Made by a program: the position numbers and the translations under genes. From positions 1-64,000 of the forward strand of contig DLHJ01000002.1 in assembly GCA_002483145.1 (NCBI GenBank): a stretch of DNA of 64,000 nt, given 5' to 3'. Numbering within the stretch: position 1 is the stretch's first letter; every line of letters begins with the position of its first letter. The notes beneath the pieces are model-generated. The model was not told the origin of the DNA and did not search any database. It was given only the letters and a program-made list of their open reading frames with translations. Below are positions 1-64,000 of this stretch, piece after piece. Origin of the DNA: Cellvibrio sp. UBA7671. GTDB lineage: Bacteria > Pseudomonadota > Gammaproteobacteria > Pseudomonadales > Cellvibrionaceae.

Positions 1-330
1 TGCTTAAATCCACATGATGAAATGTTTGATTTTGTTTTAATTGAAGGGGTTTGGCATCATCTCAATGAGGAAGAACGAGCAGTTTCAATAGCGTGCCTTT
101 CGTCAATTATTAAACCGGGAGGTCGATGCGCAATTTCATTAAGAAATGGTCCACCAGGAATGGGTACAAGAGTTTATCCTACCGACGTATCTTCTACCAT
201 TAACGCATTTGCAAGTTTTGGGTTTGAAGCTGCCTTTTATGTTGAAAACCAGCCAAGTATTTTTGATTTCAAAGAAAATGTAAAATGGGCACGCATTGTA
301 TTACAAAAACGTTTTGGAAAGCCGTCATAA
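1..330 (+). CDS. Class I SAM-dependent methyltransferase, C-terminal part (5' end outside window)
   Basis: The reading frame is open from base 1 to the stop at 328-330, so the start lies upstream of the window. The visible 109 residues look like the second half of a Rossmann-fold methyltransferase: an acidic strand and loop (FDFVLIEGVWHHL), then the typical turn IIKPGGRCAISLRNG that follows the fifth strand. The SAM-binding glycine loop is not in the window. The substrate cannot be told. It lies at the edge of a gene-poor, AT-rich region, and no partner gene is visible downstream. Confidence 0.7.
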   Translation, partial: CLNPHDEMFDFVLIEGVWHHLNEEERAVSIACLSSIIKPGGRCAISLRNGPPGMGTRVYPTDVSSTINAFASFGFEAAFYVENQPSIFDFKENVKWARIVLQKRFGKPS

Positions 331-608
331 CAACATAATTTCTAACGTTAGTTGGCCTGACGATGAATCCAATGGCTATAACAGAGGCAAATTACGAAAG
401 CGGAATTTCAGGCTGGGTTTTAAGAATGATTTGAAGGTTGACCGCTGGAGATATCAATGTCCGAAATTGGCCGAACTGCGATAAGAGGAGCGGATTCAGT
501 TATCTGTTTTTTCCGTAAATAAAGTGTTACATATGTTTTACCTTATATCAAAAATCTTGCTCTTTAATTTCGGATTCGATGAGTGAGCCAGTATTTAAAG
601 AGGTGCTT

Positions 609-797
609 ATGTCAAAAGTAAGTTCCAAAAGACAAGTCACATTGCCTATCGATTTGTGTCTCTTAGCTGGCATTGAGCCGGGGGATGAGGTATCAGTCTT
701 CGTAGATCGGCCAGGAATTATTTCTGTTGTTAAAAAAACCGTTGGTTCCTCCAAAGGTTTTTTTAAGAGACGTACGGGCGACGAAGAACATGAGTGA
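609..797 (+). CDS. AbrB/MazE/SpoVT-type DNA-binding protein (antitoxin-like)
   Basis: A 62-residue protein whose N-terminal half matches the swapped-hairpin AbrB fold: SKVSSKRQVTLP, then GIEPGDEVSVFVDRPGIISVVKK. Such proteins act as dimeric DNA binders and are commonly the antitoxin in mazEF- or vapBC-type modules. I chose the ATG at 609 because AAAGAGG at 597-603 sits 5 bases upstream; an in-frame ATG at 579 lacks such a site. The stop overlaps an ATG at 790 that opens only 15 codons (to 837), so any downstream toxin appears to be missing or broken. The C-terminal tail is basic and then acidic. It could instead be a stand-alone regulator. Confidence 0.75.
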   Translation: MSKVSSKRQVTLPIDLCLLAGIEPGDEVSVFVDRPGIISVVKKTVGSSKGFFKRRTGDEEHE

Positions 798-1029
798 TGA
801 AAATTCACTTGAGAGTGTTATAAATTCATCGCGCTAGCTACTGACACATCTCCTGGTTTAAGATGATTTTGTAGTTGAAATCTGTATGTCTATTCTTGGC
901 CGACATGGGGCTTTGAATGTTTCTTAATGCTCACTGAAAAGGGTGGCAGTTTTTTATTGTCCGCCTTTTTTGCAGGGCTAGGGGAAAAATTACGTCAGTG
1001 ACCTGCTCAAGAGGATACTCTGCTAAAGG

Positions 1030-1230
1030 TTACGATTTCTTACTGGGAGGGTTAGTCGGCTTGGGGTCGGGCTGAGCATCAAGCCTAACGAAATTGTCTG
1101 GTGAGTATGTAACAGATAAATCCAATGGATCGGCAGAGAAAAAAGCCTCGCCTGCTTTGCGGGTATTTGGAGAACGAATACGTGCTAGCAGAGCATCAAG
1201 TTGGTCTTTCATATCGGACACAGGTTTCAC
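1030..1230 (-). CDS. Short hypothetical protein, possibly a gene remnant
   Basis: A 66-codon minus-strand frame from a GTG at 1230, with a second possible start (ATG) at 1212. The frame stays open upstream to about 1284 with plausible coding character (…EVWNAVHSDIPILKV…), so the true product may begin earlier or be the 3' end of a broken gene. The C-terminus is proline/lysine-rich and probably disordered. There is no convincing Shine-Dalgarno site. I do not recognise the family. It lies between the AbrB-like gene and the CsrA-like gene in a decayed-looking region. Confidence 0.3.
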   Translation of the reverse strand: MKPVSDMKDQLDALLARIRSPNTRKAGEAFFSADPLDLSVTYSPDNFVRLDAQPDPKPTNPPSKKS

Positions 1231-1477
1231 CTTAAGGATAGGGATATCAGAATGAACCGCATTCCAGACTTCAATAGCTGATTATCTCAACACTGACACG
1301 TTGAATAACAAATCCCTTTTTCCATGAAATGTAAACGCTCCATTCCTGAGAGAGCACCCAAGCATGGGCGGCTCTACAGATATGGATCATCCTCCCGAGC
1401 AACAGCCAAAGTCAAAGATCGAAATGTTGATTTCGATATCAACCAGCGAGAGCGCGATACGCGAGATCGAGCGTCCA

Positions 1478-1666
1478 TTATAGCTTAATCTGAGACGGAT
1501 CCAGAATGTCAATCTCGGCTCGAACAATATCAATAGAATCTGGGGCATTTATGCCCAAACGAACCAATCGCGATTGGGGGCTGACGCTGGTCACCTTAAT
1601 TCTTACCAACCCCTCATTTGTGTGCAAATGAATCTCCTCCGCTTCGTATCGAGCCAAAATCAGCAC
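1478..1666 (-). CDS. Divergent CsrA/RsmA-family RNA-binding protein
   Basis: A 62-residue protein with the CsrA layout: MLILAR at the N-terminus, a central VRIKVTSV strand, then RLVRLGINAPDSIDIVRAEI. CsrA dimers bind GGA-containing hairpins in mRNA leaders and control translation. Of the usual RNA-contact residues, Leu4, Arg6 and the C-terminal strand arginine (VRAEI) are kept, while position 7 is Tyr instead of Arg. The start is GTG at 1666, supported by an AAAGGAG site 10 bases upstream (1677-1683). It stands alone and is more divergent than a housekeeping csrA would be, so it is probably an accessory paralogue; many plasmids, phages and islands carry such copies. Confidence 0.8.
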   Translation of the reverse strand: MLILARYEAEEIHLHTNEGLVRIKVTSVSPQSRLVRLGINAPDSIDIVRAEIDILDPSQIKL

Positions 1667-2122
1667 AGTTTGAATCTCCTTTTCATTTGTTTAAAAACGT
1701 GACGTTAACACATTGAATTCAATCAACAAAGTCGACGGTTTCTTATCACCCTGTAGCAAAATGCTGATAATCGACTGCCGGCAATGTCCAATCAATTCAG
1801 GTTGTTTGAAAACTCTTTTGGATTACCCATAAGTCAACTAGCGTTTTAACACGAGTTAAATTTCACAATATTTGCACTGTACAATCAGATTGCATTTTCC
1901 TACATAGGATTATAGGGAATAAAGACCTGGTTATTCGGAAGGGACTTGATGGTAAATTTAGGAGCTCAGATATGCCTCATATCGTTTAATGAGTTGCCGG
2001 ATTTAATTGATCAATTATGATCAATATAAATTGGCAATTAGTATTAAAACCACAAATCCATATGATGAACCTACAACTCATCCCTAGCAGGCGTCATTAA
2101 GTTGGCTCTTGTCTGGGACGTA
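1667..2122. other. AT-rich stretch without a recognisable gene
   Basis: Apart from the ribosome-binding site of the CsrA-like gene at its left end, I see no protein-like reading frame of useful length. A 23-codon frame opens at an ATG at 1949, with AAGGGA upstream, but it has no recognisable content. No tRNA-like fold or repeat was seen. Confidence 0.5.
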
Positions 2123-2146
2123 AAAACCGCCTTCGGGCGGTTTTTT
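2123..2146 (+). terminator. Intrinsic terminator hairpin
   Basis: AAAACCGCC, a TTCG tetraloop, and GGCGGTTTT followed by further T residues. The stem is perfect and the tetraloop is of the very stable UUCG class. No intact gene ends directly upstream, so it may be left over from a lost gene; it lies 25 bases before the NYN fragment. Confidence 0.75.
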
Positions 2147-2170
2147 CATTTGTAGTCCACGGAAAAGATT

Positions 2171-2275
2171 ATGAAAACAATATGTTACGTTGATGGATAT
2201 AACTTGTACTTCGGGTGCTTAAAGCATAGCAGTGCCTATTTTCTCTTTTTTGCTGCGGCAGTTGAGATTTGGTGA
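2171..2275 (+). pseudogene. Truncated NYN (PIN-like nuclease) domain gene, N-terminus only
   Basis: The frame from ATG 2171, with GGAAAAG just upstream, encodes MKTICYVDGYNLYFGCLKHS, which matches the start of NYN-domain proteins. The YVDGYNLY strand carries the first metal-binding aspartate of the PIN-like nuclease fold. After about 20 residues the similarity ends and the frame stops at 2275 after 34 codons; intact family members are usually around 200 residues or more. It is therefore a 5' remnant created by a deletion or rearrangement. NYN proteins are thought to cut RNA. Confidence 0.65.
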
Positions 2276-2583
2276 TTTAGAATCGCGGCATGGAATTTTT
2301 TATAAACTATTCCTATAAATTTGTAGCGAAGCAATTCCTATAAATCGTCCATAACCTAGATAGTTCCGCGCCGGGTTTATAAACTTATCCCATAATCCGC
2401 ATCTAAAAGGCACTGTCTTTACTGTTCTGAAAAGGCAAACCAGAAGTGGTTTGCTTTTTTTGTTTGTGGGTTTGGATAAGATCCCGCCTGCAAGGATAAT
2501 TCTGTACATTACAAACTCGCGCCTTGTAAAAATCTGGCTACACTTTCTACATAATTCCCATAACGTCTGCCCAGGAAGTCACC
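2276..2583. other. Intergenic region upstream of the lipase gene
   Basis: No gene is visible. It contains the hairpin terminator at 2435-2461 and, at its right end, the AGGAAG ribosome-binding site of the lipase gene (2573-2578). I found no strong sigma-70 promoter hexamers. Confidence 0.5.
2435..2461 (+). terminator. Intrinsic terminator hairpin
   Basis: GCAAACC, a six-base loop, GGTTTGC, then a run of seven T residues. It lies between the NYN remnant and the lipase gene and would insulate the lipase from upstream transcription. Confidence 0.7.
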
Positions 2584-4950
2584 ATGAAAAATAAGTCGAA
2601 CCAGCTCCTATTATCGTCCCTCACGGTTTCATTATTGGCCTTGCACGGTTGTGGCGGCGGCAGCGATACCGAGAAAGCGCCGGTACCTTCCGGCCCTGAT
2701 GCTTACGTAGCGGGGACTCATCCGCGTTTTGATCCGGTCATTTCCGATATCCCTTTCAACACTGACATAGTGTTTGCGACACCAACAGGTACACCGCTAG
2801 GTAGTATTGATGGAACTGCTGATGTTGGCGTAGCGACTGATCCTGTCCGTGCAACTTTGAATCAGCTCGATGGCTTCTCCACCTCTGCCTTTTTTGATGT
2901 GTTGTTGAATGCCAGCGTCAATCCCGCGTCGGTTATTGCATCCAAAACTGTTTTCCTCGTTGAGTTAAATACCGGTGGTAAAGACGCTCTCGATCCCAAA
3001 AATATCGTAGGTGTAACTGGGTTGGCCAATTTTGATGCCGTTGTGGTTTCACAAGATGGAGGCACTAATAATGTTATTAGGGTCCGTCCAACCAAACCGC
3101 TCAAACCCAAAACTAAGTATTTGGTAATTCTAACAACTGATCTCAAAGATGCGGCAGGCGCATCCTTGACTCGATCCTGGACTTATAATGCCCTGCGCGA
3201 TCCCAGTTATGAAACTCTCAGTAAGCTGATTCCTGTGCGTAACGCGATTGTCGGCTGGGAAACTCTTGCCAGTGGATTTTTGTCTGCAGTGAGCGGTGGC
3301 CAACTAACAGCGGCGGCGGCAAAAGAAAAGTTGGTGCTGACCTATACATTCACCACAACCGACCCGGTCACCGGTTTGGTCGCTATGGCATCGCCGCGTG
3401 CGGCCGTTGCCAGCACCCAAATCACAGCGGGAGTTGCGCCAGCCACAGCAGTTGCCAATGCTATGGGTCTAGATTCGGCAGGGCTGCTATCCACCCCGAA
3501 AAAACGTGATCTGGGTGTATCAGGGCTTACCGGTATCGATTTCAATACCTTTAGCCCTGCGCTTGCTGCCAATGTTGGCAAGCTTTATACCGGTTATATC
3601 AAGCTTCCTTACTACCAAACCGCCGCTGCGGGCTTGCCGTTTGGCGAATATTTAAAACGCAGTTGGAAGCCGGACCTCACCCTTGCTGGTGCTCTGGGGG
3701 TAACCGTACCTACCGATGTAGATGGCAGCTATAACGTCACCTATCGTTATCCATTTGCCGCGAAAACCGGCGATGAATCTGTGCCCCTGCAAGTCACGCT
3801 GCCACAAGATAACTGGGTTCCCGGTTATGCAGGCGCCGCGAATTGCGGCCAGATCTACGCTGCAACCGGCTATCCCACAGTGATCTATGTGCACGGTATT
3901 ACCAGTGACCGTGCGTCGGTATTGGCGCTTGGCCATACTCTCGCTAGTCGTTGTATCGCCACTGTTGCGATCGATTTGCCGGTTCATGGTGTTCCAGCCA
4001 ACAGTGCACTAGTCAATGTATTGAATGTGGAAAAGAGTAAGTCGATTCCCTTTACTGCACTCTATGGTGCTAATGCTCCGCACGAACGCCATTTCAACGT
4101 CGCTGGCTCCGGCGGTGCACCAGCTCCTATGAACTTTGATACTCCCGGTACAACGGATGGCTCAGGTGCGCAGTTTATTAACCTTGGCTACCTGACCAAT
4201 ACCCGCGACAACAATCGTCAGGCGGTGATGGATTTACTCAATCTCAATGCCAGCCTCAGCGGTGTTAATACGGAGATGTTGAAGTCAGTCACTACCGGTC
4301 TGGATTTGAACCGTGTGTATGTGGTCGGTGTATCGCTTGGAGGCATTCTGGGCAGCGTGTTTACTACTGTGAACCAACTGGCTATCGCCAATGATGGCAA
4401 GGTAGGCTTGCCTTCAAACCTCAATCCCATCCGCGGGATCGTAACCAGTGCAGCAGGTACTCAAGTGGCTCAGGTTCTGGTGAATTCAGCCACCTTTACC
4501 CCGGTCATCAATGGCGGTTTGGCCGCTAGTGGCGTCAACGTGGGTACCAGCAACTACGAGCGTTTCCTCTACGCCGCGCAGAGTGCGATGGATGCGGGCG
4601 ACCCAGTGAACTATATGCAAACCCTGGCTAGCTTAGGCGTGCCCGCGTTGGTGCAGCAAATTAACAATGATGCAGTGATACCCAATAGCGCTGCCAGCGC
4701 CCCTTTAACCGGTACCTCTGCGATGGCATCTCTTCTCAATGCCTCGCAATTAGGGTTGGGTAGCGCCCAGTTGGGACGCGGTTATGTGAAACACACGGCG
4801 GGCGGTCACTCTTCGCTGTTGCGCCCGGAGGGTGGTGCACCTCAGGTAACGGCGGAGTTGCAAACCCAGGTGGTCACATTTGTATTGAATAACGGTGGTG
4901 TTGCCGTGGGTGGCGGTGCACCGGGCAATATTGAACTGCCTGCAAACTGA
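2584..4950 (+). CDS. Extracellular lipase/phospholipase lipoprotein, Pla-1/cef (VolA) type
   Basis: A 788-residue secreted lipoprotein. Residues 1-22 form a lipoprotein signal peptide ending in LALHG before Cys23, followed by a glycine/serine linker, so it is probably anchored in the outer membrane. The first half (about 40-330) resembles the virulence-factor lipase N-terminal domain. The second half is an alpha/beta hydrolase: an oxyanion-hole HG at about 437-438 (VIYVHGIT) and the nucleophile elbow GVSLGG with Ser584. Likely acid and base residues lie in NNDAVIPNS and in the C-terminal HTAGGHSSLL. Family members split lipids or lysophospholipids for fatty-acid uptake. An AGGAAG site precedes the ATG. 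It is a single-gene unit, with a terminator at 4981. Confidence 0.87.
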   Translation: MKNKSNQLLLSSLTVSLLALHGCGGGSDTEKAPVPSGPDAYVAGTHPRFDPVISDIPFNTDIVFATPTGTPLGSIDGTADVGVATDPVRATLNQLDGFSTSAFFDVLLNASVNPASVIASKTVFLVELNTGGKDALDPKNIVGVTGLANFDAVVVSQDGGTNNVIRVRPTKPLKPKTKYLVILTTDLKDAAGASLTRSWTYNALRDPSYETLSKLIPVRNAIVGWETLASGFLSAVSGGQLTAAAAKEKLVLTYTFTTTDPVTGLVAMASPRAAVASTQITAGVAPATAVANAMGLDSAGLLSTPKKRDLGVSGLTGIDFNTFSPALAANVGKLYTGYIKLPYYQTAAAGLPFGEYLKRSWKPDLTLAGALGVTVPTDVDGSYNVTYRYPFAAKTGDESVPLQVTLPQDNWVPGYAGAANCGQIYAATGYPTVIYVHGITSDRASVLALGHTLASRCIATVAIDLPVHGVPANSALVNVLNVEKSKSIPFTALYGANAPHERHFNVAGSGGAPAPMNFDTPGTTDGSGAQFINLGYLTNTRDNNRQAVMDLLNLNASLSGVNTEMLKSVTTGLDLNRVYVVGVSLGGILGSVFTTVNQLAIANDGKVGLPSNLNPIRGIVTSAAGTQVAQVLVNSATFTPVINGGLAASGVNVGTSNYERFLYAAQSAMDAGDPVNYMQTLASLGVPALVQQINNDAVIPNSAASAPLTGTSAMASLLNASQLGLGSAQLGRGYVKHTAGGHSSLLRPEGGAPQVTAELQTQVVTFVLNNGGVAVGGGAPGNIELPAN

Positions 4951-4980
4951 TTAATTAGTTTCCTGTTGTTCTGTTTACAT

Positions 4981-5010
4981 AAACCCCGGCTTGCCGGGGT
5001 TTATTTTTTA
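4981..5010 (+). terminator. Intrinsic terminator of the lipase gene
   Basis: AAACCCCGGC, a two-base gap, GCCGGGGTTT and then a T-rich tail: a ten-base-pair perfect stem about 30 bases after the lipase stop. Confidence 0.85.
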
Positions 5011-5106
5011 CACCAGAATTTACGCGGTGATGGCGCAATAACTGCTATTAGATTAGGGTAAACTGCTGCCCGTTTTGCAGCCCCGCTGTGTTGATGAGTG
5101 TGTAAT

Positions 5107-6027
5107 ATGACCCCACGCAATTATTTATACCTGCTTAAAAAATACGATGAGTACCAGGTCCAAATCGAACGGTTGCTGGAATCCATTGTGACTTCATTGT
5201 CACCCAATAAATTGGAAACCTCGCACGAGCAATTGAATGAAGTCGTTAAACGTTTGCATCTCTCTTATCCTTTTGTAGAGTTGCTCTATTGTCTCGACGA
5301 AAAAGGTATACAAACCACCGAGTCTGCCGCGTCGCCCACAGTACCCGACCCCAAACGCCGCGAGCCAGGTTTTGGCTCTGATCGCAGCAATCGTGTTTAT
5401 TACACACTCGCGCGCGATAACACTGCGACTGCAACCGTAACCCAGCCTTATCTCTCCAGCGCCACTCACCAGTTGGCGATTTCCGCAGTGCAACGTTTTG
5501 TGGATGCCGATAATGCAACGCGTTATTTGGTGATCAATTTTAATTTGGAAAAACTGATCACCTTTTTGAATGGCGACAGTTTGCGCCGCGTGGTGCATCC
5601 ATTGTTCCAGGTGATTTACGGTGTGATCGGTATCATGCTGGTGTTGGTATCCATGCTCTTGTTATTTTCGGCGGGGCAATCGCTTTATGAGATGATCCAC
5701 GAACATACCAATACCGCTACCCAAGCGTTCCAATCGGTTATTTTAGTGACTTTGGGCTTGGCGATTTTTGATCTGGGTAAAACGATCCTCGAAGAAGAAG
5801 TGTTGCTGCACAAAGACATTCACCACACAGGTTCCACACGCCGCACCATTGCGCGGTTTATGTCGGCGATTGTAATTGCGGTATCGATTGAATCTTTGCT
5901 GCTGATGTTTAAATCCTTGCTCGGCGATGCCACCCATTTGAATTCTGCCGTATTTATGTTGTTTGCTGCAGTGGCACTGTTGGTAGGTTTGGGCGCGTAT
6001 TTAAAATTAACCAGCGAAAAGAAATAA
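5107..6027 (+). CDS. Membrane protein with PDC/Cache-like sensor domain
   Basis: The protein has about 306 residues from ATG 5107; a GTG at 5098 would add three residues, and neither has a good ribosome-binding site. The N-terminal two-fifths look like a soluble PDC-type ligand-sensing domain (helical start, then LYCLDEKGIQTTES, RVYYTLARD and TRYLVINFNL). Four hydrophobic segments follow (about 178-200, 215-235, 255-278 and 283-303). There is no output kinase, GGDEF or methyl-accepting domain, so it is an orphan sensor-like membrane protein. It lies 19 bases upstream of radA on the same strand. Function is unknown. Confidence 0.65.
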   Translation: MTPRNYLYLLKKYDEYQVQIERLLESIVTSLSPNKLETSHEQLNEVVKRLHLSYPFVELLYCLDEKGIQTTESAASPTVPDPKRREPGFGSDRSNRVYYTLARDNTATATVTQPYLSSATHQLAISAVQRFVDADNATRYLVINFNLEKLITFLNGDSLRRVVHPLFQVIYGVIGIMLVLVSMLLLFSAGQSLYEMIHEHTNTATQAFQSVILVTLGLAIFDLGKTILEEEVLLHKDIHHTGSTRRTIARFMSAIVIAVSIESLLLMFKSLLGDATHLNSAVFMLFAAVALLVGLGAYLKLTSEKK

Positions 6028-6046
6028 TTCCACCTAGGGATAATTA

Positions 6047-7417
6047 ATGAGTACAAAAACCAAAAGTGCATTTGTCTGTAACGACTGCGGAGCCGATTAT
6101 AAAAAATGGCAAGGGCAGTGCACTGAATGTGGTGTGTGGAATAGTTTAAGCGAAGTGCGCTTGGGCCCAACGCCCGCTAACCGTTCAGCAAAGTTTGAAG
6201 GTTATGCCGGTGGTGCAGCAGGCAATAAAATCCAAACCCTCGCCGAAATTTCACTCAATGATGTACCGCGCTTTAGCAGCGGAGCAGGAGAGTTTGATCG
6301 TGTACTCGGCGGCGGTTTTGTGCCCGGCTCGGTGGTGTTGATTGGCGGAAATCCCGGCGCCGGAAAATCCACACTCTTATTGCAAACCCTGTGCAACCTT
6401 GCGCGCACTATGCCAGCGCTTTACATCACTGGTGAAGAGTCGCTCCAGCAGGTAGCGATGCGTGCGCAACGTTTGGGGTTACCCACGGATCAATTGCAAA
6501 TGCTCAGTGAAACCAGTGTGGAAGGTATTTGCACGATTGCGCAACAGACTGCGCCCAAAGTTATGGTGATTGATTCCATCCAAGTCATGCACATGGAAGA
6601 CATTTCTTCCGCTCCCGGTTCGGTATCACAAGTGCGCGAAAGTGCGGCGTATCTAACCCGGTTTGCAAAACAAACCGGCACCGTATTAATTCTGGTGGGG
6701 CATGTCACTAAAGACGGCTCGCTTGCTGGTCCTAAAGTACTGGAACATATGATCGACTGCTCCATTTTGTTAGAGGGAGATAACGATTCCCGCTTCCGCA
6801 CCCTGCGCGGAAATAAAAATCGTTTTGGTGCGGTGAATGAATTGGGTGTATTTGCGATGACCGAGCAGGGCATGCGCGAGGTAAATAATCCCTCAGCGAT
6901 TTTTTTGCAACGGGCGGAAGATGCATCATCTGGTTCAGTGGTGATGGTGATGTGGGAGGGCACACGTCCGCTGTTAATTGAAATACAAGCCTTGGTAGAT
7001 GACAGCCACTTGGGCAATCCGCGGCGTGTGGCCGTAGGTATGGACCAAAATCGTCTCGCCATGTTGCTTGCCGTATTACATCGCCACGGCGGCATTATGG
7101 TGGGTGATCAGGATGTATTTGTGAATGTGGTTGGTGGTGTGAAGGTGATGGAAACCAGTGCGGACTTAGCCGTGTTGCTGGCAATTGTCTCCAGTTTTCG
7201 TGACCGCATTTTGCCGCAGGATTTAATTGTGTTTGGCGAGGTGGGTTTGTCGGGTGAAATCCGTCCGGTGCCCAGTGGCCATGAACGTTTGCGCGAAGCA
7301 GCCAAGCATGGATTTAAACGTGCGATAGTTCCTTTTGCCAATGCCCCGCGTGAAAAGAATCTGGGCATTGAAGTGGTTGCAGTAAAAAATTTGCAAGAAG
7401 CGCTGAACGCACTCTAG
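6047..7417 (+). CDS. radA: DNA repair protein RadA (Sms)
   Basis: A 456-residue branch-migration helicase that helps process recombination intermediates. A four-cysteine zinc finger (C11, C14, C25, C28) comes first, then the RecA-like ATPase with Walker A GGNPGAGKST at about 100-109. The RadA-specific KNRFG motif is at 257-261, and a Lon-protease-like C-terminal domain (about 280-456) lacks protease function in this family. The length fits the family. It ends only 7 bases from the convergent gene at 7425, with no clear terminator between them. Confidence 0.97.
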   Translation: MSTKTKSAFVCNDCGADYKKWQGQCTECGVWNSLSEVRLGPTPANRSAKFEGYAGGAAGNKIQTLAEISLNDVPRFSSGAGEFDRVLGGGFVPGSVVLIGGNPGAGKSTLLLQTLCNLARTMPALYITGEESLQQVAMRAQRLGLPTDQLQMLSETSVEGICTIAQQTAPKVMVIDSIQVMHMEDISSAPGSVSQVRESAAYLTRFAKQTGTVLILVGHVTKDGSLAGPKVLEHMIDCSILLEGDNDSRFRTLRGNKNRFGAVNELGVFAMTEQGMREVNNPSAIFLQRAEDASSGSVVMVMWEGTRPLLIEIQALVDDSHLGNPRRVAVGMDQNRLAMLLAVLHRHGGIMVGDQDVFVNVVGGVKVMETSADLAVLLAIVSSFRDRILPQDLIVFGEVGLSGEIRPVPSGHERLREAAKHGFKRAIVPFANAPREKNLGIEVVAVKNLQEALNAL

Positions 7418-7424
7418 GTAAAAA

Positions 7425-8264
7425 TCATTCAGGCGCTTTCAACTCAATCACTTTGCGATTGAGCTGCTGCAGCTGCTCCCAGGCCTGCTTGAAGTTGGGG
7501 ATACTAAAAAATAGCGCATCGAGGCTGCCATCATCGCGGGCAATTTCCAATCCACGTTGAATGCGTTCTGCTAAATCGCGGTTGTCGTGATTCACAAAAA
7601 AGTAAATCGGTTGTGGGTAGTGAATTGCCAGGTTTTTTTCAATGGTCAGTCCCGATTTTCCGTAATGCTCCAATTCATAATTCACTTCCTGAATGCTGCG
7701 CGCCATGTAATCAAATCGTTTGACTTTTAACATACGAAACATAGGTTCGTAGGAGTAGGCGGTCACCAGAGGCAAACCATTAAAACGGTAAATGCCGGTA
7801 TCGCTCCAGTGGGTTCCGCTGCCAATTTTAAATTTCTGTAGATCAGCTAAATTTTTCACTTGTTCAAAGCGCGGTTGATCATCTGCGCGAATTAGCAACA
7901 ACCGATATTCATTGATGCCGCGGATTAAATTAAATTTAACGGGCATGAGTTCTGTCTCGCGCTTTTTATTGCTACTACTCCAGATAATATCCAGTGTGCC
8001 ATTTTTCACTAACAGGCGTGCACGCTCGCGCCTTACGTCGTGCATGTGGTAATTAAATTGGATACGTTCAGACGCGTGGCGGGTTTTTTCCAGAGCCAAG
8101 CGCAATGCCTGTTCGTAAAAACGGCTGGTCGATTCTGGTTCAAGTGAGCCTGCTTTGGGCAGCGTGATCTGCAGCACGTCATTGGTCATGCCGCTCGCCG
8201 TGCTGTTATGGGCAAAAAGAAATAACAGGCACAAGCATGCATAAAAAAATACAGCGTGTTGCAT
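7425..8264 (-). CDS. Periplasmic solute-binding-like protein (SBP type 3 fold)
   Basis: A 279-residue protein with an N-terminal signal peptide (about 1-24, ending around STASG). The mature part reads like a type II periplasmic binding fold related to polar-amino-acid binding proteins (ITLPKAGSLEPES…, DIIWSSSNKKRE, KIGSGTHWSDTGIY). No transporter or signalling domain gene is adjacent, so it may sense or bind a ligand without an ABC partner, as many orphan SBP_bac_3-like proteins do. The neighbours on the same strand are two PilZ genes, 15 and 455 bases upstream. The ligand is unknown. Confidence 0.7.
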   Translation of the reverse strand: MQHAVFFYACLCLLFLFAHNSTASGMTNDVLQITLPKAGSLEPESTSRFYEQALRLALEKTRHASERIQFNYHMHDVRRERARLLVKNGTLDIIWSSSNKKRETELMPVKFNLIRGINEYRLLLIRADDQPRFEQVKNLADLQKFKIGSGTHWSDTGIYRFNGLPLVTAYSYEPMFRMLKVKRFDYMARSIQEVNYELEHYGKSGLTIEKNLAIHYPQPIYFFVNHDNRDLAERIQRGLEIARDDGSLDALFFSIPNFKQAWEQLQQLNRKVIELKAPE

Positions 8265-8279
8265 ATAAGGGCTTACTGT

Positions 8280-8651
8280 TTAGTGACCGTTTTCTATCTG
8301 GGTTAATAATTCATAAAGCAATGTTTTATCAACGGGCGTGTCGGGTTGGAATTCAAACCCTAAAAGATGCTCGCGTACATGGATTAGCCGGCCATGCAGG
8401 CTGAGTTGTTTTTTGGGCGATGTGAGCAGGTTGATATCTTCCAATTGGATATGCACGCGCAGCGGGTCGCCTTTTTGCAGTAGGTGTTCCCCCAAAATAG
8501 CCAAGCGTGCGCCGGACTCCGAGAGATCCAATACATGTGCTTCCCATTTTTTTGTGGAGTACTGTAAATCGGCATAAGCACGTAACGGAAAGCGCGGATG
8601 TCTGCGCTTGTCTTCATCGCTTAAATCGTCCGGCTTTTTTTCTTCGCTCAT
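8280..8651 (-). CDS. PilZ-domain protein (c-di-GMP receptor type)
   Basis: A single-domain PilZ protein of about 123 residues from ATG 8651; a TTG at 8711 would add 20 poorly conserved residues. Both c-di-GMP-binding motifs are present: the arginine motif (DKRRHPRFPLR) near the N-terminus and DLSESG about 25 residues later. Such proteins are cytosolic c-di-GMP effectors for motility, exopolysaccharide or secretion. The upstream PilZ gene lies 68 bases away on the same strand, and a diguanylate cyclase lies elsewhere in the window (40418-41737). Confidence 0.85.
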   Translation of the reverse strand: MSEEKKPDDLSDEDKRRHPRFPLRAYADLQYSTKKWEAHVLDLSESGARLAILGEHLLQKGDPLRVHIQLEDINLLTSPKKQLSLHGRLIHVREHLLGFEFQPDTPVDKTLLYELLTQIENGH

Positions 8652-8719
8652 TATTTTTGTTGGCTCCGCTGGTCGGGATTCTCTGTGGAGCCATCCTGGC
8701 GTTGGCTCCAAAGGCTGAT

Positions 8720-9106
8720 TTAGTAATCACTGATTAATTCAGACAGCTCCCTTTCTGCTGCCAATGCATCGCCTAAATTCAATTCAATCAAGCGGCGTAA
8801 ATGGCTTACGCTATCAATATCAATGGAGGTACACATCAAACCGGTTTGGTTATGATGTTGGTGCGCCACCGTCACAGACATGGCGATGCTGGTGTTGTCG
8901 GACAGCAAGATTTTCACCAGGATCGGTTCGCTATGGACTACTTCCACCGGCAGTGTCTGTTGTAACAACAAACCTTTGAGTGAAATATCGAGCAGGCTGG
9001 CGCGCCAGTGAAATTCACCTTGCGCGAGTTCAACATGCGCATCAAACAGGATGCGGCTAAATTTGCGGCGCTCATGGGCGGCGGCTGTTTTTCTTGTATC
9101 GGTCAT
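8720..9106 (-). CDS. PilZ-domain protein, YcgR-independent single-domain type
   Basis: A 128-residue single-domain PilZ protein from ATG 9106; a TTG at 9127 is less likely as start. It carries the arginine motif HERRKFSRILFD and the DISLKG version of the DxSxxG motif, so c-di-GMP binding is expected. Sequence similarity to the downstream PilZ protein is limited to the motifs, so the pair is not a recent duplication. It is probably co-transcribed with the next PilZ gene and the binding-protein gene. Confidence 0.83.
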   Translation of the reverse strand: MTDTRKTAAAHERRKFSRILFDAHVELAQGEFHWRASLLDISLKGLLLQQTLPVEVVHSEPILVKILLSDNTSIAMSVTVAHQHHNQTGLMCTSIDIDSVSHLRRLIELNLGDALAAERELSELISDY

Positions 9107-9235
9107 ATTGTGTGCTTTTAGTCGCAAGTGGTCTTTCAGTAACTGATGGGCTTATCCAGGTTGCGGATAGGCCTGTTTTTGAGTGTAGTCCTTGGCGGCC
9201 GTTTCGCCATTATTGAATTTACCTGAGGTGCTTAT

Positions 9236-9265
9236 TTGCCTCGGGCAAGGGGCGGCACCTATAAT
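9236..9265 (+). promoter_or_regulatory. Sigma-70-type promoter of mak
   Basis: A -35 box TTGCCT (9236-9241) and a perfect -10 box TATAAT (9260-9265), separated by 18 bases. Transcription would start near 9272, leaving a leader of about 24 bases before the mak ATG. Confidence 0.75.
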
Positions 9266-9295
9266 CCCGCCAGATTTGATAACAGGCTGATTCAT

Positions 9296-10204
9296 ATGAC
9301 AGATTTTCGTATTGGTATCGATCTCGGCGGCACTAAAACCGAGGTGATCCTGCTCAATGGCCGTAGCCAGGAGCTGTTCCGCACGCGCATTCCCACAGTG
9401 CGCGACGACTATGATGCAACCCTGCGCGATATCGCCGGTTTGGTGGCGCAAGCTGAGGTGGCCGCAGGCGAGACCCTGTTGCCGGTCGGGATAGGTATTC
9501 CGGGCACAATTTCGCGTAAAACTGGTTGGGTGAAAAATGCCAATTCAACTTGGCTTAACGGCAAACCTTTCCAAAAAGACCTATCAGCGTTTTTAATGCG
9601 CGATGTCAAAGTCACTAACGATGCTAACTGCCTTGCCGTCTCCGAAGCCACTGATGGTGCTGGTCGTGGTTATGATCTGGTGTTCGCAGGTATTCTCGGT
9701 ACTGGCTGCGGTGCGGGAGTTGCCTATCAGGGTAGGCCGATTGTCGGACCCAATGGTGTAGCGGGTGAGTGGGGGCACAATCCGTTGGCCTGGACAAGTG
9801 ATGCCGAGTTAAATGCGCGCCCTTGTTACTGCGGCAAGGCGGGATGTCAGGAAACGTTTTTGTCCGGTACTGGTTTGTGTCTTTCTTATCAGTTAGCAAC
9901 TGGTGAAAAAATCAAAGGGCATGAAATTGTGGAGCGCGCGCAAGCGGGTGAAGCGATTGCACAAAAAATCCTCGCCGATTATTTCGATCAACTCGCGCGT
10001 GGTTTAGCGTGCATCATTAATGTGATGGACCCGGATGTGATTGTACTGGGCGGTGGCGCTTCCAATATCGCGGCGATTTACACTGAAGTGCCCAAACTCT
10101 TACCCAAATATGTATTCGGGAGCGAGTGCGATACTCCAATTGTTCCTGCGGTGCATGGCGACTCCAGCGGCGTGCGCGGTGCGGCCTGGTTGAATCCGCT
10201 TTAA
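9296..10204 (+). CDS. mak: Fructokinase / manno(fructo)kinase, ROK family
   Basis: A 302-residue ROK sugar kinase very close in sequence and length to E. coli Mak, which phosphorylates fructose (and mannose) at C6 with ATP. Seen: the phosphate loop DLGGTKTE at the N-terminus, the sugar-binding stretch KNANSTWLNG, the conserved NDANCLAVSE and GEWGHNPL, and the ROK zinc motif CYCGKAGCQE. DPDVIVLGGGASN lies near the C-terminus. ATG 9296 is preferred because it matches the family start. It sits behind a good sigma-70 promoter, and the next gene starts 1 base after its stop. Confidence 0.9.
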   Translation: MTDFRIGIDLGGTKTEVILLNGRSQELFRTRIPTVRDDYDATLRDIAGLVAQAEVAAGETLLPVGIGIPGTISRKTGWVKNANSTWLNGKPFQKDLSAFLMRDVKVTNDANCLAVSEATDGAGRGYDLVFAGILGTGCGAGVAYQGRPIVGPNGVAGEWGHNPLAWTSDAELNARPCYCGKAGCQETFLSGTGLCLSYQLATGEKIKGHEIVERAQAGEAIAQKILADYFDQLARGLACIINVMDPDVIVLGGGASNIAAIYTEVPKLLPKYVFGSECDTPIVPAVHGDSSGVRGAAWLNPL

Positions 10205-10205
10205 G

Positions 10206-11069
10206 ATGAAAATAGTTACTGCGGTCAAAAAGCCCATCCTGCTTGCGATGGGCTTTTTGTTTTTTATTTTGTCGAGCTTTTGTTTTTCACAAACAGCGGT
10301 AACAACACAAACAGCTCCGCAGCGAATTGCGTCACTCAATATCTGTATCGATCAATTACTCTGGGAATTAGTACCGCACGAGCGGTTGGTGTCAATCAGT
10401 TACCTGACTGCAAACCCTATGTGGTCACCCATCGCTGCGCAAGTAAAAGGAATACCACTCAATCATGGCCTCGCAGAAGAAATTGTGCCTTTGAAACCCG
10501 ATGTTATTTTTGCGGGTGAGTTTGATGCGCCCGACGCCATCGCATTACTCGAACGATTGGGGCACCCGGTTACGCGATTACCTTTACCGCGCAAGCTTGA
10601 GGATATCAACACCCAAATTTTGCAATTGGGTGAATTGGTAGGTGCTACTGCAAAAGCCTTGTCAATCACGCAAAAAAGCAGTGCGCAAGTCGCCGAGTTA
10701 CAGGCAGCCAACAAAACTCAACAACCACTGACGGCGTTTTGGTATTCATCAAATGGTGTGGTGATTGGTGATGGAACTCTGGAGCATGAATTAATGCTGC
10801 TCGCCGGTTTGCGTAATCTAGCAGCGGAGCGTGGCATGTTTGGTTTTAATCAGTTGGATTTGGAATTGCTGCTCAGTTCCAAACCACAAGTATTAATTAT
10901 CGAAGAGGGCAATGCAGAAGCTTTTTCATTAGCGCGTGAATATTTGGCGCATCCGGCGTTAGCAAATGCAGGATTCAAAATTGTCCGTTTACCGGCAGGC
11001 TTGTCGGGTTGCGCAGCATCAGTGTTGGGTGATGTTGCAATTGCATTAAAACAAGAACTAGCGAAATAA
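10206..11069 (+). CDS. Periplasmic binding protein of a BtuF/FecB-type importer
   Basis: A 287-residue class III periplasmic binding protein for metal chelates (cobalamin, haem or siderophore). The signal peptide has a basic start (K2, K8, K9) and a hydrophobic core to about residue 27. The mature part opens with QRIASLNICIDQLLWELVP and keeps the two-lobe pattern with EEIVPLKPDVIFAGEF and LELLLSSKPQVLIIEEG. Its genes for permease and ATPase follow directly. The start lies 1 base after the mak stop with no own ribosome-binding site, suggesting coupling. Unusually, a strong terminator hairpin (10227-10258) falls within its signal-peptide codons. No cobalamin riboswitch is present, so the substrate stays open. 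Confidence 0.83.
   Translation: MKIVTAVKKPILLAMGFLFFILSSFCFSQTAVTTQTAPQRIASLNICIDQLLWELVPHERLVSISYLTANPMWSPIAAQVKGIPLNHGLAEEIVPLKPDVIFAGEFDAPDAIALLERLGHPVTRLPLPRKLEDINTQILQLGELVGATAKALSITQKSSAQVAELQAANKTQQPLTAFWYSSNGVVIGDGTLEHELMLLAGLRNLAAERGMFGFNQLDLELLLSSKPQVLIIEEGNAEAFSLAREYLAHPALANAGFKIVRLPAGLSGCAASVLGDVAIALKQELAK
10227..10268 (+). terminator. Strong intrinsic terminator inside the 5' end of the binding-protein gene
   Basis: A perfect 12-base-pair stem (AAAAAGCCCATC at 10227-10238 with GATGGGCTTTTT at 10247-10258), an 8-base loop, then a T-rich tract to 10268. It starts 23 bases after the mak stop, as expected for the mak terminator, yet it is within codons 8-21 of the next gene. Confidence 0.8.
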
Positions 11070-11081
11070 ATTTATCCCGAG

Positions 11082-12089
11082 GTGAATTTGCAAATCAAAA
11101 TTTCATTTCTGCAGGTAGTGATCGTTTTGGTCATCGCCATTTTTGCCACTGCTGCTCTGGCGCTGAACAGCGGTGCGGCCGATATCCCGGTTCTGCAATC
11201 TTTTGTGGATATGTGGAGTGGTGAGCAGAGTTTGGGTGCAACCATCCTCGGGCAAATTCGTATTCCGCGTTTGCTGCTGGCGATTATTGTCGGTGCAACG
11301 CTCGGCATGGCTGGCGCAGCTATGCAAGGTTTGTTACGCAATCCCCTTGCTGATCCCGGCGTTCTCGGTGTTACCAGTGGTGCCGCCTTTGGCGCTGTGT
11401 GCGTATTGTATTTTGGTGCTGCAGCTACGGCGTGGTATTGGTTGCCAAGCGCAGCGATTATCGGTGCGCTCTTATCATTGGTATTGGTTTATCTATTGGC
11501 GGGCATGCACAGCAGTATGCTTGCGCTAATTCTTGCGGGCGTGGCCATGAGTGCAATCACCGGTGCATTAATTGCTGTCGCATTAAATTTTGCACCGAGT
11601 TTATATGCGATGCAGGAAATTGTATTTTGGTTGATGGGTTCACTTGCCAATCGTCAATGGGATCACGTTAGTATCGCATTACCATTGGCGATAATTGGCT
11701 GGTTGTTAATGCTCAGTCGCAGCCGTTTTCTGGATGCATTGAGCTTGGGCGAAGAGAGTACGCGCTCGCTGGGTTTTGATAATCACCGTGAGCGAGGCAT
11801 TTTGTTATTCGGTATTGCGATAGGTGTCGGCGCGTGCGTTGCGGTAAGTGGCAGTATCGGGTTCATCGGTTTAATTGTGCCGCATTTGTTACGTCCCTTT
11901 GTAGGATATAGACCCGGTCGCTTGATGTTTGCCAGTGCACTTGGCGGCGCTTTGTTATTAGTGCTTGCCGATATTCTGGTACGGCAGTTTGACAGTGCGC
12001 GCGAATTAAAGCTGGGCGTAGTGACTTCGTTATTGGGTGGCCCGTTCTTTTTGTTATTAATTTTAAAAACCCGTTCACGGTGGGCATGA
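11082..12089 (+). CDS. FecCD/BtuC-type ABC importer permease
   Basis: A 335-residue inner-membrane permease of the BtuC/FecCD family with about ten hydrophobic segments. Family marks seen: RIPRLLLAIIVGATLGMAGAAMQGLLRNPLADPGVLGVTSGA spread over the second and third helices (about residues 60-105), and a late GFIGLIVPHLLRPFVG segment that contacts the ATPase. It is 12 bases after the binding-protein gene, and its stop overlaps the ATPase start (ATGA at 12086-12089). The start is GTG 11082; a TTG at 11088 behind GAGGTG is an alternative. Confidence 0.9.
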   Translation: MNLQIKISFLQVVIVLVIAIFATAALALNSGAADIPVLQSFVDMWSGEQSLGATILGQIRIPRLLLAIIVGATLGMAGAAMQGLLRNPLADPGVLGVTSGAAFGAVCVLYFGAAATAWYWLPSAAIIGALLSLVLVYLLAGMHSSMLALILAGVAMSAITGALIAVALNFAPSLYAMQEIVFWLMGSLANRQWDHVSIALPLAIIGWLLMLSRSRFLDALSLGEESTRSLGFDNHRERGILLFGIAIGVGACVAVSGSIGFIGLIVPHLLRPFVGYRPGRLMFASALGGALLLVLADILVRQFDSARELKLGVVTSLLGGPFFLLLILKTRSRWA

Positions 12090-12883
12090 TGACAACAACA
12101 TTGAGTGCCCAACAGGTTTCTTTTGCGCGCGATGGCAATGTCATTCTGGATAATGCAGATTTAACTTTATCGCAGGGAGAATTAGTCGGGTTGATCGGCC
12201 CCAACGGCGCTGGTAAAAGTTCACTCTTGCGGATGATGGCGGGATTACAGCAGCCCGATTCCGGACAGATTTATTTATCGAACGAAGTTCATCCGCAAAA
12301 ATTGCTAAACGATTTTTCCGGGCGAGAGCGCGCGCAATTGTTGGCGTACTTGCCGCAACAGGAAACGCCCGCATGGCCCTTGCAAGTTGAGCATTTGGTT
12401 GGCTTGGGGCGTGCACCCTGGCATAAACCCATGAGTGGCAAATCGGAACGCGATAAGCGGGCCATTGAGCGCGCGCTTGAGATCACTGAGTTGCAATCGC
12501 TACGCCAGCGGATCGTGACTACGCTTTCCGGTGGTGAGTTGCAGCGCACCTTGCTGGCGCGCGTATTTGCTGGTGAGCCGCAAATTATTCTCGCTGACGA
12601 ACCCATCGCTGCGCTCGATCCCTACCATCAGTTGCATATGATGGAATTGCTTGCTGAACACGCGCAGCAGGGCGGAGCTGTTTTGGCGGCACTGCATGAT
12701 TTAAGTTTGGCCGCCCGTTTTTGTTCGCGGTTGGTGCTATTGCATCACGGAAAAATTGTTGCCGATGGTCAACCGATTGACGTATTAACTACGGAAAATT
12801 TGGAACAGGTTTACGGCATCAGTGCCTATGTTGATTGTCGTGATGATGGCGTAGTCATTATCCCGCGTAAGAGGGTGCTTTAA
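12086..12883 (+). CDS. BtuD/FecE-type ABC importer ATPase
   Basis: A 265-residue ABC ATPase: Walker A GPNGAGKSS, Q-loop YLPQQE, signature LSGGE, Walker B IILADEP with D-loop AALDP, and the switch histidine in LHDLSLAA. It powers the permease encoded just before it, with which it shares a four-base ATGA overlap; a GTG at 12080 is a less likely start. The best fit is import of cobalamin, haem or a ferric siderophore; the sequence does not settle which. Confidence 0.9.
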   Translation: MMTTTLSAQQVSFARDGNVILDNADLTLSQGELVGLIGPNGAGKSSLLRMMAGLQQPDSGQIYLSNEVHPQKLLNDFSGRERAQLLAYLPQQETPAWPLQVEHLVGLGRAPWHKPMSGKSERDKRAIERALEITELQSLRQRIVTTLSGGELQRTLLARVFAGEPQIILADEPIAALDPYHQLHMMELLAEHAQQGGAVLAALHDLSLAARFCSRLVLLHHGKIVADGQPIDVLTTENLEQVYGISAYVDCRDDGVVIIPRKRVL

Positions 12884-12887
12884 ATAT

Positions 12888-12910
12888 AGCCCAACACAAA
12901 TGGGTTTTTT
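12888..12910 (+). terminator. Weak intrinsic terminator after the importer operon
   Basis: AGCCCA, a seven-base loop, TGGGTT and more T residues. The stem is short (six pairs with one wobble), but its place 5 bases after the ATPase stop is right. Confidence 0.45.
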
Positions 12911-12967
12911 CACTAAATACTCATCAAGATCTTATCAAATCTATCTTTACGAGTGAGATTGGAAAAA

Positions 12968-13426
12968 ATGAAAGCAGGTCTGTTTAAATTCATCGTCAAT
13001 TTATGGCCACCATTATTTTTCTCCGCTATCAAGATCACCTATCTCGCCGCGGATTACCGCGAAGTACGCGTTACCTTAAAGTTACGCTGGTATAACCGCA
13101 ATTATGTCGGTACGCAATATGGCGGCAGCTTGATGTCTATGACTGACCCCTGGTACATGTTGATGATCATGAACAATCTCGGGCGCGATTATTTTGTATG
13201 GGATAAACACGCCGAGATAGATTACATCGCTCCCGGTAAAACCCACGTGCATGCGCACTTTGTGATTAACGATGAAATCCTTAGTGATATACGCGCAAAA
13301 ACAGCCAATGGCGATAAATATGTGCCGGAATTTTTGGTTGAAATTAAGGATGATCACGGACATTTAGTTGCGCGTGTAAAACGGCGCGTTTATATCAAAT
13401 TAAAACCGCGTGCGCGTACAGAGTGA
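12968..13426 (+). CDS. DUF4442 hotdog-fold protein (thioesterase-like)
   Basis: A protein of about 152 residues from ATG 12968; a GTG at 12953 would add five residues. The sequence follows the DUF4442 pattern (MKAGLFKFIVNLWPPLFFSAIKI, then VTLKLRWYNRNYVGTQYGGSLMSMTDP), a hotdog-fold family related to acyl-CoA thioesterases and often annotated as tetrameric acyl-CoA thioesterase. The NYVGTQYGGSLMSMTDP segment corresponds to the central helix region of the hotdog fold. The substrate is unknown. It stands between the importer operon and an oxidoreductase gene on the same strand. Confidence 0.75.
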   Translation: MKAGLFKFIVNLWPPLFFSAIKITYLAADYREVRVTLKLRWYNRNYVGTQYGGSLMSMTDPWYMLMIMNNLGRDYFVWDKHAEIDYIAPGKTHVHAHFVINDEILSDIRAKTANGDKYVPEFLVEIKDDHGHLVARVKRRVYIKLKPRARTE

Positions 13427-13464
13427 AAATTCACGCCTGAAATTCCTAATAGCCGGAAAATATT

Positions 13465-14502
13465 ATGTTTAATGTCGCTCTCTGTTCTTATGGTATGTCA
13501 GGCAAAGTGTTTCATGCCCCGCTGATTACCGCTGAACCAGGTTTGAAACTTCACACTATATTGCAGCGCAGTGAGCCCACTGCATTAGTTGATTACCCGC
13601 AGGTCGCTATTGTAAAAACCTTTGAAGATATTCTGGCGAATCCGGATATCCATTTGGTGGTAGTCAATACGCCCAACGAACTTCACTACCCAATGACCAA
13701 AGCGGCACTGCAAGCCGGTAAACATGTCGTGGTAGAAAAACCTTTTACCTTAAATATCGACGAAGGCAATGAATTAATCGCACTGGCAAATAGCCAACAA
13801 AAAATCCTTTCTGTTTTTCAAAATAAACGTTTGGAAAGTGATCATTTGGATGCGCAAAAAGTTATCGAATCAGGTGCGTTGGGGCGCATCGTTGAAGTGG
13901 AGTGGCATTACGACCGCTATCGCACTAACGTCACTCACAAAAAATGGAAGGAAGATAATCTGCCCGGTTCCGGCACCTGGTTTGATTTGGGTATTCACAT
14001 GGTGGATTCCATGCTGTGCCTATTCGGAAAACCGAACGCTGTCTACGCCGATATGCGCAGCCTGCGCCGCGCCGAAGGTTCGACTGATTATTTTAATGTG
14101 TGTTTTCACTACGCTGACATGCGTGTCATTCTCCGCTCCAGTACCTACGTTAGTGAAAAGGGAGCTACCGTTGCCATTCACGGCGATAAAGGTTCCTTTT
14201 TAAAATTCGGGCAAGATGTTCAAGAGAGTCAAATGATGCGTGGCGTTATTCCCGGCATGACAGGCTGGGCGCAACCCGGTGAAGATAACTACGGTATTTT
14301 GCATGTTCACAATAATGGCGAAGCGACACGCTCGATCATTCCTGGTCAACGCGGTTACTACGAGCATTATTATAAAAATATTGTGGATGCGATTAACAGC
14401 AAGGCCCCACTGGCATTTTTGCCGCAGCAGTCTTTGTTGGGCGTTGAGTTGTTGTTGGCGGCTGAGCAGAGTGCCAAGCAAGGCGTTTTAGTTAATCTGT
14501 AG
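13465..14502 (+). CDS. Gfo/Idh/MocA-family NAD(P)-dependent oxidoreductase
   Basis: A 345-residue oxidoreductase of the type of E. coli YdgJ/YhhX. An N-terminal Rossmann domain opens with NVALCSYGMSGKVFHAP and contains VVVNTPNELHYPMTKAALQAGKHVVVEKPF, where EKP carries the catalytic-region lysine. The C-terminal alpha/beta domain includes GSGTWFDLGIHMVDSML with the usual histidine. The family acts on sugars or sugar derivatives, cyclitols or similar hydroxyl compounds. It has a CCGGAAAA site upstream and is followed 50 bases later by an MFS gene; a shared role in sugar use is possible but not shown. Confidence 0.85.
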   Translation: MFNVALCSYGMSGKVFHAPLITAEPGLKLHTILQRSEPTALVDYPQVAIVKTFEDILANPDIHLVVVNTPNELHYPMTKAALQAGKHVVVEKPFTLNIDEGNELIALANSQQKILSVFQNKRLESDHLDAQKVIESGALGRIVEVEWHYDRYRTNVTHKKWKEDNLPGSGTWFDLGIHMVDSMLCLFGKPNAVYADMRSLRRAEGSTDYFNVCFHYADMRVILRSSTYVSEKGATVAIHGDKGSFLKFGQDVQESQMMRGVIPGMTGWAQPGEDNYGILHVHNNGEATRSIIPGQRGYYEHYYKNIVDAINSKAPLAFLPQQSLLGVELLLAAEQSAKQGVLVNL

Positions 14503-14552
14503 GTAATGAAAGTTTCTGTCATCATTGTTGTATTCTCTGTAGGCCAACTGCC

Positions 14553-15839
14553 ATGCCCCAAGACCTATCCCGCAACGCCAATCGCTTTGTCACTTTCACC
14601 GTTTTTTTTACCGCGCGTGCTTACTATCCGGTATTGGCAATTTTATTTATCGACTTGGGTTTAACGCTCGATCAGTTTGTGATGCTCAATCTGATTTGGG
14701 CGCTGACGATTTTTTTATTTGAAGTTCCTTCGGGTGCTTTGGCGGATACGATTGGGCGCAGAACATTATTGATGACGGCATCAGTATTGATGGTGATTGA
14801 AATGCTGTGCTTGCTGATCGCGCCGCGCGATGGGGGAATGCTGTTGCTTATAATGTGTGTAATCAACCGTATTTGCTCCGGGCTGTCAGAAGCCTGCGCG
14901 AGTGGGGCAGATGAGGCGCTCGCTTATGATTCACTACCGCCAGAAAATCGCGCCAGTGCCTGGGATCACTTGCTTGCCCATGCCATGCGTTGGCGCTCGG
15001 TAGGTTTTGTGCTGGCGATGATTATCGGCGGTGTGCTTTATGATGCGGATACAATTAATTCTATTCTTCCCGCGAGCTTTCACATCAGTAGTGAGACGGC
15101 TCATCGATTGCCGGTGTTATTGGTGCTGATGCAAGCGCTGGCTTGTTTATTTATTACCTGGCGGATGGTTGAGCCGGTTCACGCGGCAGCGGGTTCGACT
15201 TTATCCCATGCTTTTCATCTCACCCTTTCAACTGCACGTTGGGTGTTTACCAATCCCAAAACGTTGGTGGTTATTTTAATTGGCGTTGCGCTGGATTCCA
15301 TCGTGCGCAATTTCGCAACCATCACCAGTAGTTACTATCGGCTGATTGATTTGCCGGAATGGACCTATGGTTTTTTTGGTGCAGCCATGGGTTTACTCGG
15401 TTGGTTTGTCCCTGGGATAGCTAAACAGTTAAATGCGCGTTTTGGCATGTTGGCGAATTTGGGCTTGGTTGCAGTAATGACACTGATTGGTTTGGTGGTA
15501 TTGGTGCCCGCTTGGCCAATCTATGGTGTAGTGCCGACATTATTTTTAATGATGATGATGGGATTTCTCGGTTTTACCGTTAGCCGCGTGTTGCATGAAG
15601 AGGCAGATTCATCGCGGCGCGCAACCGTGCTGTCAGTTAAAGGATTAATTTTTAATTTGGGCTACGGTTTATTCAGCTTAGGTTTTTCCGGTTTGCTGGC
15701 CAGTTTTCCCGATACGCCAGAAGGCGCAGCACTGCGCAGTGCATTACTGTGGCAAGTACCATTTTTTGTAGCGGTTATTTTGGGATTGTTTAGTTGGGCG
15801 TTTTTTAAATTGCGTAGCTACAGGGTTTCAAAAGGATAA
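14553..15839 (+). CDS. MFS-family transporter
   Basis: A 428-residue integral membrane protein with about twelve hydrophobic segments. The loop between helices 2 and 3 has the MFS motif A form GALADTIGRRTLL, and a charged central loop (about 210-220) divides the two six-helix halves. The N-terminal RNANRFVTFTVFFTARAYYPVLAILFIDLG resembles DHA-like or sugar-efflux MFS proteins. The substrate is unknown. It ends 1 base before a strong bidirectional terminator. Confidence 0.85.
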   Translation: MPQDLSRNANRFVTFTVFFTARAYYPVLAILFIDLGLTLDQFVMLNLIWALTIFLFEVPSGALADTIGRRTLLMTASVLMVIEMLCLLIAPRDGGMLLLIMCVINRICSGLSEACASGADEALAYDSLPPENRASAWDHLLAHAMRWRSVGFVLAMIIGGVLYDADTINSILPASFHISSETAHRLPVLLVLMQALACLFITWRMVEPVHAAAGSTLSHAFHLTLSTARWVFTNPKTLVVILIGVALDSIVRNFATITSSYYRLIDLPEWTYGFFGAAMGLLGWFVPGIAKQLNARFGMLANLGLVAVMTLIGLVVLVPAWPIYGVVPTLFLMMMMGFLGFTVSRVLHEEADSSRRATVLSVKGLIFNLGYGLFSLGFSGLLASFPDTPEGAALRSALLWQVPFFVAVILGLFSWAFFKLRSYRVSKG

Positions 15840-15840
15840 A

Positions 15841-15872
15841 AAAGCTCCCAAGCATTGCGCTTGGGAGCTTTA
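15841..15872. terminator. Bidirectional intrinsic terminator
   Basis: AAGCTCCCAAGC and GCTTGGGAGCTT form a perfect 12-base-pair stem with a five-base loop between two convergent genes (MFS transporter and glycine-zipper protein). A and T flanks allow it to act in both directions. Confidence 0.8.
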
Positions 15873-15876
15873 CTCA

Positions 15877-16422
15877 TTATTTAGTGGTTGAGGTAGGTTG
15901 GTTCAATACTAACTCACCATTTTGCAGCGGAATTTTTTGACCGGGATCGTAAGACATACGCACAACTTCTTCTTTGTCTTTTATGCGATAGGTAACATCA
16001 TAACCGGTAATTTCTTCACGGGTTTCGTATACCGTTTTGCAGCTTTGCTCGACTGTAGTGTAAGTGTCACCTTTCTGCATGTTTTCTTGCACTTTATCGC
16101 CGGCGTAACCGCCTGCAACTGCGCCTGCAACTGTCGCTACCTTTTTACCGTTGCCGCCGCCTACCTGATTGCCTAGGGCTCCACCAACGACTGCGCCTAA
16201 CACCTTACCGGCAATGCGGTTGGTATCTTTCACCGGTTTTTGACGTACCACTGTTTTCTCAACGCATTCTTCGTGCGGTATTTTTATCTCTTTGGTCACT
16301 GCAAGGGTTTTGAGCACTTTGGCGTGATCTGGCTCTTTTACGTATTGATAACCAGCAATGGCGCCACCCATGGTGGCTACACCCAAACCCAGTACAGTAC
16401 CCATAATCATCGATTTGTTCAT
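15877..16422 (-). CDS. Glycine-zipper 2TM (17 kDa antigen-like) envelope protein
   Basis: A 181-residue protein with an N-terminal hydrophobic segment (about 5-25) that can act as a signal anchor or uncleaved signal. A central glycine-zipper domain (about 72-112: AGKVLGAVVGGALGNQVGGGNGKK, then VAGAVAGGYAGDKV) is typical of the Rickettsia 17 kDa antigen/SlyB-like family. The cysteines (C53, C128) are conserved-looking flanking positions, but no lipobox is seen. Such proteins sit in the cell envelope; the exact role is unknown. GAGGAT upstream supports the ATG. Confidence 0.8.
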   Translation of the reverse strand: MNKSMIMGTVLGLGVATMGGAIAGYQYVKEPDHAKVLKTLAVTKEIKIPHEECVEKTVVRQKPVKDTNRIAGKVLGAVVGGALGNQVGGGNGKKVATVAGAVAGGYAGDKVQENMQKGDTYTTVEQSCKTVYETREEITGYDVTYRIKDKEEVVRMSYDPGQKIPLQNGELVLNQPTSTTK

Positions 16423-16545
16423 AAGATCATCCTCGCTAACGTAAACAGCTGTATTTACAGCAGGTGCGGCCAGTATGGGCGCTTTTTCGCTTAACGCTAG
16501 CTTAATAAATTAGATCTCATGGCAAAGTTGAGAACTGCTTAAACA

Positions 16546-17295
16546 TTATCGCTTCCTGGCCTTGGTGTTAGATTGTTGTTGTGGGGTAAAGCGCAGTAAG
16601 CGATTCATGCCATATAGGCTCGCAGACCATAGTGCAATAAGTAATAAAAGTAAGAGTGTGGCAATAAAAGCAAAAATATCAGGCGCTTTCATCAAGGTGG
16701 TCATCAATGAATCCTGGTAATAAAAAAACCACTGATGCCCATCAGGAAATACCTGCACATGAAACCAATAAAATACTTCGGTAGGACCAATGATCAGGAC
16801 AATTGTAGTGATGGCTGCAAAGCCTGCTAAAAATCCGAGTAGAACTTTTTTTACGGGCGGGAGTTTTAATTTTTGGTGGTGTGCGAAAAAAATCAGTCCG
16901 ATCCATACCAATAAACACATTGTGCCCGTTACATAAAACACGTCGATGAGGTTTGCCACATCTTGCAAATGAATAATTTCTGCCTCATGCATTAACGCTG
17001 TGGTTTCGCCGTTTTTTAAATGGTAGCTAATCTCGCGTAAGCCTTTACCACTGGCTTGCACTGCATCGCTGATCTCACCAAACAGACGCCAGTGCTCCGC
17101 AGGTGTCGTCCATTCAAAATCATCTTTGTATCGATTCTGCGGTGCAAAGTCTGCGATGTGTTTATCCAGATGCAACAGCTTATAGCCAACGGGATAAGCA
17201 AAATGGTATTGCGCGAGTAAATGCCAACTCACTAATGCGAGTGCTATCAGTTGGCAGGTAAAAAATAAGGGCCAGAAAATAACGCGTTTCATCAT
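16546..17295 (-). CDS. DUF1461-family integral membrane protein
   Basis: A protein of about 249 residues from ATG 17295; an ATG at 17364 would add 23 residues, and neither has a strong ribosome-binding site. There are four hydrophobic segments: one at the N-terminus and three in the second half. The soluble loop after the first helix ends in a region that fits the family, and the FHVQVFPDGHQWFFYYQDSLM segment before the last helix is the DUF1461 signature. Function is unknown. It is transcribed divergently from the PEP-CTERM-like gene, with about 300 bases between the two starts. Confidence 0.7.
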   Translation of the reverse strand: MMKRVIFWPLFFTCQLIALALVSWHLLAQYHFAYPVGYKLLHLDKHIADFAPQNRYKDDFEWTTPAEHWRLFGEISDAVQASGKGLREISYHLKNGETTALMHEAEIIHLQDVANLIDVFYVTGTMCLLVWIGLIFFAHHQKLKLPPVKKVLLGFLAGFAAITTIVLIIGPTEVFYWFHVQVFPDGHQWFFYYQDSLMTTLMKAPDIFAFIATLLLLLLIALWSASLYGMNRLLRFTPQQQSNTKARKR

Positions 17296-17417
17296 GGTGT
17301 GTGACTCGAAATAGCAGCGCGGCAAAAATAGCACGGCGATCAAAACCCGGCTACAGAGATGCATCGCCTACATGGTCTTGTGGGTGACCTATTAATGCAG
17401 TCAGTTTATTGACGTTT

Positions 17418-17480
17418 TTTAGGTGCCAATTTGTCGATAAAATGAACACATTTGATGTTTTAGGTGCCATATTGTCGATA
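17418..17480 (+). promoter_or_regulatory. Two direct repeats, candidate enhancer (UAS) sites for a sigma-54 activator
   Basis: Two 22-base copies (17418-17439 and 17459-17480), each TTTAGGTGCCA, two A/T bases, then TTGTCGATA; 20 of 22 bases agree. They are 41 bases apart, close to four helical turns, so they lie on one face of the DNA. They end about 46 bases before a near-perfect sigma-54 promoter, at about -134 to -72 from the inferred start: the usual place for an NtrC/PrsR-type activator. Confidence 0.65.
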
Positions 17481-17525
17481 TGGGTGCCTAATAGAAACAA
17501 TGACTTGAGCGTATTTTTAAGCTAG

Positions 17526-17540
17526 TGGCACCTAAATTGC
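17526..17540 (+). promoter_or_regulatory. Sigma-54 (RpoN) promoter
   Basis: TGGCAC-N5-TTGC, an exact match to the -24/-12 consensus core, with the required ten bases between GG and GC. Transcription would start near 17552, giving a 45-base leader to the TTG start at 17597. Its first 11 bases are also the exact reverse complement of the left half of the upstream repeats. Confidence 0.8.
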
Positions 17541-17596
17541 CTATAGGTATGTGATGCTTTTCTCACATTAATGGGTCTTTGAAGGAGAAGTGCCAG

Positions 17597-18187
17597 TTGA
17601 AACTTCTGTGGAAATTTGTGGCATTAACTATGGTAACTGGCTGGTCCGCCTTATCTGCTTTTGGCGGTGAAATTACATGCCTGCCGGACAATCAGCGAGT
17701 TGCCATATTAAGTGATGCGATTGAATGCAAGACACTTAACTCGGTAAACCTTAATTCACCTGCCCAAATAGATGCGCTTTACGACGATCTCGGCGATCCT
17801 TGGGTCAAAGAAGGTGAGCTTACCGGATCGGGTGCAAATGATTTGTTCACTGTCGTTGCAGATAGCTGGGGCGTTGATGTCGAAGGACAGTGGTATATCG
17901 CGGATTCTTTTTGGGATAACTACAGTCGTGCGGTGATCACCATGCATGTTGGTCACGGTGGTGGTAATCCTGATGCATTTGCCTGGTTGATTACACCGGG
18001 TGAAATCTCGGGTTACTTTTCTTATGAAAGAATTTCGGGTACGGGTGGTGGTTTGTCTAATTTATTCTTGTTCGGATCTGGTGAGCCATTACTGAGAGTC
18101 TCTGAATCCAATATCGCACTCTTGCTGCTAATGGGTTTATGCTCTTTACTCATCTCCCGGCGATGTGCGTCTGTGCGTGTGAAGTAA
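17597..18187 (+). CDS. Secreted PEP-CTERM-like protein with an atypical sorting signal
   Basis: About 196 residues from a TTG at 17597, chosen because GAAGGAGAAG lies just upstream; a TTG at 17579 would put this site inside the gene. An N-terminal signal peptide (MKLLWKFVALTMVTGWSALS) is followed by a 150-residue, glycine-rich and acidic domain ending in GTGGGLSNLFLFGSG, as in many PEP-CTERM proteins. The C-terminus has the tripartite sorting layout: short motif (SES in place of PEP), hydrophobic helix IALLLLMGLCSLLI, then SRRCASVR. PEP-CTERM proteins are processed by exosortase and linked to exopolysaccharide and biofilm. A sigma-54 promoter fits that class. No exosortase gene lies in the window. 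Confidence 0.65.
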   Translation: MKLLWKFVALTMVTGWSALSAFGGEITCLPDNQRVAILSDAIECKTLNSVNLNSPAQIDALYDDLGDPWVKEGELTGSGANDLFTVVADSWGVDVEGQWYIADSFWDNYSRAVITMHVGHGGGNPDAFAWLITPGEISGYFSYERISGTGGGLSNLFLFGSGEPLLRVSESNIALLLLMGLCSLLISRRCASVRVK

Positions 18188-18203
18188 AATGTAATGAGTA
18201 ATG

Positions 18204-18232
18204 AAAGCCGCAGAATCTTCTGCGGCTTTTTT
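18204..18232 (+). terminator. Intrinsic terminator of the PEP-CTERM-like gene
   Basis: AAAGCCGCAGAA and TTCTGCGGCTTT form a perfect 12-base-pair stem, followed by T residues, 16 bases after the stop. Confidence 0.85.
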
Positions 18233-18372
18233 GTTAGTGCTTTTGCATCATTAAAAATAAACTCTCCGTGATGTTTTGTGGCCAGCGGTCACATAAGTGT
18301 CTTAATTTTGTCATAGAATTCCGACGTTATTGAGCGAACTCTCCCCAAGCCCTTTACGAGTGAGATGACACA

Positions 18373-19011
18373 GTGCCAGAACTATTAGCCCCACCTGCCA
18401 AGAACACCTATCACACTTACGGAATTTGGTTGTACACCGAAAAAAGCCGGGAAATTAAAAGCCTCAAAAAAGAGCGCAGCCCAAGTGTACATGGCGATAA
18501 ACATTGGGATTCAAGCTACCTGTTGATGGATTACTTTACCCATAACCCGCTCAAGAAAAAAAGCCGGATATTGGATGTGGGTTGCGGCTGGGGTCCCACC
18601 TCCATTTACCTGGCTAACAGCGGCCACGGCGTTACCGGTTTGGACGTGGACGATGAAGTGTTTGCTTTTTTGGATGTACAAGCCGAACTCAATGGTGTTG
18701 CTGTAAAAACCCGCCAGGGAGCAATGGCCTCTATGAAAAAAGCCGACTTGAGCAAATACGATGTAATTGTCGGTGGCGATATTTGTTTCTGGGATGAATT
18801 GACCGATGAATGGTTTGCAATGCTTAAGCGTGCCGCGAGCGCGGGTGTAAAAAAATTGGTATTAGCCGATCCGGGGCGCAGCCCGTTTTTAAAATTAGTG
18901 GATAAGTGCTACGAGCGTTGGGATTGTGATATGCATACCTGGTACTGTCTGGAGCCCAAGCGGTTTACCGGTAGCTTGTTGATTGTCAATCTGGATAAAA
19001 AAGCAGATTAG
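18373..19011 (+). CDS. Class I SAM-dependent methyltransferase (ETFB-lysine MT-like)
   Basis: A 212-residue methyltransferase. The SAM-binding loop is ILDVGCGWGPTSIYLA (about 65-80), followed by the acidic turn GLDVDDEVF and the post-strand-4 motif VIVGGDICFWDE, which resembles the GD(I/V)FY motif of protein-lysine methyltransferases of the METTL20/ETFBKMT and nicotinamide-methyltransferase-like class. The start is GTG 18373 with GAGTGAG upstream. The target is unknown; a protein lysine is the best guess. It lies alone between a terminator and a convergent flavoprotein gene. Confidence 0.75.
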   Translation: MPELLAPPAKNTYHTYGIWLYTEKSREIKSLKKERSPSVHGDKHWDSSYLLMDYFTHNPLKKKSRILDVGCGWGPTSIYLANSGHGVTGLDVDDEVFAFLDVQAELNGVAVKTRQGAMASMKKADLSKYDVIVGGDICFWDELTDEWFAMLKRAASAGVKKLVLADPGRSPFLKLVDKCYERWDCDMHTWYCLEPKRFTGSLLIVNLDKKAD

Positions 19012-19115
19012 CGGCAAGGTTGGCAAGAGCATCATCCCTGATGCGCTGGGCAATTATTCTGTTCATGAGAAATTCCTTCTCGTGTCGTTATTGTCAGGTC
19101 TTAGTTATTTAGTAC

Positions 19116-20846
19116 TTACACTTCGGTAGATTCGGTTTCAATCAAGCGGGAACCGAATACCTTGGTGTAGTCGAGCTGTGGTTCGGTAGTCTTGTGTTCC
19201 GCCTCTGCAATTTTTTCCATTTCCTTGACGGGGGCTGCAGGAACAAAAGGTGCAACTGGTTTAACGTGCTCATAACGGCCAGATGCGATCACTTCATTTT
19301 CATCCAGTGCCTTTTTCAATATGTGTTGCACTTGTGCGCTGGGTGAATCGGCAGGGCAGGCGATCATATCCATATAATCAATACCCAGGCGATAGGGTGG
19401 CCAACCATTTTCCAAGCCGGTTTTTACCAATTGGCGATAGCAGTTTTTCGCGCGCGCGACATCTTCAGGGTTTTTACGATCAAACAACACTGGAATCGTG
19501 CCTGACAGTGTACGCGATGAGCGTGAAGTTACGGCGAGCAGCGGATCAAATCCATTATCGGTTAAACATTTGCTCATTACTGTGCGATAGCGCTCTACTT
19601 CATCGGATGTAAAAGGCACCAGCGGTGCATACCATAAAATACCAGCGCCATCTTTAGCGGGATGCGAATGCACATCGAGTTTTTTTGCGGTGGGGTCGAG
19701 TGCGTAAGCAATTTTTAAAAACGCAACGATCGGATAACCTTCAACAGTGCCGAGAGTATTCACCAGTGCACCAAAGTGACGGCGCAAGGATGAGAGACCC
19801 CATTGTGGTAAATAATTCTGGATCTTTTGCAGCTGTTTAATTTGGTTCGGGCTAAAACTCCATACGCGACAATTTTTTAACCGGCGGCGAATATCTTTTA
19901 CAGAACCAGCAACTGCCGCACGTGAACCGTATAAGGTTCCCAATCCTGTCCAGGCAGAAATTTTTCGTTCTTTCGCAAGTCGTTTTAAATAATTTGCACG
20001 CGCCTCACCCATTAGGAGCGATGCTAAAGGCGTATCGACTTGAGTGGAGAGAATGCGGCAATCATTCATCATAATAATACCGCCGATACCGGGGATATCT
20101 TCTGCAAGTTTGTTTAGCTCGGATTGGCTATTGATAAAAGCGTCATTGGTTTTCCATTCGAAGACTAAAATTCGGGTAGCTTCCGGTGAACGAGCCAATT
20201 GCACGCGCGCTTTGGTGACTATTCCGAAATTACCTTGCCGTAATAATCCCGCCCATGAATAACCGGTGCCCGCATTCCAGCGCTTGGCCATCTCGGGACA
20301 ATTTAAATCCTGATAGGTGTGGCGAAACTCGGTGCCGTTGCCCCAGTAACCTTCCAATTCACTGATGGCATCAAAGTGATCGGTAATGGGTGTTAAGCCA
20401 TAACCGCCGTCGAGTGCATTGCCGAGAATATTGCCGTTGGGGCCAACGCCGGTGGTGGGAACTAATAAATCCGCACCGCTTTTTTTAATCGCCGCATGTA
20501 AATCCGCTTGGGTAACTCCCGGTTCAATTAATGCGGTAGAGGATTGCACATCGATATATACGCGGCGCAGTTGCGATAAATCCACAATAAAACTGCGGCT
20601 GTCTACGGGTAGCGAAGTACCGTAACCAAAATTGCGTCCGCCACTAATTGGCCAGAGCGGTATTTTAAATTCATTGGCGAGTGCTAATACTTCCTGAATT
20701 GCATCCACTTCTTTAATGACAATGGCACCGGCGGGCAAACGTTGGCTTGCGCCGGTATCTGCTCCGTAATGAAAAGCCGCTTCTTCACGACTCAAGACTT
20801 TGGCACCGGGAATACGCAATACTTCGCTGAAAAAAGAGGTAGTCAT
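19116..20846 (-). CDS. FAD-linked oxidoreductase of the VAO/PCMH family (4-cresol dehydrogenase-like)
   Basis: A 576-residue flavoprotein. The FAD domain has PISGGRNFGYG, VIDLSQLRR-like VDLSQLRRVYID, TGVGPNGNILGNALDGGYG and LLRQGNFGIVTKARVQL, all typical of the vanillyl-alcohol oxidase and p-cresol methylhydroxylase group. The C-terminal substrate domain ends near residue 530, and a 40-residue, lysine/glutamate-rich tail follows. The group oxidises 4-alkylphenols or lignin-derived phenols. No cytochrome subunit gene is next to it, so the electron acceptor is unknown; it might be an oxidase. Start ATG 20846 has GGAAG six bases upstream; ATG 20852 would abut that site. Confidence 0.82.
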   Translation of the reverse strand: MTTSFFSEVLRIPGAKVLSREEAAFHYGADTGASQRLPAGAIVIKEVDAIQEVLALANEFKIPLWPISGGRNFGYGTSLPVDSRSFIVDLSQLRRVYIDVQSSTALIEPGVTQADLHAAIKKSGADLLVPTTGVGPNGNILGNALDGGYGLTPITDHFDAISELEGYWGNGTEFRHTYQDLNCPEMAKRWNAGTGYSWAGLLRQGNFGIVTKARVQLARSPEATRILVFEWKTNDAFINSQSELNKLAEDIPGIGGIIMMNDCRILSTQVDTPLASLLMGEARANYLKRLAKERKISAWTGLGTLYGSRAAVAGSVKDIRRRLKNCRVWSFSPNQIKQLQKIQNYLPQWGLSSLRRHFGALVNTLGTVEGYPIVAFLKIAYALDPTAKKLDVHSHPAKDGAGILWYAPLVPFTSDEVERYRTVMSKCLTDNGFDPLLAVTSRSSRTLSGTIPVLFDRKNPEDVARAKNCYRQLVKTGLENGWPPYRLGIDYMDMIACPADSPSAQVQHILKKALDENEVIASGRYEHVKPVAPFVPAAPVKEMEKIAEAEHKTTEPQLDYTKVFGSRLIETESTEV

Positions 20847-21235
20847 GTTCATCTTCCTTTCAAATGCTGAATGACAAAAATTGCTTGAAGAGCAAAGGTG
20901 GGCTTGTTACTGCTCGCTTAAATATGTTCAAAAATTCGACATTTTTGCGGCAGTCACACAAGCATCAGCAAGAACTATGACAAATCTAAATTTCTTAACG
21001 TTTTCAACGGGTTTAATTATTATTTTGTAGTTGATGCCATCAAATTGACGCTTCAATCCTGTAGTGCGTTTTTAGTTATGGTGATTTAAGCGACAAGGGG
21101 GCAGATTAAAAGCGGGATTGTAATTATAAAAAAGTGTGCATTATTAATTTTGCAGAAGAAGGTAAGTGTGGATAAGTTGCGTGGAGTTTTAATGGATTAA
21201 TAATCAAAAATTATGTGAAGCATTCGGATGGAATA
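20847..21235. other. AT-rich intergenic region between the flavoprotein and dapE genes
   Basis: No coding frame with protein-like content is visible on either strand. It holds the start region of the flavoprotein gene at its left end. Several A/T runs are present, but no clear promoter hexamers with correct spacing could be assigned. Confidence 0.5.
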
Positions 21236-21254
21236 AAGCGAGCATCGCTCGCCT
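21236..21254 (-). terminator. Candidate intrinsic terminator of dapE
   Basis: GCGAGC, a three-base loop and GCTCGC form a six-base-pair GC-rich hairpin. Read on the minus strand it is followed by TTTATT, about 47 bases after the dapE stop. The T-run is short. Confidence 0.5.
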
Positions 21255-21301
21255 TATTATGCTGGATTATTTGCTGTGTGTTTATCAGCAGATCCGTTTG
21301 T

Positions 21302-22441
21302 TTACACTAGCAATTTCTCCAGTGTGCGCTCATAAATTCTAGTCAGCTTATTCAAATCCTCGGCACTAATACATTCATTAACTTTATGGATAGTCGCATT
21401 GATGGGACCAAGCTCAACCACTTGTGCACCTGTGGGGGCAATAAAACGCCCATCGGAAGTACCGCCGGAAGTTGATAATTCGGTATCCAGTCCGGTTTCT
21501 ACTTTAATCGCATCCACCACGGCATTCACCAAATCACCGCGCGGTGTTAAAAACGGTTGGCCGCTTAAAATCCACTGCAGGTCGTAGTTAACCTTGTGCT
21601 TGTTCAAAATCGCTTCGGTGCGCTCACGTAAGATTTGTTCAGTCAATTCTGTAGAAAAACGGAAATTAAATACCACTTCTACTTCACCGGGAATCACGTT
21701 AGTAGCGCCGGTTCCGCCATTGATATTGGATACCTGGAAACTGGTTGCCGGGAAAAATTCATTGCCATTATCCCAATGCTCCGCGGCAAGTTCGGCGAGG
21801 GCAGGGGCGAGCTTATGGATAGGGTTATCGGCCAGGTGTGGATAGGCAACGTGACCTTGGATGCCTTTCACTTTCAAAATCGCGCCGAGCGAACCACGGC
21901 GACCATTTTTAATCACATCGCCGACTACTTTAGTACTGGAAGGCTCACCCACAATACACCAAGTCATTTTGGTGTTTTGCGCTTCCAGCCATTCCACCAC
22001 TTTCACGGTGCCATTAATTGATGGGCCCTCTTCATCACTGGTGATCAAAAATGCAATACGGCCTTTATGGTTAGGGTGTTGCGCAATAAAGTTTTCGCAG
22101 GCTATCACCATACATGCGAGCGAGCCTTTCATATCGGCCGCACCGCGGCCATGCAACATGCCATCAATAATTTGCGGCTCAAAGGGAGGGTTTTTCCAGT
22201 TGGCCTCGGGGCCTGTCGGTACTACATCAGTGTGGCCCGCAAAAGCGAGAAGAGGGCCGCTATCACCACGAATGGCCCAGAAGTTATCCACTTCGCCAAA
22301 GCGTAAACGCGAGGTTTTAAAGCCAATCGCTTCAAGGCGTTTAATCATCATTTCCTGGCAGCCGTCGTCTTCAGGGGTTACCGAGCGGCAGCGGATCAGG
22401 TCGGTGGCGAGTTGCAAAGTGGGGGTTAACGCAGCAGTCAT
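21302..22441 (-). CDS. dapE: Succinyl-diaminopimelate desuccinylase
   Basis: 379 residues from ATG 22441, close to the 375 of E. coli DapE; upstream in-frame starts would add a non-conserved 39 residues overlapping a terminator. It removes succinate from N-succinyl-LL-2,6-diaminopimelate on the way to meso-diaminopimelate and lysine. Di-zinc M20 motifs are visible: [11 protein letters not shown] (His and the following Asp), [11 protein letters not shown] with the bridging aspartate, [13 protein letters not shown] with the catalytic glutamate pair, the GEPSSTK region, and a late [12 protein letters not shown] histidine. It is separated from dapC/dapD by about 7.6 kb. Confidence 0.96.
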
Positions 22442-22530
22442 GGTGTCATCCAGCAGTTGGGCATCAATTCGGGAAAAGTTCGCGGTGAATTTTACGCGAT
22501 TTTGCGTCAGATTCGATGAGTCCTGCGGAT

Positions 22531-22569
22531 AAAAAAGCCCCTGCCGCAATTGAGCCAAGGCTGCGGCAG
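22531..22569 (-). terminator. Intrinsic terminator of the small heat-shock operon
   Basis: On the minus strand CTGCCGCA and TGCGGCAG pair (22562-22569 with 22541-22548), then GGGC and six T residues (22531-22536). It lies 20 bases after the stop of the second hsp20 gene. Confidence 0.75.
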
Positions 22570-22589
22570 AGGAGGTGCATTAAAACGCG

Positions 22590-23159
22590 TTAGTTGATGG
22601 GGATACGTTTGGTCTCACTGGCTGGCAACGCCTTGCGCGCGACACTAATGTCCAGCACACCATTTTTCATGCTCGCGTTGATACTGCTCTGGTCACAGTC
22701 ATCGGGCAGCGCCAGCACGCGTTGGAAGCTGCCGTAACTGCGCTCAACGCGATAGTAATGGCGATCTTTCGTTTCAGATTCTTCTTTCTTCTCGCCACGA
22801 ATGGTGAGCACGCCTTTATTGAGCTCAAGGGTAATATCTTTTTCGGTCAGACCGGGCGCTTCCAGGCTGATGTGATATGCCTTCTCATCACTTGCTACAT
22901 TCAGTTTGGCTTGGAAGCCAGCTGCACTGAAAATGCCGTCGTCTGGCCAGCGGGCGTTGAATGCCGGCAGCGAAAAACCGCGAAATGCATCATCAAACAA
23001 TCGATCTATTTCACGATGCAATTGCAGCATCGGGTGCGCTGTGTTTGGAGCGGTTTTCTCCTCGTTTTTTTCCAGATTACGTTTTACGGGAATAGTGGAT
23101 GTTTTATTGGTTTCTTCATGGGTAAACCAATTCCAGGGGTTAAGTTGTTGCAGGTTCAT
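22590..23159 (-). CDS. Small heat-shock protein (Hsp20/alpha-crystallin family)
   Basis: A 189-residue holdase chaperone. A long polar N-terminal arm (1-80) precedes the alpha-crystallin domain (about 85-180): FQAKLNVASDEKAYHISLEAPGLTEKDITLELNKGVLTIRGEK in its first half, RSYGSFQRVLALPDDCD in the middle and NGVLDISVARK near the end. The C-terminal KRIPIN holds the I-x-I oligomer anchor. Such proteins bind unfolding proteins under heat stress. AGGAGG lies ahead of the ATG, with a ROSE-like TTGCT upstream. It is downstream of another hsp20 gene and probably in its operon. Confidence 0.92.
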   Translation of the reverse strand: MNLQQLNPWNWFTHEETNKTSTIPVKRNLEKNEEKTAPNTAHPMLQLHREIDRLFDDAFRGFSLPAFNARWPDDGIFSAAGFQAKLNVASDEKAYHISLEAPGLTEKDITLELNKGVLTIRGEKKEESETKDRHYYRVERSYGSFQRVLALPDDCDQSSINASMKNGVLDISVARKALPASETKRIPIN

Positions 23160-23164
23160 AAATG

Positions 23165-23182
23165 CCTCCTATCGCAAAGCAA
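23165..23182 (-). promoter_or_regulatory. ROSE-like element before the second hsp20 gene
   Basis: On the minus strand, TTTGCTTTGCGATAGGAGG: a U-U-G-C-U motif (23182-23178) faces the Shine-Dalgarno AGGAGG (23170-23165). GCUUU can pair with GAGGC around a seven-base loop. U(U/C)GCU opposite the SD is the hallmark of ROSE RNA thermometers. The pairing is short, so this is a candidate only. Confidence 0.4.
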
Positions 23183-23228
23183 ATATCGCAAAGAAGATGT
23201 CATCACTGCTCAATCAATTGAGTAAATC

Positions 23229-23255
23229 AGCGGGAGCAAAACAATTGCCCCCGCT
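23229..23255 (-). terminator. Hairpin between the two hsp20 genes
   Basis: AGCGGG-A-GCAA pairs with TTGC-C-CCCGCT around a five-base loop (11 positions, one mismatch), 8 bases before the upstream gene's stop in plus coordinates. No T-run follows on the minus strand, so it is more likely an mRNA processing/stabilising hairpin or partial attenuator than a full terminator. Confidence 0.4.
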
Positions 23256-23262
23256 GTATACC

Positions 23263-23733
23263 TTAAGCGGCTTTGCTGGTATCCGCATTGTGTTGGATCA
23301 AGTTTCCGGTGTTGTTAATGGCGATGTTTCTGGGTTTCATCGCCTCCGGAATTTCTTTTACCAAACTGATACTTAACAAGCCGTTATTGAGTTGGGCACC
23401 GGTCACTTCTACGTGGTCGGCCAAGCTGAACTTGCGCTCGAAACTGCGTGTGGCTATGCCCTGATGCAGATACTTGCGCTCCTCTTTACTGTCTTCGGCT
23501 TTTTTACCGCGCACAGTCAGTACGCCGCGCTCGGTTTGGATATCCAACTCGTGTTGCTCAAAGCCCGCCACCGCCAGGGTGATGCCGTAGCGGTTTTCGC
23601 CGGTAACTTCGATGTTGTAAGGTGGATAGCCAGCCGCGCTTTGATCGGCGCGTAGAGCTGTATCTAACAATGCACCTAAACGGTCGAAACCTATGGTGCT
23701 GCGATAGAGGGGAGAGAGATCAATTGCGTTCAT
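23263..23733 (-). CDS. Small heat-shock protein, IbpA type
   Basis: A 156-residue Hsp20 protein from ATG 23733 (GGAGG 7 bases upstream). It resembles IbpA: the N-terminal IDLSPLYRSTIGFDRL motif, PPYNIEVTGENRYGITLAVAGFEQHELDIQ, GVLTVRGKK, HQGIATRSFERKFSLADHVEV, then NGLLSISLVKEIPE. The C-terminal I-x-I motif is RNIAIN. It binds aggregating proteins for later refolding by DnaK/ClpB. A sigma-32 promoter (23815-23842) and a ROSE-like leader precede it. Gene order is hsp20 (this) then hsp20 (22590-23159). Confidence 0.93.
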   Translation of the reverse strand: MNAIDLSPLYRSTIGFDRLGALLDTALRADQSAAGYPPYNIEVTGENRYGITLAVAGFEQHELDIQTERGVLTVRGKKAEDSKEERKYLHQGIATRSFERKFSLADHVEVTGAQLNNGLLSISLVKEIPEAMKPRNIAINNTGNLIQHNADTSKAA

Positions 23734-23807
23734 AAAATATCCTCCGTAGGAAGCGATAGAAAATAAAAACAATTAATAGGTGATGGCTCGCACGCGACAC
23801 CGATCAC
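23734..23807 (-). promoter_or_regulatory. Leader of the small heat-shock operon with a ROSE-like SD hairpin
   Basis: About 74 bases of untranslated leader. Just upstream of the start, CUUCC can pair with the SD GGAGG across a three-base UAC loop. The motif U-C-G-C-U (minus strand, 23756-23752) precedes it, matching the ROSE U(U/C)GCU rule. At low temperature this would mask the ribosome-binding site. Inferred from sequence pairing only. Confidence 0.5.
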
Positions 23808-23814
23808 GTTTCTT

Positions 23815-23842
23815 ATCTAGGGTTACCTCGGCAGGATTCAAG
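23815..23842 (-). promoter_or_regulatory. Sigma-32 heat-shock promoter of the hsp20 operon
   Basis: Read on the minus strand: CTTGAAT (23842-23836), a 13-base spacer, CCCTAGAT (23822-23815), against the consensus CTTGAAA and CCCCATNT. Expected start near 23807. It faces away from a second sigma-32-like promoter at 23921. Confidence 0.65.
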
Positions 23843-23920
23843 TTATTGTTTTAATAATAAATATTTATTCCGTGCTAACTGTTTATAAAAATTTTTACTA
23901 ATATTTTTGTGTAGTGGGAT

Positions 23921-23948
23921 CTTGAACTTTTTATTGGCGTCCCTATCT
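23921..23948 (+). promoter_or_regulatory. Sigma-32 heat-shock promoter toward the small ORF and ABC operon
   Basis: CTTGAAC (23921-23927), a 13-base spacer, CCCTATCT (23941-23948). Six of seven and seven of eight positions fit the consensus, a better match than the divergent hsp20 promoter. Expected start near 23955, about 58 bases before a 21-codon ORF. Confidence 0.65.
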
Positions 23949-24012
23949 AAGCCCGCGTCTTCGTCCACTACGATTGTTTTCTGGGAATTATCCCGTTACT
24001 GAGGAAAAAACA

Positions 24013-24078
24013 ATGTATAACGCGATCACTCAGCTGCGTTCCCGGCGTGCCTTGTATTGGCGTCCGCCGCCAAATTAA
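24013..24078 (+). CDS. Possible 21-residue small protein or leader peptide
   Basis: ATG 24013 follows GAGGAAAAAACA, so a ribosome-binding site with 8-base spacing is present. The frame encodes 21 residues (MYNAITQLRSRRALYW, then RPPPN), basic and ending in prolines. It lies about 58 bases downstream of a strong sigma-32-like promoter and 125 bases before the ABC ATPase gene. I do not recognise it. It may be a heat-induced small protein or a leader peptide for the transporter operon; it could also be chance. Confidence 0.4.
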   Translation: MYNAITQLRSRRALYWRPPPN

Positions 24079-24153
24079 TTCCCCGTTTTCCCAACCGTTT
24101 TGTGCTACTTCCTCGCATGAAGGAAATTGTTACGCCCATTATTTGTGCTGTTT

Positions 24154-24190
24154 TTCATTCGTCCATCTAGTTACTTCATTCGTCTATCCA
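24154..24190 (+). repeat. Short tandem repeat upstream of the ABC operon
   Basis: Two 16-base copies (24154-24169 and 24175-24190) starting TTCATTCGTC, 14 of 16 bases equal, period 21 bases (two helical turns). They lie directly before the GGGAGG ribosome-binding site of the ATPase gene, inside the likely transcript. Role unknown. Confidence 0.45.
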
Positions 24191-24202
24191 AGGGAGGCTT
24201 TT

Positions 24203-25186
24203 ATGCTGACAGTGTCAAAACTCAAGCGCGCCTACGGTGATTTTGTCGCGGCAGATGCCGTGGATTTTTCCATCGCCAAAGGAGAAATTGTCGGTTTGCT
24301 TGGCCATAACGGTGCGGGTAAAACCACCGTGATGAAAATGCTCAGTGGCTATCTTGAACCTAGCGCAGGCCAGATATTTTTCGAGGGAAAACTACTCGCG
24401 GATCACTTGAAAGCCCTGCAGCAAAAAATTGGTTATCTGCCCGAGAGTTTGCCGGTGTACCCGGAATTATCGGTTGGCGAGTATTTGGATTATGCCGCTG
24501 AACTAAAAGGATTGCGTGGCCTTGAAAAACAACATGAGGTAAAACGTGTTGTTAATGCAACGGATATTGCTGCGAAATTACTCGCGCCCATTGCAACTTT
24601 ATCGCGCGGTTATAAACAGCGTGTGGGTGTTGCGCAGGCTTTGCTGGGCAAGCCACGGCTGCTCATTCTGGATGAGCCTACCAACGGCCTTGACCCGCAA
24701 CAAACATTGCAGATGCGCGAGTTAATTCGTGCAATCGCTAAAGATGCCACCGTTATTTTATCTACTCATATCATGCAGGAAGTAGATGCACTCTGTGACC
24801 GTGTATTGATGATGCGTGCAGGCCGGTTGGTGTTGGATGAAAAGTTGGCTGAACTGCGTATTAGCCGTTCACTGCTACTGACGTCCAATCTGGCGGCGGC
24901 AGAATTACAAAAATTACTCAGCGCGATTACGGGTGTGAAAGCGATTGATTTGCTCACAAGCCAGAATAATGAAACCCATGTTCGCGTGCATATGGGTGAG
25001 GCTGGCGATGTAAAAGCAATCAGCGCTGGAATTGGCAAAGCGATTATCGCCAGCGGTGCAGAGCTTTATCAATTGCAACCGGAAACCCGTGACCTGGAAA
25101 GTCTGTTCCGTGAAGTGAACAACAATCTGCCCTTAACCAATGTCTCGTCCAATAATAAAAAGGAGGTGTTAGATCATGCAGCCTAA
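24203..25186 (+). CDS. ABC transporter ATPase, GldA/NosF type
   Basis: A 327-residue ABC ATPase from ATG 24203, with GGGAGG upstream; longer in-frame starts have no such site. Walker A GHNGAGKTT, Q-loop in YLPESLPVYPELSVGEYL, signature LSRGYKQRVG, Walker B LLILDEPTNGLDP, and the switch histidine in STHIMQEV. A C-terminal extension of about 110 residues is typical of export-type ATPases paired with ABC-2 permeases. Its stop overlaps the start of the next gene by 11 bases. It resembles the ATPase of gliding-type (Gld) systems; in gammaproteobacteria the cargo is unknown. Confidence 0.88.
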   Translation: MLTVSKLKRAYGDFVAADAVDFSIAKGEIVGLLGHNGAGKTTVMKMLSGYLEPSAGQIFFEGKLLADHLKALQQKIGYLPESLPVYPELSVGEYLDYAAELKGLRGLEKQHEVKRVVNATDIAAKLLAPIATLSRGYKQRVGVAQALLGKPRLLILDEPTNGLDPQQTLQMRELIRAIAKDATVILSTHIMQEVDALCDRVLMMRAGRLVLDEKLAELRISRSLLLTSNLAAAELQKLLSAITGVKAIDLLTSQNNETHVRVHMGEAGDVKAISAGIGKAIIASGAELYQLQPETRDLESLFREVNNNLPLTNVSSNNKKEVLDHAA

Positions 25187-28052
25187 AAATACGATTGCGC
25201 GCATCGCCAATAAAGAAATCTCTCTATTTTTTTCCTCGCCAATCGCCTATTTATTTTTGGCGGCTTTTGCGGGCGTAACCCTGTTTACGTTTTTCTGGGG
25301 CGAAGCGTTTTTTGCGCGCAATATTGCCGATGTTCGCCCGCTGTTCGAATGGATGCCACTCTTGCTGATATTCCTCGCCAGCACGCTCACCATGCGTATG
25401 TGGAGTGAAGAGCGTCGCAGCGGCACTTTGGAATATGTACTGACTCAGCCAGTGCCCTTGTGGCATTTTGTGTTGGGGAAATTTCTAGGTTGTGTTGCAC
25501 TGTTAGTGGTTGCGTTGGTGATCACGCTACCATTACCCATTACGGTTGCTGTTCTGGGTGATTTGGATTGGGGACCGGTGATTGCAGGCTATCTTGCAAC
25601 ATTGCTGTTGGGAGCTGCTTATTTAAGTATTGGTTTATTTGTCTCTTCGCGCAGCGATAACCAGATTGTGAGTTTGATTACCGCAGTGGCCTTGTGCGGT
25701 GTGTTTTATTTGTTGGGCAGCAAAGCCATTACCGATTTCTTTGGAACCGCTGCTAGCGAGTGGCTGCGTTTACTCGGCACAGGTTCGCGCTTTGAATCAA
25801 TTACGCGCGGTGTGATTGATGTGCGCGATCTTTATTACTACCTCAGCCTGATTTTGATCTTCCTTGCGCTGAATACCTTTGCGCTTGAACGCGAGCGCTG
25901 GGCAGCAACTGGTAATAAACAACATCACCAAGGCTGGCGCGTGCTTACTGGTTTGCTGTTGGTTAATGCCTTGGGTGCAAATCTTTGGTTGGGCCAAATC
26001 AACAGCCTGCGGGTTGATGCTACACAAGGCAATCAATATTCCATTTCTTCGGCGACTGAACATTATCTGAATCAACTGCAAGAACCACTGTTGATTCGCG
26101 GTTATTTCAGTAGCAAAACCCATCCTTTACTATCGCCTTTGGTGCCGCAAATTCGCGACTTGATCAAAGAATATGAAATTGAAAGTTACGGAAAAGTGCG
26201 TGTGGAATTTATCGATCCGGCAACGAACCCTGAGCTGGAGCAAGAGGCCAATCAGAAGTACGCGATACAACCTGTGCCTTTCCAAATTTCTGATCGCTAC
26301 CAAGCATCGGTCGTTAATTCCTATTTCAATGTGCTGGTGCAATATGGCGATGAGTATCAAGTGCTCGGCTTTCGCGATTTAATCGAAGTCAAAACCGGTG
26401 GTGAAGCCGATCTGGATGTCAAATTGCGCAACCCCGAACACGACCTGACGCGTGCAATCAAAAAAGTGTTGCACAGCTATCAAGCCGGAGGGAATTTATT
26501 TGATACCGTCAAAGGTGAGCTGGTCTTCAATGCCTATGTATCAACTGATTCCGCTCTGCCGCAGCCACTACAAGAATTTAAACGCGCGCTTGAAACTGAA
26601 ATGAAAAAGCAGCAAGAAAAATCGGCTAATCGTTTGAAAGTCAATTTCATCGACCCTGCTGCAGATGGTGGAAAAGTGGGTGAGCAAATCGCGCAGGACT
26701 ACGGTTTTAATCCCATGGCAACCAGTCTGTTGAGCAATGAGCGTTTTTATTTTTATCTGACCCTCGCACAGGGTGATCAGGTGGTGCAAATTCCACTCGA
26801 TGATATGAGTGCTACTAGTTTTGAGCGTAACTTTGCCTCGGCATTAAAACGCTTTGCCAGCGGCTTTACCAAAACAGTTGCATTCGTTGCACCTGAAGCA
26901 GCCATGGCAAGTCACTACCAAGCGCAAGGTACACAATTTGGTCAGTTGGAACAATTTCTCGGTGCTGAATTGAATGTGGTGCGCGAAGATCTGGGCGATG
27001 GCTCGGTCAGCGGTGAAGCGGACGTGCTTTTCCTTGCTGCGCCTAAAGCGCTGAATGAAAAACAATTATTTGCTGTGGACCAATTCCTGATGCAGGGCGG
27101 CACTGTTATCGCAGCCACTTCGCCTTATGCCGCATCCTTAAGCCAGCGCAGCCTGAGTTTGCAAAAGCAGGAAAGTGGCTTGAGTGCATGGTTAAAACAT
27201 CACGGCCTAAGCATTGATGAAAAATTAGTGATGGATAAACAAAGTGTGCCTTTCCCGCTACCAGTTAACCGCAACATCGGCGGCTTTAGTGTGCAGGAAA
27301 TGCGCATGTTGGATTATCCCTATTTTATTGATGTGCGTGCGGATGGATTAAATGCTGAGAGTGCAATCACCAATAGTTTGCCACAAGCGACAATGGCTTG
27401 GGCTTCGCCGATTTTGTTGGATGCCGATAAACAAAAATCGCGCAAAGTAACTGAGTTGTTGCGCAGCTCGGATCAATCCTGGGTTAGTGGCGATATGAAT
27501 ATCGCACCGCAAATTACCAGTGAGGGTATAACGCGCTATCTGCCTAGCGGCGAACAAAAATCGCAATTGTTAGGTGTAGTTTCCCAAGGGCGTTTTGATT
27601 CATTCTTTGCTGGAAAAGAATCACCATTATTGAAAAAAGAGAATGCCGATTCTACCAATGAGCAAAACACTCAACCTGATGCAAGTAAAAATATCGGCAG
27701 TGTTATCCAACACTCACCCGATTCTGCACGCATCATTTTGTTTAGTTCAAATGACTTCCTGAGCGATCCTGTGGTGTCTATGGCGGGTATGGCAAATGGC
27801 GGCCAATACTTGAATAGCTTGCAGTTAATGGCCAACACCTTTGATTGGGCGCTGGAAGATGAAGGGCTGATGAGCATTCGCTCGCGCAGCAATTTCAACC
27901 GCACCTTGCCGACAATGGAGCAAAGTACACAAGCGTTCTGGGAATACTTGAATTATGCCTTGGCGTTGCTGGCGCTGGCTGTCGTCGGGTTTGTTCAGTA
28001 CCGCGTCAAACGCGCACGCGAACAACAATATCGCCAATGGTTGGCCAGTTAA
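25176..28052 (+). CDS. Fused ABC-2 permease and GldG-like protein
   Basis: A 958-residue fusion. Residues 1-240 form an ABC-2 permease (GldF-like) with six hydrophobic segments, starting ISLFFSSPIAYLFLAAFAGV. After a further membrane helix (about 250-270), residues 280-925 form a large extracytoplasmic GldG/auxiliary-transport domain (DATQGNQYSISSATEHYLNQL, VRVEFIDPATNPELEQE-like, VLFLAAPKALNEKQLFAVDQFLMQGGTVI). A last transmembrane helix lies near 930-948. GldF and GldG are separate proteins in Bacteroidota; here they are one. AAAGGAGGTG precedes the ATG. It works with the ATPase before it and the DUF4340 protein after it. Confidence 0.85.
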   Translation: MQPKNTIARIANKEISLFFSSPIAYLFLAAFAGVTLFTFFWGEAFFARNIADVRPLFEWMPLLLIFLASTLTMRMWSEERRSGTLEYVLTQPVPLWHFVLGKFLGCVALLVVALVITLPLPITVAVLGDLDWGPVIAGYLATLLLGAAYLSIGLFVSSRSDNQIVSLITAVALCGVFYLLGSKAITDFFGTAASEWLRLLGTGSRFESITRGVIDVRDLYYYLSLILIFLALNTFALERERWAATGNKQHHQGWRVLTGLLLVNALGANLWLGQINSLRVDATQGNQYSISSATEHYLNQLQEPLLIRGYFSSKTHPLLSPLVPQIRDLIKEYEIESYGKVRVEFIDPATNPELEQEANQKYAIQPVPFQISDRYQASVVNSYFNVLVQYGDEYQVLGFRDLIEVKTGGEADLDVKLRNPEHDLTRAIKKVLHSYQAGGNLFDTVKGELVFNAYVSTDSALPQPLQEFKRALETEMKKQQEKSANRLKVNFIDPAADGGKVGEQIAQDYGFNPMATSLLSNERFYFYLTLAQGDQVVQIPLDDMSATSFERNFASALKRFASGFTKTVAFVAPEAAMASHYQAQGTQFGQLEQFLGAELNVVREDLGDGSVSGEADVLFLAAPKALNEKQLFAVDQFLMQGGTVIAATSPYAASLSQRSLSLQKQESGLSAWLKHHGLSIDEKLVMDKQSVPFPLPVNRNIGGFSVQEMRMLDYPYFIDVRADGLNAESAITNSLPQATMAWASPILLDADKQKSRKVTELLRSSDQSWVSGDMNIAPQITSEGITRYLPSGEQKSQLLGVVSQGRFDSFFAGKESPLLKKENADSTNEQNTQPDASKNIGSVIQHSPDSARIILFSSNDFLSDPVVSMAGMANGGQYLNSLQLMANTFDWALEDEGLMSIRSRSNFNRTLPTMEQSTQAFWEYLNYALALLALAVVGFVQYRVKRAREQQYRQWLAS

Positions 28053-28086
28053 TCGCAACTAAAATTTGCCCTGATTAGAGGAAATT

Positions 28087-29133
28087 ATGATGAATCAATC
28101 AGTCACTATTGATGTACGCAACGCGCAGGAGCAGTTATCCGCATCTGCGTCACCGCTAAAATTATGGCAGCGACGCTTGACGATTTTATTAATAGCGCAA
28201 GTGTTGTTGATACTGGGCGTATTCGCGTACCAAGAAAATTCGCGCGTACAGTTCGATGCACAATTCTTGCTTGCCATTAAATCTGCCGACATAGACCGAA
28301 TGGTCATTCAGGATGCCAGCAACAAAGTCACCTTGCAAAAAAACGGCAGCCAATGGCAGTTGCCGGAGTTGCACCAACTTCCTGTTGATAAGCAAAAGTT
28401 GGATGAGATATTGCAAAAACTCGATGGCACAAAACTGACTTGGCCGGTGACAACTACAGCAAGCAGCCATGAACGATTTGAAGTTTCCGGAACCAAATTC
28501 CAACGGCGAATCGAACTGTTTCAGGGCGATGCCAAAAAAGCAGATCTTTGGTTGGGGTCCACACCCGGCTTCAAAAAAATTCATCTACGGCGCGAGGGTG
28601 AGAATCAGGTTTACGCTGTCGAGCTAACAGCATTTGAATTTGCGACTGCATCAAATGATTGGCTCAAATCCGATTTGTTGGCAGTCAAGGATGTAACCTC
28701 AATCAAAGCTTCTGACTATGAGCTGCAAAAGAATGGTGAAGCCTGGACGTTCGTTGCCACCACTCACGATGCAAATACACAAAAGGTAAATGCAACTAAA
28801 GTAACGGAGTTGATGAATGCGATTGGTAACTTGCAAGTTCAGGAGGTGGTAGCACAAGTACCCCAAGGCGAAACCACAAAATTATCAGCCAAATCTGCTG
28901 CCGGTGAATTTAACTTTGAATTTACTAAAGCGGGGGGCGGCAATTTTGTGAAGCGCAGCGATCGTGATTTGTATTTCAAGTTATCGCAGACTGAGTTTGA
29001 GCGTATTGCGAATGTGAATAAGGGTGCGCTACTTGCTAGTGAATCTACTTCAAGTAATACAGCAGCTGATCCTGTTTCTAATTTGGTAAATCAGTCAATG
29101 CAGGGGATATTAAATGGCGAGAAATCCAACTAA
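28087..29133 (+). CDS. DUF4340-domain protein of the Gld-type transporter operon
   Basis: A 348-residue protein with one N-terminal membrane helix (about 26-46) and an extracytoplasmic DUF4340 region. Features include DRMVIQDASNKVTLQKNGSQWQLP split over residues 65-90, the KADLWLGSTPGFKKIHLRREGENQVYAVE stretch, and FATASNDWLKSDLLAVKDV. DUF4340 proteins regularly follow GldG-type genes and are thought to be accessory parts of that transporter. AGAGGA lies before the paired ATGs at 28087/28090. A terminator follows at 29154. Confidence 0.82.
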   Translation: MMNQSVTIDVRNAQEQLSASASPLKLWQRRLTILLIAQVLLILGVFAYQENSRVQFDAQFLLAIKSADIDRMVIQDASNKVTLQKNGSQWQLPELHQLPVDKQKLDEILQKLDGTKLTWPVTTTASSHERFEVSGTKFQRRIELFQGDAKKADLWLGSTPGFKKIHLRREGENQVYAVELTAFEFATASNDWLKSDLLAVKDVTSIKASDYELQKNGEAWTFVATTHDANTQKVNATKVTELMNAIGNLQVQEVVAQVPQGETTKLSAKSAAGEFNFEFTKAGGGNFVKRSDRDLYFKLSQTEFERIANVNKGALLASESTSSNTAADPVSNLVNQSMQGILNGEKSN

Positions 29134-29153
29134 CCGCTATATTTATCTCTGTT

Positions 29154-29189
29154 AAAAAAAAGCCCGACAGGAAACTGCCGGGCTTTTTT
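29154..29189. terminator. Intrinsic terminator, possibly bidirectional
   Basis: AAAAAGCCCG and CGGGCTTTTT pair, extended by CAG/CTG across one mismatch, with A-run and T-run flanks. It separates the DUF4340 gene from the convergent YebC-like gene. Confidence 0.85.
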
Positions 29190-29221
29190 GCAAACAATGG
29201 CACGATAACTTTATGTGGGAC

Positions 29222-29923
29222 TTACCCCGCCAACCCCACGTAAACCTCATGCACATCATCATCATTATCGATAGCAGCAAGGAATGCTTCGACTTCTTCT
29301 AGCGCTTCCCCAGACAAGCTCACAGGGTTTTTAGGTTTGTAGCCGAGTTTGGCTGACACAACAGTAAAACCTTGGTCTGGCAATGCTTTTTGCACCATAT
29401 CCAAATCAGTTGGATCTGTATAAAAGGTTGCGGTGCCATCATCGTCTAATTCGAAATCTTGTGCGCCTGCTTCAATCGCTGCGGTTTCGATATCGGCATC
29501 TTTATTCGCCGCATTCGCTTCGATAATTCCCAAGTGATCAAAATCCCAAGAGACTGAACCGGAAGTACCGAGTTGGCCTTTGCGGAATAAACCGCGAATA
29601 TTGGAGATGGTTCGGTTTACGTTGTCGGTGAGGCATTCAACGATCACGGGTACCTGATGCGGTGCATAACCTTCGTATACGACTTTTTCGTAGCTGGCTG
29701 CACCGTCGAGTTGGCCTGAGCCTTTTTTAATGGCGCGCTCCAAAGTCTCACGTGTCATTGATGCTTTTTTTGCTTGAACGATAGCGAGGCGCAGGCGCGG
29801 GTTCATGTCCGGGTCTGCACCGGCGCGTGCAGCGATCATGATTTCTTTGGTGAGTTTGGTAAAAATTTTACCCTTAGCACTCGCCGCTTCTTCTTTATGT
29901 TTTGCTTTCCATTGTGCGCCCAT
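29222..29923 (-). CDS. YebC/PmpR-family protein
   Basis: 233 residues from ATG 29923 (GAGG site upstream; an earlier in-frame start at 29953 lacks one). YebC family marks: [19 protein letters not shown] at the N-terminus, [57 protein letters not shown] spread over 80-115, and [16 protein letters not shown]. Members are described either as DNA-binding regulators or as translation factors that relieve ribosome stalling at proline stretches. It departs from the canonical MAGHSKWANIKHRK start, so it is a second-type paralogue. It stands alone between two hairpins. Confidence 0.87.
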
Positions 29924-29974
29924 AATTATCGCCTCGTTGTTTGCACAAACCAATTGTGCCTGGTTTATTGGTAG

Positions 29975-30052
29975 GGGCGCTGCTTGCTGCGCCCGCCTTG
30001 ATTGTCGAAAAATAATGCGTTGAAAGCAGGGCGCTGCAAGCGGCGCCCTGCT
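29975..30052. repeat. Two related GC-rich hairpins (REP-like)
   Basis: The elements at 29975-29994 and 30029-30048 share 17 of 20 bases: GGGCGC, TGC-rich loop, GCGCCC. The second is extended by AGCA/TGCT to a ten-base-pair stem (30025-30052) and lies just beyond the dapD stop, where it could act as its terminator or a 3'-end stabiliser. Two copies of one palindrome in a 75-base gap suggest a dispersed palindromic repeat. Confidence 0.55.
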
Positions 30053-30053
30053 A

Positions 30054-31085
30054 TTAATTTTTGTGCAATGCAGTATTTAATTGCAGTGCGCTTTTATTCG
30101 TTACTACTTCTACGCGACCGGTAATGGAGTTGCGACGAAATACCAAATCAGAAACGCCTGCCAGCTCGCGCGCTTTCACCGTTTTTACTTCGCTACCTGC
30201 ATCATCAAGGACAACTACTTTTGTACCTGCCGTGATGTAAAGGCCGGATTCTACTTTGCAGCGGTCGCCCAAGGGAATACCGATGCCAGCGTTGGCACCT
30301 ATCAGGGATTCCTTGCCAACAGAGATCACAATATTACCACCGCCTGAGAGGGTACCCATAGTGGAGCTACCGCCGCCCAGATCGGAACCGGCGCCAACAA
30401 AAACGCCGGCAGAGATGCGTCCTTCAATCATCGCGGGGCCTTCGGTACCAGCGTTAAAGTTAACAAAACCTTCGTGCATGATGGTGGTGCCTTCGCCTAA
30501 ATAGGCACCCAAGCGCACGCGCGCGGTGTGTGCAACACGTACACCTTTAGGTACAACGTAGTTGGTCATTTTAGGGAATTTATCGACGCAGGAAACTTCC
30601 AGTTCTTCGCCATTCAAACGCGCTTGCAGTTGGCGCGCAGGCAGTTCGTTGACATCGATAGCGCCCTGGTTAGTCCATGCAACATTCGGCAGTACACCGA
30701 AAATACCGGCGAGCACAGTGTTGTGCGGTTTAACCAAGCGGTGCGATAACAAATGCAATTTCAAATAACCTTCCGGCACTGACGCGGGAATGGTATCTGT
30801 TGCGAGTAAGGTGGCGACCAGCGGGCGTTTGCTATTGACCAATGCTTTAGCGATTTCAGCTTGCGCGCTATCGCCCGCAATCGTAAGTGCTTGAGCAATT
30901 TCGCTTGCTTGGTTATTGGTTAAGGCGATGGCTTGGTTGCCTTCGGTGTAACCCACAATGTTGGCAATGGCGCGTGCGCTGGCTTCGGTTGGATTTAATA
31001 CGGGGTGTGCATAAAACACCTCCAGCCATTCACCTTTTGCGTTCTGTGTGCCTATACCTAAACCGAGTGCGTAGAGTTGAGTCAT
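30054..31085 (-). CDS. dapD: Tetrahydrodipicolinate N-succinyltransferase
   Basis: 343 residues, the long Pseudomonas-type DapD rather than the 274-residue E. coli form. It transfers succinate from succinyl-CoA to tetrahydrodipicolinate in lysine/diaminopimelate synthesis. An N-terminal mixed domain (1-150) is followed by a left-handed beta-helix of hexapeptide repeats (about 170-290: [50 protein letters not shown]). The operon order dapC-nth-yffB-dapD runs on the minus strand; the previous gene yffB ends 27 bases upstream. Confidence 0.95.
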
Positions 31086-31112
31086 TTTTTTTCCTGACGA
31101 TAGTTCAAATAA

Positions 31113-31457
31113 TTAATTAAAAATGGTGGTGTATTCGGCGTCTTTAAAGCCGACGTATTTTTGTTTGCCAGTGTCGAGCAGTGGGCGTTTTATCAGCGTC
31201 GGGTTTTCACTGATAACAGTCGCCGCAGTGGTTTCGTTAAAATGGGTCTTGGTGGCTTCGTCCAATTCTTTCCAGGTGGTGCTGCGTTTGTTGACGAGTG
31301 TTTCCAAACCGATTTCTGTTATCCAGTTCTTTACTTGCGCTAGGGTTAAGCCATCGGCACGGAAGTCGTGAAAGCGATAATCCACATTATGCTGTTCAAG
31401 CCAGGAGCGGGCTTTTTTCACTGTGTCGCAGTTTTTTATGCCGTATAAAGTAATCAT
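31113..31457 (-). CDS. yffB: ArsC/Spx-like reductase family protein YffB
   Basis: A 114-residue thioredoxin-fold protein of the ArsC family, close to E. coli/Pseudomonas YffB. The N-terminal MITLYGIKNCDTVKKARSWL contains the single active-site-like cysteine (C10), and it keeps KRSTTWKEL and the late NPTLIKRPLL (the conserved RP motif). Reduction of arsenate is not implied; YffB is thought to be a glutathione-dependent thiol reductase. It lies between nth and dapD, the usual place near dap genes in pseudomonads. Confidence 0.9.
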   Translation of the reverse strand: MITLYGIKNCDTVKKARSWLEQHNVDYRFHDFRADGLTLAQVKNWITEIGLETLVNKRSTTWKELDEATKTHFNETTAATVISENPTLIKRPLLDTGKQKYVGFKDAEYTTIFN

Positions 31458-31461
31458 AGGT

Positions 31462-32133
31462 TTAAGGTTTCAATACAATTTTTGGTTTTTTTCGTGTCGG
31501 ATAACAGGTCCTGCATATTTCACACACTGTGCCATCGCAACTCCGTGCCGAGCAGAACTCACGGCCGTAATAAATAATTTGTAAATGCAATGCATTCCAG
31601 GTGTCTTGTGGAAAAAGACGTTTTAAATCTTTTTCGGTTTGCACCACATTTTTTCCGTTCGTTAAACCCCAGCGTTGTGCAAGGCGGTGGATATGGGTAT
31701 CTACCGCAAACGCCGGGAGCCCAAACGCCTGGCTCATGACCACGCTTGCCGTTTTATGGCCTACCCCGGGTAGGCGTTCCAGTGCTTCCCAATCGGCGGG
31801 AACCTGGCCTTGGTGTTCATCAACCAGGATTTGCGATAACACCGAAATCGCTTTGGATTTTTGTGGTGACAAACCACAGGGGCGAATAATTTCCTGAATT
31901 TTTTCGACAGGTACTTTTGCCATATCGAATGGATTGTCTGCCAGTGCAAAAAGCGCCGGTGTTACCGTGTTGACGCGTTCATCCGTACATTGCGCCGAAA
32001 GCAGTACGGCGATTAATAATGTATAGGCATCTTTGTGTTGCAATGGAATCGGCGGGTTGGGGTAGAGGCTTTGCAGTTTGTGCAATATAAATTCTACTCG
32101 TGCCGCTTTGGTTAGGCTCTTGCTTCCACTCAT
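31462..32133 (-). CDS. nth: Endonuclease III (HhH-GPD DNA glycosylase/AP lyase)
   Basis: 223 residues from ATG 32133, whose first base overlaps the dapC stop as ATGA; a longer frame to 32178 is unlikely. It removes oxidised pyrimidines in base-excision repair. The helix-hairpin-helix LPGVGHKTASVVMSQAFG carries the catalytic lysine, and AFAVDTHIHRLAQRWGL carries the catalytic aspartate. The C-terminal cysteine cluster is C-X4-C-X4-C-X2-C-X2-C (CSARSCDGTVCEICRTC), not the classical C-X6-C-X2-C-X5-C iron-sulphur loop of E. coli Nth, though four of the five could still bind a 4Fe-4S cluster. Confidence 0.93.
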   Translation of the reverse strand: MSGSKSLTKAARVEFILHKLQSLYPNPPIPLQHKDAYTLLIAVLLSAQCTDERVNTVTPALFALADNPFDMAKVPVEKIQEIIRPCGLSPQKSKAISVLSQILVDEHQGQVPADWEALERLPGVGHKTASVVMSQAFGLPAFAVDTHIHRLAQRWGLTNGKNVVQTEKDLKRLFPQDTWNALHLQIIYYGREFCSARSCDGTVCEICRTCYPTRKKPKIVLKP

Positions 32134-33329
32134 AGCGATTGCACAAACGCTTTGATTCGTTCTGCAGCCTGAATACATTCAGCCAAGGGTGCAACCAGTG
32201 CGAGGCGCACATAATATTCACCGGGATTAAAACCATTCGCTTCACGCGCCAAATAACTACCGGGCAAGACTGTAACTTTTTGCTGCGCAAATAATTGTTG
32301 CGCAAAGTCTTCGCCTTTAATTGGCGTTTTAGGCCAGAGATAAAAGCTGGCATCGGGCTTTGCTACATCCAGCACGCCGTCCAGTATTGCCAGTACAGCG
32401 TCGAACTTTTGGCGATAGGCTTCGCGGTTGTCTATTACGTGGCTTTCATCTTGCCATGCCGCAACGCTCGCTAATTGCGTTGGTACTGGCATAGCACAGC
32501 CGTGATAGGTGCGATATAGCAGAAATTTTTCCAGGATTTTTGCATCACCGCCGACAAAGCCGGAACGCAATCCAGGTAAATTGGAGCGTTTGGATAGGCT
32601 GTGAAAAACCACGCAGCGGGCAAAATCATCGCGACCTAATTCAGCGCAAGCTTGCAGTAAACCGACGGGGGGATTTTGTTCATCAAAATACAATTCTGAA
32701 TAGCATTCATCCGACGCGATAACAAAATCATATTGATCGGCGAGCGCAATTAATTGTTTTAGTTGTGCGCTGCTCATGACTGCGCCGGTTGGGTTGCCAG
32801 GCGAGCAAATAAATAATAGCTGGCAGTGTTCCCAGACGGCGGTGGGCACTGCGGCGAAATCGGGGATAAAATTATTTTCCGGCGTGCAGTTTAAAAAGTA
32901 AGGTTCAGCACCGGATAAAATCGCAGCACCTTCATAAATTTGGTAAAAAGGATTAGGCGATACAATTAACGGGTTTGGTTTGCTGCGATCAACAATCGCT
33001 TGTGCAAACGCAAAGAGCGCTTCGCGGGTGCCGTTTACGGGCAGAACATGTTTATCCGCGGTAAAAGTTCCGCTATTTAAATGGAAGCGTTTGCTTGCCC
33101 AAGTAGCGATAGCCTCGCGTAATTCCGGCAAGCCTTTAGTGGTGGGGTAGTTTGATAACTTCCCCAGATTTTTCACCAGAGTTTCCAGAACAAATGCCGG
33201 CGGCTCATGTTTGGGTTCACCGATGGACAACATAATATCTGTGAGCTGCGCAGGTGCAGAAACTGCCGCTTTAAGGGCGGCGAGTTTTTCAAACGGGTAG
33301 GGGTGTAACTGGCTTAAATCCGGGTTCAT
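32130..33329 (-). CDS. dapC: Succinyldiaminopimelate transaminase
   Basis: A 399-residue fold-type I PLP aminotransferase that makes N-succinyl-LL-diaminopimelate from the keto acid using glutamate. It has NPFYQIYEGAAILSGAEP, the cofactor-binding ICSPGNPTGAVMS and ASDECYSELYFDE, the Schiff-base lysine in FHSLSKRSNLPGLRSGFVGG, and a C-terminal YVRLALV arginine region. It starts the dapC-nth-yffB-dapD operon and lies 19 bases after glnD. The dap cluster context supports DapC over other class I transaminases. Confidence 0.93.
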   Translation of the reverse strand: MNPDLSQLHPYPFEKLAALKAAVSAPAQLTDIMLSIGEPKHEPPAFVLETLVKNLGKLSNYPTTKGLPELREAIATWASKRFHLNSGTFTADKHVLPVNGTREALFAFAQAIVDRSKPNPLIVSPNPFYQIYEGAAILSGAEPYFLNCTPENNFIPDFAAVPTAVWEHCQLLFICSPGNPTGAVMSSAQLKQLIALADQYDFVIASDECYSELYFDEQNPPVGLLQACAELGRDDFARCVVFHSLSKRSNLPGLRSGFVGGDAKILEKFLLYRTYHGCAMPVPTQLASVAAWQDESHVIDNREAYRQKFDAVLAILDGVLDVAKPDASFYLWPKTPIKGEDFAQQLFAQQKVTVLPGSYLAREANGFNPGEYYVRLALVAPLAECIQAAERIKAFVQSL

Positions 33330-33348
33330 AGTGTGTTGTCAAAATAAA

Positions 33349-36135
33349 TTAAAGTTTATCGACGCGTTTATCTAATTGCTCGCAAATTTGTTGTTGTAGT
33401 TTTTCGCAGAGCTCGGGGTCGCTCAAAGGTTTTCCTTCGCTAGTGGCGATAAAAAACATATCCTCTACGCGCTCACCCAAGGTGGCGATGCGTGCATTCA
33501 ATAATTGAATATCAAAATCCATAAAAATACGGCCAATACAGGCAAGCAGGCCGGGGCGATCCGGACTGATGACTTCCAGCACGCTGCAATTCCGAATCGT
33601 ATCGGTATTGAGTGTGGTGCGCGTGGGCGATGCAAAATATTTCAGGCGACGCGGTGTGCGGCGGCCAATGACTTCGCGGTAATTATCATTCACCAAACTC
33701 AGCTCATCGATCAATGCCTGTTGGATTTTTTTAAGCAGTGCGGGGTTATTGCCTAATGGCTCTCCGTTTTCATTGAGCACAAAAAAGGTATCAATGGTGT
33801 AACCGGATTTCGAGCTGTAAATCTTTGCATCTTGAATGCTGAGGTTGGAGTTGCTGAGTGCCGTTGCAGCAGCGACAAATACGTTTTTTTGGTTTTTGCT
33901 GTACACAAAAATTTGTGTTGCACCGGCCAATTCTTTGCTAGTGGTTTTTTTGATCAGCACCAACGGTTTGTCATCGGTACGGGCAGCAATTGCCTCTGTG
34001 TGCCATGCAATATCTACAAAGTTTTCGCGCAGGAAGTAGTCGTCACCCATATCGCCCCAGAGTGCGAGTACTTGCTCTTTGCTCAAACCTTTGCGCGCAA
34101 GTTTGCGAATCGCTGCTTGTTGCGTCTCGTCAATTAAATCCTGCTTATCGACGTTGTTTTCCAAGCCGCGACGCAGTGCGCGGCGGGTATCCAAATACAA
34201 ATTGCGCAGCAAGCTCGCGCGCCAGGTGTTCCACAATTCTTTGTTGGTGCCATTGATGTCGGCAACGGTGAGGCAATATAAATAATCCAAATGTAACTGG
34301 TCGCCCACAGTCAGCGCGAAATTATGGATGACCTCTGGATCGGAAATGTCCTGCTTTTGCGATACCTGCGACATCAACAAATGTTTTTCAACCAGCCAGC
34401 AAATCAAACGCGTTTCGCGCGGCGATATGCCGTGGCGCGCGCAAAATTCTTCGGCATCGACTGCGCCGAGCGTGGAGTGATCGCCACCGCGACCTTTGCC
34501 GATATCGTGATACAAACCGGCGATGTATAGCAGCTCCAGTTTGGGCAGGCGGTTCATAATGGTGGCGGCGACAGGGAAATCTTCTTTTGCTGATGGCAAC
34601 AGGAAGTTACACATGTTCTGCACAACTTTGAGTGTGTGTGCATCGACAGTGTAGATATGAAATAAATCGTGTTGCATTTGGCCGGTAACCTGGCCGAATT
34701 CCGGCAGGTACAAACCGAGGATACCGTAGCGCGACATGCGCTTTAATTGTTCAACCAAACCGGCGGGCTGCTGCAGTAATTTAATAAACAGCTGGGTGTT
34801 TTTCGGATTGGAGCGGAAGCTGTCATCAATTAAATGGCGGCTCTCGCGAATCCACCGAATAGTAGATGCACGCACGCCTTCAATCTGTGGGTTCTGCGCC
34901 ATCAGCACAAACATTTCCAGCAGCGCGGACGGGTTTTCTTCAAACACATAAGTGTGAGTTGCTTCAATATAGTTGTCACGCAACTGAAAGCGTTCGTTGA
35001 TCGATACCACGCTTTTGGTTTTGCCTTTTTGCAAAATGGCTTCGGACAAAAATTGCAGTACTACATCGTTGAGTTCGCGCAATGCGAGCACGGTGCGATA
35101 GTACTTATGCATGAATTGCTCTACCGCCAAACCTTCCTTGCCATCGACGTAGCCAAAAAATTTGGCGATCTCGCGCTGATAATCAAACAGCAAGCGCTCT
35201 TCCGGGCGTTTGGCCGTCATGTGCAGTGCATAGCGTACGCGCCATAAGTATTCTTCGCCGGAATTGAGCAGGGAAAATTCTTCGTCGGTAAAAAATCCTT
35301 TACCTTCCAGCTGTTTAATCGTGCGTACACCAAAGTAACGCTTGGTAACCCAATTGATGGTTTGGATGTCGCGCAAGCCGCCGGGGGCGTTTTTGATATT
35401 GGGTTCGAGGTTGTATTCGGTATCGTTGTACTTTTTGTGGCGATCCAATTGTTCCTGATATTTTGCGCGGAAAAATTCTTCGATCGGCCAAATTTTATCG
35501 GGGTTTGATTCTTGTAGCAGTTCATAGCGTAGCGATTGGTCGCCGACCAAAGTGCGCGATTCCATAATATTGGTGGCGACGGTGATATCGGTGCGTGCAA
35601 TTTCAATAGTTTGTTTGACGGTGCGCACGCTGCTGCCGATTTCCAAACCTATGTCCCACAAGAGCGTGAGAAATTTTTCGATATTGTCTTTGCAGCGCTC
35701 CAATATTTCAGGGCGATGCAAAATTAACAAATCGATATCGGAACCTGGATGCAACTCGCCGCGTCCATAGCCGCCAACGGCTTCAAGACTTATGCTGTCC
35801 GGCCATTCAAATTGATACCAGGCGTAGTGCAATACACAGTCGATAAACAACGCGCGTTCATACACCAGTGCGCGTATGTCTTCACCTTCAATAAAGCGGC
35901 GATTGGCTTGGGTGCCAGCAGCGTTGATAGCATCTTTAAAAACGGTGATGATGGGTTTTTCGGCCAGCGCGCGGCGAAAGCGGCTTTGGTCAAAGAAAAA
36001 CAATGGCCGCTCGAAATAGGGCACCGCATTAATCGACATGGGGTTACTGGATTCCTGAGGAATTGACGGCTGGGCTGGTGGGGTAGCTGAGGCGGGTTTG
36101 TTAAAAACCCGCTTTAAAAAATCCGGCAAGCTCAT
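33349..36135 (-). CDS. glnD: Bifunctional PII uridylyltransferase/uridylyl-removing enzyme
   Basis: 928 residues, a little longer than E. coli GlnD (890) because of a proline-rich N-terminal stretch (about 1-35); an internal ATG at codon 33 is a possible alternative start. It senses glutamine and adds or removes UMP on PII proteins. Domains seen: nucleotidyltransferase (GGYGRGELHPGSDIDLLIL, about 120-140), a central helical region, the HD hydrolase (YHDIGKGRGGDHSTLGA, about 520-540), and two C-terminal ACT domains (from about 735 and 845; VLEVISPDRPGLLACIG in the second). It follows map by 3 bases. Confidence 0.96.
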   Translation of the reverse strand: MSLPDFLKRVFNKPASATPPAQPSIPQESSNPMSINAVPYFERPLFFFDQSRFRRALAEKPIITVFKDAINAAGTQANRRFIEGEDIRALVYERALFIDCVLHYAWYQFEWPDSISLEAVGGYGRGELHPGSDIDLLILHRPEILERCKDNIEKFLTLLWDIGLEIGSSVRTVKQTIEIARTDITVATNIMESRTLVGDQSLRYELLQESNPDKIWPIEEFFRAKYQEQLDRHKKYNDTEYNLEPNIKNAPGGLRDIQTINWVTKRYFGVRTIKQLEGKGFFTDEEFSLLNSGEEYLWRVRYALHMTAKRPEERLLFDYQREIAKFFGYVDGKEGLAVEQFMHKYYRTVLALRELNDVVLQFLSEAILQKGKTKSVVSINERFQLRDNYIEATHTYVFEENPSALLEMFVLMAQNPQIEGVRASTIRWIRESRHLIDDSFRSNPKNTQLFIKLLQQPAGLVEQLKRMSRYGILGLYLPEFGQVTGQMQHDLFHIYTVDAHTLKVVQNMCNFLLPSAKEDFPVAATIMNRLPKLELLYIAGLYHDIGKGRGGDHSTLGAVDAEEFCARHGISPRETRLICWLVEKHLLMSQVSQKQDISDPEVIHNFALTVGDQLHLDYLYCLTVADINGTNKELWNTWRASLLRNLYLDTRRALRRGLENNVDKQDLIDETQQAAIRKLARKGLSKEQVLALWGDMGDDYFLRENFVDIAWHTEAIAARTDDKPLVLIKKTTSKELAGATQIFVYSKNQKNVFVAAATALSNSNLSIQDAKIYSSKSGYTIDTFFVLNENGEPLGNNPALLKKIQQALIDELSLVNDNYREVIGRRTPRRLKYFASPTRTTLNTDTIRNCSVLEVISPDRPGLLACIGRIFMDFDIQLLNARIATLGERVEDMFFIATSEGKPLSDPELCEKLQQQICEQLDKRVDKL

Positions 36136-36138
36136 CGT

Positions 36139-36909
36139 TTAAAAAACTTCGCCGGTGCGTGCGGTTAATACTTCCACGCCGTCTTTAGTCACCACCATGG
36201 TGTGCTCCCACTGCGCGGAAAGGCGGCCGTCTTTTGTTTCTACTGTCCAGCCGTCATTTTTCAATTTGGTTTGCGGTTTGCCAGCGTTGATCATAGGCTC
36301 GATGGTAAAGGCCATGCCTTCTTTTAATTCCATGCCGGTGCCAGGGCGACCGTAGTGCAGGATTTGTGGATCTTCATGGAATACTTTGCCGATCCCATGC
36401 CCGCAATATTCACGTACAACCGAGTAGTAGGCGCCTTCAGCATGTTGCTGGATGACATGGCCGATATCGCCCAAGCGACATCCTGGTTTCACCAGTTTGA
36501 TGGCTTTGTACATGCATTCCTGGGTGATATTAACCAAGCGCTCGGCGTGCGGGGCGGGAGGGCCGACAAAATACATAGCGCTAGTGTCGCCATGGTAGCC
36601 CTCATAAATCACAGTTACATCAATGTTGATGATGTCACCGGTTTTAAGGACTTTTTTATCGGAGGGGATTCCGTGGCACACCACTTGATTGACAGAGGTG
36701 CAAATCGATTTGGGAAAGCCGCGATAACCAAGACAGGCTGGAATGGCTTTTTGCACATTCACTATATGGTCGTGGCAGAGCTGATCCAACTCGGCAGTAG
36801 TAACGCCCGGCTGGACATGCGGGCCAATCATTTCCAACACTTCGGCAGCCATACGGCCGGCGATGCGCATTTTCTCTATTTCTTCCGGAGTTTTGATAGT
36901 AACTGACAT
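36139..36909 (-). CDS. map: Methionine aminopeptidase type I
   Basis: 256 residues from ATG 36909; an upstream ATG at 36951 would add a non-conserved stretch. It removes the starting methionine from new proteins. It has the typical IKTPEEIEKMRIAGRMAAEVLEMI start, and metal ligands in NIDVTVIYEGYHGDTSAMY (two aspartates), YCGHGIGKVFHEDPQ (His), FTIEPMIN (Glu) and QWEHTMVV (Glu). In most gammaproteobacteria map is the direct divergent neighbour of rpsB; here uxuA lies between them. Confidence 0.96.
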   Translation of the reverse strand: MSVTIKTPEEIEKMRIAGRMAAEVLEMIGPHVQPGVTTAELDQLCHDHIVNVQKAIPACLGYRGFPKSICTSVNQVVCHGIPSDKKVLKTGDIINIDVTVIYEGYHGDTSAMYFVGPPAPHAERLVNITQECMYKAIKLVKPGCRLGDIGHVIQQHAEGAYYSVVREYCGHGIGKVFHEDPQILHYGRPGTGMELKEGMAFTIEPMINAGKPQTKLKNDGWTVETKDGRLSAQWEHTMVVTKDGVEVLTARTGEVF

Positions 36910-37074
36910 GAATTCAGGCGATCTCAGCGGGTGAATGAAAAGATGCCGCATTCTAAACGATTCTATGCCGGTTTGACCAAGATCAATCCTTTATTGGTGC
37001 AATAGCCACTGCTCGTAGCCAGCTATGAAGCCTGGCGGAGTAGGGGACCGCGCCCGTTTCCGCCATAACGCATA

Positions 37075-38268
37075 TTACTGTGCTGCCCGAGCGCGCAAAC
37101 TGGTCAGGGTATGAATTACTCCACGCAATTCAGCCAGGCCTTTCATCCGGCCAGCATAGGAATAGCCTGGGTTGATACCTGGCTTGCCGATCTCATCCCC
37201 CATTAAATGACCATGGTCCGGGCGCATGGAGATTGCAGGAAGGTTGATGTGGTTGCGTTTGCGGCGCTCTTCTTCATCCAGCAGCGCATCTATCAAGCCG
37301 ACCATATCGTTGTCGCCATCGAGGTGATCCGACTCGAAGAAGGAGCCGTCCTCTTCGCGTTTGATATTGCGCAGGTGCACAAAGTAAATCCGCTCGCCAA
37401 ATTCCCGTGCCATGGCAACCAGATCGTTGTCGCAGCGCGCGCCGTAAGAGCCCGCACACAGTGTCAGGCCATTGGCGGGGCTGGGGACTGCGTTGAGTAG
37501 CGCGCGGGCGTCATCAGCAGTTGATACTACCCGCGGCAAACCGAATAGCGAAAATGGCGGGTCATCGGGATGGATGCACATGCGCACTCCGGCTTCTTCG
37601 GCAACGGGGATAATCTCGCGCAGGAATGCAAACAGGTTCGCGCGCATGCCTTCATCACCCATTTGGATAAACAGGTCGATAGCCGCACGGATACCATCGC
37701 GATCATAGGAGCCTTCACCGCCCGGCAATCCGGCGATGATGTTTTTCTCCAGTAGGACTTTTTCTTCCTCGCTCATGACATCCAGGCGCGCTTTGGCTTT
37801 GGCGAGCACATCGGGGCGATAGGATTGTTCAGCACCGGGGCGCTTCAATATATAGGCATCGTAAGCGGCAAAATCGCTCATCTCAAAACGCAGGGCGCGG
37901 GCATTGTTGGGCAAGGTGTAGTTGAGATTGGTGCGGGTCCAATCCACAACCGGCATAAAGTTGTAGCAGACATCGTAAACACCGGCGGCACCGACATTGC
38001 GGATCGACTCTTTATAGTTGTCGATATACTGCTGGAAGTTGCCGGTGCGGGTTTTGATATCGTTGTGCAGTGGGATGCTTTCGATAACTGCCCACTCAAG
38101 GCCAGCGGCCTCAATCAATCGTTTGCGTTCGAGGATATCCCCCATCGGCCAAACGGCTCCAGTCGGGATGTGGTGTAGGGAAGTGACTATGCCGGTGGCT
38201 CCGGCTTGGGCGATATTTTCAAGACTGACTGTATCTTTAGGGCCAAACCAACGCCAGGTTTCTTTCAT
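37075..38268 (-). CDS. uxuA: Mannonate dehydratase
   Basis: A 397-residue protein closely matching E. coli UxuA throughout: MKETWRWFGPKDTVSLENIAQAGATGIVTSLHHIPTG is the N-terminal hallmark, followed by CYNFMPVVDWTRT, MCIHPDDPPFSLFGLPRVVST, CAGSYGARCDNDLV and MRPDHGHLM. It converts D-mannonate to 2-keto-3-deoxygluconate in glucuronate/uronic-acid breakdown, which fits a plant-polymer degrader. No other uronate genes are adjacent. It sits alone, opposite in direction to rpsB, inside a region that is otherwise conserved housekeeping. Confidence 0.96.
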   Translation of the reverse strand: MKETWRWFGPKDTVSLENIAQAGATGIVTSLHHIPTGAVWPMGDILERKRLIEAAGLEWAVIESIPLHNDIKTRTGNFQQYIDNYKESIRNVGAAGVYDVCYNFMPVVDWTRTNLNYTLPNNARALRFEMSDFAAYDAYILKRPGAEQSYRPDVLAKAKARLDVMSEEEKVLLEKNIIAGLPGGEGSYDRDGIRAAIDLFIQMGDEGMRANLFAFLREIIPVAEEAGVRMCIHPDDPPFSLFGLPRVVSTADDARALLNAVPSPANGLTLCAGSYGARCDNDLVAMAREFGERIYFVHLRNIKREEDGSFFESDHLDGDNDMVGLIDALLDEEERRKRNHINLPAISMRPDHGHLMGDEIGKPGINPGYSYAGRMKGLAELRGVIHTLTSLRARAAQ

Positions 38269-38391
38269 TGTGATATCTCTGATGAAATTTTTCGGGAGCT
38301 TATATGACTAGTGTACAAGTTGAAAGGATGTTGGCCTAGAGTCTAAGCAGTTCCTTACACTGGCAAAATCATGCTCGGACCGTGTTTTTGG

Positions 38392-38427
38392 TTTCTCTGG
38401 CAGCTTTTTTGTGGTATAAAGCGCGCC
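38392..38427 (+). promoter_or_regulatory. rpsB promoter with GC-rich discriminator
   Basis: A -10 box TATAAA (38415-38420) is followed at once by GCGCGCC, the GC-rich discriminator typical of stringently controlled ribosomal promoters. The -35 region (TTTCTC at 38392-38397) is poor. Expected start near 38427. Confidence 0.55.
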
Positions 38428-38598
38428 TCTTTTTGGGCTGAGTGCTGCTCGACCCATCCGAGAACCTTGATTTTCACTTAATTTACCAACGTCACATATA
38501 TACCGACACGCAAAACCTGGGTGCCCAATGCTCGCTTCGGAGGACATGATGGTTGGTTAGCGGGGTATATAGAGGCCTAACCCAGTAGGAATACTAAA
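38428..38598 (+). ncRNA. rpsB 5' leader, probable S2 autoregulatory leader
   Basis: About 170 bases of untranslated leader precede rpsB. It is rich in short self-complementary pieces, and gammaproteobacterial rpsB leaders bind S2 to repress rpsB-tsf. I infer the element from place and length; I could not confirm the exact pseudoknot. Confidence 0.4.
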
Positions 38599-39336
38599 AT
38601 GCCACAAGTAAGCATGCGCGACATGTTGTCTGCCGGTGTCCACTTCGGTCACCAAACCCGTTACTGGAACCCAAAGATGGGTAAATACATCTTCGGTGCA
38701 CGTAACAAGATCCATATTATTAACCTTGAGCACACCGTTCCTGCATTCAACGAAGCTTTGGCTTTGGTGCAACAAATGGCGTCGCAAAAGAAAAAAATTC
38801 TGTTTGTTGGTACCAAGCGCGCTGCGCAAAAAATTATCAAAGAGCAGGCTGAACGTGCTGGCCAGCCTTTCGTAAGCCACCGTTGGTTAGGTGGTATGTT
38901 GACCAACTACAAAACCATCCGTGCGTCTATCCGTCGTCTGTCAGAACTGACTACACAAAGCCAGGACGGTACCTTCACCAAGCTGACCAAAAAAGAAGCT
39001 TTGATGCGTACTCGCGATATGGAAAAGCTGGAGCGTTCTATCGGCGGTATCAAAAATATTGCCGGTCTACCTGATGCAATGTTTGTAATCGACGTTGATC
39101 ACGAGCGTATTGCCATTCAAGAAGCTAACAAGTTGGGAATCCCTGTTATTGGTATCGTTGATACTAACAGCAACCCTGAAGGCGTTGACTATGTAATTCC
39201 AGGTAACGACGACGCCATCCGTGCGATCAAGTTGTATGTTGCTGCTATTGCTGACGCTTGTCTGGAAGGTGGTAAATCAGCATCTTCAGTTCCAAACAAA
39301 GATGAATACGTAGCTGCCGAAGGCGCTGCTGAGTAA
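38599..39336 (+). CDS. rpsB: 30S ribosomal protein S2
   Basis: A 245-residue S2 protein with the family start ([25 protein letters not shown]), [39 protein letters not shown] and the C-terminal [31 protein letters not shown]. It is the late-binding small-subunit protein needed with S1. TAGGA lies 8 bases before the ATG. tsf follows after a gap holding a palindrome and a terminator-like hairpin. Confidence 0.98.
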
Positions 39337-39373
39337 TCGTAAGCAGTAATCAAACGACCATAAAACTCCAGTA

Positions 39374-39387
39374 GCCTGCATGCAGGC
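39374..39387. repeat. Perfect 14-base palindrome between rpsB and tsf
   Basis: GCCTGCATGCAGGC, a perfect inverted repeat without loop, 38 bases after the rpsB stop and 17 bases before the attenuator-like hairpin. It could be a protein-binding site or part of an RNA fold. Confidence 0.5.
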
Positions 39388-39403
39388 ACAGAGTTGTCGG
39401 AAG

Positions 39404-39426
39404 AGGGGGCTTAGCCCCCTTTTTTC
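39404..39426 (+). terminator. Terminator/attenuator between rpsB and tsf
   Basis: AGGGGGC, a three-base loop, GCCCCCT, then T residues: a GC-rich seven-base-pair intrinsic terminator. Since tsf has no evident own promoter, it probably gives partial read-through, setting the S2 to EF-Ts ratio. Confidence 0.75.
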
Positions 39427-39463
39427 AAAATTGAATTCGAACATTTCTATAGAGGAAACAACC

Positions 39464-40333
39464 ATGACAGCTGTTACTCCTGCATTGGTAAAAGAACTGC
39501 GCGACCGTACTGGTTTGGGCATGATGGAATGTAAAAAAGCGTTGGGCGAAGCCAATGGTGACGTTGATTTGGCGATCGAAAACCTGCGTAAAGTATCTGG
39601 CTTGAAAGCAGCTAAAAAAGAAGGCCGTACTGCAGCTGATGGTGTTGTTGCGGTTAAAGTTGCACCGGATAACAGCTACGGCGTAATCGTAGAAGTTAAC
39701 TCTGAAACTGACTTCGTTGCGCGCGATGCTGGCTTCCTCGCTTTCGTAAACACTGTGTTGGATAAAGCTTTCACTACCAAGCAATCCGACGTTGCTGCTG
39801 TTATGGCGGGCGAGTTGGAAGCGGCGCGTGAAGCACTGGTACAGAAAATCGGTGAAAAGATCAGCGTTCGTCGCATCAGCTTGGTTGAAGGCGGCGTAGT
39901 TGGTGGTTACTTGCATTTGAACAACCGCATCGCGGTATTGGTTCAATTGGAAGGTGGCAACGAAGAAACTGCTAAAGACGTTGCTATGCACGTGGCTGCG
40001 GTTAACCCACAAGTGGTTAGCTCTGACCAGATGCCAGCTGACGTAGTAGAGAAAGAAAAAGAAATCATCCGTGCTCAACCAGACATGGCTGGTAAACCAG
40101 CTGAGATCGTCGAGAAGATGATTGTTGGCCGTATCAGCAAATTCCTGAAAGAAGCTAGCTTGGTTGATCAAGCTTTCGTTAAGAACCCGGAGCAAACTGT
40201 TGCCCAATTCGCTAAAGCAGCGGGTGCAACTGTGAAGAATTTTGTGCGTCTGGAAGTGGGCGAAGGTATCGAAGTTGCAGTAGTTGACTTCGCTGCTGAA
40301 GTTGCTGCACAAGTTGCTGCTTCAAAGGCGTAA
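39464..40333 (+). CDS. tsf: Elongation factor Ts
   Basis: 289 residues from ATG 39464 (AGAGGA upstream). EF-Ts reloads EF-Tu with GTP. The N-terminal UBA-like domain has [35 protein letters not shown]; the core has [17 protein letters not shown] (the TDFV motif that contacts EF-Tu), [15 protein letters not shown], and the C-terminal module with [14 protein letters not shown]. It is separated from pyrH by an opposite-strand cyclase gene. Confidence 0.98.
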
Positions 40334-40357
40334 TTAGCTTTCACTAATTTGCCATGT

Positions 40358-40391
40358 AAAAACCCGCACGGGTAACCTGTGCGGGTTTTTT
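40358..40391. terminator. Bidirectional intrinsic terminator after tsf
   Basis: AAAAACCCGCAC and GTGCGGGTTTTT pair, with further G-C pairs inside, between the convergent tsf and diguanylate cyclase genes. It ends the rpsB-tsf unit, so pyrH needs its own promoter. Confidence 0.85.
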
Positions 40392-40417
40392 ATGCTCCAG
40401 TGTTTTGTTTGCTTGAG

Positions 40418-41737
40418 CTACATGGGTTCGTCTGCATAAATGCAGCAATTTCGACCCTGCTCTTTTGCTTTGTATAGTGCGTTATCAGTGCGCTTGAAGC
40501 AGCTCGCAAAATCCTCCCCGGGCAATTGTTGCCCCACACCAAAACTGGCGGTTACAGACAGTGGTTTATCTGTTTCGCACTGTGAGTTGAATATGGCGGC
40601 GCGGATAATCTCTGCGAGTCCCATTGCCGTGGTTTTGCTGGCGCCAGGCAATAGCACGATAAACTCTTCGCCACCCCAGCGCCCAACATAATCCCCGGCG
40701 CGCACGTGTTGCTGGATAATTTGGGTGACGTGTTGTAAAACGCGGTCGCCCGTATCGTGCCCGCGCAGGTCGTTTACGCGTTTGAAGTGATCTATATCGA
40801 TGATCATCAGTGCATAGTCGGGTTGATCGGGTGCTTTGATGTGGCCGCGTCCGGCGAGGCTTGCCACTATTTGGTCGATGCCAAACCGGTTGTAGATCTG
40901 CGTTAGTGGGTCAACCGTGGATAGGCGGCGAAATTTATTGGTTTCTTCTTGTAGTTGTTCGTTGCTGCTGCTGAGTTTGTTGATGATCTGGGTGTCGTGT
41001 TTGGTTTGCTTGCTTAGCTGGATCAGGCGTGTAATCGCGTAAACGAGTATTCCAAGCATCCAGAGGCAAAGAATAGCCAGATACCAGTACTCAATATTGA
41101 TCCATTCACCATGTAACTCGAGTTTATCAATAGAGAAAGAGTGAGTGCCGGGTTTGATGGGTTCCCCGAAATCCACCGTGATTACCATGGCATTGTCCAT
41201 TTCCGGTGAGGAGCCTGACAGCGGGATATTATATTGGCTTAGCCACCAGTCTGCTGCCACAAATGCTGGTAGTGCGATGCGATTTTCCTTGTTGAGTTCG
41301 CTGGTGTGGATTTGAATCGCATTAAATTTTGTGCTGTTGTTATCGCTGGGTTTGGAGTAAGCGGGGTTGTAGTTGCGAATTGCAATGCGCACTTTATTTG
41401 CGCTTCCGCTGTAGTTCAAGTGCAGCACTAGATGTTCGTAGATGGATAGGTCCATGCCTGTGTCGGCTGATTTGGAGAGGTCTATCGTGAGTGCACAGGG
41501 AAGGTAATCTGTTTTGTAGTTTTCCGGGTAGTTGCATTTCCACGCAGTATGGGTCTCGTTTGTCCACTCGGATGAGGGGGTGCCATCGGGCAGGGGAAGG
41601 GTCAGTAAGTAAAGTCTCGCACTACTGTCTGGTAGTAATACCACTTTTTTGTTGGGGATAAAGTGCACCCCTATAACCAAAAAAGCGGTAATCAGGATTG
41701 CAGCGAGTAAAATCGAGTTAACGTTTTTATCATTCAT
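40418..41737 (-). CDS. Membrane-bound diguanylate cyclase (GGDEF)
   Basis: 439 residues: a first transmembrane helix (about 8-28), a periplasmic beta-rich domain (about 30-215) with a carbohydrate-binding-like pattern (LVLHLNYSGSANKVRIAIRNYNP, then SFSIDKLELHGEW), a second helix (about 217-240), a coiled linker, and the GGDEF domain from about 275. The active site is GGEEF (355-359), with the inhibitory RxxD site (RAGD) five residues before it, so it should make c-di-GMP and be feedback-inhibited. It lies on the opposite strand between tsf and pyrH, which are normally adjacent. Confidence 0.92.
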   Translation of the reverse strand: MNDKNVNSILLAAILITAFLVIGVHFIPNKKVVLLPDSSARLYLLTLPLPDGTPSSEWTNETHTAWKCNYPENYKTDYLPCALTIDLSKSADTGMDLSIYEHLVLHLNYSGSANKVRIAIRNYNPAYSKPSDNNSTKFNAIQIHTSELNKENRIALPAFVAADWWLSQYNIPLSGSSPEMDNAMVITVDFGEPIKPGTHSFSIDKLELHGEWINIEYWYLAILCLWMLGILVYAITRLIQLSKQTKHDTQIINKLSSSNEQLQEETNKFRRLSTVDPLTQIYNRFGIDQIVASLAGRGHIKAPDQPDYALMIIDIDHFKRVNDLRGHDTGDRVLQHVTQIIQQHVRAGDYVGRWGGEEFIVLLPGASKTTAMGLAEIIRAAIFNSQCETDKPLSVTASFGVGQQLPGEDFASCFKRTDNALYKAKEQGRNCCIYADEPM

Positions 41738-41964
41738 TATTGGTCTGGAGCCTAGTTAGCTTGATTCAAGTATTGACTAGAAGGGGATATTTTCAATGTC
41801 GATTTTGCAAATGGTCTGGAAGATGCTGATCCATGCCCCATTCCCAGTAAAAGTGAGCAACTCTAGCCACCTGCGGGACTGATTTCTGTTACACTGCACC
41901 GATTTTTTCGGCCCCTCAGTATGGGTGGGTATTAGCGGCTAACTCATTGTTTTGGAGAGCATTT
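41738..41964. promoter_or_regulatory. Divergent region between the cyclase and pyrH, expected pyrH promoter
   Basis: The tsf terminator and the inserted cyclase gene mean that pyrH-frr must be transcribed from here. TACACT near 41892 could be a -10 box, but no good -35 is seen at the right distance. GGAGAG at 41955-41960 is the pyrH ribosome-binding site. Confidence 0.35.
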
Positions 41965-42699
41965 ATGTCCGGCCCAAGAGATAAAAAGTACAAGCGTATT
42001 TTATTGAAACTCAGCGGCGAAGAGCTGATGGGTACCGAGGGTTTCGGGATTGACCCCAAGGTGCTCGACAAAATGGCCTTGGAAATTGGCCAGTTAGTGG
42101 GCATAGGTGTGCAGGTGGGATTGGTAATCGGTGGTGGCAATTTATTCCGTGGCGCGGCGCTCAGTGCGGCTGGCTTGGATCGTGTTACCGGCGACCATAT
42201 GGGCATGTTGGCCACAGTGATGAATGCCTTGGCGATGCGCGATGCGCTTGAGCGTTCAAATATATCGTCCCGTGTTATGTCAGCTATCCCCATGAGTGGT
42301 GTGGTTGAGCATTATGACCGCCGCCGCGCGGTGCGTTTTTTGAACTCCGGTGAAGTGGTTATATTTTCTGCCGGTACCGGCAACCCTTTTTTTACTACTG
42401 ACTCTGCCGCCTGTTTGCGCGGTATTGAAGTCGATGCCGATATCGTATTGAAGGCAACCAAGGTGGATGGTGTTTACTCTGCTGATCCGAAAAAGGATCC
42501 AACCGCAACTAAATACGATCGTCTTTCTTACGACGAAGTCTTGGATAAAAAATTAGGTGTGATGGATTTGACGGCTATTTGTTTGTGCCGCGAGCACGAC
42601 ATGCCGGTGCGGGTATTCCGTATGAATAAAACCGGCGCACTGCTAAATATCGTTGTAGGTAGCAACGAAGGTACTTTGATTGAAGAGGACAAATCATGA
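41965..42699 (+). CDS. pyrH: UMP kinase
   Basis: 244 residues from ATG 41965 (GGAGAG upstream). It phosphorylates UMP to UDP for nucleotide and cell-wall precursor supply. The family marks are [47 protein letters not shown], and [22 protein letters not shown]. It is a hexameric bacterial-type enzyme of the amino-acid kinase fold. It shares an ATGA overlap with frr. Confidence 0.98.
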
Positions 42700-43253
42700 T
42701 TAATGACATCAAAAAAGACGCCGAAGCGCGTATGAAAAAGGCCGTTGAAGTGCTCAGTCTGAATTTCAATAAAATTCGCACTGGCCGTGCGCATCCAAGC
42801 TTGTTGGATGGCATTCTTGTTGATTACTACGGTACTCCAACACCCTTGGCGCAAGTGGGCAATATTAATATCGAAGATGCACGCACCCTGTCTATCAGCC
42901 CTTGGGAGCGCAATTTGGTTCCGGCGATTGAAAAAGCGATTATGAAATCCGATTTGGGTTTAAATCCGTCCACTAACAATGGCCTGATTCGTATTCCGCT
43001 GCCGATGTTGACTGAAGAAACGCGCAAGAATTTTATCAAGCAGGCGCGTGCTGAAGCAGAGAATGGCCGTGTTGCTGTGCGCAATGTGCGCCGCGATGTA
43101 TTGGGTGATGTAAAAGCGCTGCTGAAAGATAAGGCAATTGGCGAAGATGATGATCGCCGCGCACAGGACGAAATCCAAAAAATTACCGACAAATATATCG
43201 CCGAAGTTGATAAGGCTCTCGCTGCGAAAGAAGTGGATTTGATGGCTGTTTAA
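42696..43253 (+). CDS. frr: Ribosome recycling factor
   Basis: 185 residues, the standard length. RRF splits the ribosome after termination together with EF-G. It contains [28 protein letters not shown] and [30 protein letters not shown], the classic hinge region, then [37 protein letters not shown]. The start ATG overlaps the pyrH stop (ATGA), so translation is coupled. uppS follows after 142 bases. Confidence 0.98.
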
Positions 43254-43395
43254 TCCGCATCACCCGGTTGGGGATGGCGCTGTCTACGGTCACCCCAATC
43301 TCGCCCACTACACAACACCTATAAATAGCAGATTACAAAAAAGCAAAAACGGGTCATCGATCTATTCGATAAAGCCTGCTGCCGGGAGAGTATGC

Positions 43396-44130
43396 GTGAC
43401 TGACAATAGTCTTCGCCATGTGGCGATCATTATGGATGGCAATAATCGCTGGGCTAAACAGCGCGGTATGGCGGGAGTTTCTGGCCATAAAGTCGGTGTT
43501 GAGCGTATCCGCGATGTGATGGCGGCGTGTCAGGAAGTGGGTGTGGAAGTGCTCACGGTGTTTGCATTCAGCAGTGAAAATTGGCGTCGTCCACCAGTGG
43601 AGGTGGAGGCACTTATGTCGCTGTTTCTGCTGTATCTCAAAAATGAAGCCAAAGCGCTCAAGAAAAAAGATGTAGCGCTGCGTGTGATTGGCAATCGCGA
43701 GCGCTTTAGTCCTTCCATCCAAAAAGCCATAGCTGCCGCAGAAGAGTTGACACGCGGTGGTAAAACCACCTTGGTCATCGCTGCCGATTACGGTGGCCGC
43801 TGGGATATTGCTGAGGCGGCAAAAAAGCTCGCACTCCAGGTTGCGGCAGGTGAATTGGATCCTGCGACGATTACTGAATATTCCTTGCACGAGCACACTT
43901 GTCTCGCTGACTTGCCACCGCTGGATTTGTTGATCCGCACCGGTGGTGAAGTGCGCATCAGTAATTTTTTATTATGGCAGTGCGCTTATGCCGAGTTATT
44001 TTTCAGCGAAAAACTCTGGCCGGATTTTGATGGTAACGAGCTGAAAAAAGCCGCTGCCAGTTTCCATGAGCGCCAACGCCGTTTTGGTATGACTGGTGAC
44101 CAAATTGATGCGGGGGCACTCCATGCTTAA
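43396..44130 (+). CDS. uppS: Undecaprenyl diphosphate synthase
   Basis: 244 residues from a GTG at 43396 with GGGAGAG five bases upstream. It adds isopentenyl units to make the C55 lipid carrier for peptidoglycan and other wall polymers. Cis-prenyltransferase motifs: HVAIIMDGNNRWAKQR with the catalytic aspartate, FAFSSENWRRP, and the C-terminal LIRTGGEVRISNFLLWQCAYAELFF. The last 8 bases overlap cdsA. Confidence 0.97.
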   Translation: MTDNSLRHVAIIMDGNNRWAKQRGMAGVSGHKVGVERIRDVMAACQEVGVEVLTVFAFSSENWRRPPVEVEALMSLFLLYLKNEAKALKKKDVALRVIGNRERFSPSIQKAIAAAEELTRGGKTTLVIAADYGGRWDIAEAAKKLALQVAAGELDPATITEYSLHEHTCLADLPPLDLLIRTGGEVRISNFLLWQCAYAELFFSEKLWPDFDGNELKKAAASFHERQRRFGMTGDQIDAGALHA

Positions 44131-44977
44131 ACAGCGTGTTATTACCGCCCTGGTGCTTGCCGTTATTTTCCTCGCGGCCTTATTTGGTTTGCCTGCGGGT
44201 TATTTTTCATTTTTTATTGGTGCTGTTTTATTAATTGGCGCTTGGGAATGGGCTAGTTTGTCTGGATTTTCCGCCCTGTGGCAGCGCCTTGTTTATTCTT
44301 TTGCGCTACTGATCCTGCTGGTTGTTGCTTCACGCTATTTGGGTTTTGAAGGCGAGGCCAGCCCCCGGCTCAACAACGAGGCTATCCGTGATCTATTAGT
44401 CGTGGGTTGTGGTTGGTGGGCATTGGCGTTGTTGCTCGTGCAGGGTTATCCCAGTAGTAGTGTGCTCTGGGGACACAAAGCCCTGCGGTTAGCGATGGGG
44501 GTGATGGTACTCATCCCTACGTGGGTAGCCTTGGTTTATGTTCGCCAGCAAAACAATGGCGCTTGGTTGGTGCTCTTGCTGATGCTCGTTGTCGCTGCAG
44601 CAGATAGTGGTGGCTATTTTGCCGGGCGCCGTTTTGGTAAGCACAAGTTGGCACCGGCAGTGAGTCCGGGCAAAACTTGGGAGGGATTTGCTGGCGGTTT
44701 TCTAGCGAATTGTCTGCTGGCTCTTATTGTCAGCCAGGTTTTCAATCAGAGCCTTTTATTGATGCTTGTGTTGATTGTTCCTACCAGTTTGATCTCGGTG
44801 TTGGGTGATTTGTTGGAAAGTATGGTCAAGCGTCATGCAGGTGCAAAGGACAGTGGCAGCATTTTACCCGGCCACGGGGGTGTTCTTGATCGTGTAGACG
44901 GTATTACTGCCGGTGCGCCGGTATTTGCGTTGGCGCTGCTGGCAAGCGGCGCATTTAGCTCTGGTGTGGGTGTTTAA
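44123..44977 (+). CDS. cdsA: Phosphatidate cytidylyltransferase
   Basis: 284 residues from ATG 44123, overlapping uppS by 8 bases. An inner-membrane enzyme with about seven to eight hydrophobic segments that makes CDP-diacylglycerol, the precursor of all phospholipids. The family signature near the C-terminus is complete: SMVKRHAGAKDSGSILPGHGG, then VLDRVD, with the metal-binding aspartates. dxr starts directly after its stop. Confidence 0.96.
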   Translation: MLKQRVITALVLAVIFLAALFGLPAGYFSFFIGAVLLIGAWEWASLSGFSALWQRLVYSFALLILLVVASRYLGFEGEASPRLNNEAIRDLLVVGCGWWALALLLVQGYPSSSVLWGHKALRLAMGVMVLIPTWVALVYVRQQNNGAWLVLLLMLVVAAADSGGYFAGRRFGKHKLAPAVSPGKTWEGFAGGFLANCLLALIVSQVFNQSLLLMLVLIVPTSLISVLGDLLESMVKRHAGAKDSGSILPGHGGVLDRVDGITAGAPVFALALLASGAFSSGVGV

Positions 44978-46177
44978 ATGCAGGCTATACCTCAGCAAAT
45001 TACTATCCTTGGCGCGACTGGTTCAATCGGCGTCAGTACGTTGGATGTTATTGCTCGCCATCCGGAGCGCTATCAGGTATTTGCGCTAAGTGCCGATCGT
45101 CGCTGGCAGCTATTGGCAACACAGTGCTTAATTCATAAGCCTCGTTATGCGGTGTTAAATGATCCCATTGCTGCTCTTGAGTTGGAGCGCGAATTGCGCC
45201 GCCAGGATTGTGCAACCGAAGTGTTGCAAGGTGCCGATGCTTTAGCAGCGGTTGTAGCGCATGAGCAAGTCGATACGGTTATGGCCGCAATTGTGGGTGC
45301 GGTTGGATTGCTACCAACATTGGCAGCGGTTAAGGCGGGCAAAAAAGTGTTGCTTGCCAATAAAGAAGCCCTGGTGATGGCGGGGGGCTTGTTTACCCGC
45401 GCTGTCGCTGAGCATGGTGCAATCCTGTTGCCCATCGATAGTGAGCACAATGCCATCTTTCAATGCCTCCCCAATCATCGCACCGATTATCTGGCTGAAG
45501 GCCTTAAATCGAGTGGTGTGCGGAAAATCCTGTTGACGGCGTCTGGCGGCCCGTTCCGCAATACACCCATAGCCGATTTGGCCAAAGTGACACCTGAGCA
45601 AGCCTGCGCCCATCCCAACTGGAGTATGGGGCAAAAAATTTCGGTCGATTCAGCCACTATGCTTAACAAAGGCTTGGAGCTAATAGAAGCCTGCTGGCTA
45701 TTCAATACCCGCCCGCAGAGCGTGCAAGTGGTAATCCATCCGCAGAGCGTTATTCACTCTATGGTCGAATATATCGACGGTTCGGTATTGGCGCAGTTGG
45801 GTAATCCCGATATGCGCACACCTATCGCCCATGCATTGGCTTGGCCGGAGCGTATTGAATCAGGTGTGTCCAGCCTTGATATTATCGCCACCGCCCGGCT
45901 TGACTTCAGTGCGCCGGATTATGAGCGTTTTCCCTGCTTACGCTTGGCACAGCAAGCTGCAGAAGTTTCCGGTACTGCACCGGCAATACTTAATGCTGCC
46001 AATGAAATCGCAGTGGCGGCATTTTTGAATCGATCAATTCGCTTTGACCAGATAGCCTTGGTGATCGACCATGTGCTTTCGCATCTTTCATCCTGTGATC
46101 CACTCAATCTAGCGCAGATCCAAAGTGCAGATGCAGAAGCTCGCGCTCTGGCGCAGCAGTTGATTGCGCGTTGGTGA
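44978..46177 (+). CDS. dxr: 1-deoxy-D-xylulose 5-phosphate reductoisomerase
   Basis: 399 residues; also called ispC. It makes MEP from DXP with NADPH, the committed step of the non-mevalonate isoprenoid pathway that feeds the neighbouring uppS. The NADPH-binding start is [31 protein letters not shown]-like [30 protein letters not shown] (metal-binding DSE motif), TASGGPF and [17 protein letters not shown] are all present. It starts at the base after the cdsA stop. Confidence 0.98.
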
Positions 46178-46199
46178 CTTTTATCCCGAGGCAGTATCC

Positions 46200-47552
46200 A
46201 TGGAATTAATCCAGACGATTGTGTCTTTTCTGGTGGCTTTGCTAATTCTGGTTTCAATCCATGAATTCGGACATTTTTATGTCGCGCGACGCTGTGGCGT
46301 GAAGGTGCATCGTTTTTCCATTGGTTTTGGCAAAGTGCTTTGGTCATGGCGGGATAAACAAGGTACCGAGTATGCCTTGGCTGCATTGCCTTTGGGTGGC
46401 TATGTCAAAATGCTGGATGAGCGCGAGGGCGACGTCGCTCCCGAAGAGCGTCATTTGGCCTTTAACAATAAAACGGTATGGCAGCGTATTGCGATAGTAG
46501 CGGCTGGCCCGCTAGCTAATTTTTTATTGGCGATACTGCTGTTTTGGTTTTTATTGCTTCAAGGGCAGCGCGATTTAATTCCTGTGATTGATAAGGTCGA
46601 GCCGGGTTCTGTAGCAGCCCAAGCGGGGTTGGAGTCTGGACAGGAAATTATCGCTGTCGATGGAGAGCCAACGCCAACCTGGCAAGCGCTCAATAAAGCG
46701 CTACTCAATCGTCTGGGCGAAACAGGGAAGATTAGCTTTAAGGTCGCCTATCCTGACTCGCAATTTAATTATGAATCTGAAGCACATTTGGTTGAATGGT
46801 TACGTGACGCAGCTGACCCCAATCCGATAGAGGGTTTAGGCATTACCTTATACCTCCCCAAAATCCCTCCTATTGTTGGCGAAGTTCTTACCGCCAGCCC
46901 CGCTGAGAAAGCCGGTCTTAAAGAGGGAGATAAGATTCTCAAGGTCGATGACTTGGTTATCGACGACTGGCAAACCTGGGTTGAATACGTGCGCAAGCAT
47001 CCAGGTAATGCATTGCAAGTCAATTTCGAGCGAGATGCGCAGATATTGCAAGTAACCCTTATTCCAGAGTCGGTGGAGGAGGATGGGCAGCGTCTTGGGC
47101 GTATAGGTGTTGGGGTAAAAGCTTATACCATACCTGAAGATATGATCCGTTCTTATGACTATTCTATTTCCGGTGCCTTTGTGGCCGGCGTCAACAAAAC
47201 CTGGGAAACCTCGGGATTTGTTCTTTTATCAGTCAAAAAATTGATTCTTGGCGAAATTTCCACGAAAAACTTGAGTGGACCGATAACCATTGCTAAGGTG
47301 GCGGGCTCTTCGGCCGAGAGCGGCCTGAGGAGCTTTATTGGTTTTGTCGCCCTGCTCAGTGTATTCCTGGCAGTCTTTAACCTTTTACCTATCCCGGTAC
47401 TGGATGGCGGGCACTTATTTTATTACTTAATTGAAGTAATTAAGCGGAAACCGGTGTCCGACAGAGTGCAGATGCTGGGGTATCAGGTTGGGCTCTTTCT
47501 GGTGATCAGTCTAAGTATTCTGGCGCTGTATAACGACATAATGCGGCTTTGA
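46200..47552 (+). CDS. rseP: RseP site-2 intramembrane zinc protease
   Basis: 450 residues from ATG 46200, four predicted membrane helices. It cuts RseA within the membrane to release sigma-E and clears signal-peptide remnants. The first helix holds HEFGH (21-25, HExxH), and LDGGH near residue 405 supplies the third zinc ligand. Two PDZ domains lie between (about 115-200 and 210-300). It precedes bamA, as in other gammaproteobacteria. CGAGGC lies 9 bases upstream of the start. Confidence 0.97.
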   Translation: MELIQTIVSFLVALLILVSIHEFGHFYVARRCGVKVHRFSIGFGKVLWSWRDKQGTEYALAALPLGGYVKMLDEREGDVAPEERHLAFNNKTVWQRIAIVAAGPLANFLLAILLFWFLLLQGQRDLIPVIDKVEPGSVAAQAGLESGQEIIAVDGEPTPTWQALNKALLNRLGETGKISFKVAYPDSQFNYESEAHLVEWLRDAADPNPIEGLGITLYLPKIPPIVGEVLTASPAEKAGLKEGDKILKVDDLVIDDWQTWVEYVRKHPGNALQVNFERDAQILQVTLIPESVEEDGQRLGRIGVGVKAYTIPEDMIRSYDYSISGAFVAGVNKTWETSGFVLLSVKKLILGEISTKNLSGPITIAKVAGSSAESGLRSFIGFVALLSVFLAVFNLLPIPVLDGGHLFYYLIEVIKRKPVSDRVQMLGYQVGLFLVISLSILALYNDIMRL

Positions 47553-47609
47553 TCTGGCAGTTCTGTGCCGGGCTGCGACCAACATTCATTTATGATTAGA
47601 ACAGATTCT

Positions 47610-50285
47610 ATGAAGCGAGTTTTGATGCGAGTTATTGGCTGTTTTCTAGCGCTATTCCTGTCTTTTGCGGTGCAGGCGCAAACCTTTCGTGTAAGCGATA
47701 TTCGTGTAGAGGGTTTACAACGCGTGTCCGCAGGTACTGTCTTTAGTGCCATGCCTATCCGTGTTGGCGACGTCCTTACCCAGGCTGATATTCAAAATGC
47801 GACCCGCGAATTATTCAAGATCGGCTACTTCTCCGATGTTGCTATCAAGCGTGATGGCGATGTACTTGTATTGGTGATCAAAGAGCGCCCGGCGATTAAC
47901 AAGATCGAGTTGAAAGGCAACAAGGCCATTAAAACTGAAAACCTGATGGACAGTTTGAAAGATAATAATTTGTCTGAAGGGCAAATTTTCCAGCGTGCAA
48001 CATTGGAAGGCATCACTCAGGCATTGCAGCGTGAATATGTGAACCAAGGCCGCTATGGCGCAAGCGTGAATATCGAAATTGAAGATATGCCGCGCAACCA
48101 GGTCAAAGTATTGGTAAAAATTGATGAAGGTAGCCCTTCGCGTATCAAACAAATCAACATTGTTGGCAACAGTAGTTACACCGAAGAAGAGTTGATTGAC
48201 TTGTTTGAGTTGAAAACGACAGGTATGTGGTCGTGGATCTCCGGCAATGACAAATACAATAAAGAAAAAATGAAAGGGGATCTGGAACGCCTTGAGTCCT
48301 GGTATATGGATCGCGGTTATCTGAACTTCAAAATTGATTCATCACAAATATCGCTGAGTCCGGATAAGGCCAAAATTTTTATCACCGTGAATATCACTGA
48401 GGGTGACATTTACCGGGTGAGCGATATAGAACTTGCTGGTGATCCTGCGATTGACGAGCAAATTATTCGCAGCATGATTTTGATGCGCAAAGATCAAATT
48501 TTTTCGCAAATACTCATGACTACCTCGGAAGAATATGTCACCAAACGTCTGGGTAATGAAGGCTATACCTTTGCCAAGGTCGAAGGTATGCCCGAGCGCA
48601 ATGATGCTGATAAAACGGTAAAAATTACCTTCTTTATCGAACCAGGTAAGCGTGCTTATGTAAATCGCATTAATTTCCGCGGCAATACCAAAACGGTTGA
48701 TGAAGTCTTGCGCCGTGAAATGCGCCAGATGGAGGGTGGTTCAGCCAACTCCGCACAAATCGAAAATTCAAAAGTGCGCTTGGAGCGTTTGGGTTTCTTT
48801 AAGGAAGTTAAAGTAGAAAACAAAGAAGTTCCAGGCACATCTGATCAGATTGATGTCGAGTACACAGTGGAAGAGCAGCCATCCGGTAGCATGGGTTTGC
48901 AAGTTGGTTACGCGCAATATTCAGGTTTACTATTTTCTGCCAGTATTCAGCAAAACAATTGGTTTGGCACGGGTAAGCAAGTGGGTTTCAGTTTTAGTCA
49001 TAACCGTTACCAAACTGCTTATAACTTCAATTACAACGATCCTTACTTCACGCCAGATGGTGTAAGCCGTGGTATGAGTTTGTATTACACCAAGAGCGAC
49101 TACGGTTCGTACAACGTAACGCCATATAGCACTAATGTTTATGGTGGTAAGCTGAATTTTGGTTACCCGATTTCTGATATCGAGCGTATCGGCTTTGATA
49201 TTGGTTTGCGTAGTCTGGAAGTAGAGCCAACTGGTTACTCTTCGCAGGAAATTATTCGTTCACCATTTTGGAATTCAACCACAGGCTACATCACGCAAGC
49301 ACAATATTACGAGTTAGTTCAAAAATTGAATAATGGTATCGATTTTCCCAATGGCATTTTTACGCCACAGACATATAGCGAAGAAATGCTAAATGCACCT
49401 GGCTTTCTAGATATCTATGGTGACACTTTTAACGATGCACAAGTAAGTATGTATTGGTTGCGTTCAACACTGAACCGCGGTGTGTTGGCTAATCGTGGAG
49501 CATCACAACAACTTACATTCGAGTTGTCGTTGCCTGGTGGTGATTTGCAATATTATAAATTTGATTACACAGGGCAAATATTTACACCGCTTACAAGATC
49601 ACTTACTTTGCGGTTACATACTCGTTTGGGATATGCCGGAGCATATGGTGATCTGGATGAATTGCCCTTCTTTGAACATTATTACGCTGGAGGGTTTGGT
49701 TCAGTACGTGGTTTTGAACGCAACACGCTCGGCCCGCGTAGTTCACCGCAACGTACTGCTGTCAGCACGCCGACGATTTGGGACGACCTAAATGGTGATG
49801 GTGATTATATTGGCGATACCGGTGAGGTCGGGGGGGGCGCTTACATTTTGTGTGAAGACCCTGATGAGCCTGGGGTTGGTTCCAGTGGTCAAAATGGCGT
49901 AGTGCGTATATGTAATCCCGGTGAATTGATCAGTGATGCGGTTCTGGGTAGTACTTATACCAGTCGAACCCGTGGTGCCTTTGGTGGAAATGTGCTAATT
50001 CAGGGGGGGGCAGAAATTTTATTCCCGCTACCTTTCATCAAGGATCAACGTTCTATTCAAACAACATTCTTTGTCGACGCTGGCAACGTGTTTGATACAG
50101 ATTGCGGCGCAACACAGCTCAACTGTTATGGTGTTGATATAGACCGTATCAACGCATCTGTGGGCTTTGGTTTAACCTGGATTTCCGGCTTTGGTCCTAT
50201 GACCTTCAGTATTGCCGAGCCATTCAAGGAAAACGAATATGATCGCACAGAAGTGTTCCAGTTCTCCTTGGGGCAAACTTTCTAA
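47610..50285 (+). CDS. bamA: Outer membrane protein assembly factor BamA
   Basis: About 891 residues from ATG 47610 (an ATG at 47592 is an alternative), some 80 longer than E. coli BamA. Signal peptide to about residue 24 (…FAVQA), five POTRA domains (about 25-430), then an Omp85 beta-barrel. The VRGF motif of loop 6 is at about 699-702. The extra length lies in surface loops: about 92 residues between VRGF and the next strand (GGNVLIQGGAEI) with a DLNGDGDYIGD acidic stretch and two cysteines, and a long loop around residues 540-620. It inserts outer-membrane proteins; skp follows. Confidence 0.97.
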   Translation: MKRVLMRVIGCFLALFLSFAVQAQTFRVSDIRVEGLQRVSAGTVFSAMPIRVGDVLTQADIQNATRELFKIGYFSDVAIKRDGDVLVLVIKERPAINKIELKGNKAIKTENLMDSLKDNNLSEGQIFQRATLEGITQALQREYVNQGRYGASVNIEIEDMPRNQVKVLVKIDEGSPSRIKQINIVGNSSYTEEELIDLFELKTTGMWSWISGNDKYNKEKMKGDLERLESWYMDRGYLNFKIDSSQISLSPDKAKIFITVNITEGDIYRVSDIELAGDPAIDEQIIRSMILMRKDQIFSQILMTTSEEYVTKRLGNEGYTFAKVEGMPERNDADKTVKITFFIEPGKRAYVNRINFRGNTKTVDEVLRREMRQMEGGSANSAQIENSKVRLERLGFFKEVKVENKEVPGTSDQIDVEYTVEEQPSGSMGLQVGYAQYSGLLFSASIQQNNWFGTGKQVGFSFSHNRYQTAYNFNYNDPYFTPDGVSRGMSLYYTKSDYGSYNVTPYSTNVYGGKLNFGYPISDIERIGFDIGLRSLEVEPTGYSSQEIIRSPFWNSTTGYITQAQYYELVQKLNNGIDFPNGIFTPQTYSEEMLNAPGFLDIYGDTFNDAQVSMYWLRSTLNRGVLANRGASQQLTFELSLPGGDLQYYKFDYTGQIFTPLTRSLTLRLHTRLGYAGAYGDLDELPFFEHYYAGGFGSVRGFERNTLGPRSSPQRTAVSTPTIWDDLNGDGDYIGDTGEVGGGAYILCEDPDEPGVGSSGQNGVVRICNPGELISDAVLGSTYTSRTRGAFGGNVLIQGGAEILFPLPFIKDQRSIQTTFFVDAGNVFDTDCGATQLNCYGVDIDRINASVGFGLTWISGFGPMTFSIAEPFKENEYDRTEVFQFSLGQTF

Positions 50286-50322
50286 CAATAATTTTTTAAT
50301 ATCAAATCAAGAGGAATAGATC

Positions 50323-50835
50323 GTGACTGTTACACAAAAAATGTTTGCTGTAGTTGCGTTGTCGCTGATGTCGGCTGTTTCATGGGCGCAAGGTAAAGTG
50401 GTTGTGCTCGATCCAACTGGTGCAGTGATGGGTACTGCCGCAGCAAAAGCTAAATTTGAAAAATTACAAAAGAGTGCAGAATTTGCTGCCGCTAAAGCAA
50501 AGTTAGAAGGCTTACAAGCAGACATCAAAGCATTGCAAACTGAGTATCAAAAAGATGGTTTGACTTGGAGTGCAGAAAAGCGTGCCGAGAGCGAAAAGAA
50601 ATTGCAGAGTCTTGGTCAGGACTACCAATTCCAAGGCAAAAAATTGCAGACCGAGCAACAAGCTTTGATGCAACAAATCATGCAAGAGATCGGTCCGAAG
50701 ATGGAGGCTGTTGTTAAGCAATTAGTCGAGTCAGAAAATATCAGCATGATTGTTGACGCTAAGGCCGTGATGATGTCAAAACCAGAAAATGATTTGACTC
50801 CCAAGGTAACTGCCCTGCTTGATAAAGCCAAATAA
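50323..50835 (+). CDS. skp: OmpH/Skp-family periplasmic chaperone
   Basis: 170 residues from a GTG at 50323, with AGAGGA upstream. Signal peptide about 1-24 (…SAVSWA), then a mostly helical, lysine- and glutamine-rich body with long coiled-coil arms (about 45-130). It holds unfolded outer-membrane proteins on the way to BamA. The C-terminal ENISMIVDAKAVMMSKPENDLTPKV closes the small beta core. The position between bamA and lpxD is canonical. Confidence 0.93.
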   Translation: MTVTQKMFAVVALSLMSAVSWAQGKVVVLDPTGAVMGTAAAKAKFEKLQKSAEFAAAKAKLEGLQADIKALQTEYQKDGLTWSAEKRAESEKKLQSLGQDYQFQGKKLQTEQQALMQQIMQEIGPKMEAVVKQLVESENISMIVDAKAVMMSKPENDLTPKVTALLDKAK

Positions 50836-50852
50836 GATCGGGCTTTCTGCAC

Positions 50853-51878
50853 ATGAAGCGTTCTTATTTATTGGCTGAATTAGCGCAACTGCTGGGTGCA
50901 GAGTTGCGTGGTAACGCAGAGCACGAAATAAGCGCGCTTGCTACTTTGCAGTCTGCTGGCTCAGCAGACTTAAGTTTTATCGCTAATCCTGCCTACAAAA
51001 AGTACTTGTCTACAACGCAAGCTGGGGCATTGCTTATCAATGCGGAGCTTGCTGACGAGTTTGCGGGTAACAAGCTGGTGATTAAGAATCCTTATGTCGC
51101 TTACGCCAGATTGTCGGCAATATTTGAATTTCTCCGTGCCCCATACTCAGGCATTCATCCTACCGCCGTTATCGGTGAAGATTGTTTTTTGGGTGAAGAC
51201 ATTTCCATCGGCGCGAATGCAGTCATCGGCGATGGCGTAACCTTGGCTGATGGTGTGGTTGTCGGCCCCGGTAGCTATGTTGGTAATGATAGTGTTGTGG
51301 GCGCTAACACACGACTTGCGGCGAATGTCAGTGTTTATCATGGTGTTAGCATTGGTGCTGACTGCATGCTGCATAGCGGTTGCGTGATCGGTGCTGATGG
51401 TTTTGGTTTCGCACCTGATGCTAGTGGCTGGATCAAAATCCACCAATTAGGTGGAGTACAAATTGGCAACAAGGTTGAAATTGGTGCTTGTACTTGCATT
51501 GATCGCGGTGCGCTTGACGATACTTTTATCGGTGATGGTGCCATTATCGATAATCAGGTCCAGATTGGCCACAATGTGCGCATAGGCAAAAATACCGCCA
51601 TAGCTGCTCATACCGCCATCGCCGGCAGCACTACAATTGGTGCAGGTTGCACTATTGCAGGTGCAGTTGCTATCGCCGGTCATTTAACACTTGCAGATAA
51701 AGTGCATATTACGGGTAGGAGTATGGTGTCTGCTTCAATTTCTGAACCGGGTTCTTATTCATCCGGCACACCCTTGGCTCCAACAAAAGACTGGCGTAAA
51801 AATGCAGCACGTTTTCGCCATTTAGATGCTTTGGCAACACGCTTAATAAAACTCGAACGCACTCATGGTGCGGAATAA
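50853..51878 (+). CDS. lpxD: UDP-3-O-(3-hydroxyacyl)glucosamine N-acyltransferase
   Basis: 341 residues. Third step of lipid A synthesis: transfer of a 3-hydroxyacyl chain to the 2-amino group. The N-terminal uridine-binding domain (1-100) has SADLSFIANPAYKKYLSTTQAGALL; a long left-handed beta-helix follows (110-290), with the catalytic-histidine region at GWIKIHQLGGVQIGNKVEIGACTCIDRG and at NQVQIGHNVRIG. A C-terminal helix binds the acyl carrier. It starts 17 bases after skp. Confidence 0.97.
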   Translation: MKRSYLLAELAQLLGAELRGNAEHEISALATLQSAGSADLSFIANPAYKKYLSTTQAGALLINAELADEFAGNKLVIKNPYVAYARLSAIFEFLRAPYSGIHPTAVIGEDCFLGEDISIGANAVIGDGVTLADGVVVGPGSYVGNDSVVGANTRLAANVSVYHGVSIGADCMLHSGCVIGADGFGFAPDASGWIKIHQLGGVQIGNKVEIGACTCIDRGALDDTFIGDGAIIDNQVQIGHNVRIGKNTAIAAHTAIAGSTTIGAGCTIAGAVAIAGHLTLADKVHITGRSMVSASISEPGSYSSGTPLAPTKDWRKNAARFRHLDALATRLIKLERTHGAE

Positions 51879-51908
51879 ATTTTTCATTGATCGCTTGGGG
51901 TTTGTACC

Positions 51909-52346
51909 ATGATGGACGTTAACGAAATTCGCGAATACCTACCACACCGTTATCCCTTTTTGTTGGTGGATCGCGTGGTGGAATTGATTGAAGGTGAGTC
52001 AATTATCGCGTACAAAAATATTACTGTTAACGAAGAAGTCTTTAATGGTCACTTTCCGCAAAGCCCTGTATTTCCGGGTGTTATGATTATTGAAGCTATG
52101 GCGCAGGCATCAGGTATCCTTGGCTTTAAAACCATGAATAAAAAACCGCAGGATGGATCGATCTATTTGTTTGCAGGTGTGGATGATGTGCGTTTTAAGC
52201 GGCAGGTAATTCCTGGTGACCGCTTGCAACTGGAATCGCGGGTTATTTCGGAAAAGCGCGGTATCTGGAAATTTGAGTGTAAAGCCAGTGTTGACGGCGT
52301 ATTGGCAGCATCTGCCACTATTCTTTGTGCAGATCGCAAAATTTAA
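51909..52346 (+). CDS. fabZ: 3-hydroxyacyl-[ACP] dehydratase
   Basis: 145 residues, hotdog fold. It dehydrates 3-hydroxyacyl-ACP in fatty-acid elongation and competes with LpxA/LpxD for that substrate, which fits its place between them. It contains [17 protein letters not shown], the catalytic histidine in [21 protein letters not shown] with the catalytic glutamate of the central helix, and [17 protein letters not shown]. Tandem ATGs at 51909 and 51912-region; the first is used here. Confidence 0.97.
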
Positions 52347-52379
52347 TTCGCGTTAGCCTGATATTAGCGAGAAGATATT

Positions 52380-53150
52380 TTGATAGATTCATCTGCAATT
52401 ATTCATCCTAGTGCCAAACTGGCGGCTGATGTTCAGGTCGGTCCCTGGACGGTTATTGGCCCTGATGTTGAAATAGGTGAGGGCAGTGTGATTGCCTCTC
52501 ATGTTGTGCTTAAAGGCCCGACCACTATCGGCAAGCACAACCGTATTTATCAATTTTCATCGGTCGGCGAAGATACTCCTGACCTGAAGTACAAAGGTGA
52601 GCCAACCCGTTTAGTTATTGGCGATAATAATGTGATTCGCGAAGGTGTAACTATTCACCGCGGTACCGTGCAGGACCGGGGGGAGACTACGATTGGAGAT
52701 CACAATCTGTTAATGGCGTATGTCCATGTCGGGCACGACAGTGTGATAGGCAATCACTGCATTCTGGTGAATAACGCAGCGCTGGCTGGCCATGTGCACA
52801 TTGGCGATTGGGCAATTCTGAGCGGATTTACCTTGGTTCACCAGTTTTGCAAAATCGGTGCGCACAGTTTCTCTGGTATGGGCAGTGCGATTGGCAAAGA
52901 TGTACCCGCTTATGTGATGGTCAATGGCAGCCCTGCTGAAGCAAAAAATATTAATGTGGAAGGGTTGCGTCGGCGCGGCTTTACCAAAGACGATATCAAT
53001 TTGCTAACCAAGGCTTATAAAACGATTTATCGACGTGGCTTGACGCTCGATGAAGCACTGACGGAATTGAATCCATTAGCTGCAGAATCCCCAGCATTAC
53101 AGGTGTTGATTGATTCTTTAAACAGTTCAACGCGCGGTATTGTTCGTTAA
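52380..53150 (+). CDS. lpxA: UDP-N-acetylglucosamine O-acyltransferase
   Basis: 256 residues with a TTG start at 52380; the next residues (IDSSAIIHPSAKL) match the E. coli N-terminus, which supports it. First step of lipid A synthesis. A beta-helix of hexapeptide repeats fills residues 1-185; HVGHDSVIGNHCILVNNAALAGHV includes the catalytic histidine, and GMGSAIGKDVPAYVMVNGSPA marks the end of the helix. A helical C-terminal domain with GLRRRGFT follows. The weak TTG and weak ribosome-binding site may keep its level low. Confidence 0.97.
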   Translation: MIDSSAIIHPSAKLAADVQVGPWTVIGPDVEIGEGSVIASHVVLKGPTTIGKHNRIYQFSSVGEDTPDLKYKGEPTRLVIGDNNVIREGVTIHRGTVQDRGETTIGDHNLLMAYVHVGHDSVIGNHCILVNNAALAGHVHIGDWAILSGFTLVHQFCKIGAHSFSGMGSAIGKDVPAYVMVNGSPAEAKNINVEGLRRRGFTKDDINLLTKAYKTIYRRGLTLDEALTELNPLAAESPALQVLIDSLNSSTRGIVR

Positions 53151-53244
53151 ATATTTTTTTGTTGTGTCGTCATCTAGAGAGTTGTCTAGAAAATTACCCG
53201 CACAGTTTTCTCCTCGAAAAACACGCTAAAAATCCGGAGGCTTA

Positions 53245-54390
53245 GTGTCTGATCACATACACATAGGTATTGTTGTCGGAGAGGCATCCGGAGATATTCT
53301 TGGCGCAGCACTGATGCAAGAGTTGCGTCGCCACTTTCCCACAGCAGAATTTTCCGGTATCGGTGGCCCGCGCATGTTAGCGCAGGGTTTTCACTCGTAT
53401 TTCCCACAGGACCGTTTAGCGGTAATGGGGCTAGTTGAGCCCTTGAAGCGCCTGCCGGAATTGTTGCGTATCCGCAAATTTTTACGCGAGCATTTTATCG
53501 CTAATCCTCCCGCTGTATTTATCGGCGTGGATTCACCCGACTTTACCATTCCTCTTGAAGCATCACTTAAAGAAAAAGGTATTAAAACCGTTCATTATGT
53601 GAGCCCCTCAGTCTGGGCTTGGCGACAGAAACGCATTATTAAAATTGCGCGTGCAGTTGATTTAATGTTGACGCTCTTGCCTTTCGAAGCAAAGTTTTAT
53701 CAGGAGCATCACGTGCCGGTGGAATTTGTTGGGCATCATCTTGCCGACGAAATTCCATTGCACGTCGATAAAATTGCCGCACGTAAATTGCTGGGCTTGC
53801 CTGAGGAGGGTCGCATAGTTGCACTGTTGCCTGGAAGCCGCGCGAGTGAAGTGGAACGGATGGGTGAAGTGTTTATGCGCACTGCCGTTTACTGTTTAGA
53901 ACAAGATCCCAGTTTACAATTTATTATTCCTGCGGCCAGTCCGGATCGCTACCGCCAATTGCATATTGAATTGAATGAGTTTGTCGATTTTCCTATCGAA
54001 TTAATTAATGGCCATTCCCATGAGGCTATGGCAGCAGCTGATGTGGTTTTATTGGCGTCAGGTACGGTCACGCTTGAAGCCTTGTTGTTGAAAAAACCCA
54101 TGGTGGTTGCCTACAAGATGGCACCACTCACATTCAAGATTTTATCTTGGTTAGTAAAAACGCCTTGGGTGTCATTACCTAATTTACTGGCGCAAAAAAT
54201 GTTGGTGCCGGAGTTGTTACAAAACAACGCCACTCCTGAAACACTCAGTACGGCAGTGATGAACTATTTTGAAAACCCTGAAGAAGCACAAACATTAAGT
54301 CAAACCTTTGCTCAAATGCATATCGAATTAAAACGTGACGCGAGTGCCCGAGCAGCGGATGCAGTGGCTCGTTTGATTAAACAACAGTAA
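53245..54390 (+). CDS. lpxB: Lipid-A-disaccharide synthase
   Basis: 381 residues from a GTG at 53245 with CCGGAGG three bases further upstream. A GT19 glycosyltransferase that joins UDP-diacylglucosamine and lipid X. It has [73 protein letters not shown] and [24 protein letters not shown] 94-base gap with a repeated TCTAGA palindrome separates it from lpxA. Confidence 0.97.
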
Positions 54391-54407
54391 ATTACGCAGG
54401 TGTCTTT

Positions 54408-55016
54408 GTGCTTGAACCTTTTATCAGTGCGTATCAAGGTCTACTCGGTGCTGGTTGTGATGAAGTAGGTCGCGGACCGCTAGCGGGTGATGTAGTTGCA
54501 GCTGCTGTTATCCTTGATCCGGAAAATCCTATTGCAGGTTTGGATGATTCCAAAAAACTCACTGAAAAAAAGCGTGAGCAGCTATTTATTGAAATTCAAC
54601 AAAAAGCCAAGAGCTGGTGTATTGCGCGCGCGTCTGTTGCTGAAATTGATAGCATTAATATTTTACAAGCTAGTTTGCTTGCTATGACTCGCGCGGTTCA
54701 AGGACTACATATTCAGCCTGAACATGTGCTGGTAGATGGCAATAAATTACCTAAATGGCATTACCCTGCTGAAGCAGTTGTGAAAGGTGATAGCCGAGTT
54801 GCCGCGATAAGCGCAGCTTCCATTCTGGCCAAGGTAACCCGTGACCGTGAAATGATTGCGTTGGATAAAACTTATCCGGGATATGGTTTTGCTGATCACA
54901 AAGGTTATCCCACCAAAGTGCATATGGATGCCTTGGATAGATTGGGCATTACACCCATTCATCGCACTTCCTATGCGCCAGTGCGTGCCAAAATTGAACA
55001 AATGAAATTGTTTTAA
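54408..55016 (+). CDS. rnhB: Ribonuclease HII
   Basis: 202 residues from a GTG at 54408 with AGGTG upstream. It cuts RNA in RNA-DNA hybrids and at single ribonucleotides. Catalytic acids are visible in [23 protein letters not shown] (Asp-Glu pair), VLVDGNKLP (Asp) and [12 protein letters not shown] (Asp). The standard order lpxB-rnhB-dnaE is kept. Confidence 0.97.
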
Positions 55017-55043
55017 TGCCCTAACGCCCTTCAGAAAATACTT

Positions 55044-58000
55044 ATGCCTGCTGCTAATTTTGTCCACCTGCGTTTACATACTGAGTTCTCACTGAGCGAT
55101 AGTTTGGTGCGGATTAAATCGCTCGTTAAGCGCACGGCAGAATTAAATATGCCAGCTTGTGCGATTACCGATCAGACCAATTTTTATGGCCTTATTAAGT
55201 TTTATAAGGCTGCACAAGGTGCTGGTGTCAAGCCCATTGCCGGTAGTGATTTTTGGATTGCGAGTAACGATAGTGAAGGTAAGCCAACACTCATTACCTT
55301 ATTGGCGATGAATGATCGCGGGTATAAAAATATTATCGAATTAATTTCGCGCGCGTGGCGTCATGGCCAGCAACAAGGTGTTGCCTACTTGCAGCGCGAA
55401 TGGATTAGTGAGTACAGCGAAGGCGTAATTGCACTGTCCGGCGGAAAGTTTGGCGATGTGGGTATGGCGTTACTCGGTGGCAGAACACCGCAAGCCGGTG
55501 AGTTGTTACAGGGGTGGATGCGTGATTTTCCCAATCGCTTTTATTTAGAGTTACAGCGTACCGGGCGCGAAAACGATGAAAATCACCTGCATGCAGCAGT
55601 TGCACTGGCAGCAGAAATGAATTGCCCCGTTGTTGCAACCAATGATGTACGCTTTTTAAAAGCCAGCGAATTTGAAGTACATGAAGCGCGTGTGTGTATT
55701 AGTGAGGGTCGTGCATTGGATGACCCCCGACGGGAGCGTCGCTACAGCGATCAGCAATACCTACGCTCTGCGGAAGAGATGACGGAATTATTTAGTGATA
55801 TCCCCGAAGCCATCACCAATACCATCGAAATTGCCAAGCGCTGTACGGTTACAATTCAAATGGGTAAATACTTTTTACCTGCATATCCGGTGCCGGAAGG
55901 TCTTACTGAAGCAGAATTTTTCCGGAAAATTTCGCACGAAGGTTTGGAGCAGCGGCTTGAACGTATTCTTGACAAATCTTCCCCCGATTATGCGGAGCGC
56001 CGTAAAGTCTACGAAGACCGTTTGACCTTTGAGTTGGATATTATTAACCAGATGGGATTTCCTGGTTACTTCCTGATTGTAATGGACTTTATCCAATGGG
56101 CGAAAGATCACGACATTCCCGTTGGGCCGGGTCGTGGTTCGGGTGCTGGATCGCTCGTTGCCTATTCATTAAAAATTACCGATCTTGATCCGCTGCAATA
56201 CGATTTGCTGTTCGAGCGCTTTCTAAACCCTGAGCGGGTCTCCATGCCGGACTTTGATATCGATTTTTGCATGGACAACCGCGACAAGGTTATTTCTTAC
56301 GTTGCCGATAATTACGGCCGCGATGCTGTAAGTCAAATCATTACCTTCGGTACCATGGCTGCAAAAGCGGTAGTGCGCGATGTGGCGCGGGTGCAGGGAA
56401 AATCTTACGGTCTCGCCGATAAACTTTCCAAGATGATTCCCCCCACTCCGGGTATGACACTTGCGCAAGCGCTTGAAGAAGAGCCGCAACTTAAAGAATT
56501 TATCGAGCAGGATAGCGATGCCGGTGAAATTTGGGAGATGGCGGTGCAGCTTGAGGGGTTGACGCGTAACGTCGGTAAGCACGCCGGCGGTGTCGTTATT
56601 GCTCCCACCAAGCTTACGGATTTTTCGCCGCTTTATTGCGATGAAACTGGCGGAGGTTTGGTTACCCAATTTGATAAGGGTGATGTGGAAGAGGCGGGCT
56701 TGGTGAAGTTTGACTTCCTCGGTTTGCGCACGCTCACGATTATCGATTGGGCACGCATTATGATCGATAAGCAGCGCGTTAAAAAAGGCGAAGCTCCGCT
56801 TGATATAAGTGCAATTCCACTTGATGATCCCAAAACATTTGGCTTATTAAAACGCGCTGAAACCACCGCCGTATTCCAGTTGGAATCGCGTGGTATGAAA
56901 GACCTGATCAAGCGGTTACAGCCAGACAATATTGAAGATCTTATTGCATTGGTGGCGTTGTTTCGTCCCGGCCCATTGGAATCGGGCATGGTGGATGACT
57001 TTATCAACCGTAAACACGGGCGCGCGCAAGTCGCGTATCCCGATGCAAAATTTCAGCACCAAAGTTTAAAGCCGGTACTTGAGCCGACTTATGGCGTTAT
57101 TGTTTATCAAGAACAAGTCATGCAGATTGCCCAGGTGCTTGCTGGTTATACACTCGGTGGTGCCGACATGTTGCGTCGTGCGATGGGTAAGAAAAAACCG
57201 GAAGAGATGGCCAAGCAGCGTGAGGTTTTTGAAAACGGCGCAAAAAGTCAGGGCGTTGATCCTGAGCTGGCGATTAAAATTTTTGACTTGGTAGAAAAAT
57301 TTGCGGGCTATGGTTTTAACAAGTCCCACTCTGCAGCCTATGCGATTGTCTCTTACCAAACCGCGTGGTTGAAAGCGCATTACCCAGCGCATTTTATGGC
57401 GGCGACTATGTCGTCGGATATGGATAAGACCGATAAGGTGGTTACCTTTATCGAAGAATGCCGCACCATGAAATTGAAATTATTACCGCCGGATGTGAAC
57501 TCTGGCGAGTTTCATTTTACAGTGGATGACGCGAGTAGAATTATTTATGGCTTGGGGGCCATTAAAGGGTTGGGTGAAGGCCCGGTTGAATCGATTATTG
57601 CGGCGCGCAATGAAGGTGGCCCTTTTAAAGATCTATTTGATTTCTGCGCGCGTGTTGATCCGCGCAAAGTAAACAAGCGTGCGATGGAAGCGATTATCCG
57701 CTCCGGTGCTGCCGATAATCTCGGCCCGACCAGCAATACACCGCAACATAATATCGACCATGACCGCGCAGTGATGTTTGCCGCTATGGGTGAAGCCGTT
57801 AAAACCGCTGAGCAAGCCATGGCCAATACCAATGCAGGTATGATGGATTTGTTCGGTGCGGTGATTGCCAATGACGAATCCAACCGCGATGTGTACAGTG
57901 ATTTCCGCCGTGTGCGCACCTGGACTATGAAGGAGCGCTTGAATGCAGAAAAAGAAACTCTCGGTTTGTATCTCACCGGCCATCCAATTGATGAATACGA

Positions 58001-58577
58001 AAGTGAACTCACTCATCTGGTTAGTTCGCGTATCGCCAATTTAAAACCTGAGAAAAGCACACAGACTATTTCCGGTTTGGTCATCTCCCAGCGTATCGTG
58101 AAAACCAAGCGCGGCGATAACATGGCAATCCTGACGATTGATGATCGCACCGGGCGCATGGACGTTACCCTTTTTGCCGAGACGTTTAATAACTCGCGCG
58201 ATGTGTTATCAAAAGATGGGTTGCTCGTGATTAGTGGGCAAGTCAGGTATGACGACTTCAGTGGTATGTTAAAAATGAGTGCCGATAATCTGCGCTTGCT
58301 TGCTGATGTGCGTCAGGAAAAAGTACGGGAACTTTGGCTGGAGTTGGAATCCGGTGCACTGCCCGCCAGCTTTTCACGCGAGTTGGGTGAGATGCTGGAT
58401 CCCTATCGCCAGTCCCCTCAGCAAGAAGCTCGTTGCGCGATTGTCGTTGATTATTTGCGGAGCGATGCGCGTGCACAATTGCGTTTTGGCAGCCAGTGGA
58501 ATGTGCGTCCGGAAGACGAATTATTACAGCGCTTGCGCGATAGCTATGGCAGCGGAAAAGTGCGTTTGGTTTATTAA
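55044..58577 (+). CDS. dnaE: DNA polymerase III alpha subunit
   Basis: 1177 residues, slightly longer than E. coli DnaE (1160). The replicative polymerase catalytic subunit. PHP domain at the N-terminus (FVHLRLHTEFSLSDSLVRIKSL); palm with GPGRGSGAGSLVAYSLKITDLDPL and the catalytic aspartates in PDFDIDFCMDNRD (about 410); fingers with HAGGVVIAPTKL; a later GYGFNKSHSAAYAIVSYQTAWLKAHYP; and a C-terminal OB fold (TISGLVISQRIVKTKRGDNMAILTIDDRTG) with the tau-binding region behind it. A terminator follows at 58611. Confidence 0.98.
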   Translation: MPAANFVHLRLHTEFSLSDSLVRIKSLVKRTAELNMPACAITDQTNFYGLIKFYKAAQGAGVKPIAGSDFWIASNDSEGKPTLITLLAMNDRGYKNIIELISRAWRHGQQQGVAYLQREWISEYSEGVIALSGGKFGDVGMALLGGRTPQAGELLQGWMRDFPNRFYLELQRTGRENDENHLHAAVALAAEMNCPVVATNDVRFLKASEFEVHEARVCISEGRALDDPRRERRYSDQQYLRSAEEMTELFSDIPEAITNTIEIAKRCTVTIQMGKYFLPAYPVPEGLTEAEFFRKISHEGLEQRLERILDKSSPDYAERRKVYEDRLTFELDIINQMGFPGYFLIVMDFIQWAKDHDIPVGPGRGSGAGSLVAYSLKITDLDPLQYDLLFERFLNPERVSMPDFDIDFCMDNRDKVISYVADNYGRDAVSQIITFGTMAAKAVVRDVARVQGKSYGLADKLSKMIPPTPGMTLAQALEEEPQLKEFIEQDSDAGEIWEMAVQLEGLTRNVGKHAGGVVIAPTKLTDFSPLYCDETGGGLVTQFDKGDVEEAGLVKFDFLGLRTLTIIDWARIMIDKQRVKKGEAPLDISAIPLDDPKTFGLLKRAETTAVFQLESRGMKDLIKRLQPDNIEDLIALVALFRPGPLESGMVDDFINRKHGRAQVAYPDAKFQHQSLKPVLEPTYGVIVYQEQVMQIAQVLAGYTLGGADMLRRAMGKKKPEEMAKQREVFENGAKSQGVDPELAIKIFDLVEKFAGYGFNKSHSAAYAIVSYQTAWLKAHYPAHFMAATMSSDMDKTDKVVTFIEECRTMKLKLLPPDVNSGEFHFTVDDASRIIYGLGAIKGLGEGPVESIIAARNEGGPFKDLFDFCARVDPRKVNKRAMEAIIRSGAADNLGPTSNTPQHNIDHDRAVMFAAMGEAVKTAEQAMANTNAGMMDLFGAVIANDESNRDVYSDFRRVRTWTMKERLNAEKETLGLYLTGHPIDEYESELTHLVSSRIANLKPEKSTQTISGLVISQRIVKTKRGDNMAILTIDDRTGRMDVTLFAETFNNSRDVLSKDGLLVISGQVRYDDFSGMLKMSADNLRLLADVRQEKVRELWLELESGALPASFSRELGEMLDPYRQSPQQEARCAIVVDYLRSDARAQLRFGSQWNVRPEDELLQRLRDSYGSGKVRLVY

Positions 58578-58610
58578 ATCTACTTTTATTATCGCCCTTC
58601 AACGTCACGG

Positions 58611-58640
58611 AAAGGCTGTGCTGCAGTCTTTTTCTTTTTT
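58611..58640 (+). terminator. Intrinsic terminator of the dnaE superoperon
   Basis: AAAGGCTG, a five-base loop, CAGTCTTT with one G-T wobble, then a T-rich tract. It is 34 bases after the dnaE stop. Confidence 0.65.
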
Positions 58641-58775
58641 AATGCTATAGATTTGTTTAGATAAACCTGTTCTAAAAAATCAGCTGCTAAAGATTTTTTC
58701 AGTCTCTTGCTTCCATCATATCCATCTAAACTCTAATTGAAAGGTCTAAAAAACTGAATGATGGAGGGCAGTAAC

Positions 58776-59225
58776 ATGTCATCAATTCTTGTTAAAGATT
58801 ATATGCAAGCCAATGTGCAGGCGATTAAGGCGGATGCCAGCGTGCGCGAGGTGGTGGAGCATTTACTCAAATGGAATATTACTGGCGCACCAGTGGTGGA
58901 TGCGAGCATGGCAGTGGTGGGTTTTGTGTCGGAACAAGATTGCATTAAAGAAATGTTAAACAGCGCTTTCTACGCTGAGGATTCAGCTCTGGTCACCAGC
59001 ATTATGCGGTGTGATGTGCTGAGTGTTACTCCGGATACCAGTATTCTGGAGATCGCGGAAATCATGCTCGGTAACAAACCTAAAAATTATCCTGTCACTG
59101 AGCACGGCAAGCTGGTGGGGTTGATCAATCGCCGGCATATCTTGCAGGCCTTAAAACAACACAGTGGGAGCTACTTCTCACCGGGCCGTGAGCGCCCATT
59201 ATTTTCTCTGGTACAAGTTATGTAA
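58776..59225 (+). CDS. Two-CBS-domain protein
   Basis: 149 residues from ATG 58776, chosen because GGAGGG at 58763-58768 sits seven bases upstream; ATG 58758 would contain that site. It consists of a pair of CBS motifs forming one Bateman module (VKDYMQANVQAIKADASVREVVEHLLKWNITGAPVVD, then IMRCDVLSVTPDTSILEIAEIML). CBS pairs bind adenine nucleotides and regulate partner proteins. No fused effector domain is present. It lies alone between dnaE and accA, which are adjacent in many relatives. Partner unknown. Confidence 0.85.
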   Translation: MSSILVKDYMQANVQAIKADASVREVVEHLLKWNITGAPVVDASMAVVGFVSEQDCIKEMLNSAFYAEDSALVTSIMRCDVLSVTPDTSILEIAEIMLGNKPKNYPVTEHGKLVGLINRRHILQALKQHSGSYFSPGRERPLFSLVQVM

Positions 59226-59474
59226 TAGCGTCTACTGCTTAGGGGTTTGTTCCTCAGTGGGGCAAATCCTGACGCCACATCTTTTCAGTCCGGTTTAAGG
59301 TCCAGGCACTCCCTTCATTTTCGCTGGAAAAGATCGACTAAATCGCCCATTTCGCGTAAGGTAGCGCCCCAATTGTGCTGCCTGTTAGACTGACTAAAAA
59401 GCCATCAGTAGCAGGCTGCAGCACTCACCCTATAAGTCAAAATGGTAGTTTGCTACCCGGATCAAGAGCTCGCT

Positions 59475-60422
59475 ATGAATCTGAATTATCTGGATTTTGA
59501 ACAGCCCATCGCCGAACTCGAAGGCAAGATTGAAGAATTACAACTAGTGGGCAACAGTTCCGATGTGAACATCGCCGATGAAATCGCCAAGTTGCGTGAA
59601 AAGAGTACCAAGTTGACTGAGACAATCTATTCCAAGCTGACCGCTTGGGATATCGTAAAAGTCGCCCGTCACCCGCACCGCCCGTATACCTCTGATTATA
59701 TTTCCCGTGTGTTTACCGAGTTTGACGAGTTGCATGGTGACCGTCACTTTGGTGATGACGCAGCTATTATTGGTGGCGTAGCACGTCTGGACGGCAAACC
59801 GGTGATGGTAATTGGCGAAGAAAAAGGCCGTACTGTCAGTGAAAAAGTTATGCGCAACTTCGGTATGCCGCGTCCAGAAGGCTACCGTAAGGCTTTGCGC
59901 TTGATGGAAATGGCTGAGCGTTTCAAGCTCCCGGTATTGACCCTGATTGATACTCCCGGTGCCTATCCTGGTATCGACTCGGAAGAGCGTGGTATTTCTG
60001 AATCTATCGCACAAAACCTAGCAGTTATGTCGCGTCTGCGCACCCCGATTGTCTGTACAGTAATCGGTGAAGGTTCTTCTGGCGGCGCCTTGGCGATCGG
60101 TGTAGGTGACCAGCTCAACATGCTGCAGTATTCCACCTATTTCGTTATCTCCCCTGAAGGTTGCGCCAATATCATTTGGAAAACCGTTGCTAAAGCACCA
60201 GAAGCAGCGCAAGCAATGGGTGTTACCTCAAAAATTTTGCAAGACTTGGGCATTGTTGATGAAACCATTCCCGAGCCTCTGGGCGGCGCCCATCGCAATG
60301 TGGACGATATGGCGAAAAAACTGCAGGAACGTTTAGTGGCGCAGGTTGATCGTTTGAGCAAAGAACCAGTTGATGCATTACTTGAACGCCGTTATCAGCG
60401 CTTGATGAGCTATGGTAATTAA
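59475..60422 (+). CDS. accA: Acetyl-CoA carboxylase carboxyltransferase subunit alpha
   Basis: 315 residues from ATG 59475, matching the family start ([19 protein letters not shown]). With AccD it forms the carboxyltransferase that makes malonyl-CoA. It has the conserved [61 protein letters not shown] and [16 protein letters not shown] (oxyanion glycines). A terminator follows. tilS, often next to accA, is absent here. Confidence 0.98.
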
Positions 60423-60442
60423 TCCAAAATAAAATTTTGAAT

Positions 60443-60476
60443 AAAAAAACCGCTGATGAGAGTCAGCGGTTTTTTT
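60443..60476. terminator. Bidirectional intrinsic terminator
   Basis: AAAAACCGCTGA and TCAGCGGTTTTT pair around a six-base loop between the convergent accA and protein-kinase genes, with A and T runs on the two sides. Confidence 0.85.
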
Positions 60477-60494
60477 ATGGGAGTTAATTGAAGA

Positions 60495-62693
60495 TTAATT
60501 TTCCCGCTTGAAAATGCTATCGGAAATCTCACGAAAAATATTGCGTCTTCGCGGTCTGTTTTCGTTTTTGATTTCATTCTCTATTTGTTGTGCCGGGGTT
60601 TCTTGTACCAAGCGCAAGCCAATGGACTTGCGCGATTTGCTTGCAGTAATTGCCACTTGCGAATAAGCCGTAATGGCTTCAACTTTACTGGCAAATGATC
60701 CGCCACGCACTCTGCGTTTTATACAGGCTGATGCGGGAGTTTTATCAGCGCAATCATTTACCCATTCGGCGACATTGCCAGCGGTATCGTGGATGCCAAA
60801 ATCATTGGGCGGAAAACTGCCTACCGGCTGCGTTTTATTGTTAAAGAAGCTTGCCCAGAATGATTTGCAGCCACGGCGACAATTCGCCCGCTCATGTGCG
60901 TCATTTTCATTGTTACCCCACCAGTAACTGCTGGTCGTGTTTCCACGCGCGGCATATTCCCATTCGGCTGCTGTTGGTAGGCGATAATTTTTACCGGTAG
61001 TTTTGCTAAGCCAATTGGCGTAGGCGATGGCATCATCCCAGCTGACATTAATGACCGGGCGCTCACCGCGGCCCCAGCCCATATCGTCAGGTAATGCGCG
61101 ATTGGTTGCTAGCGCAAAAAAATCGTATTCATTAAATGTAATTTCGTAGCGACTGACTAAGTAATTATTTTCCAGCACTACCGTATTAGCAGTGCTGCTA
61201 TTGGCATCGCCCATTAAAAATGAATCGCTATAAACCTCTACCATTTCTGGTAATGGCAGTTGGTTTGGGTTGGCAATTTGTGCTGATTTTTGTAGCGCAA
61301 TGTCCCAGGTTTGGTTACGTGCATTAAGCCTTATCCATTTGGTCTTGGTTGCATAACCCGGGTGGCTGATTTCTATATGGTAAGCAGCGGGGGCGAGTGG
61401 CATACCGGTTGAATATTTATCTTTGATATTGAGTATGCGAACCCGCGCTTCAGCGGGTATAGGATTAATAGTTAGCGGCAATAAATTGTCGCTCACATTT
61501 TGGTGGGCGTTTGTTGTCTCATCACTCCCGTTTGCAGACAGCTGTGCCCATTGTTCACGTGTGCTGGTACTGGGTTGTTCATCAACAAACATAAAACCTA
61601 TCGCCAATAGTACAAGTAAACCTAGCGAACCATAAACCCAGCGCAGTTTGTTGCGGCTATCGTTAAATATGCTTGATGTTGGACCAGCCATATAACCAGG
61701 TGCCGCGACAAGTGTCTGCTCTAACTGCGAGCTGGTGATGATAGTTGGCTCTGCTGGGGATGTGGAAAGTTTCCCCGCTGTCGCATTAAAAAACGCGGCA
61801 GATCTATTTGCAAAAAATCGTAGGTCTTGTGCTATGAGACTGCCTAATGTCTTGACTAATTGAACAGATTTCACAGTCCCACCGCCAACCATCATCAGCG
61901 ATTTGTTGCTGGCAATAGGTTCGAGTATATCAATCAGCTCGCGCGCTGTTTGGAAGCGCTGCTCCGGTTTTTTGGCGAGCAGTTTGTCCATTATCGATTG
62001 CAGTGCAAATACATTCAGTGGAAGCTTGGGGGCTTGCTCATGAATATGTTTTATTCCCAATGCGAGCGAACTATCTGCTTGAAACGGACGCTTGCCGGTA
62101 AGCATTTCATAGAGCACTACACCAAGGCTGTATAAATCCGATCGCCCATCGCTGGTCTCGCCCTTTGCTTGTTCCGGGCTCATGTAATAGGGCGTACCGA
62201 TTACTGCTCCCACTTGCGTCATATTCGCTTTAGATTTAATTGTGCGTGCTATGCCAAAATCGGTGAGTACGGGTGAGTCATCTTCGCGGAACAAAATATT
62301 TTCTGGTTTGATATCGCGATGAACGTAGCCTTTGCTGTGAGCATGTTCCAATGCAGCAGCAATTCCCAAGGTGATTTTTAATGCAGTGTCAGTCGCAACT
62401 CCCTGCGTGATTTTTTCATCCAATGAACCTTTGGGTAAAAACTCCATGGAGATATAATTAAATTTTTCATGCCGACCTATGTCGTAAATCGGAATAATAT
62501 TCGGATGTGAGAGTTGGCCGATTATAGTAGCTTCGCGTTGAAAGCGTTGGTGAAATTCCGGATCTTGATCCAAAGACGGCTTCATGATTTTAAGTGCAAC
62601 AGTACGCCCAACACTGTGTTGGGTGGCTAGGTAAACAGTCGCCATACCGCCACTGTTGATTTTTTTGATCAGTGTGTAGCCGGGGATTTGCAT
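60495..62693 (-). CDS. Membrane Ser/Thr protein kinase with PEGA and FGE-sulfatase-like domains
   Basis: 732 residues. Residues 6-260 are a Hanks-type kinase: glycine loop INSGGMATVYLA, ATP lysine in VALKIMKP (K35), HRDIKPEN (D127), DFG (145-147) and GTPYYMSPEQ. One transmembrane helix (351-370) separates it from an extracytoplasmic part: a PEGA-like domain (about 405-475) and an FGE/SUMF1-like domain (about 485-705; NVSWDDAIAYANWLSKTTGKNYRLPTAAEWEYAARG split over it, GNVAEWVNDC, RVRGGSF). The catalytic cysteine region of true formylglycine-generating enzymes is not seen, so this domain is more likely a sensor or binding module. It probably signals an external cue to cytosolic targets. Confidence 0.88.
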   Translation of the reverse strand: MQIPGYTLIKKINSGGMATVYLATQHSVGRTVALKIMKPSLDQDPEFHQRFQREATIIGQLSHPNIIPIYDIGRHEKFNYISMEFLPKGSLDEKITQGVATDTALKITLGIAAALEHAHSKGYVHRDIKPENILFREDDSPVLTDFGIARTIKSKANMTQVGAVIGTPYYMSPEQAKGETSDGRSDLYSLGVVLYEMLTGKRPFQADSSLALGIKHIHEQAPKLPLNVFALQSIMDKLLAKKPEQRFQTARELIDILEPIASNKSLMMVGGGTVKSVQLVKTLGSLIAQDLRFFANRSAAFFNATAGKLSTSPAEPTIITSSQLEQTLVAAPGYMAGPTSSIFNDSRNKLRWVYGSLGLLVLLAIGFMFVDEQPSTSTREQWAQLSANGSDETTNAHQNVSDNLLPLTINPIPAEARVRILNIKDKYSTGMPLAPAAYHIEISHPGYATKTKWIRLNARNQTWDIALQKSAQIANPNQLPLPEMVEVYSDSFLMGDANSSTANTVVLENNYLVSRYEITFNEYDFFALATNRALPDDMGWGRGERPVINVSWDDAIAYANWLSKTTGKNYRLPTAAEWEYAARGNTTSSYWWGNNENDAHERANCRRGCKSFWASFFNNKTQPVGSFPPNDFGIHDTAGNVAEWVNDCADKTPASACIKRRVRGGSFASKVEAITAYSQVAITASKSRKSIGLRLVQETPAQQIENEIKNENRPRRRNIFREISDSIFKREN

Positions 62694-62782
62694 TTTTATA
62701 AATAAATCAGATTTGTATTGGCAATCAGGGAGGTTGTGCGAGCGGCTATTTTAGCGGAATTTGCTGAATAGAAACTGGCTAG

Positions 62783-62806
62783 TTTGCACAAATCCATTTG
62801 TGCAAA
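62783..62806. terminator. Perfect hairpin between the kinase and ygiQ genes
   Basis: TTTGCACAAA, a TCCA loop, TTTGTGCAAA: a ten-base-pair perfect stem 13 bases beyond the ygiQ stop. It lacks a T-run, so it may stabilise the mRNA 3' end rather than terminate. Confidence 0.5.
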
Positions 62807-62818
62807 GCAGGTCGAGTA

Positions 62819-64000
62819 TTATTTCTTGGGTGCACCAGGTTTATGCCGCGGGTTTTGTCCGGAAGGGCGCTTGTTAATGAGCTGTAGCTTGCCCGCCTTA
62901 GCGCCTGTGAATTCCTTTTTTACCGGTGCGCCAGCGCCTTTAGGTGCGGTGGTTTGGGCATTGAATTTTTTGGCGCTTTCAAATTTATCGCCAAAAGCTT
63001 TTGCTGCAGGTTTGCTTGCGCTTTTGGCAGTAGCTTGGTGGTTGTTCGTCTTGCCCGTGAATTTACCTGTAGCGGGCTTGCCCGCTGGTTTTCCTTGCAC
63101 ACGTGCGTTCGGGCTGTGGCCGCGACCAGTGTTGCGTGCATCCGCCTGTTCATCCGGGATCAATGCTGAGGCACTACTACCGATCAAGTGTGGCTTACGC
63201 ATGGCGCGCAGTGCTTCACGGATCATCGGCCAGTTGGCGGGGTCGTGATAACGCAGCAACGCTTTTTGTAGGCGACGTTGTTCTATGCCGCGCGGAATAT
63301 TAATCTTCCCGCTCTTGTAGGTTAATTTTTTCAGTGGATTGCGCTCGCTCACATACATCGCTGTCGCCAATGACATGGGCGATGGATAAAAGGTTTGCAC
63401 TTGGTCTACTTCAAAATTATTTTTCTTTAACCAGAGCGCAAGGTTGAGCATATCTTCATCGCGCGTGCCCGGGTGCGCTGCGATAAAATAGGGAATTAAA
63501 AATTGTTCCTTACCCGCTTCTTTTGAAAATTTATCAAACATGCGTTTGAATTCGTAGTAGCTACTCATTTTCGGTTTCATCATTTGCGAGAGCACACCTT
63601 CTTCGGTGTGCTCTGGTGCAATTTTCAAATAACCGCCCACGTGGTGGGTCACTAGTTCTTTTACGTATTCGGGATCGAGCACCGCGAGGTCATAGCGCAA
63701 ACCAGAAGCAACGGATACTCTATTTACACCGCGAATTTTGCGCGCTTCACGATATAAATTCGTGGTGTGTTTGTGGCTGGTGGTTAAATTTTTACAAATA
63801 GTCGGATACACGCACGATAAACGACGGCATTTGGATAGCGTCGGCATATCTTTGCAGGTAAGGCGATACATGTTCGCCGTAGGGCCACCCAAATCAGAAA
63901 TATGGCCGGTAAAGCCCGGCACTTTATCGCGAATATCCTCAATTTCTTTAAGGATCGATTCTTGCGAACGGCTCTGGATAATACGGCCTTCGTGCTCGGT
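62819..64000 (-). CDS. ygiQ: YgiQ-family radical SAM protein, C-terminal part (5' end outside window)
   Basis: The frame is open to the right edge of the window, giving 393 residues of the C-terminal part. The radical-SAM CxxxCxxC site lies outside. Visible family marks: [85 protein letters not shown] and [21 protein letters not shown]. The last 130 residues are alanine/lysine/proline-rich and disordered, longer than in E. coli. The biochemical role of YgiQ is not established. Confidence 0.92.

Follow-up and report, generated by a model that had tools for sequence, protein, structure and literature searches.

In a 64,000-nt stretch of DNA from Cellvibrio sp. UBA7671 (the window, meaning the whole stretch analysed), the region between two divergent genes holds a sigma-54-type core and, upstream of it, two near-identical direct repeats. 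Which regulator does this region serve, and do the repeats define the sequence that the regulator binds? Taken as a whole, the intergenic region is, in our reading of the sequence, very probably a sigma-54 promoter of the PrsK/PrsR (PEP-CTERM) regulon, and it looks like a tightly switched promoter driving a secreted, sorting-tagged protein. A preliminary description of the locus had proposed an RpoN promoter under the same system; it was right in outline, but the repeat that it took for the regulator's motif turned out to be something else.

Direct repeats and the sigma-54 core

The region and its divergent neighbour contain the following elements.

16546-17301, minus strand: gene for a Lit-type membrane protein (PF07314), the divergent neighbour, which has the intergenic region in common with the window gene
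17418-17439, plus strand: direct repeat copy 1, TTTAGGTGCCAATTTGTCGATA, whose last 8 bases are the left part of the PrsR box
17459-17480, plus strand: direct repeat copy 2, TTTAGGTGCCATATTGTCGATA, without a complete PrsR box
17526-17540, plus strand: sigma-54 -24/-12 promoter, TGGCACCTAAATTGC, recognised from the sequence, a promoter matrix and homologous loci
17552, plus strand: predicted start of transcription, some 12 bases beyond the -12 GC, placed by sigma-54 promoter geometry

The TGGCAC-N5-TTGC core at 17526-17540 and the two upstream 22-base direct repeats, 41 bases apart, are present as first described. The repeat copies are identical at 20 of 22 bases, with starts offset by 41 bases, and 45 bases lie between copy 2 and the core. 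Sigma-54 promoters in general start transcription about 12 bases past the -12 GC. With up to 3 mismatches allowed, the repeat pattern was found at 2 places in the window and in 0 of 100 shuffles. Further copies, whose absence would by the preliminary description's own criterion count against a regulon motif, were sought in the 5.04-Mb genome with the pattern shortened by one base and up to 3 mismatches allowed; this recovered only the same two places and one match with 3 mismatches.

Exact matches to the 10-base sigma-54 core number 13 in the genome, and the reversed control pattern has 5. This is near chance frequency, and the exact core was rejected as standalone evidence. What makes the core credible is its placement behind a PrsR box and its retention in homologous loci. 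One could still suppose that the sigma-54 site and the repeats are chance or decayed sequence and that the gene is driven otherwise; the frequency of the bare core would allow it, and both the box and the sorting tag of this locus are degenerate. We regard this as scarcely credible, since the same architecture recurs in 13 of 15 homologous loci and no convincing sigma-70 promoter was found in 17250-18400 (1 found versus 2.1 expected).

At the window locus, TTTAGGTGCCA matches the reverse complement of TGGCACCTAAA at every position (11 of 11 bases; maximum 10 in shuffled upstream sequence), and the preliminary description had suggested that this complementarity between promoter and repeat half may let the activator touch the promoter itself. 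The other 12 homologous promoters showed 9 of 11 matching bases in one case and 5-8 of 11 in eleven, each within its own shuffled range. Because the complementarity is lost in these 12 promoters, the idea of such a contact is unsupported, and we rejected the complementarity as a conserved feature.

The PrsR box and its regulon

Haft et al. 2006 (PMC1569441) described a 17-nt motif ending in TTTACA that precedes 99 of 167 PEP-CTERM genes of proteobacteria and lies 62.8 +/- 10.6 nt (32-92) before a sigma-54 motif. By comparison of promoters, the PrsR box of the genus is TGTCGA-N5-TTTACA, with TTTACA taken from that paper and the left half derived in this analysis. The window contains one such box at the relevant place.

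17432-17448, plus strand: PrsR (PEP-CTERM) box, TGTCGATAAAATGAACA, with 10 of the 12 fixed bases of TGTCGA-N5-TTTACA

To score it, we used a matrix from 19 PEP-CTERM promoters in other genomes of the genus, namely loci preceding PEP-CTERM-like ORFs, chosen among 30; the window's genome and the gene's family were excluded. The window's box ranked 1 of 127,968 positions, and the sigma-54 promoter at 17526-17540 ranked 2 of 127,966 window positions with a promoter matrix from other genomes. As a pair they reached a combined score of 29.0, versus 15.2 for the next place in the window and at most 13.8 in 10 simulated windows. The box alone scored 13.4, below all 19 training boxes (17.2-25.8, as scored by the matrix that contains them), and is therefore weak or derived. 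Unlike the motif of PMC1569441, it reads TGAACA at its 3' end instead of TTTACA. The gap between box and promoter is 77 bases at this locus versus 51-65 in the training set, and falls inside the 32-92 range of PMC1569441.

The box consists of the last 8 bases of repeat 1 and 9 bases beyond it. In repeat 2 the equivalent frame scored -8.9, and the second half of the box is missing. We therefore rejected the 22-base repeat as a regulon motif: the genome holds no other good copy of it, and repeat 2 is not a PrsR box. The predicted motif of the regulator is the TGTCGA-N5-TTTACA box, which only repeat 1 carries.

Two other places in the window attracted high scores. The top promoter-matrix score (18.9) belonged to a sigma-54-like site, TGGCGCAATAACTGC, at 5031-5045 on the plus strand, about 50 bases before a 309-aa membrane-protein-like ORF (5098-6027); the combined scan paired no box with it. 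The second-highest box score (12.8) was that of a PrsR-box-like sequence at 20925-20941 on the minus strand, about 70 bases before a 578-aa ORF (19116-20852, minus strand) that appears FAD-oxidase-like by eye; no sigma-54 site was paired with it.

A search of 96 genomes found homologues of the window protein in 14: the genome of the window itself, 12 more from the same genus and a single more distant one. Together they provide 15 homologous loci. In 13 of these, the window's among them, a box is followed after 72-77 bases by a -24/-12 promoter; with the patterns used, neither box nor promoter was found in L063 and L064, the more distant homologues. In the alignment of the 13 loci, GTCG of the box and GG and TGC of the promoter are invariant, and the second TGTCGATA (in repeat 2) is not conserved. 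Nine of the 15 loci, the window counted, have the Lit-type neighbour upstream; in L062 it is found on the opposite side of the gene.

If the repeats are not the motif, what are they? Two GGYGCC-type elements account for much of them.

17417-17428, plus strand: 5' accessory element TTTTAGGTGCCA (GGYGCC type), immediately upstream of the box, similar in some homologous loci
17458-17469, plus strand: 3' accessory element TTTTAGGTGCCA, with 14 bases between the box and GGTGCC and an invariant GC inside

As far as sequence comparison goes, the repeat's left half is an element in its own right, an accessory sequence of the GGYGCC type that is conserved in part. The two 22-base repeats combine one such element on either side of the box with an incomplete duplicate of the box's left half. 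An element of this type lies 3' of the box in most homologous loci and also 5' in a subset, and the GC within the 3' element is invariant in the alignment of the 13 loci. The elements may bind a second transcription factor or help PrsR, giving two upstream inputs, a reading compatible with PrsR control. In its favour, most homologous loci retain the element close to the box, and two GC columns are the same in all 13 aligned promoters, but it could hardly be general: among 59 other PrsR spacers, which ended at the promoter, GCGCC was found in 7 versus 2.8 expected (shuffles up to 8) and GGYGCC in 1 versus 0.8 expected. We consider such a second input possible, if on balance unlikely, and the small excess led us to reject GCGCC as a general spacer element.

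A different account would make the full 22-base repeat the site of another, gene-specific enhancer-binding protein that binds as two phased dimers, with the likeness to a PrsR box incidental. Two near-identical copies 41 bases apart, found only at the window locus, speak for it, and GGYGCC-type elements flank the box 41 bases apart in G012 as well. Candidate proteins exist, too: ten other sigma-54-activator-like proteins of the genome scored at least 295 bits with the PrsR model, below its cut-off, some of them partial. However, the homologous loci retain the box and its fixed gap and not the second TGTCGATA, and the PrsR matrix, built without the window gene, ranks the box first and puts repeat 2 at -8.9. 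This makes a gene-specific activator very unlikely, and we keep to PrsR as the predicted activator.

The prsK, prsR, prsT and rpoN genes were found in the genome, which is 99.85% complete. Model scores exceeded the cut-offs for PrsK (572 bits, cut-off 300), PrsR (704.9, cut-off 502.6), PrsT (353.5 as two pieces of one frame, cut-off 312.2), RpoN (494.6, cut-off 277.35) and the CRP equivalog (371.7, cut-off 266); IHF alpha is also present. prsK and prsR are adjacent, near exopolysaccharide-type glycosyltransferases and an exosortase-family protein. In a scan of this neighbourhood, the latter scored above the cut-off of TIGR04178, the general exosortase/archaeosortase signature (54.9 versus 23), and below those of XrtA (138.9 versus 208) and TIGR02602 (97.7 versus 105.55). 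The preliminary description had invoked a PrsK/PrsR system, and the prsK and prsR genes are present.

The exopolysaccharide cluster next to prsR includes an ABC-exporter-like gene, and about 200 bases before it lies a one-mismatch PrsR box (TGTCGGATAGTTTTACA; L096, 9832-9848, minus strand, contig C1 of G000). On the same contig, about 15 kb from prsK/prsR, a gene for a Thoeris type III ThcA anti-phage protein (L097, 14399-14959, minus strand; 247.8 bits, cut-off 110) adjoins a DnaB-like helicase.

We found 26 PEP-CTERM candidates in the genome, 22 of them above the model's cut-off. In 9 of the 26, a box with at least 10 of 12 bases lies 53, 54, 64 or 65 bases before a sigma-54-like site (overall span, 53-65 bases). 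Among these nine, the -24 GG is missing at L028, and L027 and L045 have sites that fall partly within the longest open frame; a tenth pair, at L041, was left uncounted for a -12 element without GC. At the thresholds used, the pair was not seen for 17 of the 26. The box alone was uninformative without the promoter, a genome scan with 1 mismatch giving 40 matches versus 40 for the reversed control.

Over 21 genomes of the genus, 63 box-promoter matches were obtained in 20 genomes, versus 11 for the reversed control, and 22 of the 30 matches returned as loci precede a PEP-CTERM-like ORF. In the wider family (61 genomes), a stricter pattern gave 56 matches in 27 genomes versus 4 for the control. 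The preferred spacings between box and promoter are about 51-55 and 62-65 bases in the genus, and 72-77 in the window gene's family. These comparisons established the box, the promoter and their spacing, and mark the window promoter as a real, conserved member of a known regulon. The gene had been described as a small regulon member; it is indeed preceded by one of many such promoters in the genus, but the repeats are not the activator motif.

The product of the gene

Downstream of the promoter, the gene shows the following features.

17597-18187, plus strand: predicted exported protein of 196 aa, PEP-CTERM type, with an N-terminal helix, a strand-rich middle and a C-terminal helix
18098-18163, plus strand: degenerate PEP-CTERM signal, VSES-NIALLLLMGLCSLLIS-RR, from an alignment of 11 family members
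18203-18230, plus strand: intrinsic terminator-like hairpin (2 found in the region versus 1.1 expected in shuffles)

Counted from its first start codon, the ORF extends over 17579-18187. The TTG at 17597 is the likelier start, judged by AAGGAG at 17582-17587, and would give the 196-aa product. The hairpin 3' of the gene is consistent with a single-gene unit.

The window protein had no match in Pfam or NCBIfam, TIGR02595 included. When TIGR02595 was applied to 8 relatives, 4 passed the 16-bit cut-off, 3 were below it (15.9, 13.3 and 13.1) and 1 had no match; PF07589 (PEP-CTERM motif) gave E values up to 1 in 5 of the 11 aligned members, the best being 0.0045. In the alignment of the tails, a Glu and an Arg-Arg are invariant in 11 of 11, with a hydrophobic stretch between them, and the tag occurs as VPEP, VSEP, LPEP, LPES, LSES, VSEA, LLEP and VSES. 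VPES and VSEP tags were found in other genes of the window's genome, and at L124, in a different genome of the genus, a VSES tag follows a good box and promoter. Homology established by these relatives supports the PEP-CTERM-like product named in the preliminary description; secretion is predicted, and we infer both export and exosortase processing from the sequence. A structure model of the window protein and one relative (pLDDT 61.3, C-terminal helix at 170-193) supports, with low confidence, a strand-rich domain between two helices and is too weak to name a fold. The degenerate VSES tag was overlooked by the family models and became recognisable through the promoter and the homologues.

The locus resembles the promoters of PMC1569441 in its 17-nt upstream motif, its sigma-54 motif, its spacer, its apparent single-gene unit behind a large intergenic region, and prsK/prsR/prsT in the genome. 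As far as those promoters are described in the available part of that paper, the window differs in its direct repeats and GGYGCC elements, in a CRP-like dyad at the start site and in the VSES tag. Another comparable case is pepA of Aquincola tertiaricarbonis (PMC9850573), a PEP-CTERM gene with a TGGCAC -24 element, in a genome with prsK/prsR/prsT. Its promoter is RpoN-dependent, with the start mapped and an enhancer predicted upstream. Unlike the window gene, pepA is another gene of a different bacterium, and the available part of the report describes no IHF or CRP input.

IHF-like and CRP-like sites in PEP-CTERM promoters

Two further sites were recognised around the promoter. The consensus CRP dyad is TGTGA-N6-TCACA.

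17495-17507, plus strand: weak IHF-like site, AAACAATGACTTG, with 1 mismatch to WATCAANNNNTTR
17550-17565, plus strand: CRP-like dyad, TGTGATGCTTTTCTCA, with 1 mismatch to the consensus, over the predicted start site

The IHF-like site lies 31 bases before the -24 element, in the orientation opposite to the usual one at that place. In 9 of the 13 homologous promoters, a CRP-like dyad with up to 2 mismatches begins 24 or 25 bases past the promoter's first base, so that it overlaps the expected start site. One more promoter has the dyad at 30 bases, and in three of the 13 no such dyad was found. The nine loci are related (L057 and L058 are nearly identical) and therefore not independent.

We then counted both kinds of sites in the spacers of the genus matches, which ended at the promoter, by mismatches to the consensus and not by matrices. 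IHF-like sites (up to 1 mismatch) were found in 32 of 63 spacers versus 9.3 expected from shuffles, and CRP-like dyads (up to 2 mismatches) in 14 of 63 versus 1.7. Without the window gene's family, the counts were 31 of 59 versus 8.8 and 13 of 59 versus 1.3, respectively. The outcome was the same on 51, 63 and 59 rows, the 51 being those left without 4 rows of the gene's family and 8 dropped by eye. Because the 63 matches include orthologous promoters, a count by protein cluster was added, in which 22 PEP-CTERM-like genes formed 15 clusters, one of them the window gene's family. An IHF-like site was present at -34 to -16 in 11 of the 15 clusters (control mean 0.61, maximum 3), and a CRP-like dyad within -64 to +60 in 9 of the 15 (control mean 0.64, maximum 4). 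The control windows were mostly coding DNA of the same loci. In the regulon, most IHF-like sites fall at one of two places, -30 to -32 on the minus strand and -18 to -20 on the plus strand, counted from the first base of the -24 element.

In the wider family, 26 of the 27 loci L139-L165 had readable promoters (L145 belongs to the same genus as the window). Eleven of these had an IHF-like site, 10 of them at the same favoured positions. CRP-like dyads upstream of the promoter were rare (3 of 26, all with 2 mismatches), and we rejected them as a feature beyond the genus. Comparison thus established the recurrence of CRP-like dyads, and of IHF-like sites at mostly fixed positions, as an enrichment in PEP-CTERM promoters of the genus.

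These observations suggest a sequence of events at the window locus. PrsK would phosphorylate PrsR, and PrsR would occupy the box at 17432-17448. The intervening DNA up to the promoter would bend, probably with IHF, and at 17526-17540 PrsR would open the complex of sigma-54 RNA polymerase. Transcription would begin near 17552 and yield a single-gene mRNA for an exported PEP-CTERM protein destined for exosortase processing and the exopolysaccharide matrix. At the dyad over the start site, cAMP-CRP, if bound, might block or tune initiation. We tentatively extend this to the PEP-CTERM regulon of Cellvibrio, with a confidence a little short of even: it would be doubly controlled, switched on by PrsR/sigma-54 through a fixed IHF bend and vetoed or tuned by cAMP-CRP, at this locus over the start site. 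If so, these bacteria would link the display of their matrix proteins to carbon-source status.

In E. coli, cAMP-CRP input is negative at the sigma-54 promoters Pu, glnAp2 and dctA (PMC3900584); because several such promoters are inhibited, a negative role is the simplest guess here. Like Pu, the window has a sigma-54 promoter with an IHF-like site between activator site and promoter. Unlike the promoters as presented in the available part of PMC3900584, it has a CRP-like dyad that overlaps the predicted start and recurs in the PEP-CTERM regulon, and the role of CRP is a predicted one.

Few regulatory inputs to PEP-CTERM genes were found described in the literature, and the stimulus behind PrsK was termed obscure in 2006 (PMC1569441). 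Among the matches listed in the open-access literature, no title or abstract opening spoke of CRP or IHF input to PEP-CTERM promoters. To this picture the comparison adds a precise box for the genus, preferred spacings, mostly fixed IHF-like positions and a CRP-like layer. The last of these, absent from the preliminary description, is the most interesting part and directly testable. An exosortase substrate also appears in the gene table of an IHF RNA-seq comparison in Geobacter (PMC7962754).
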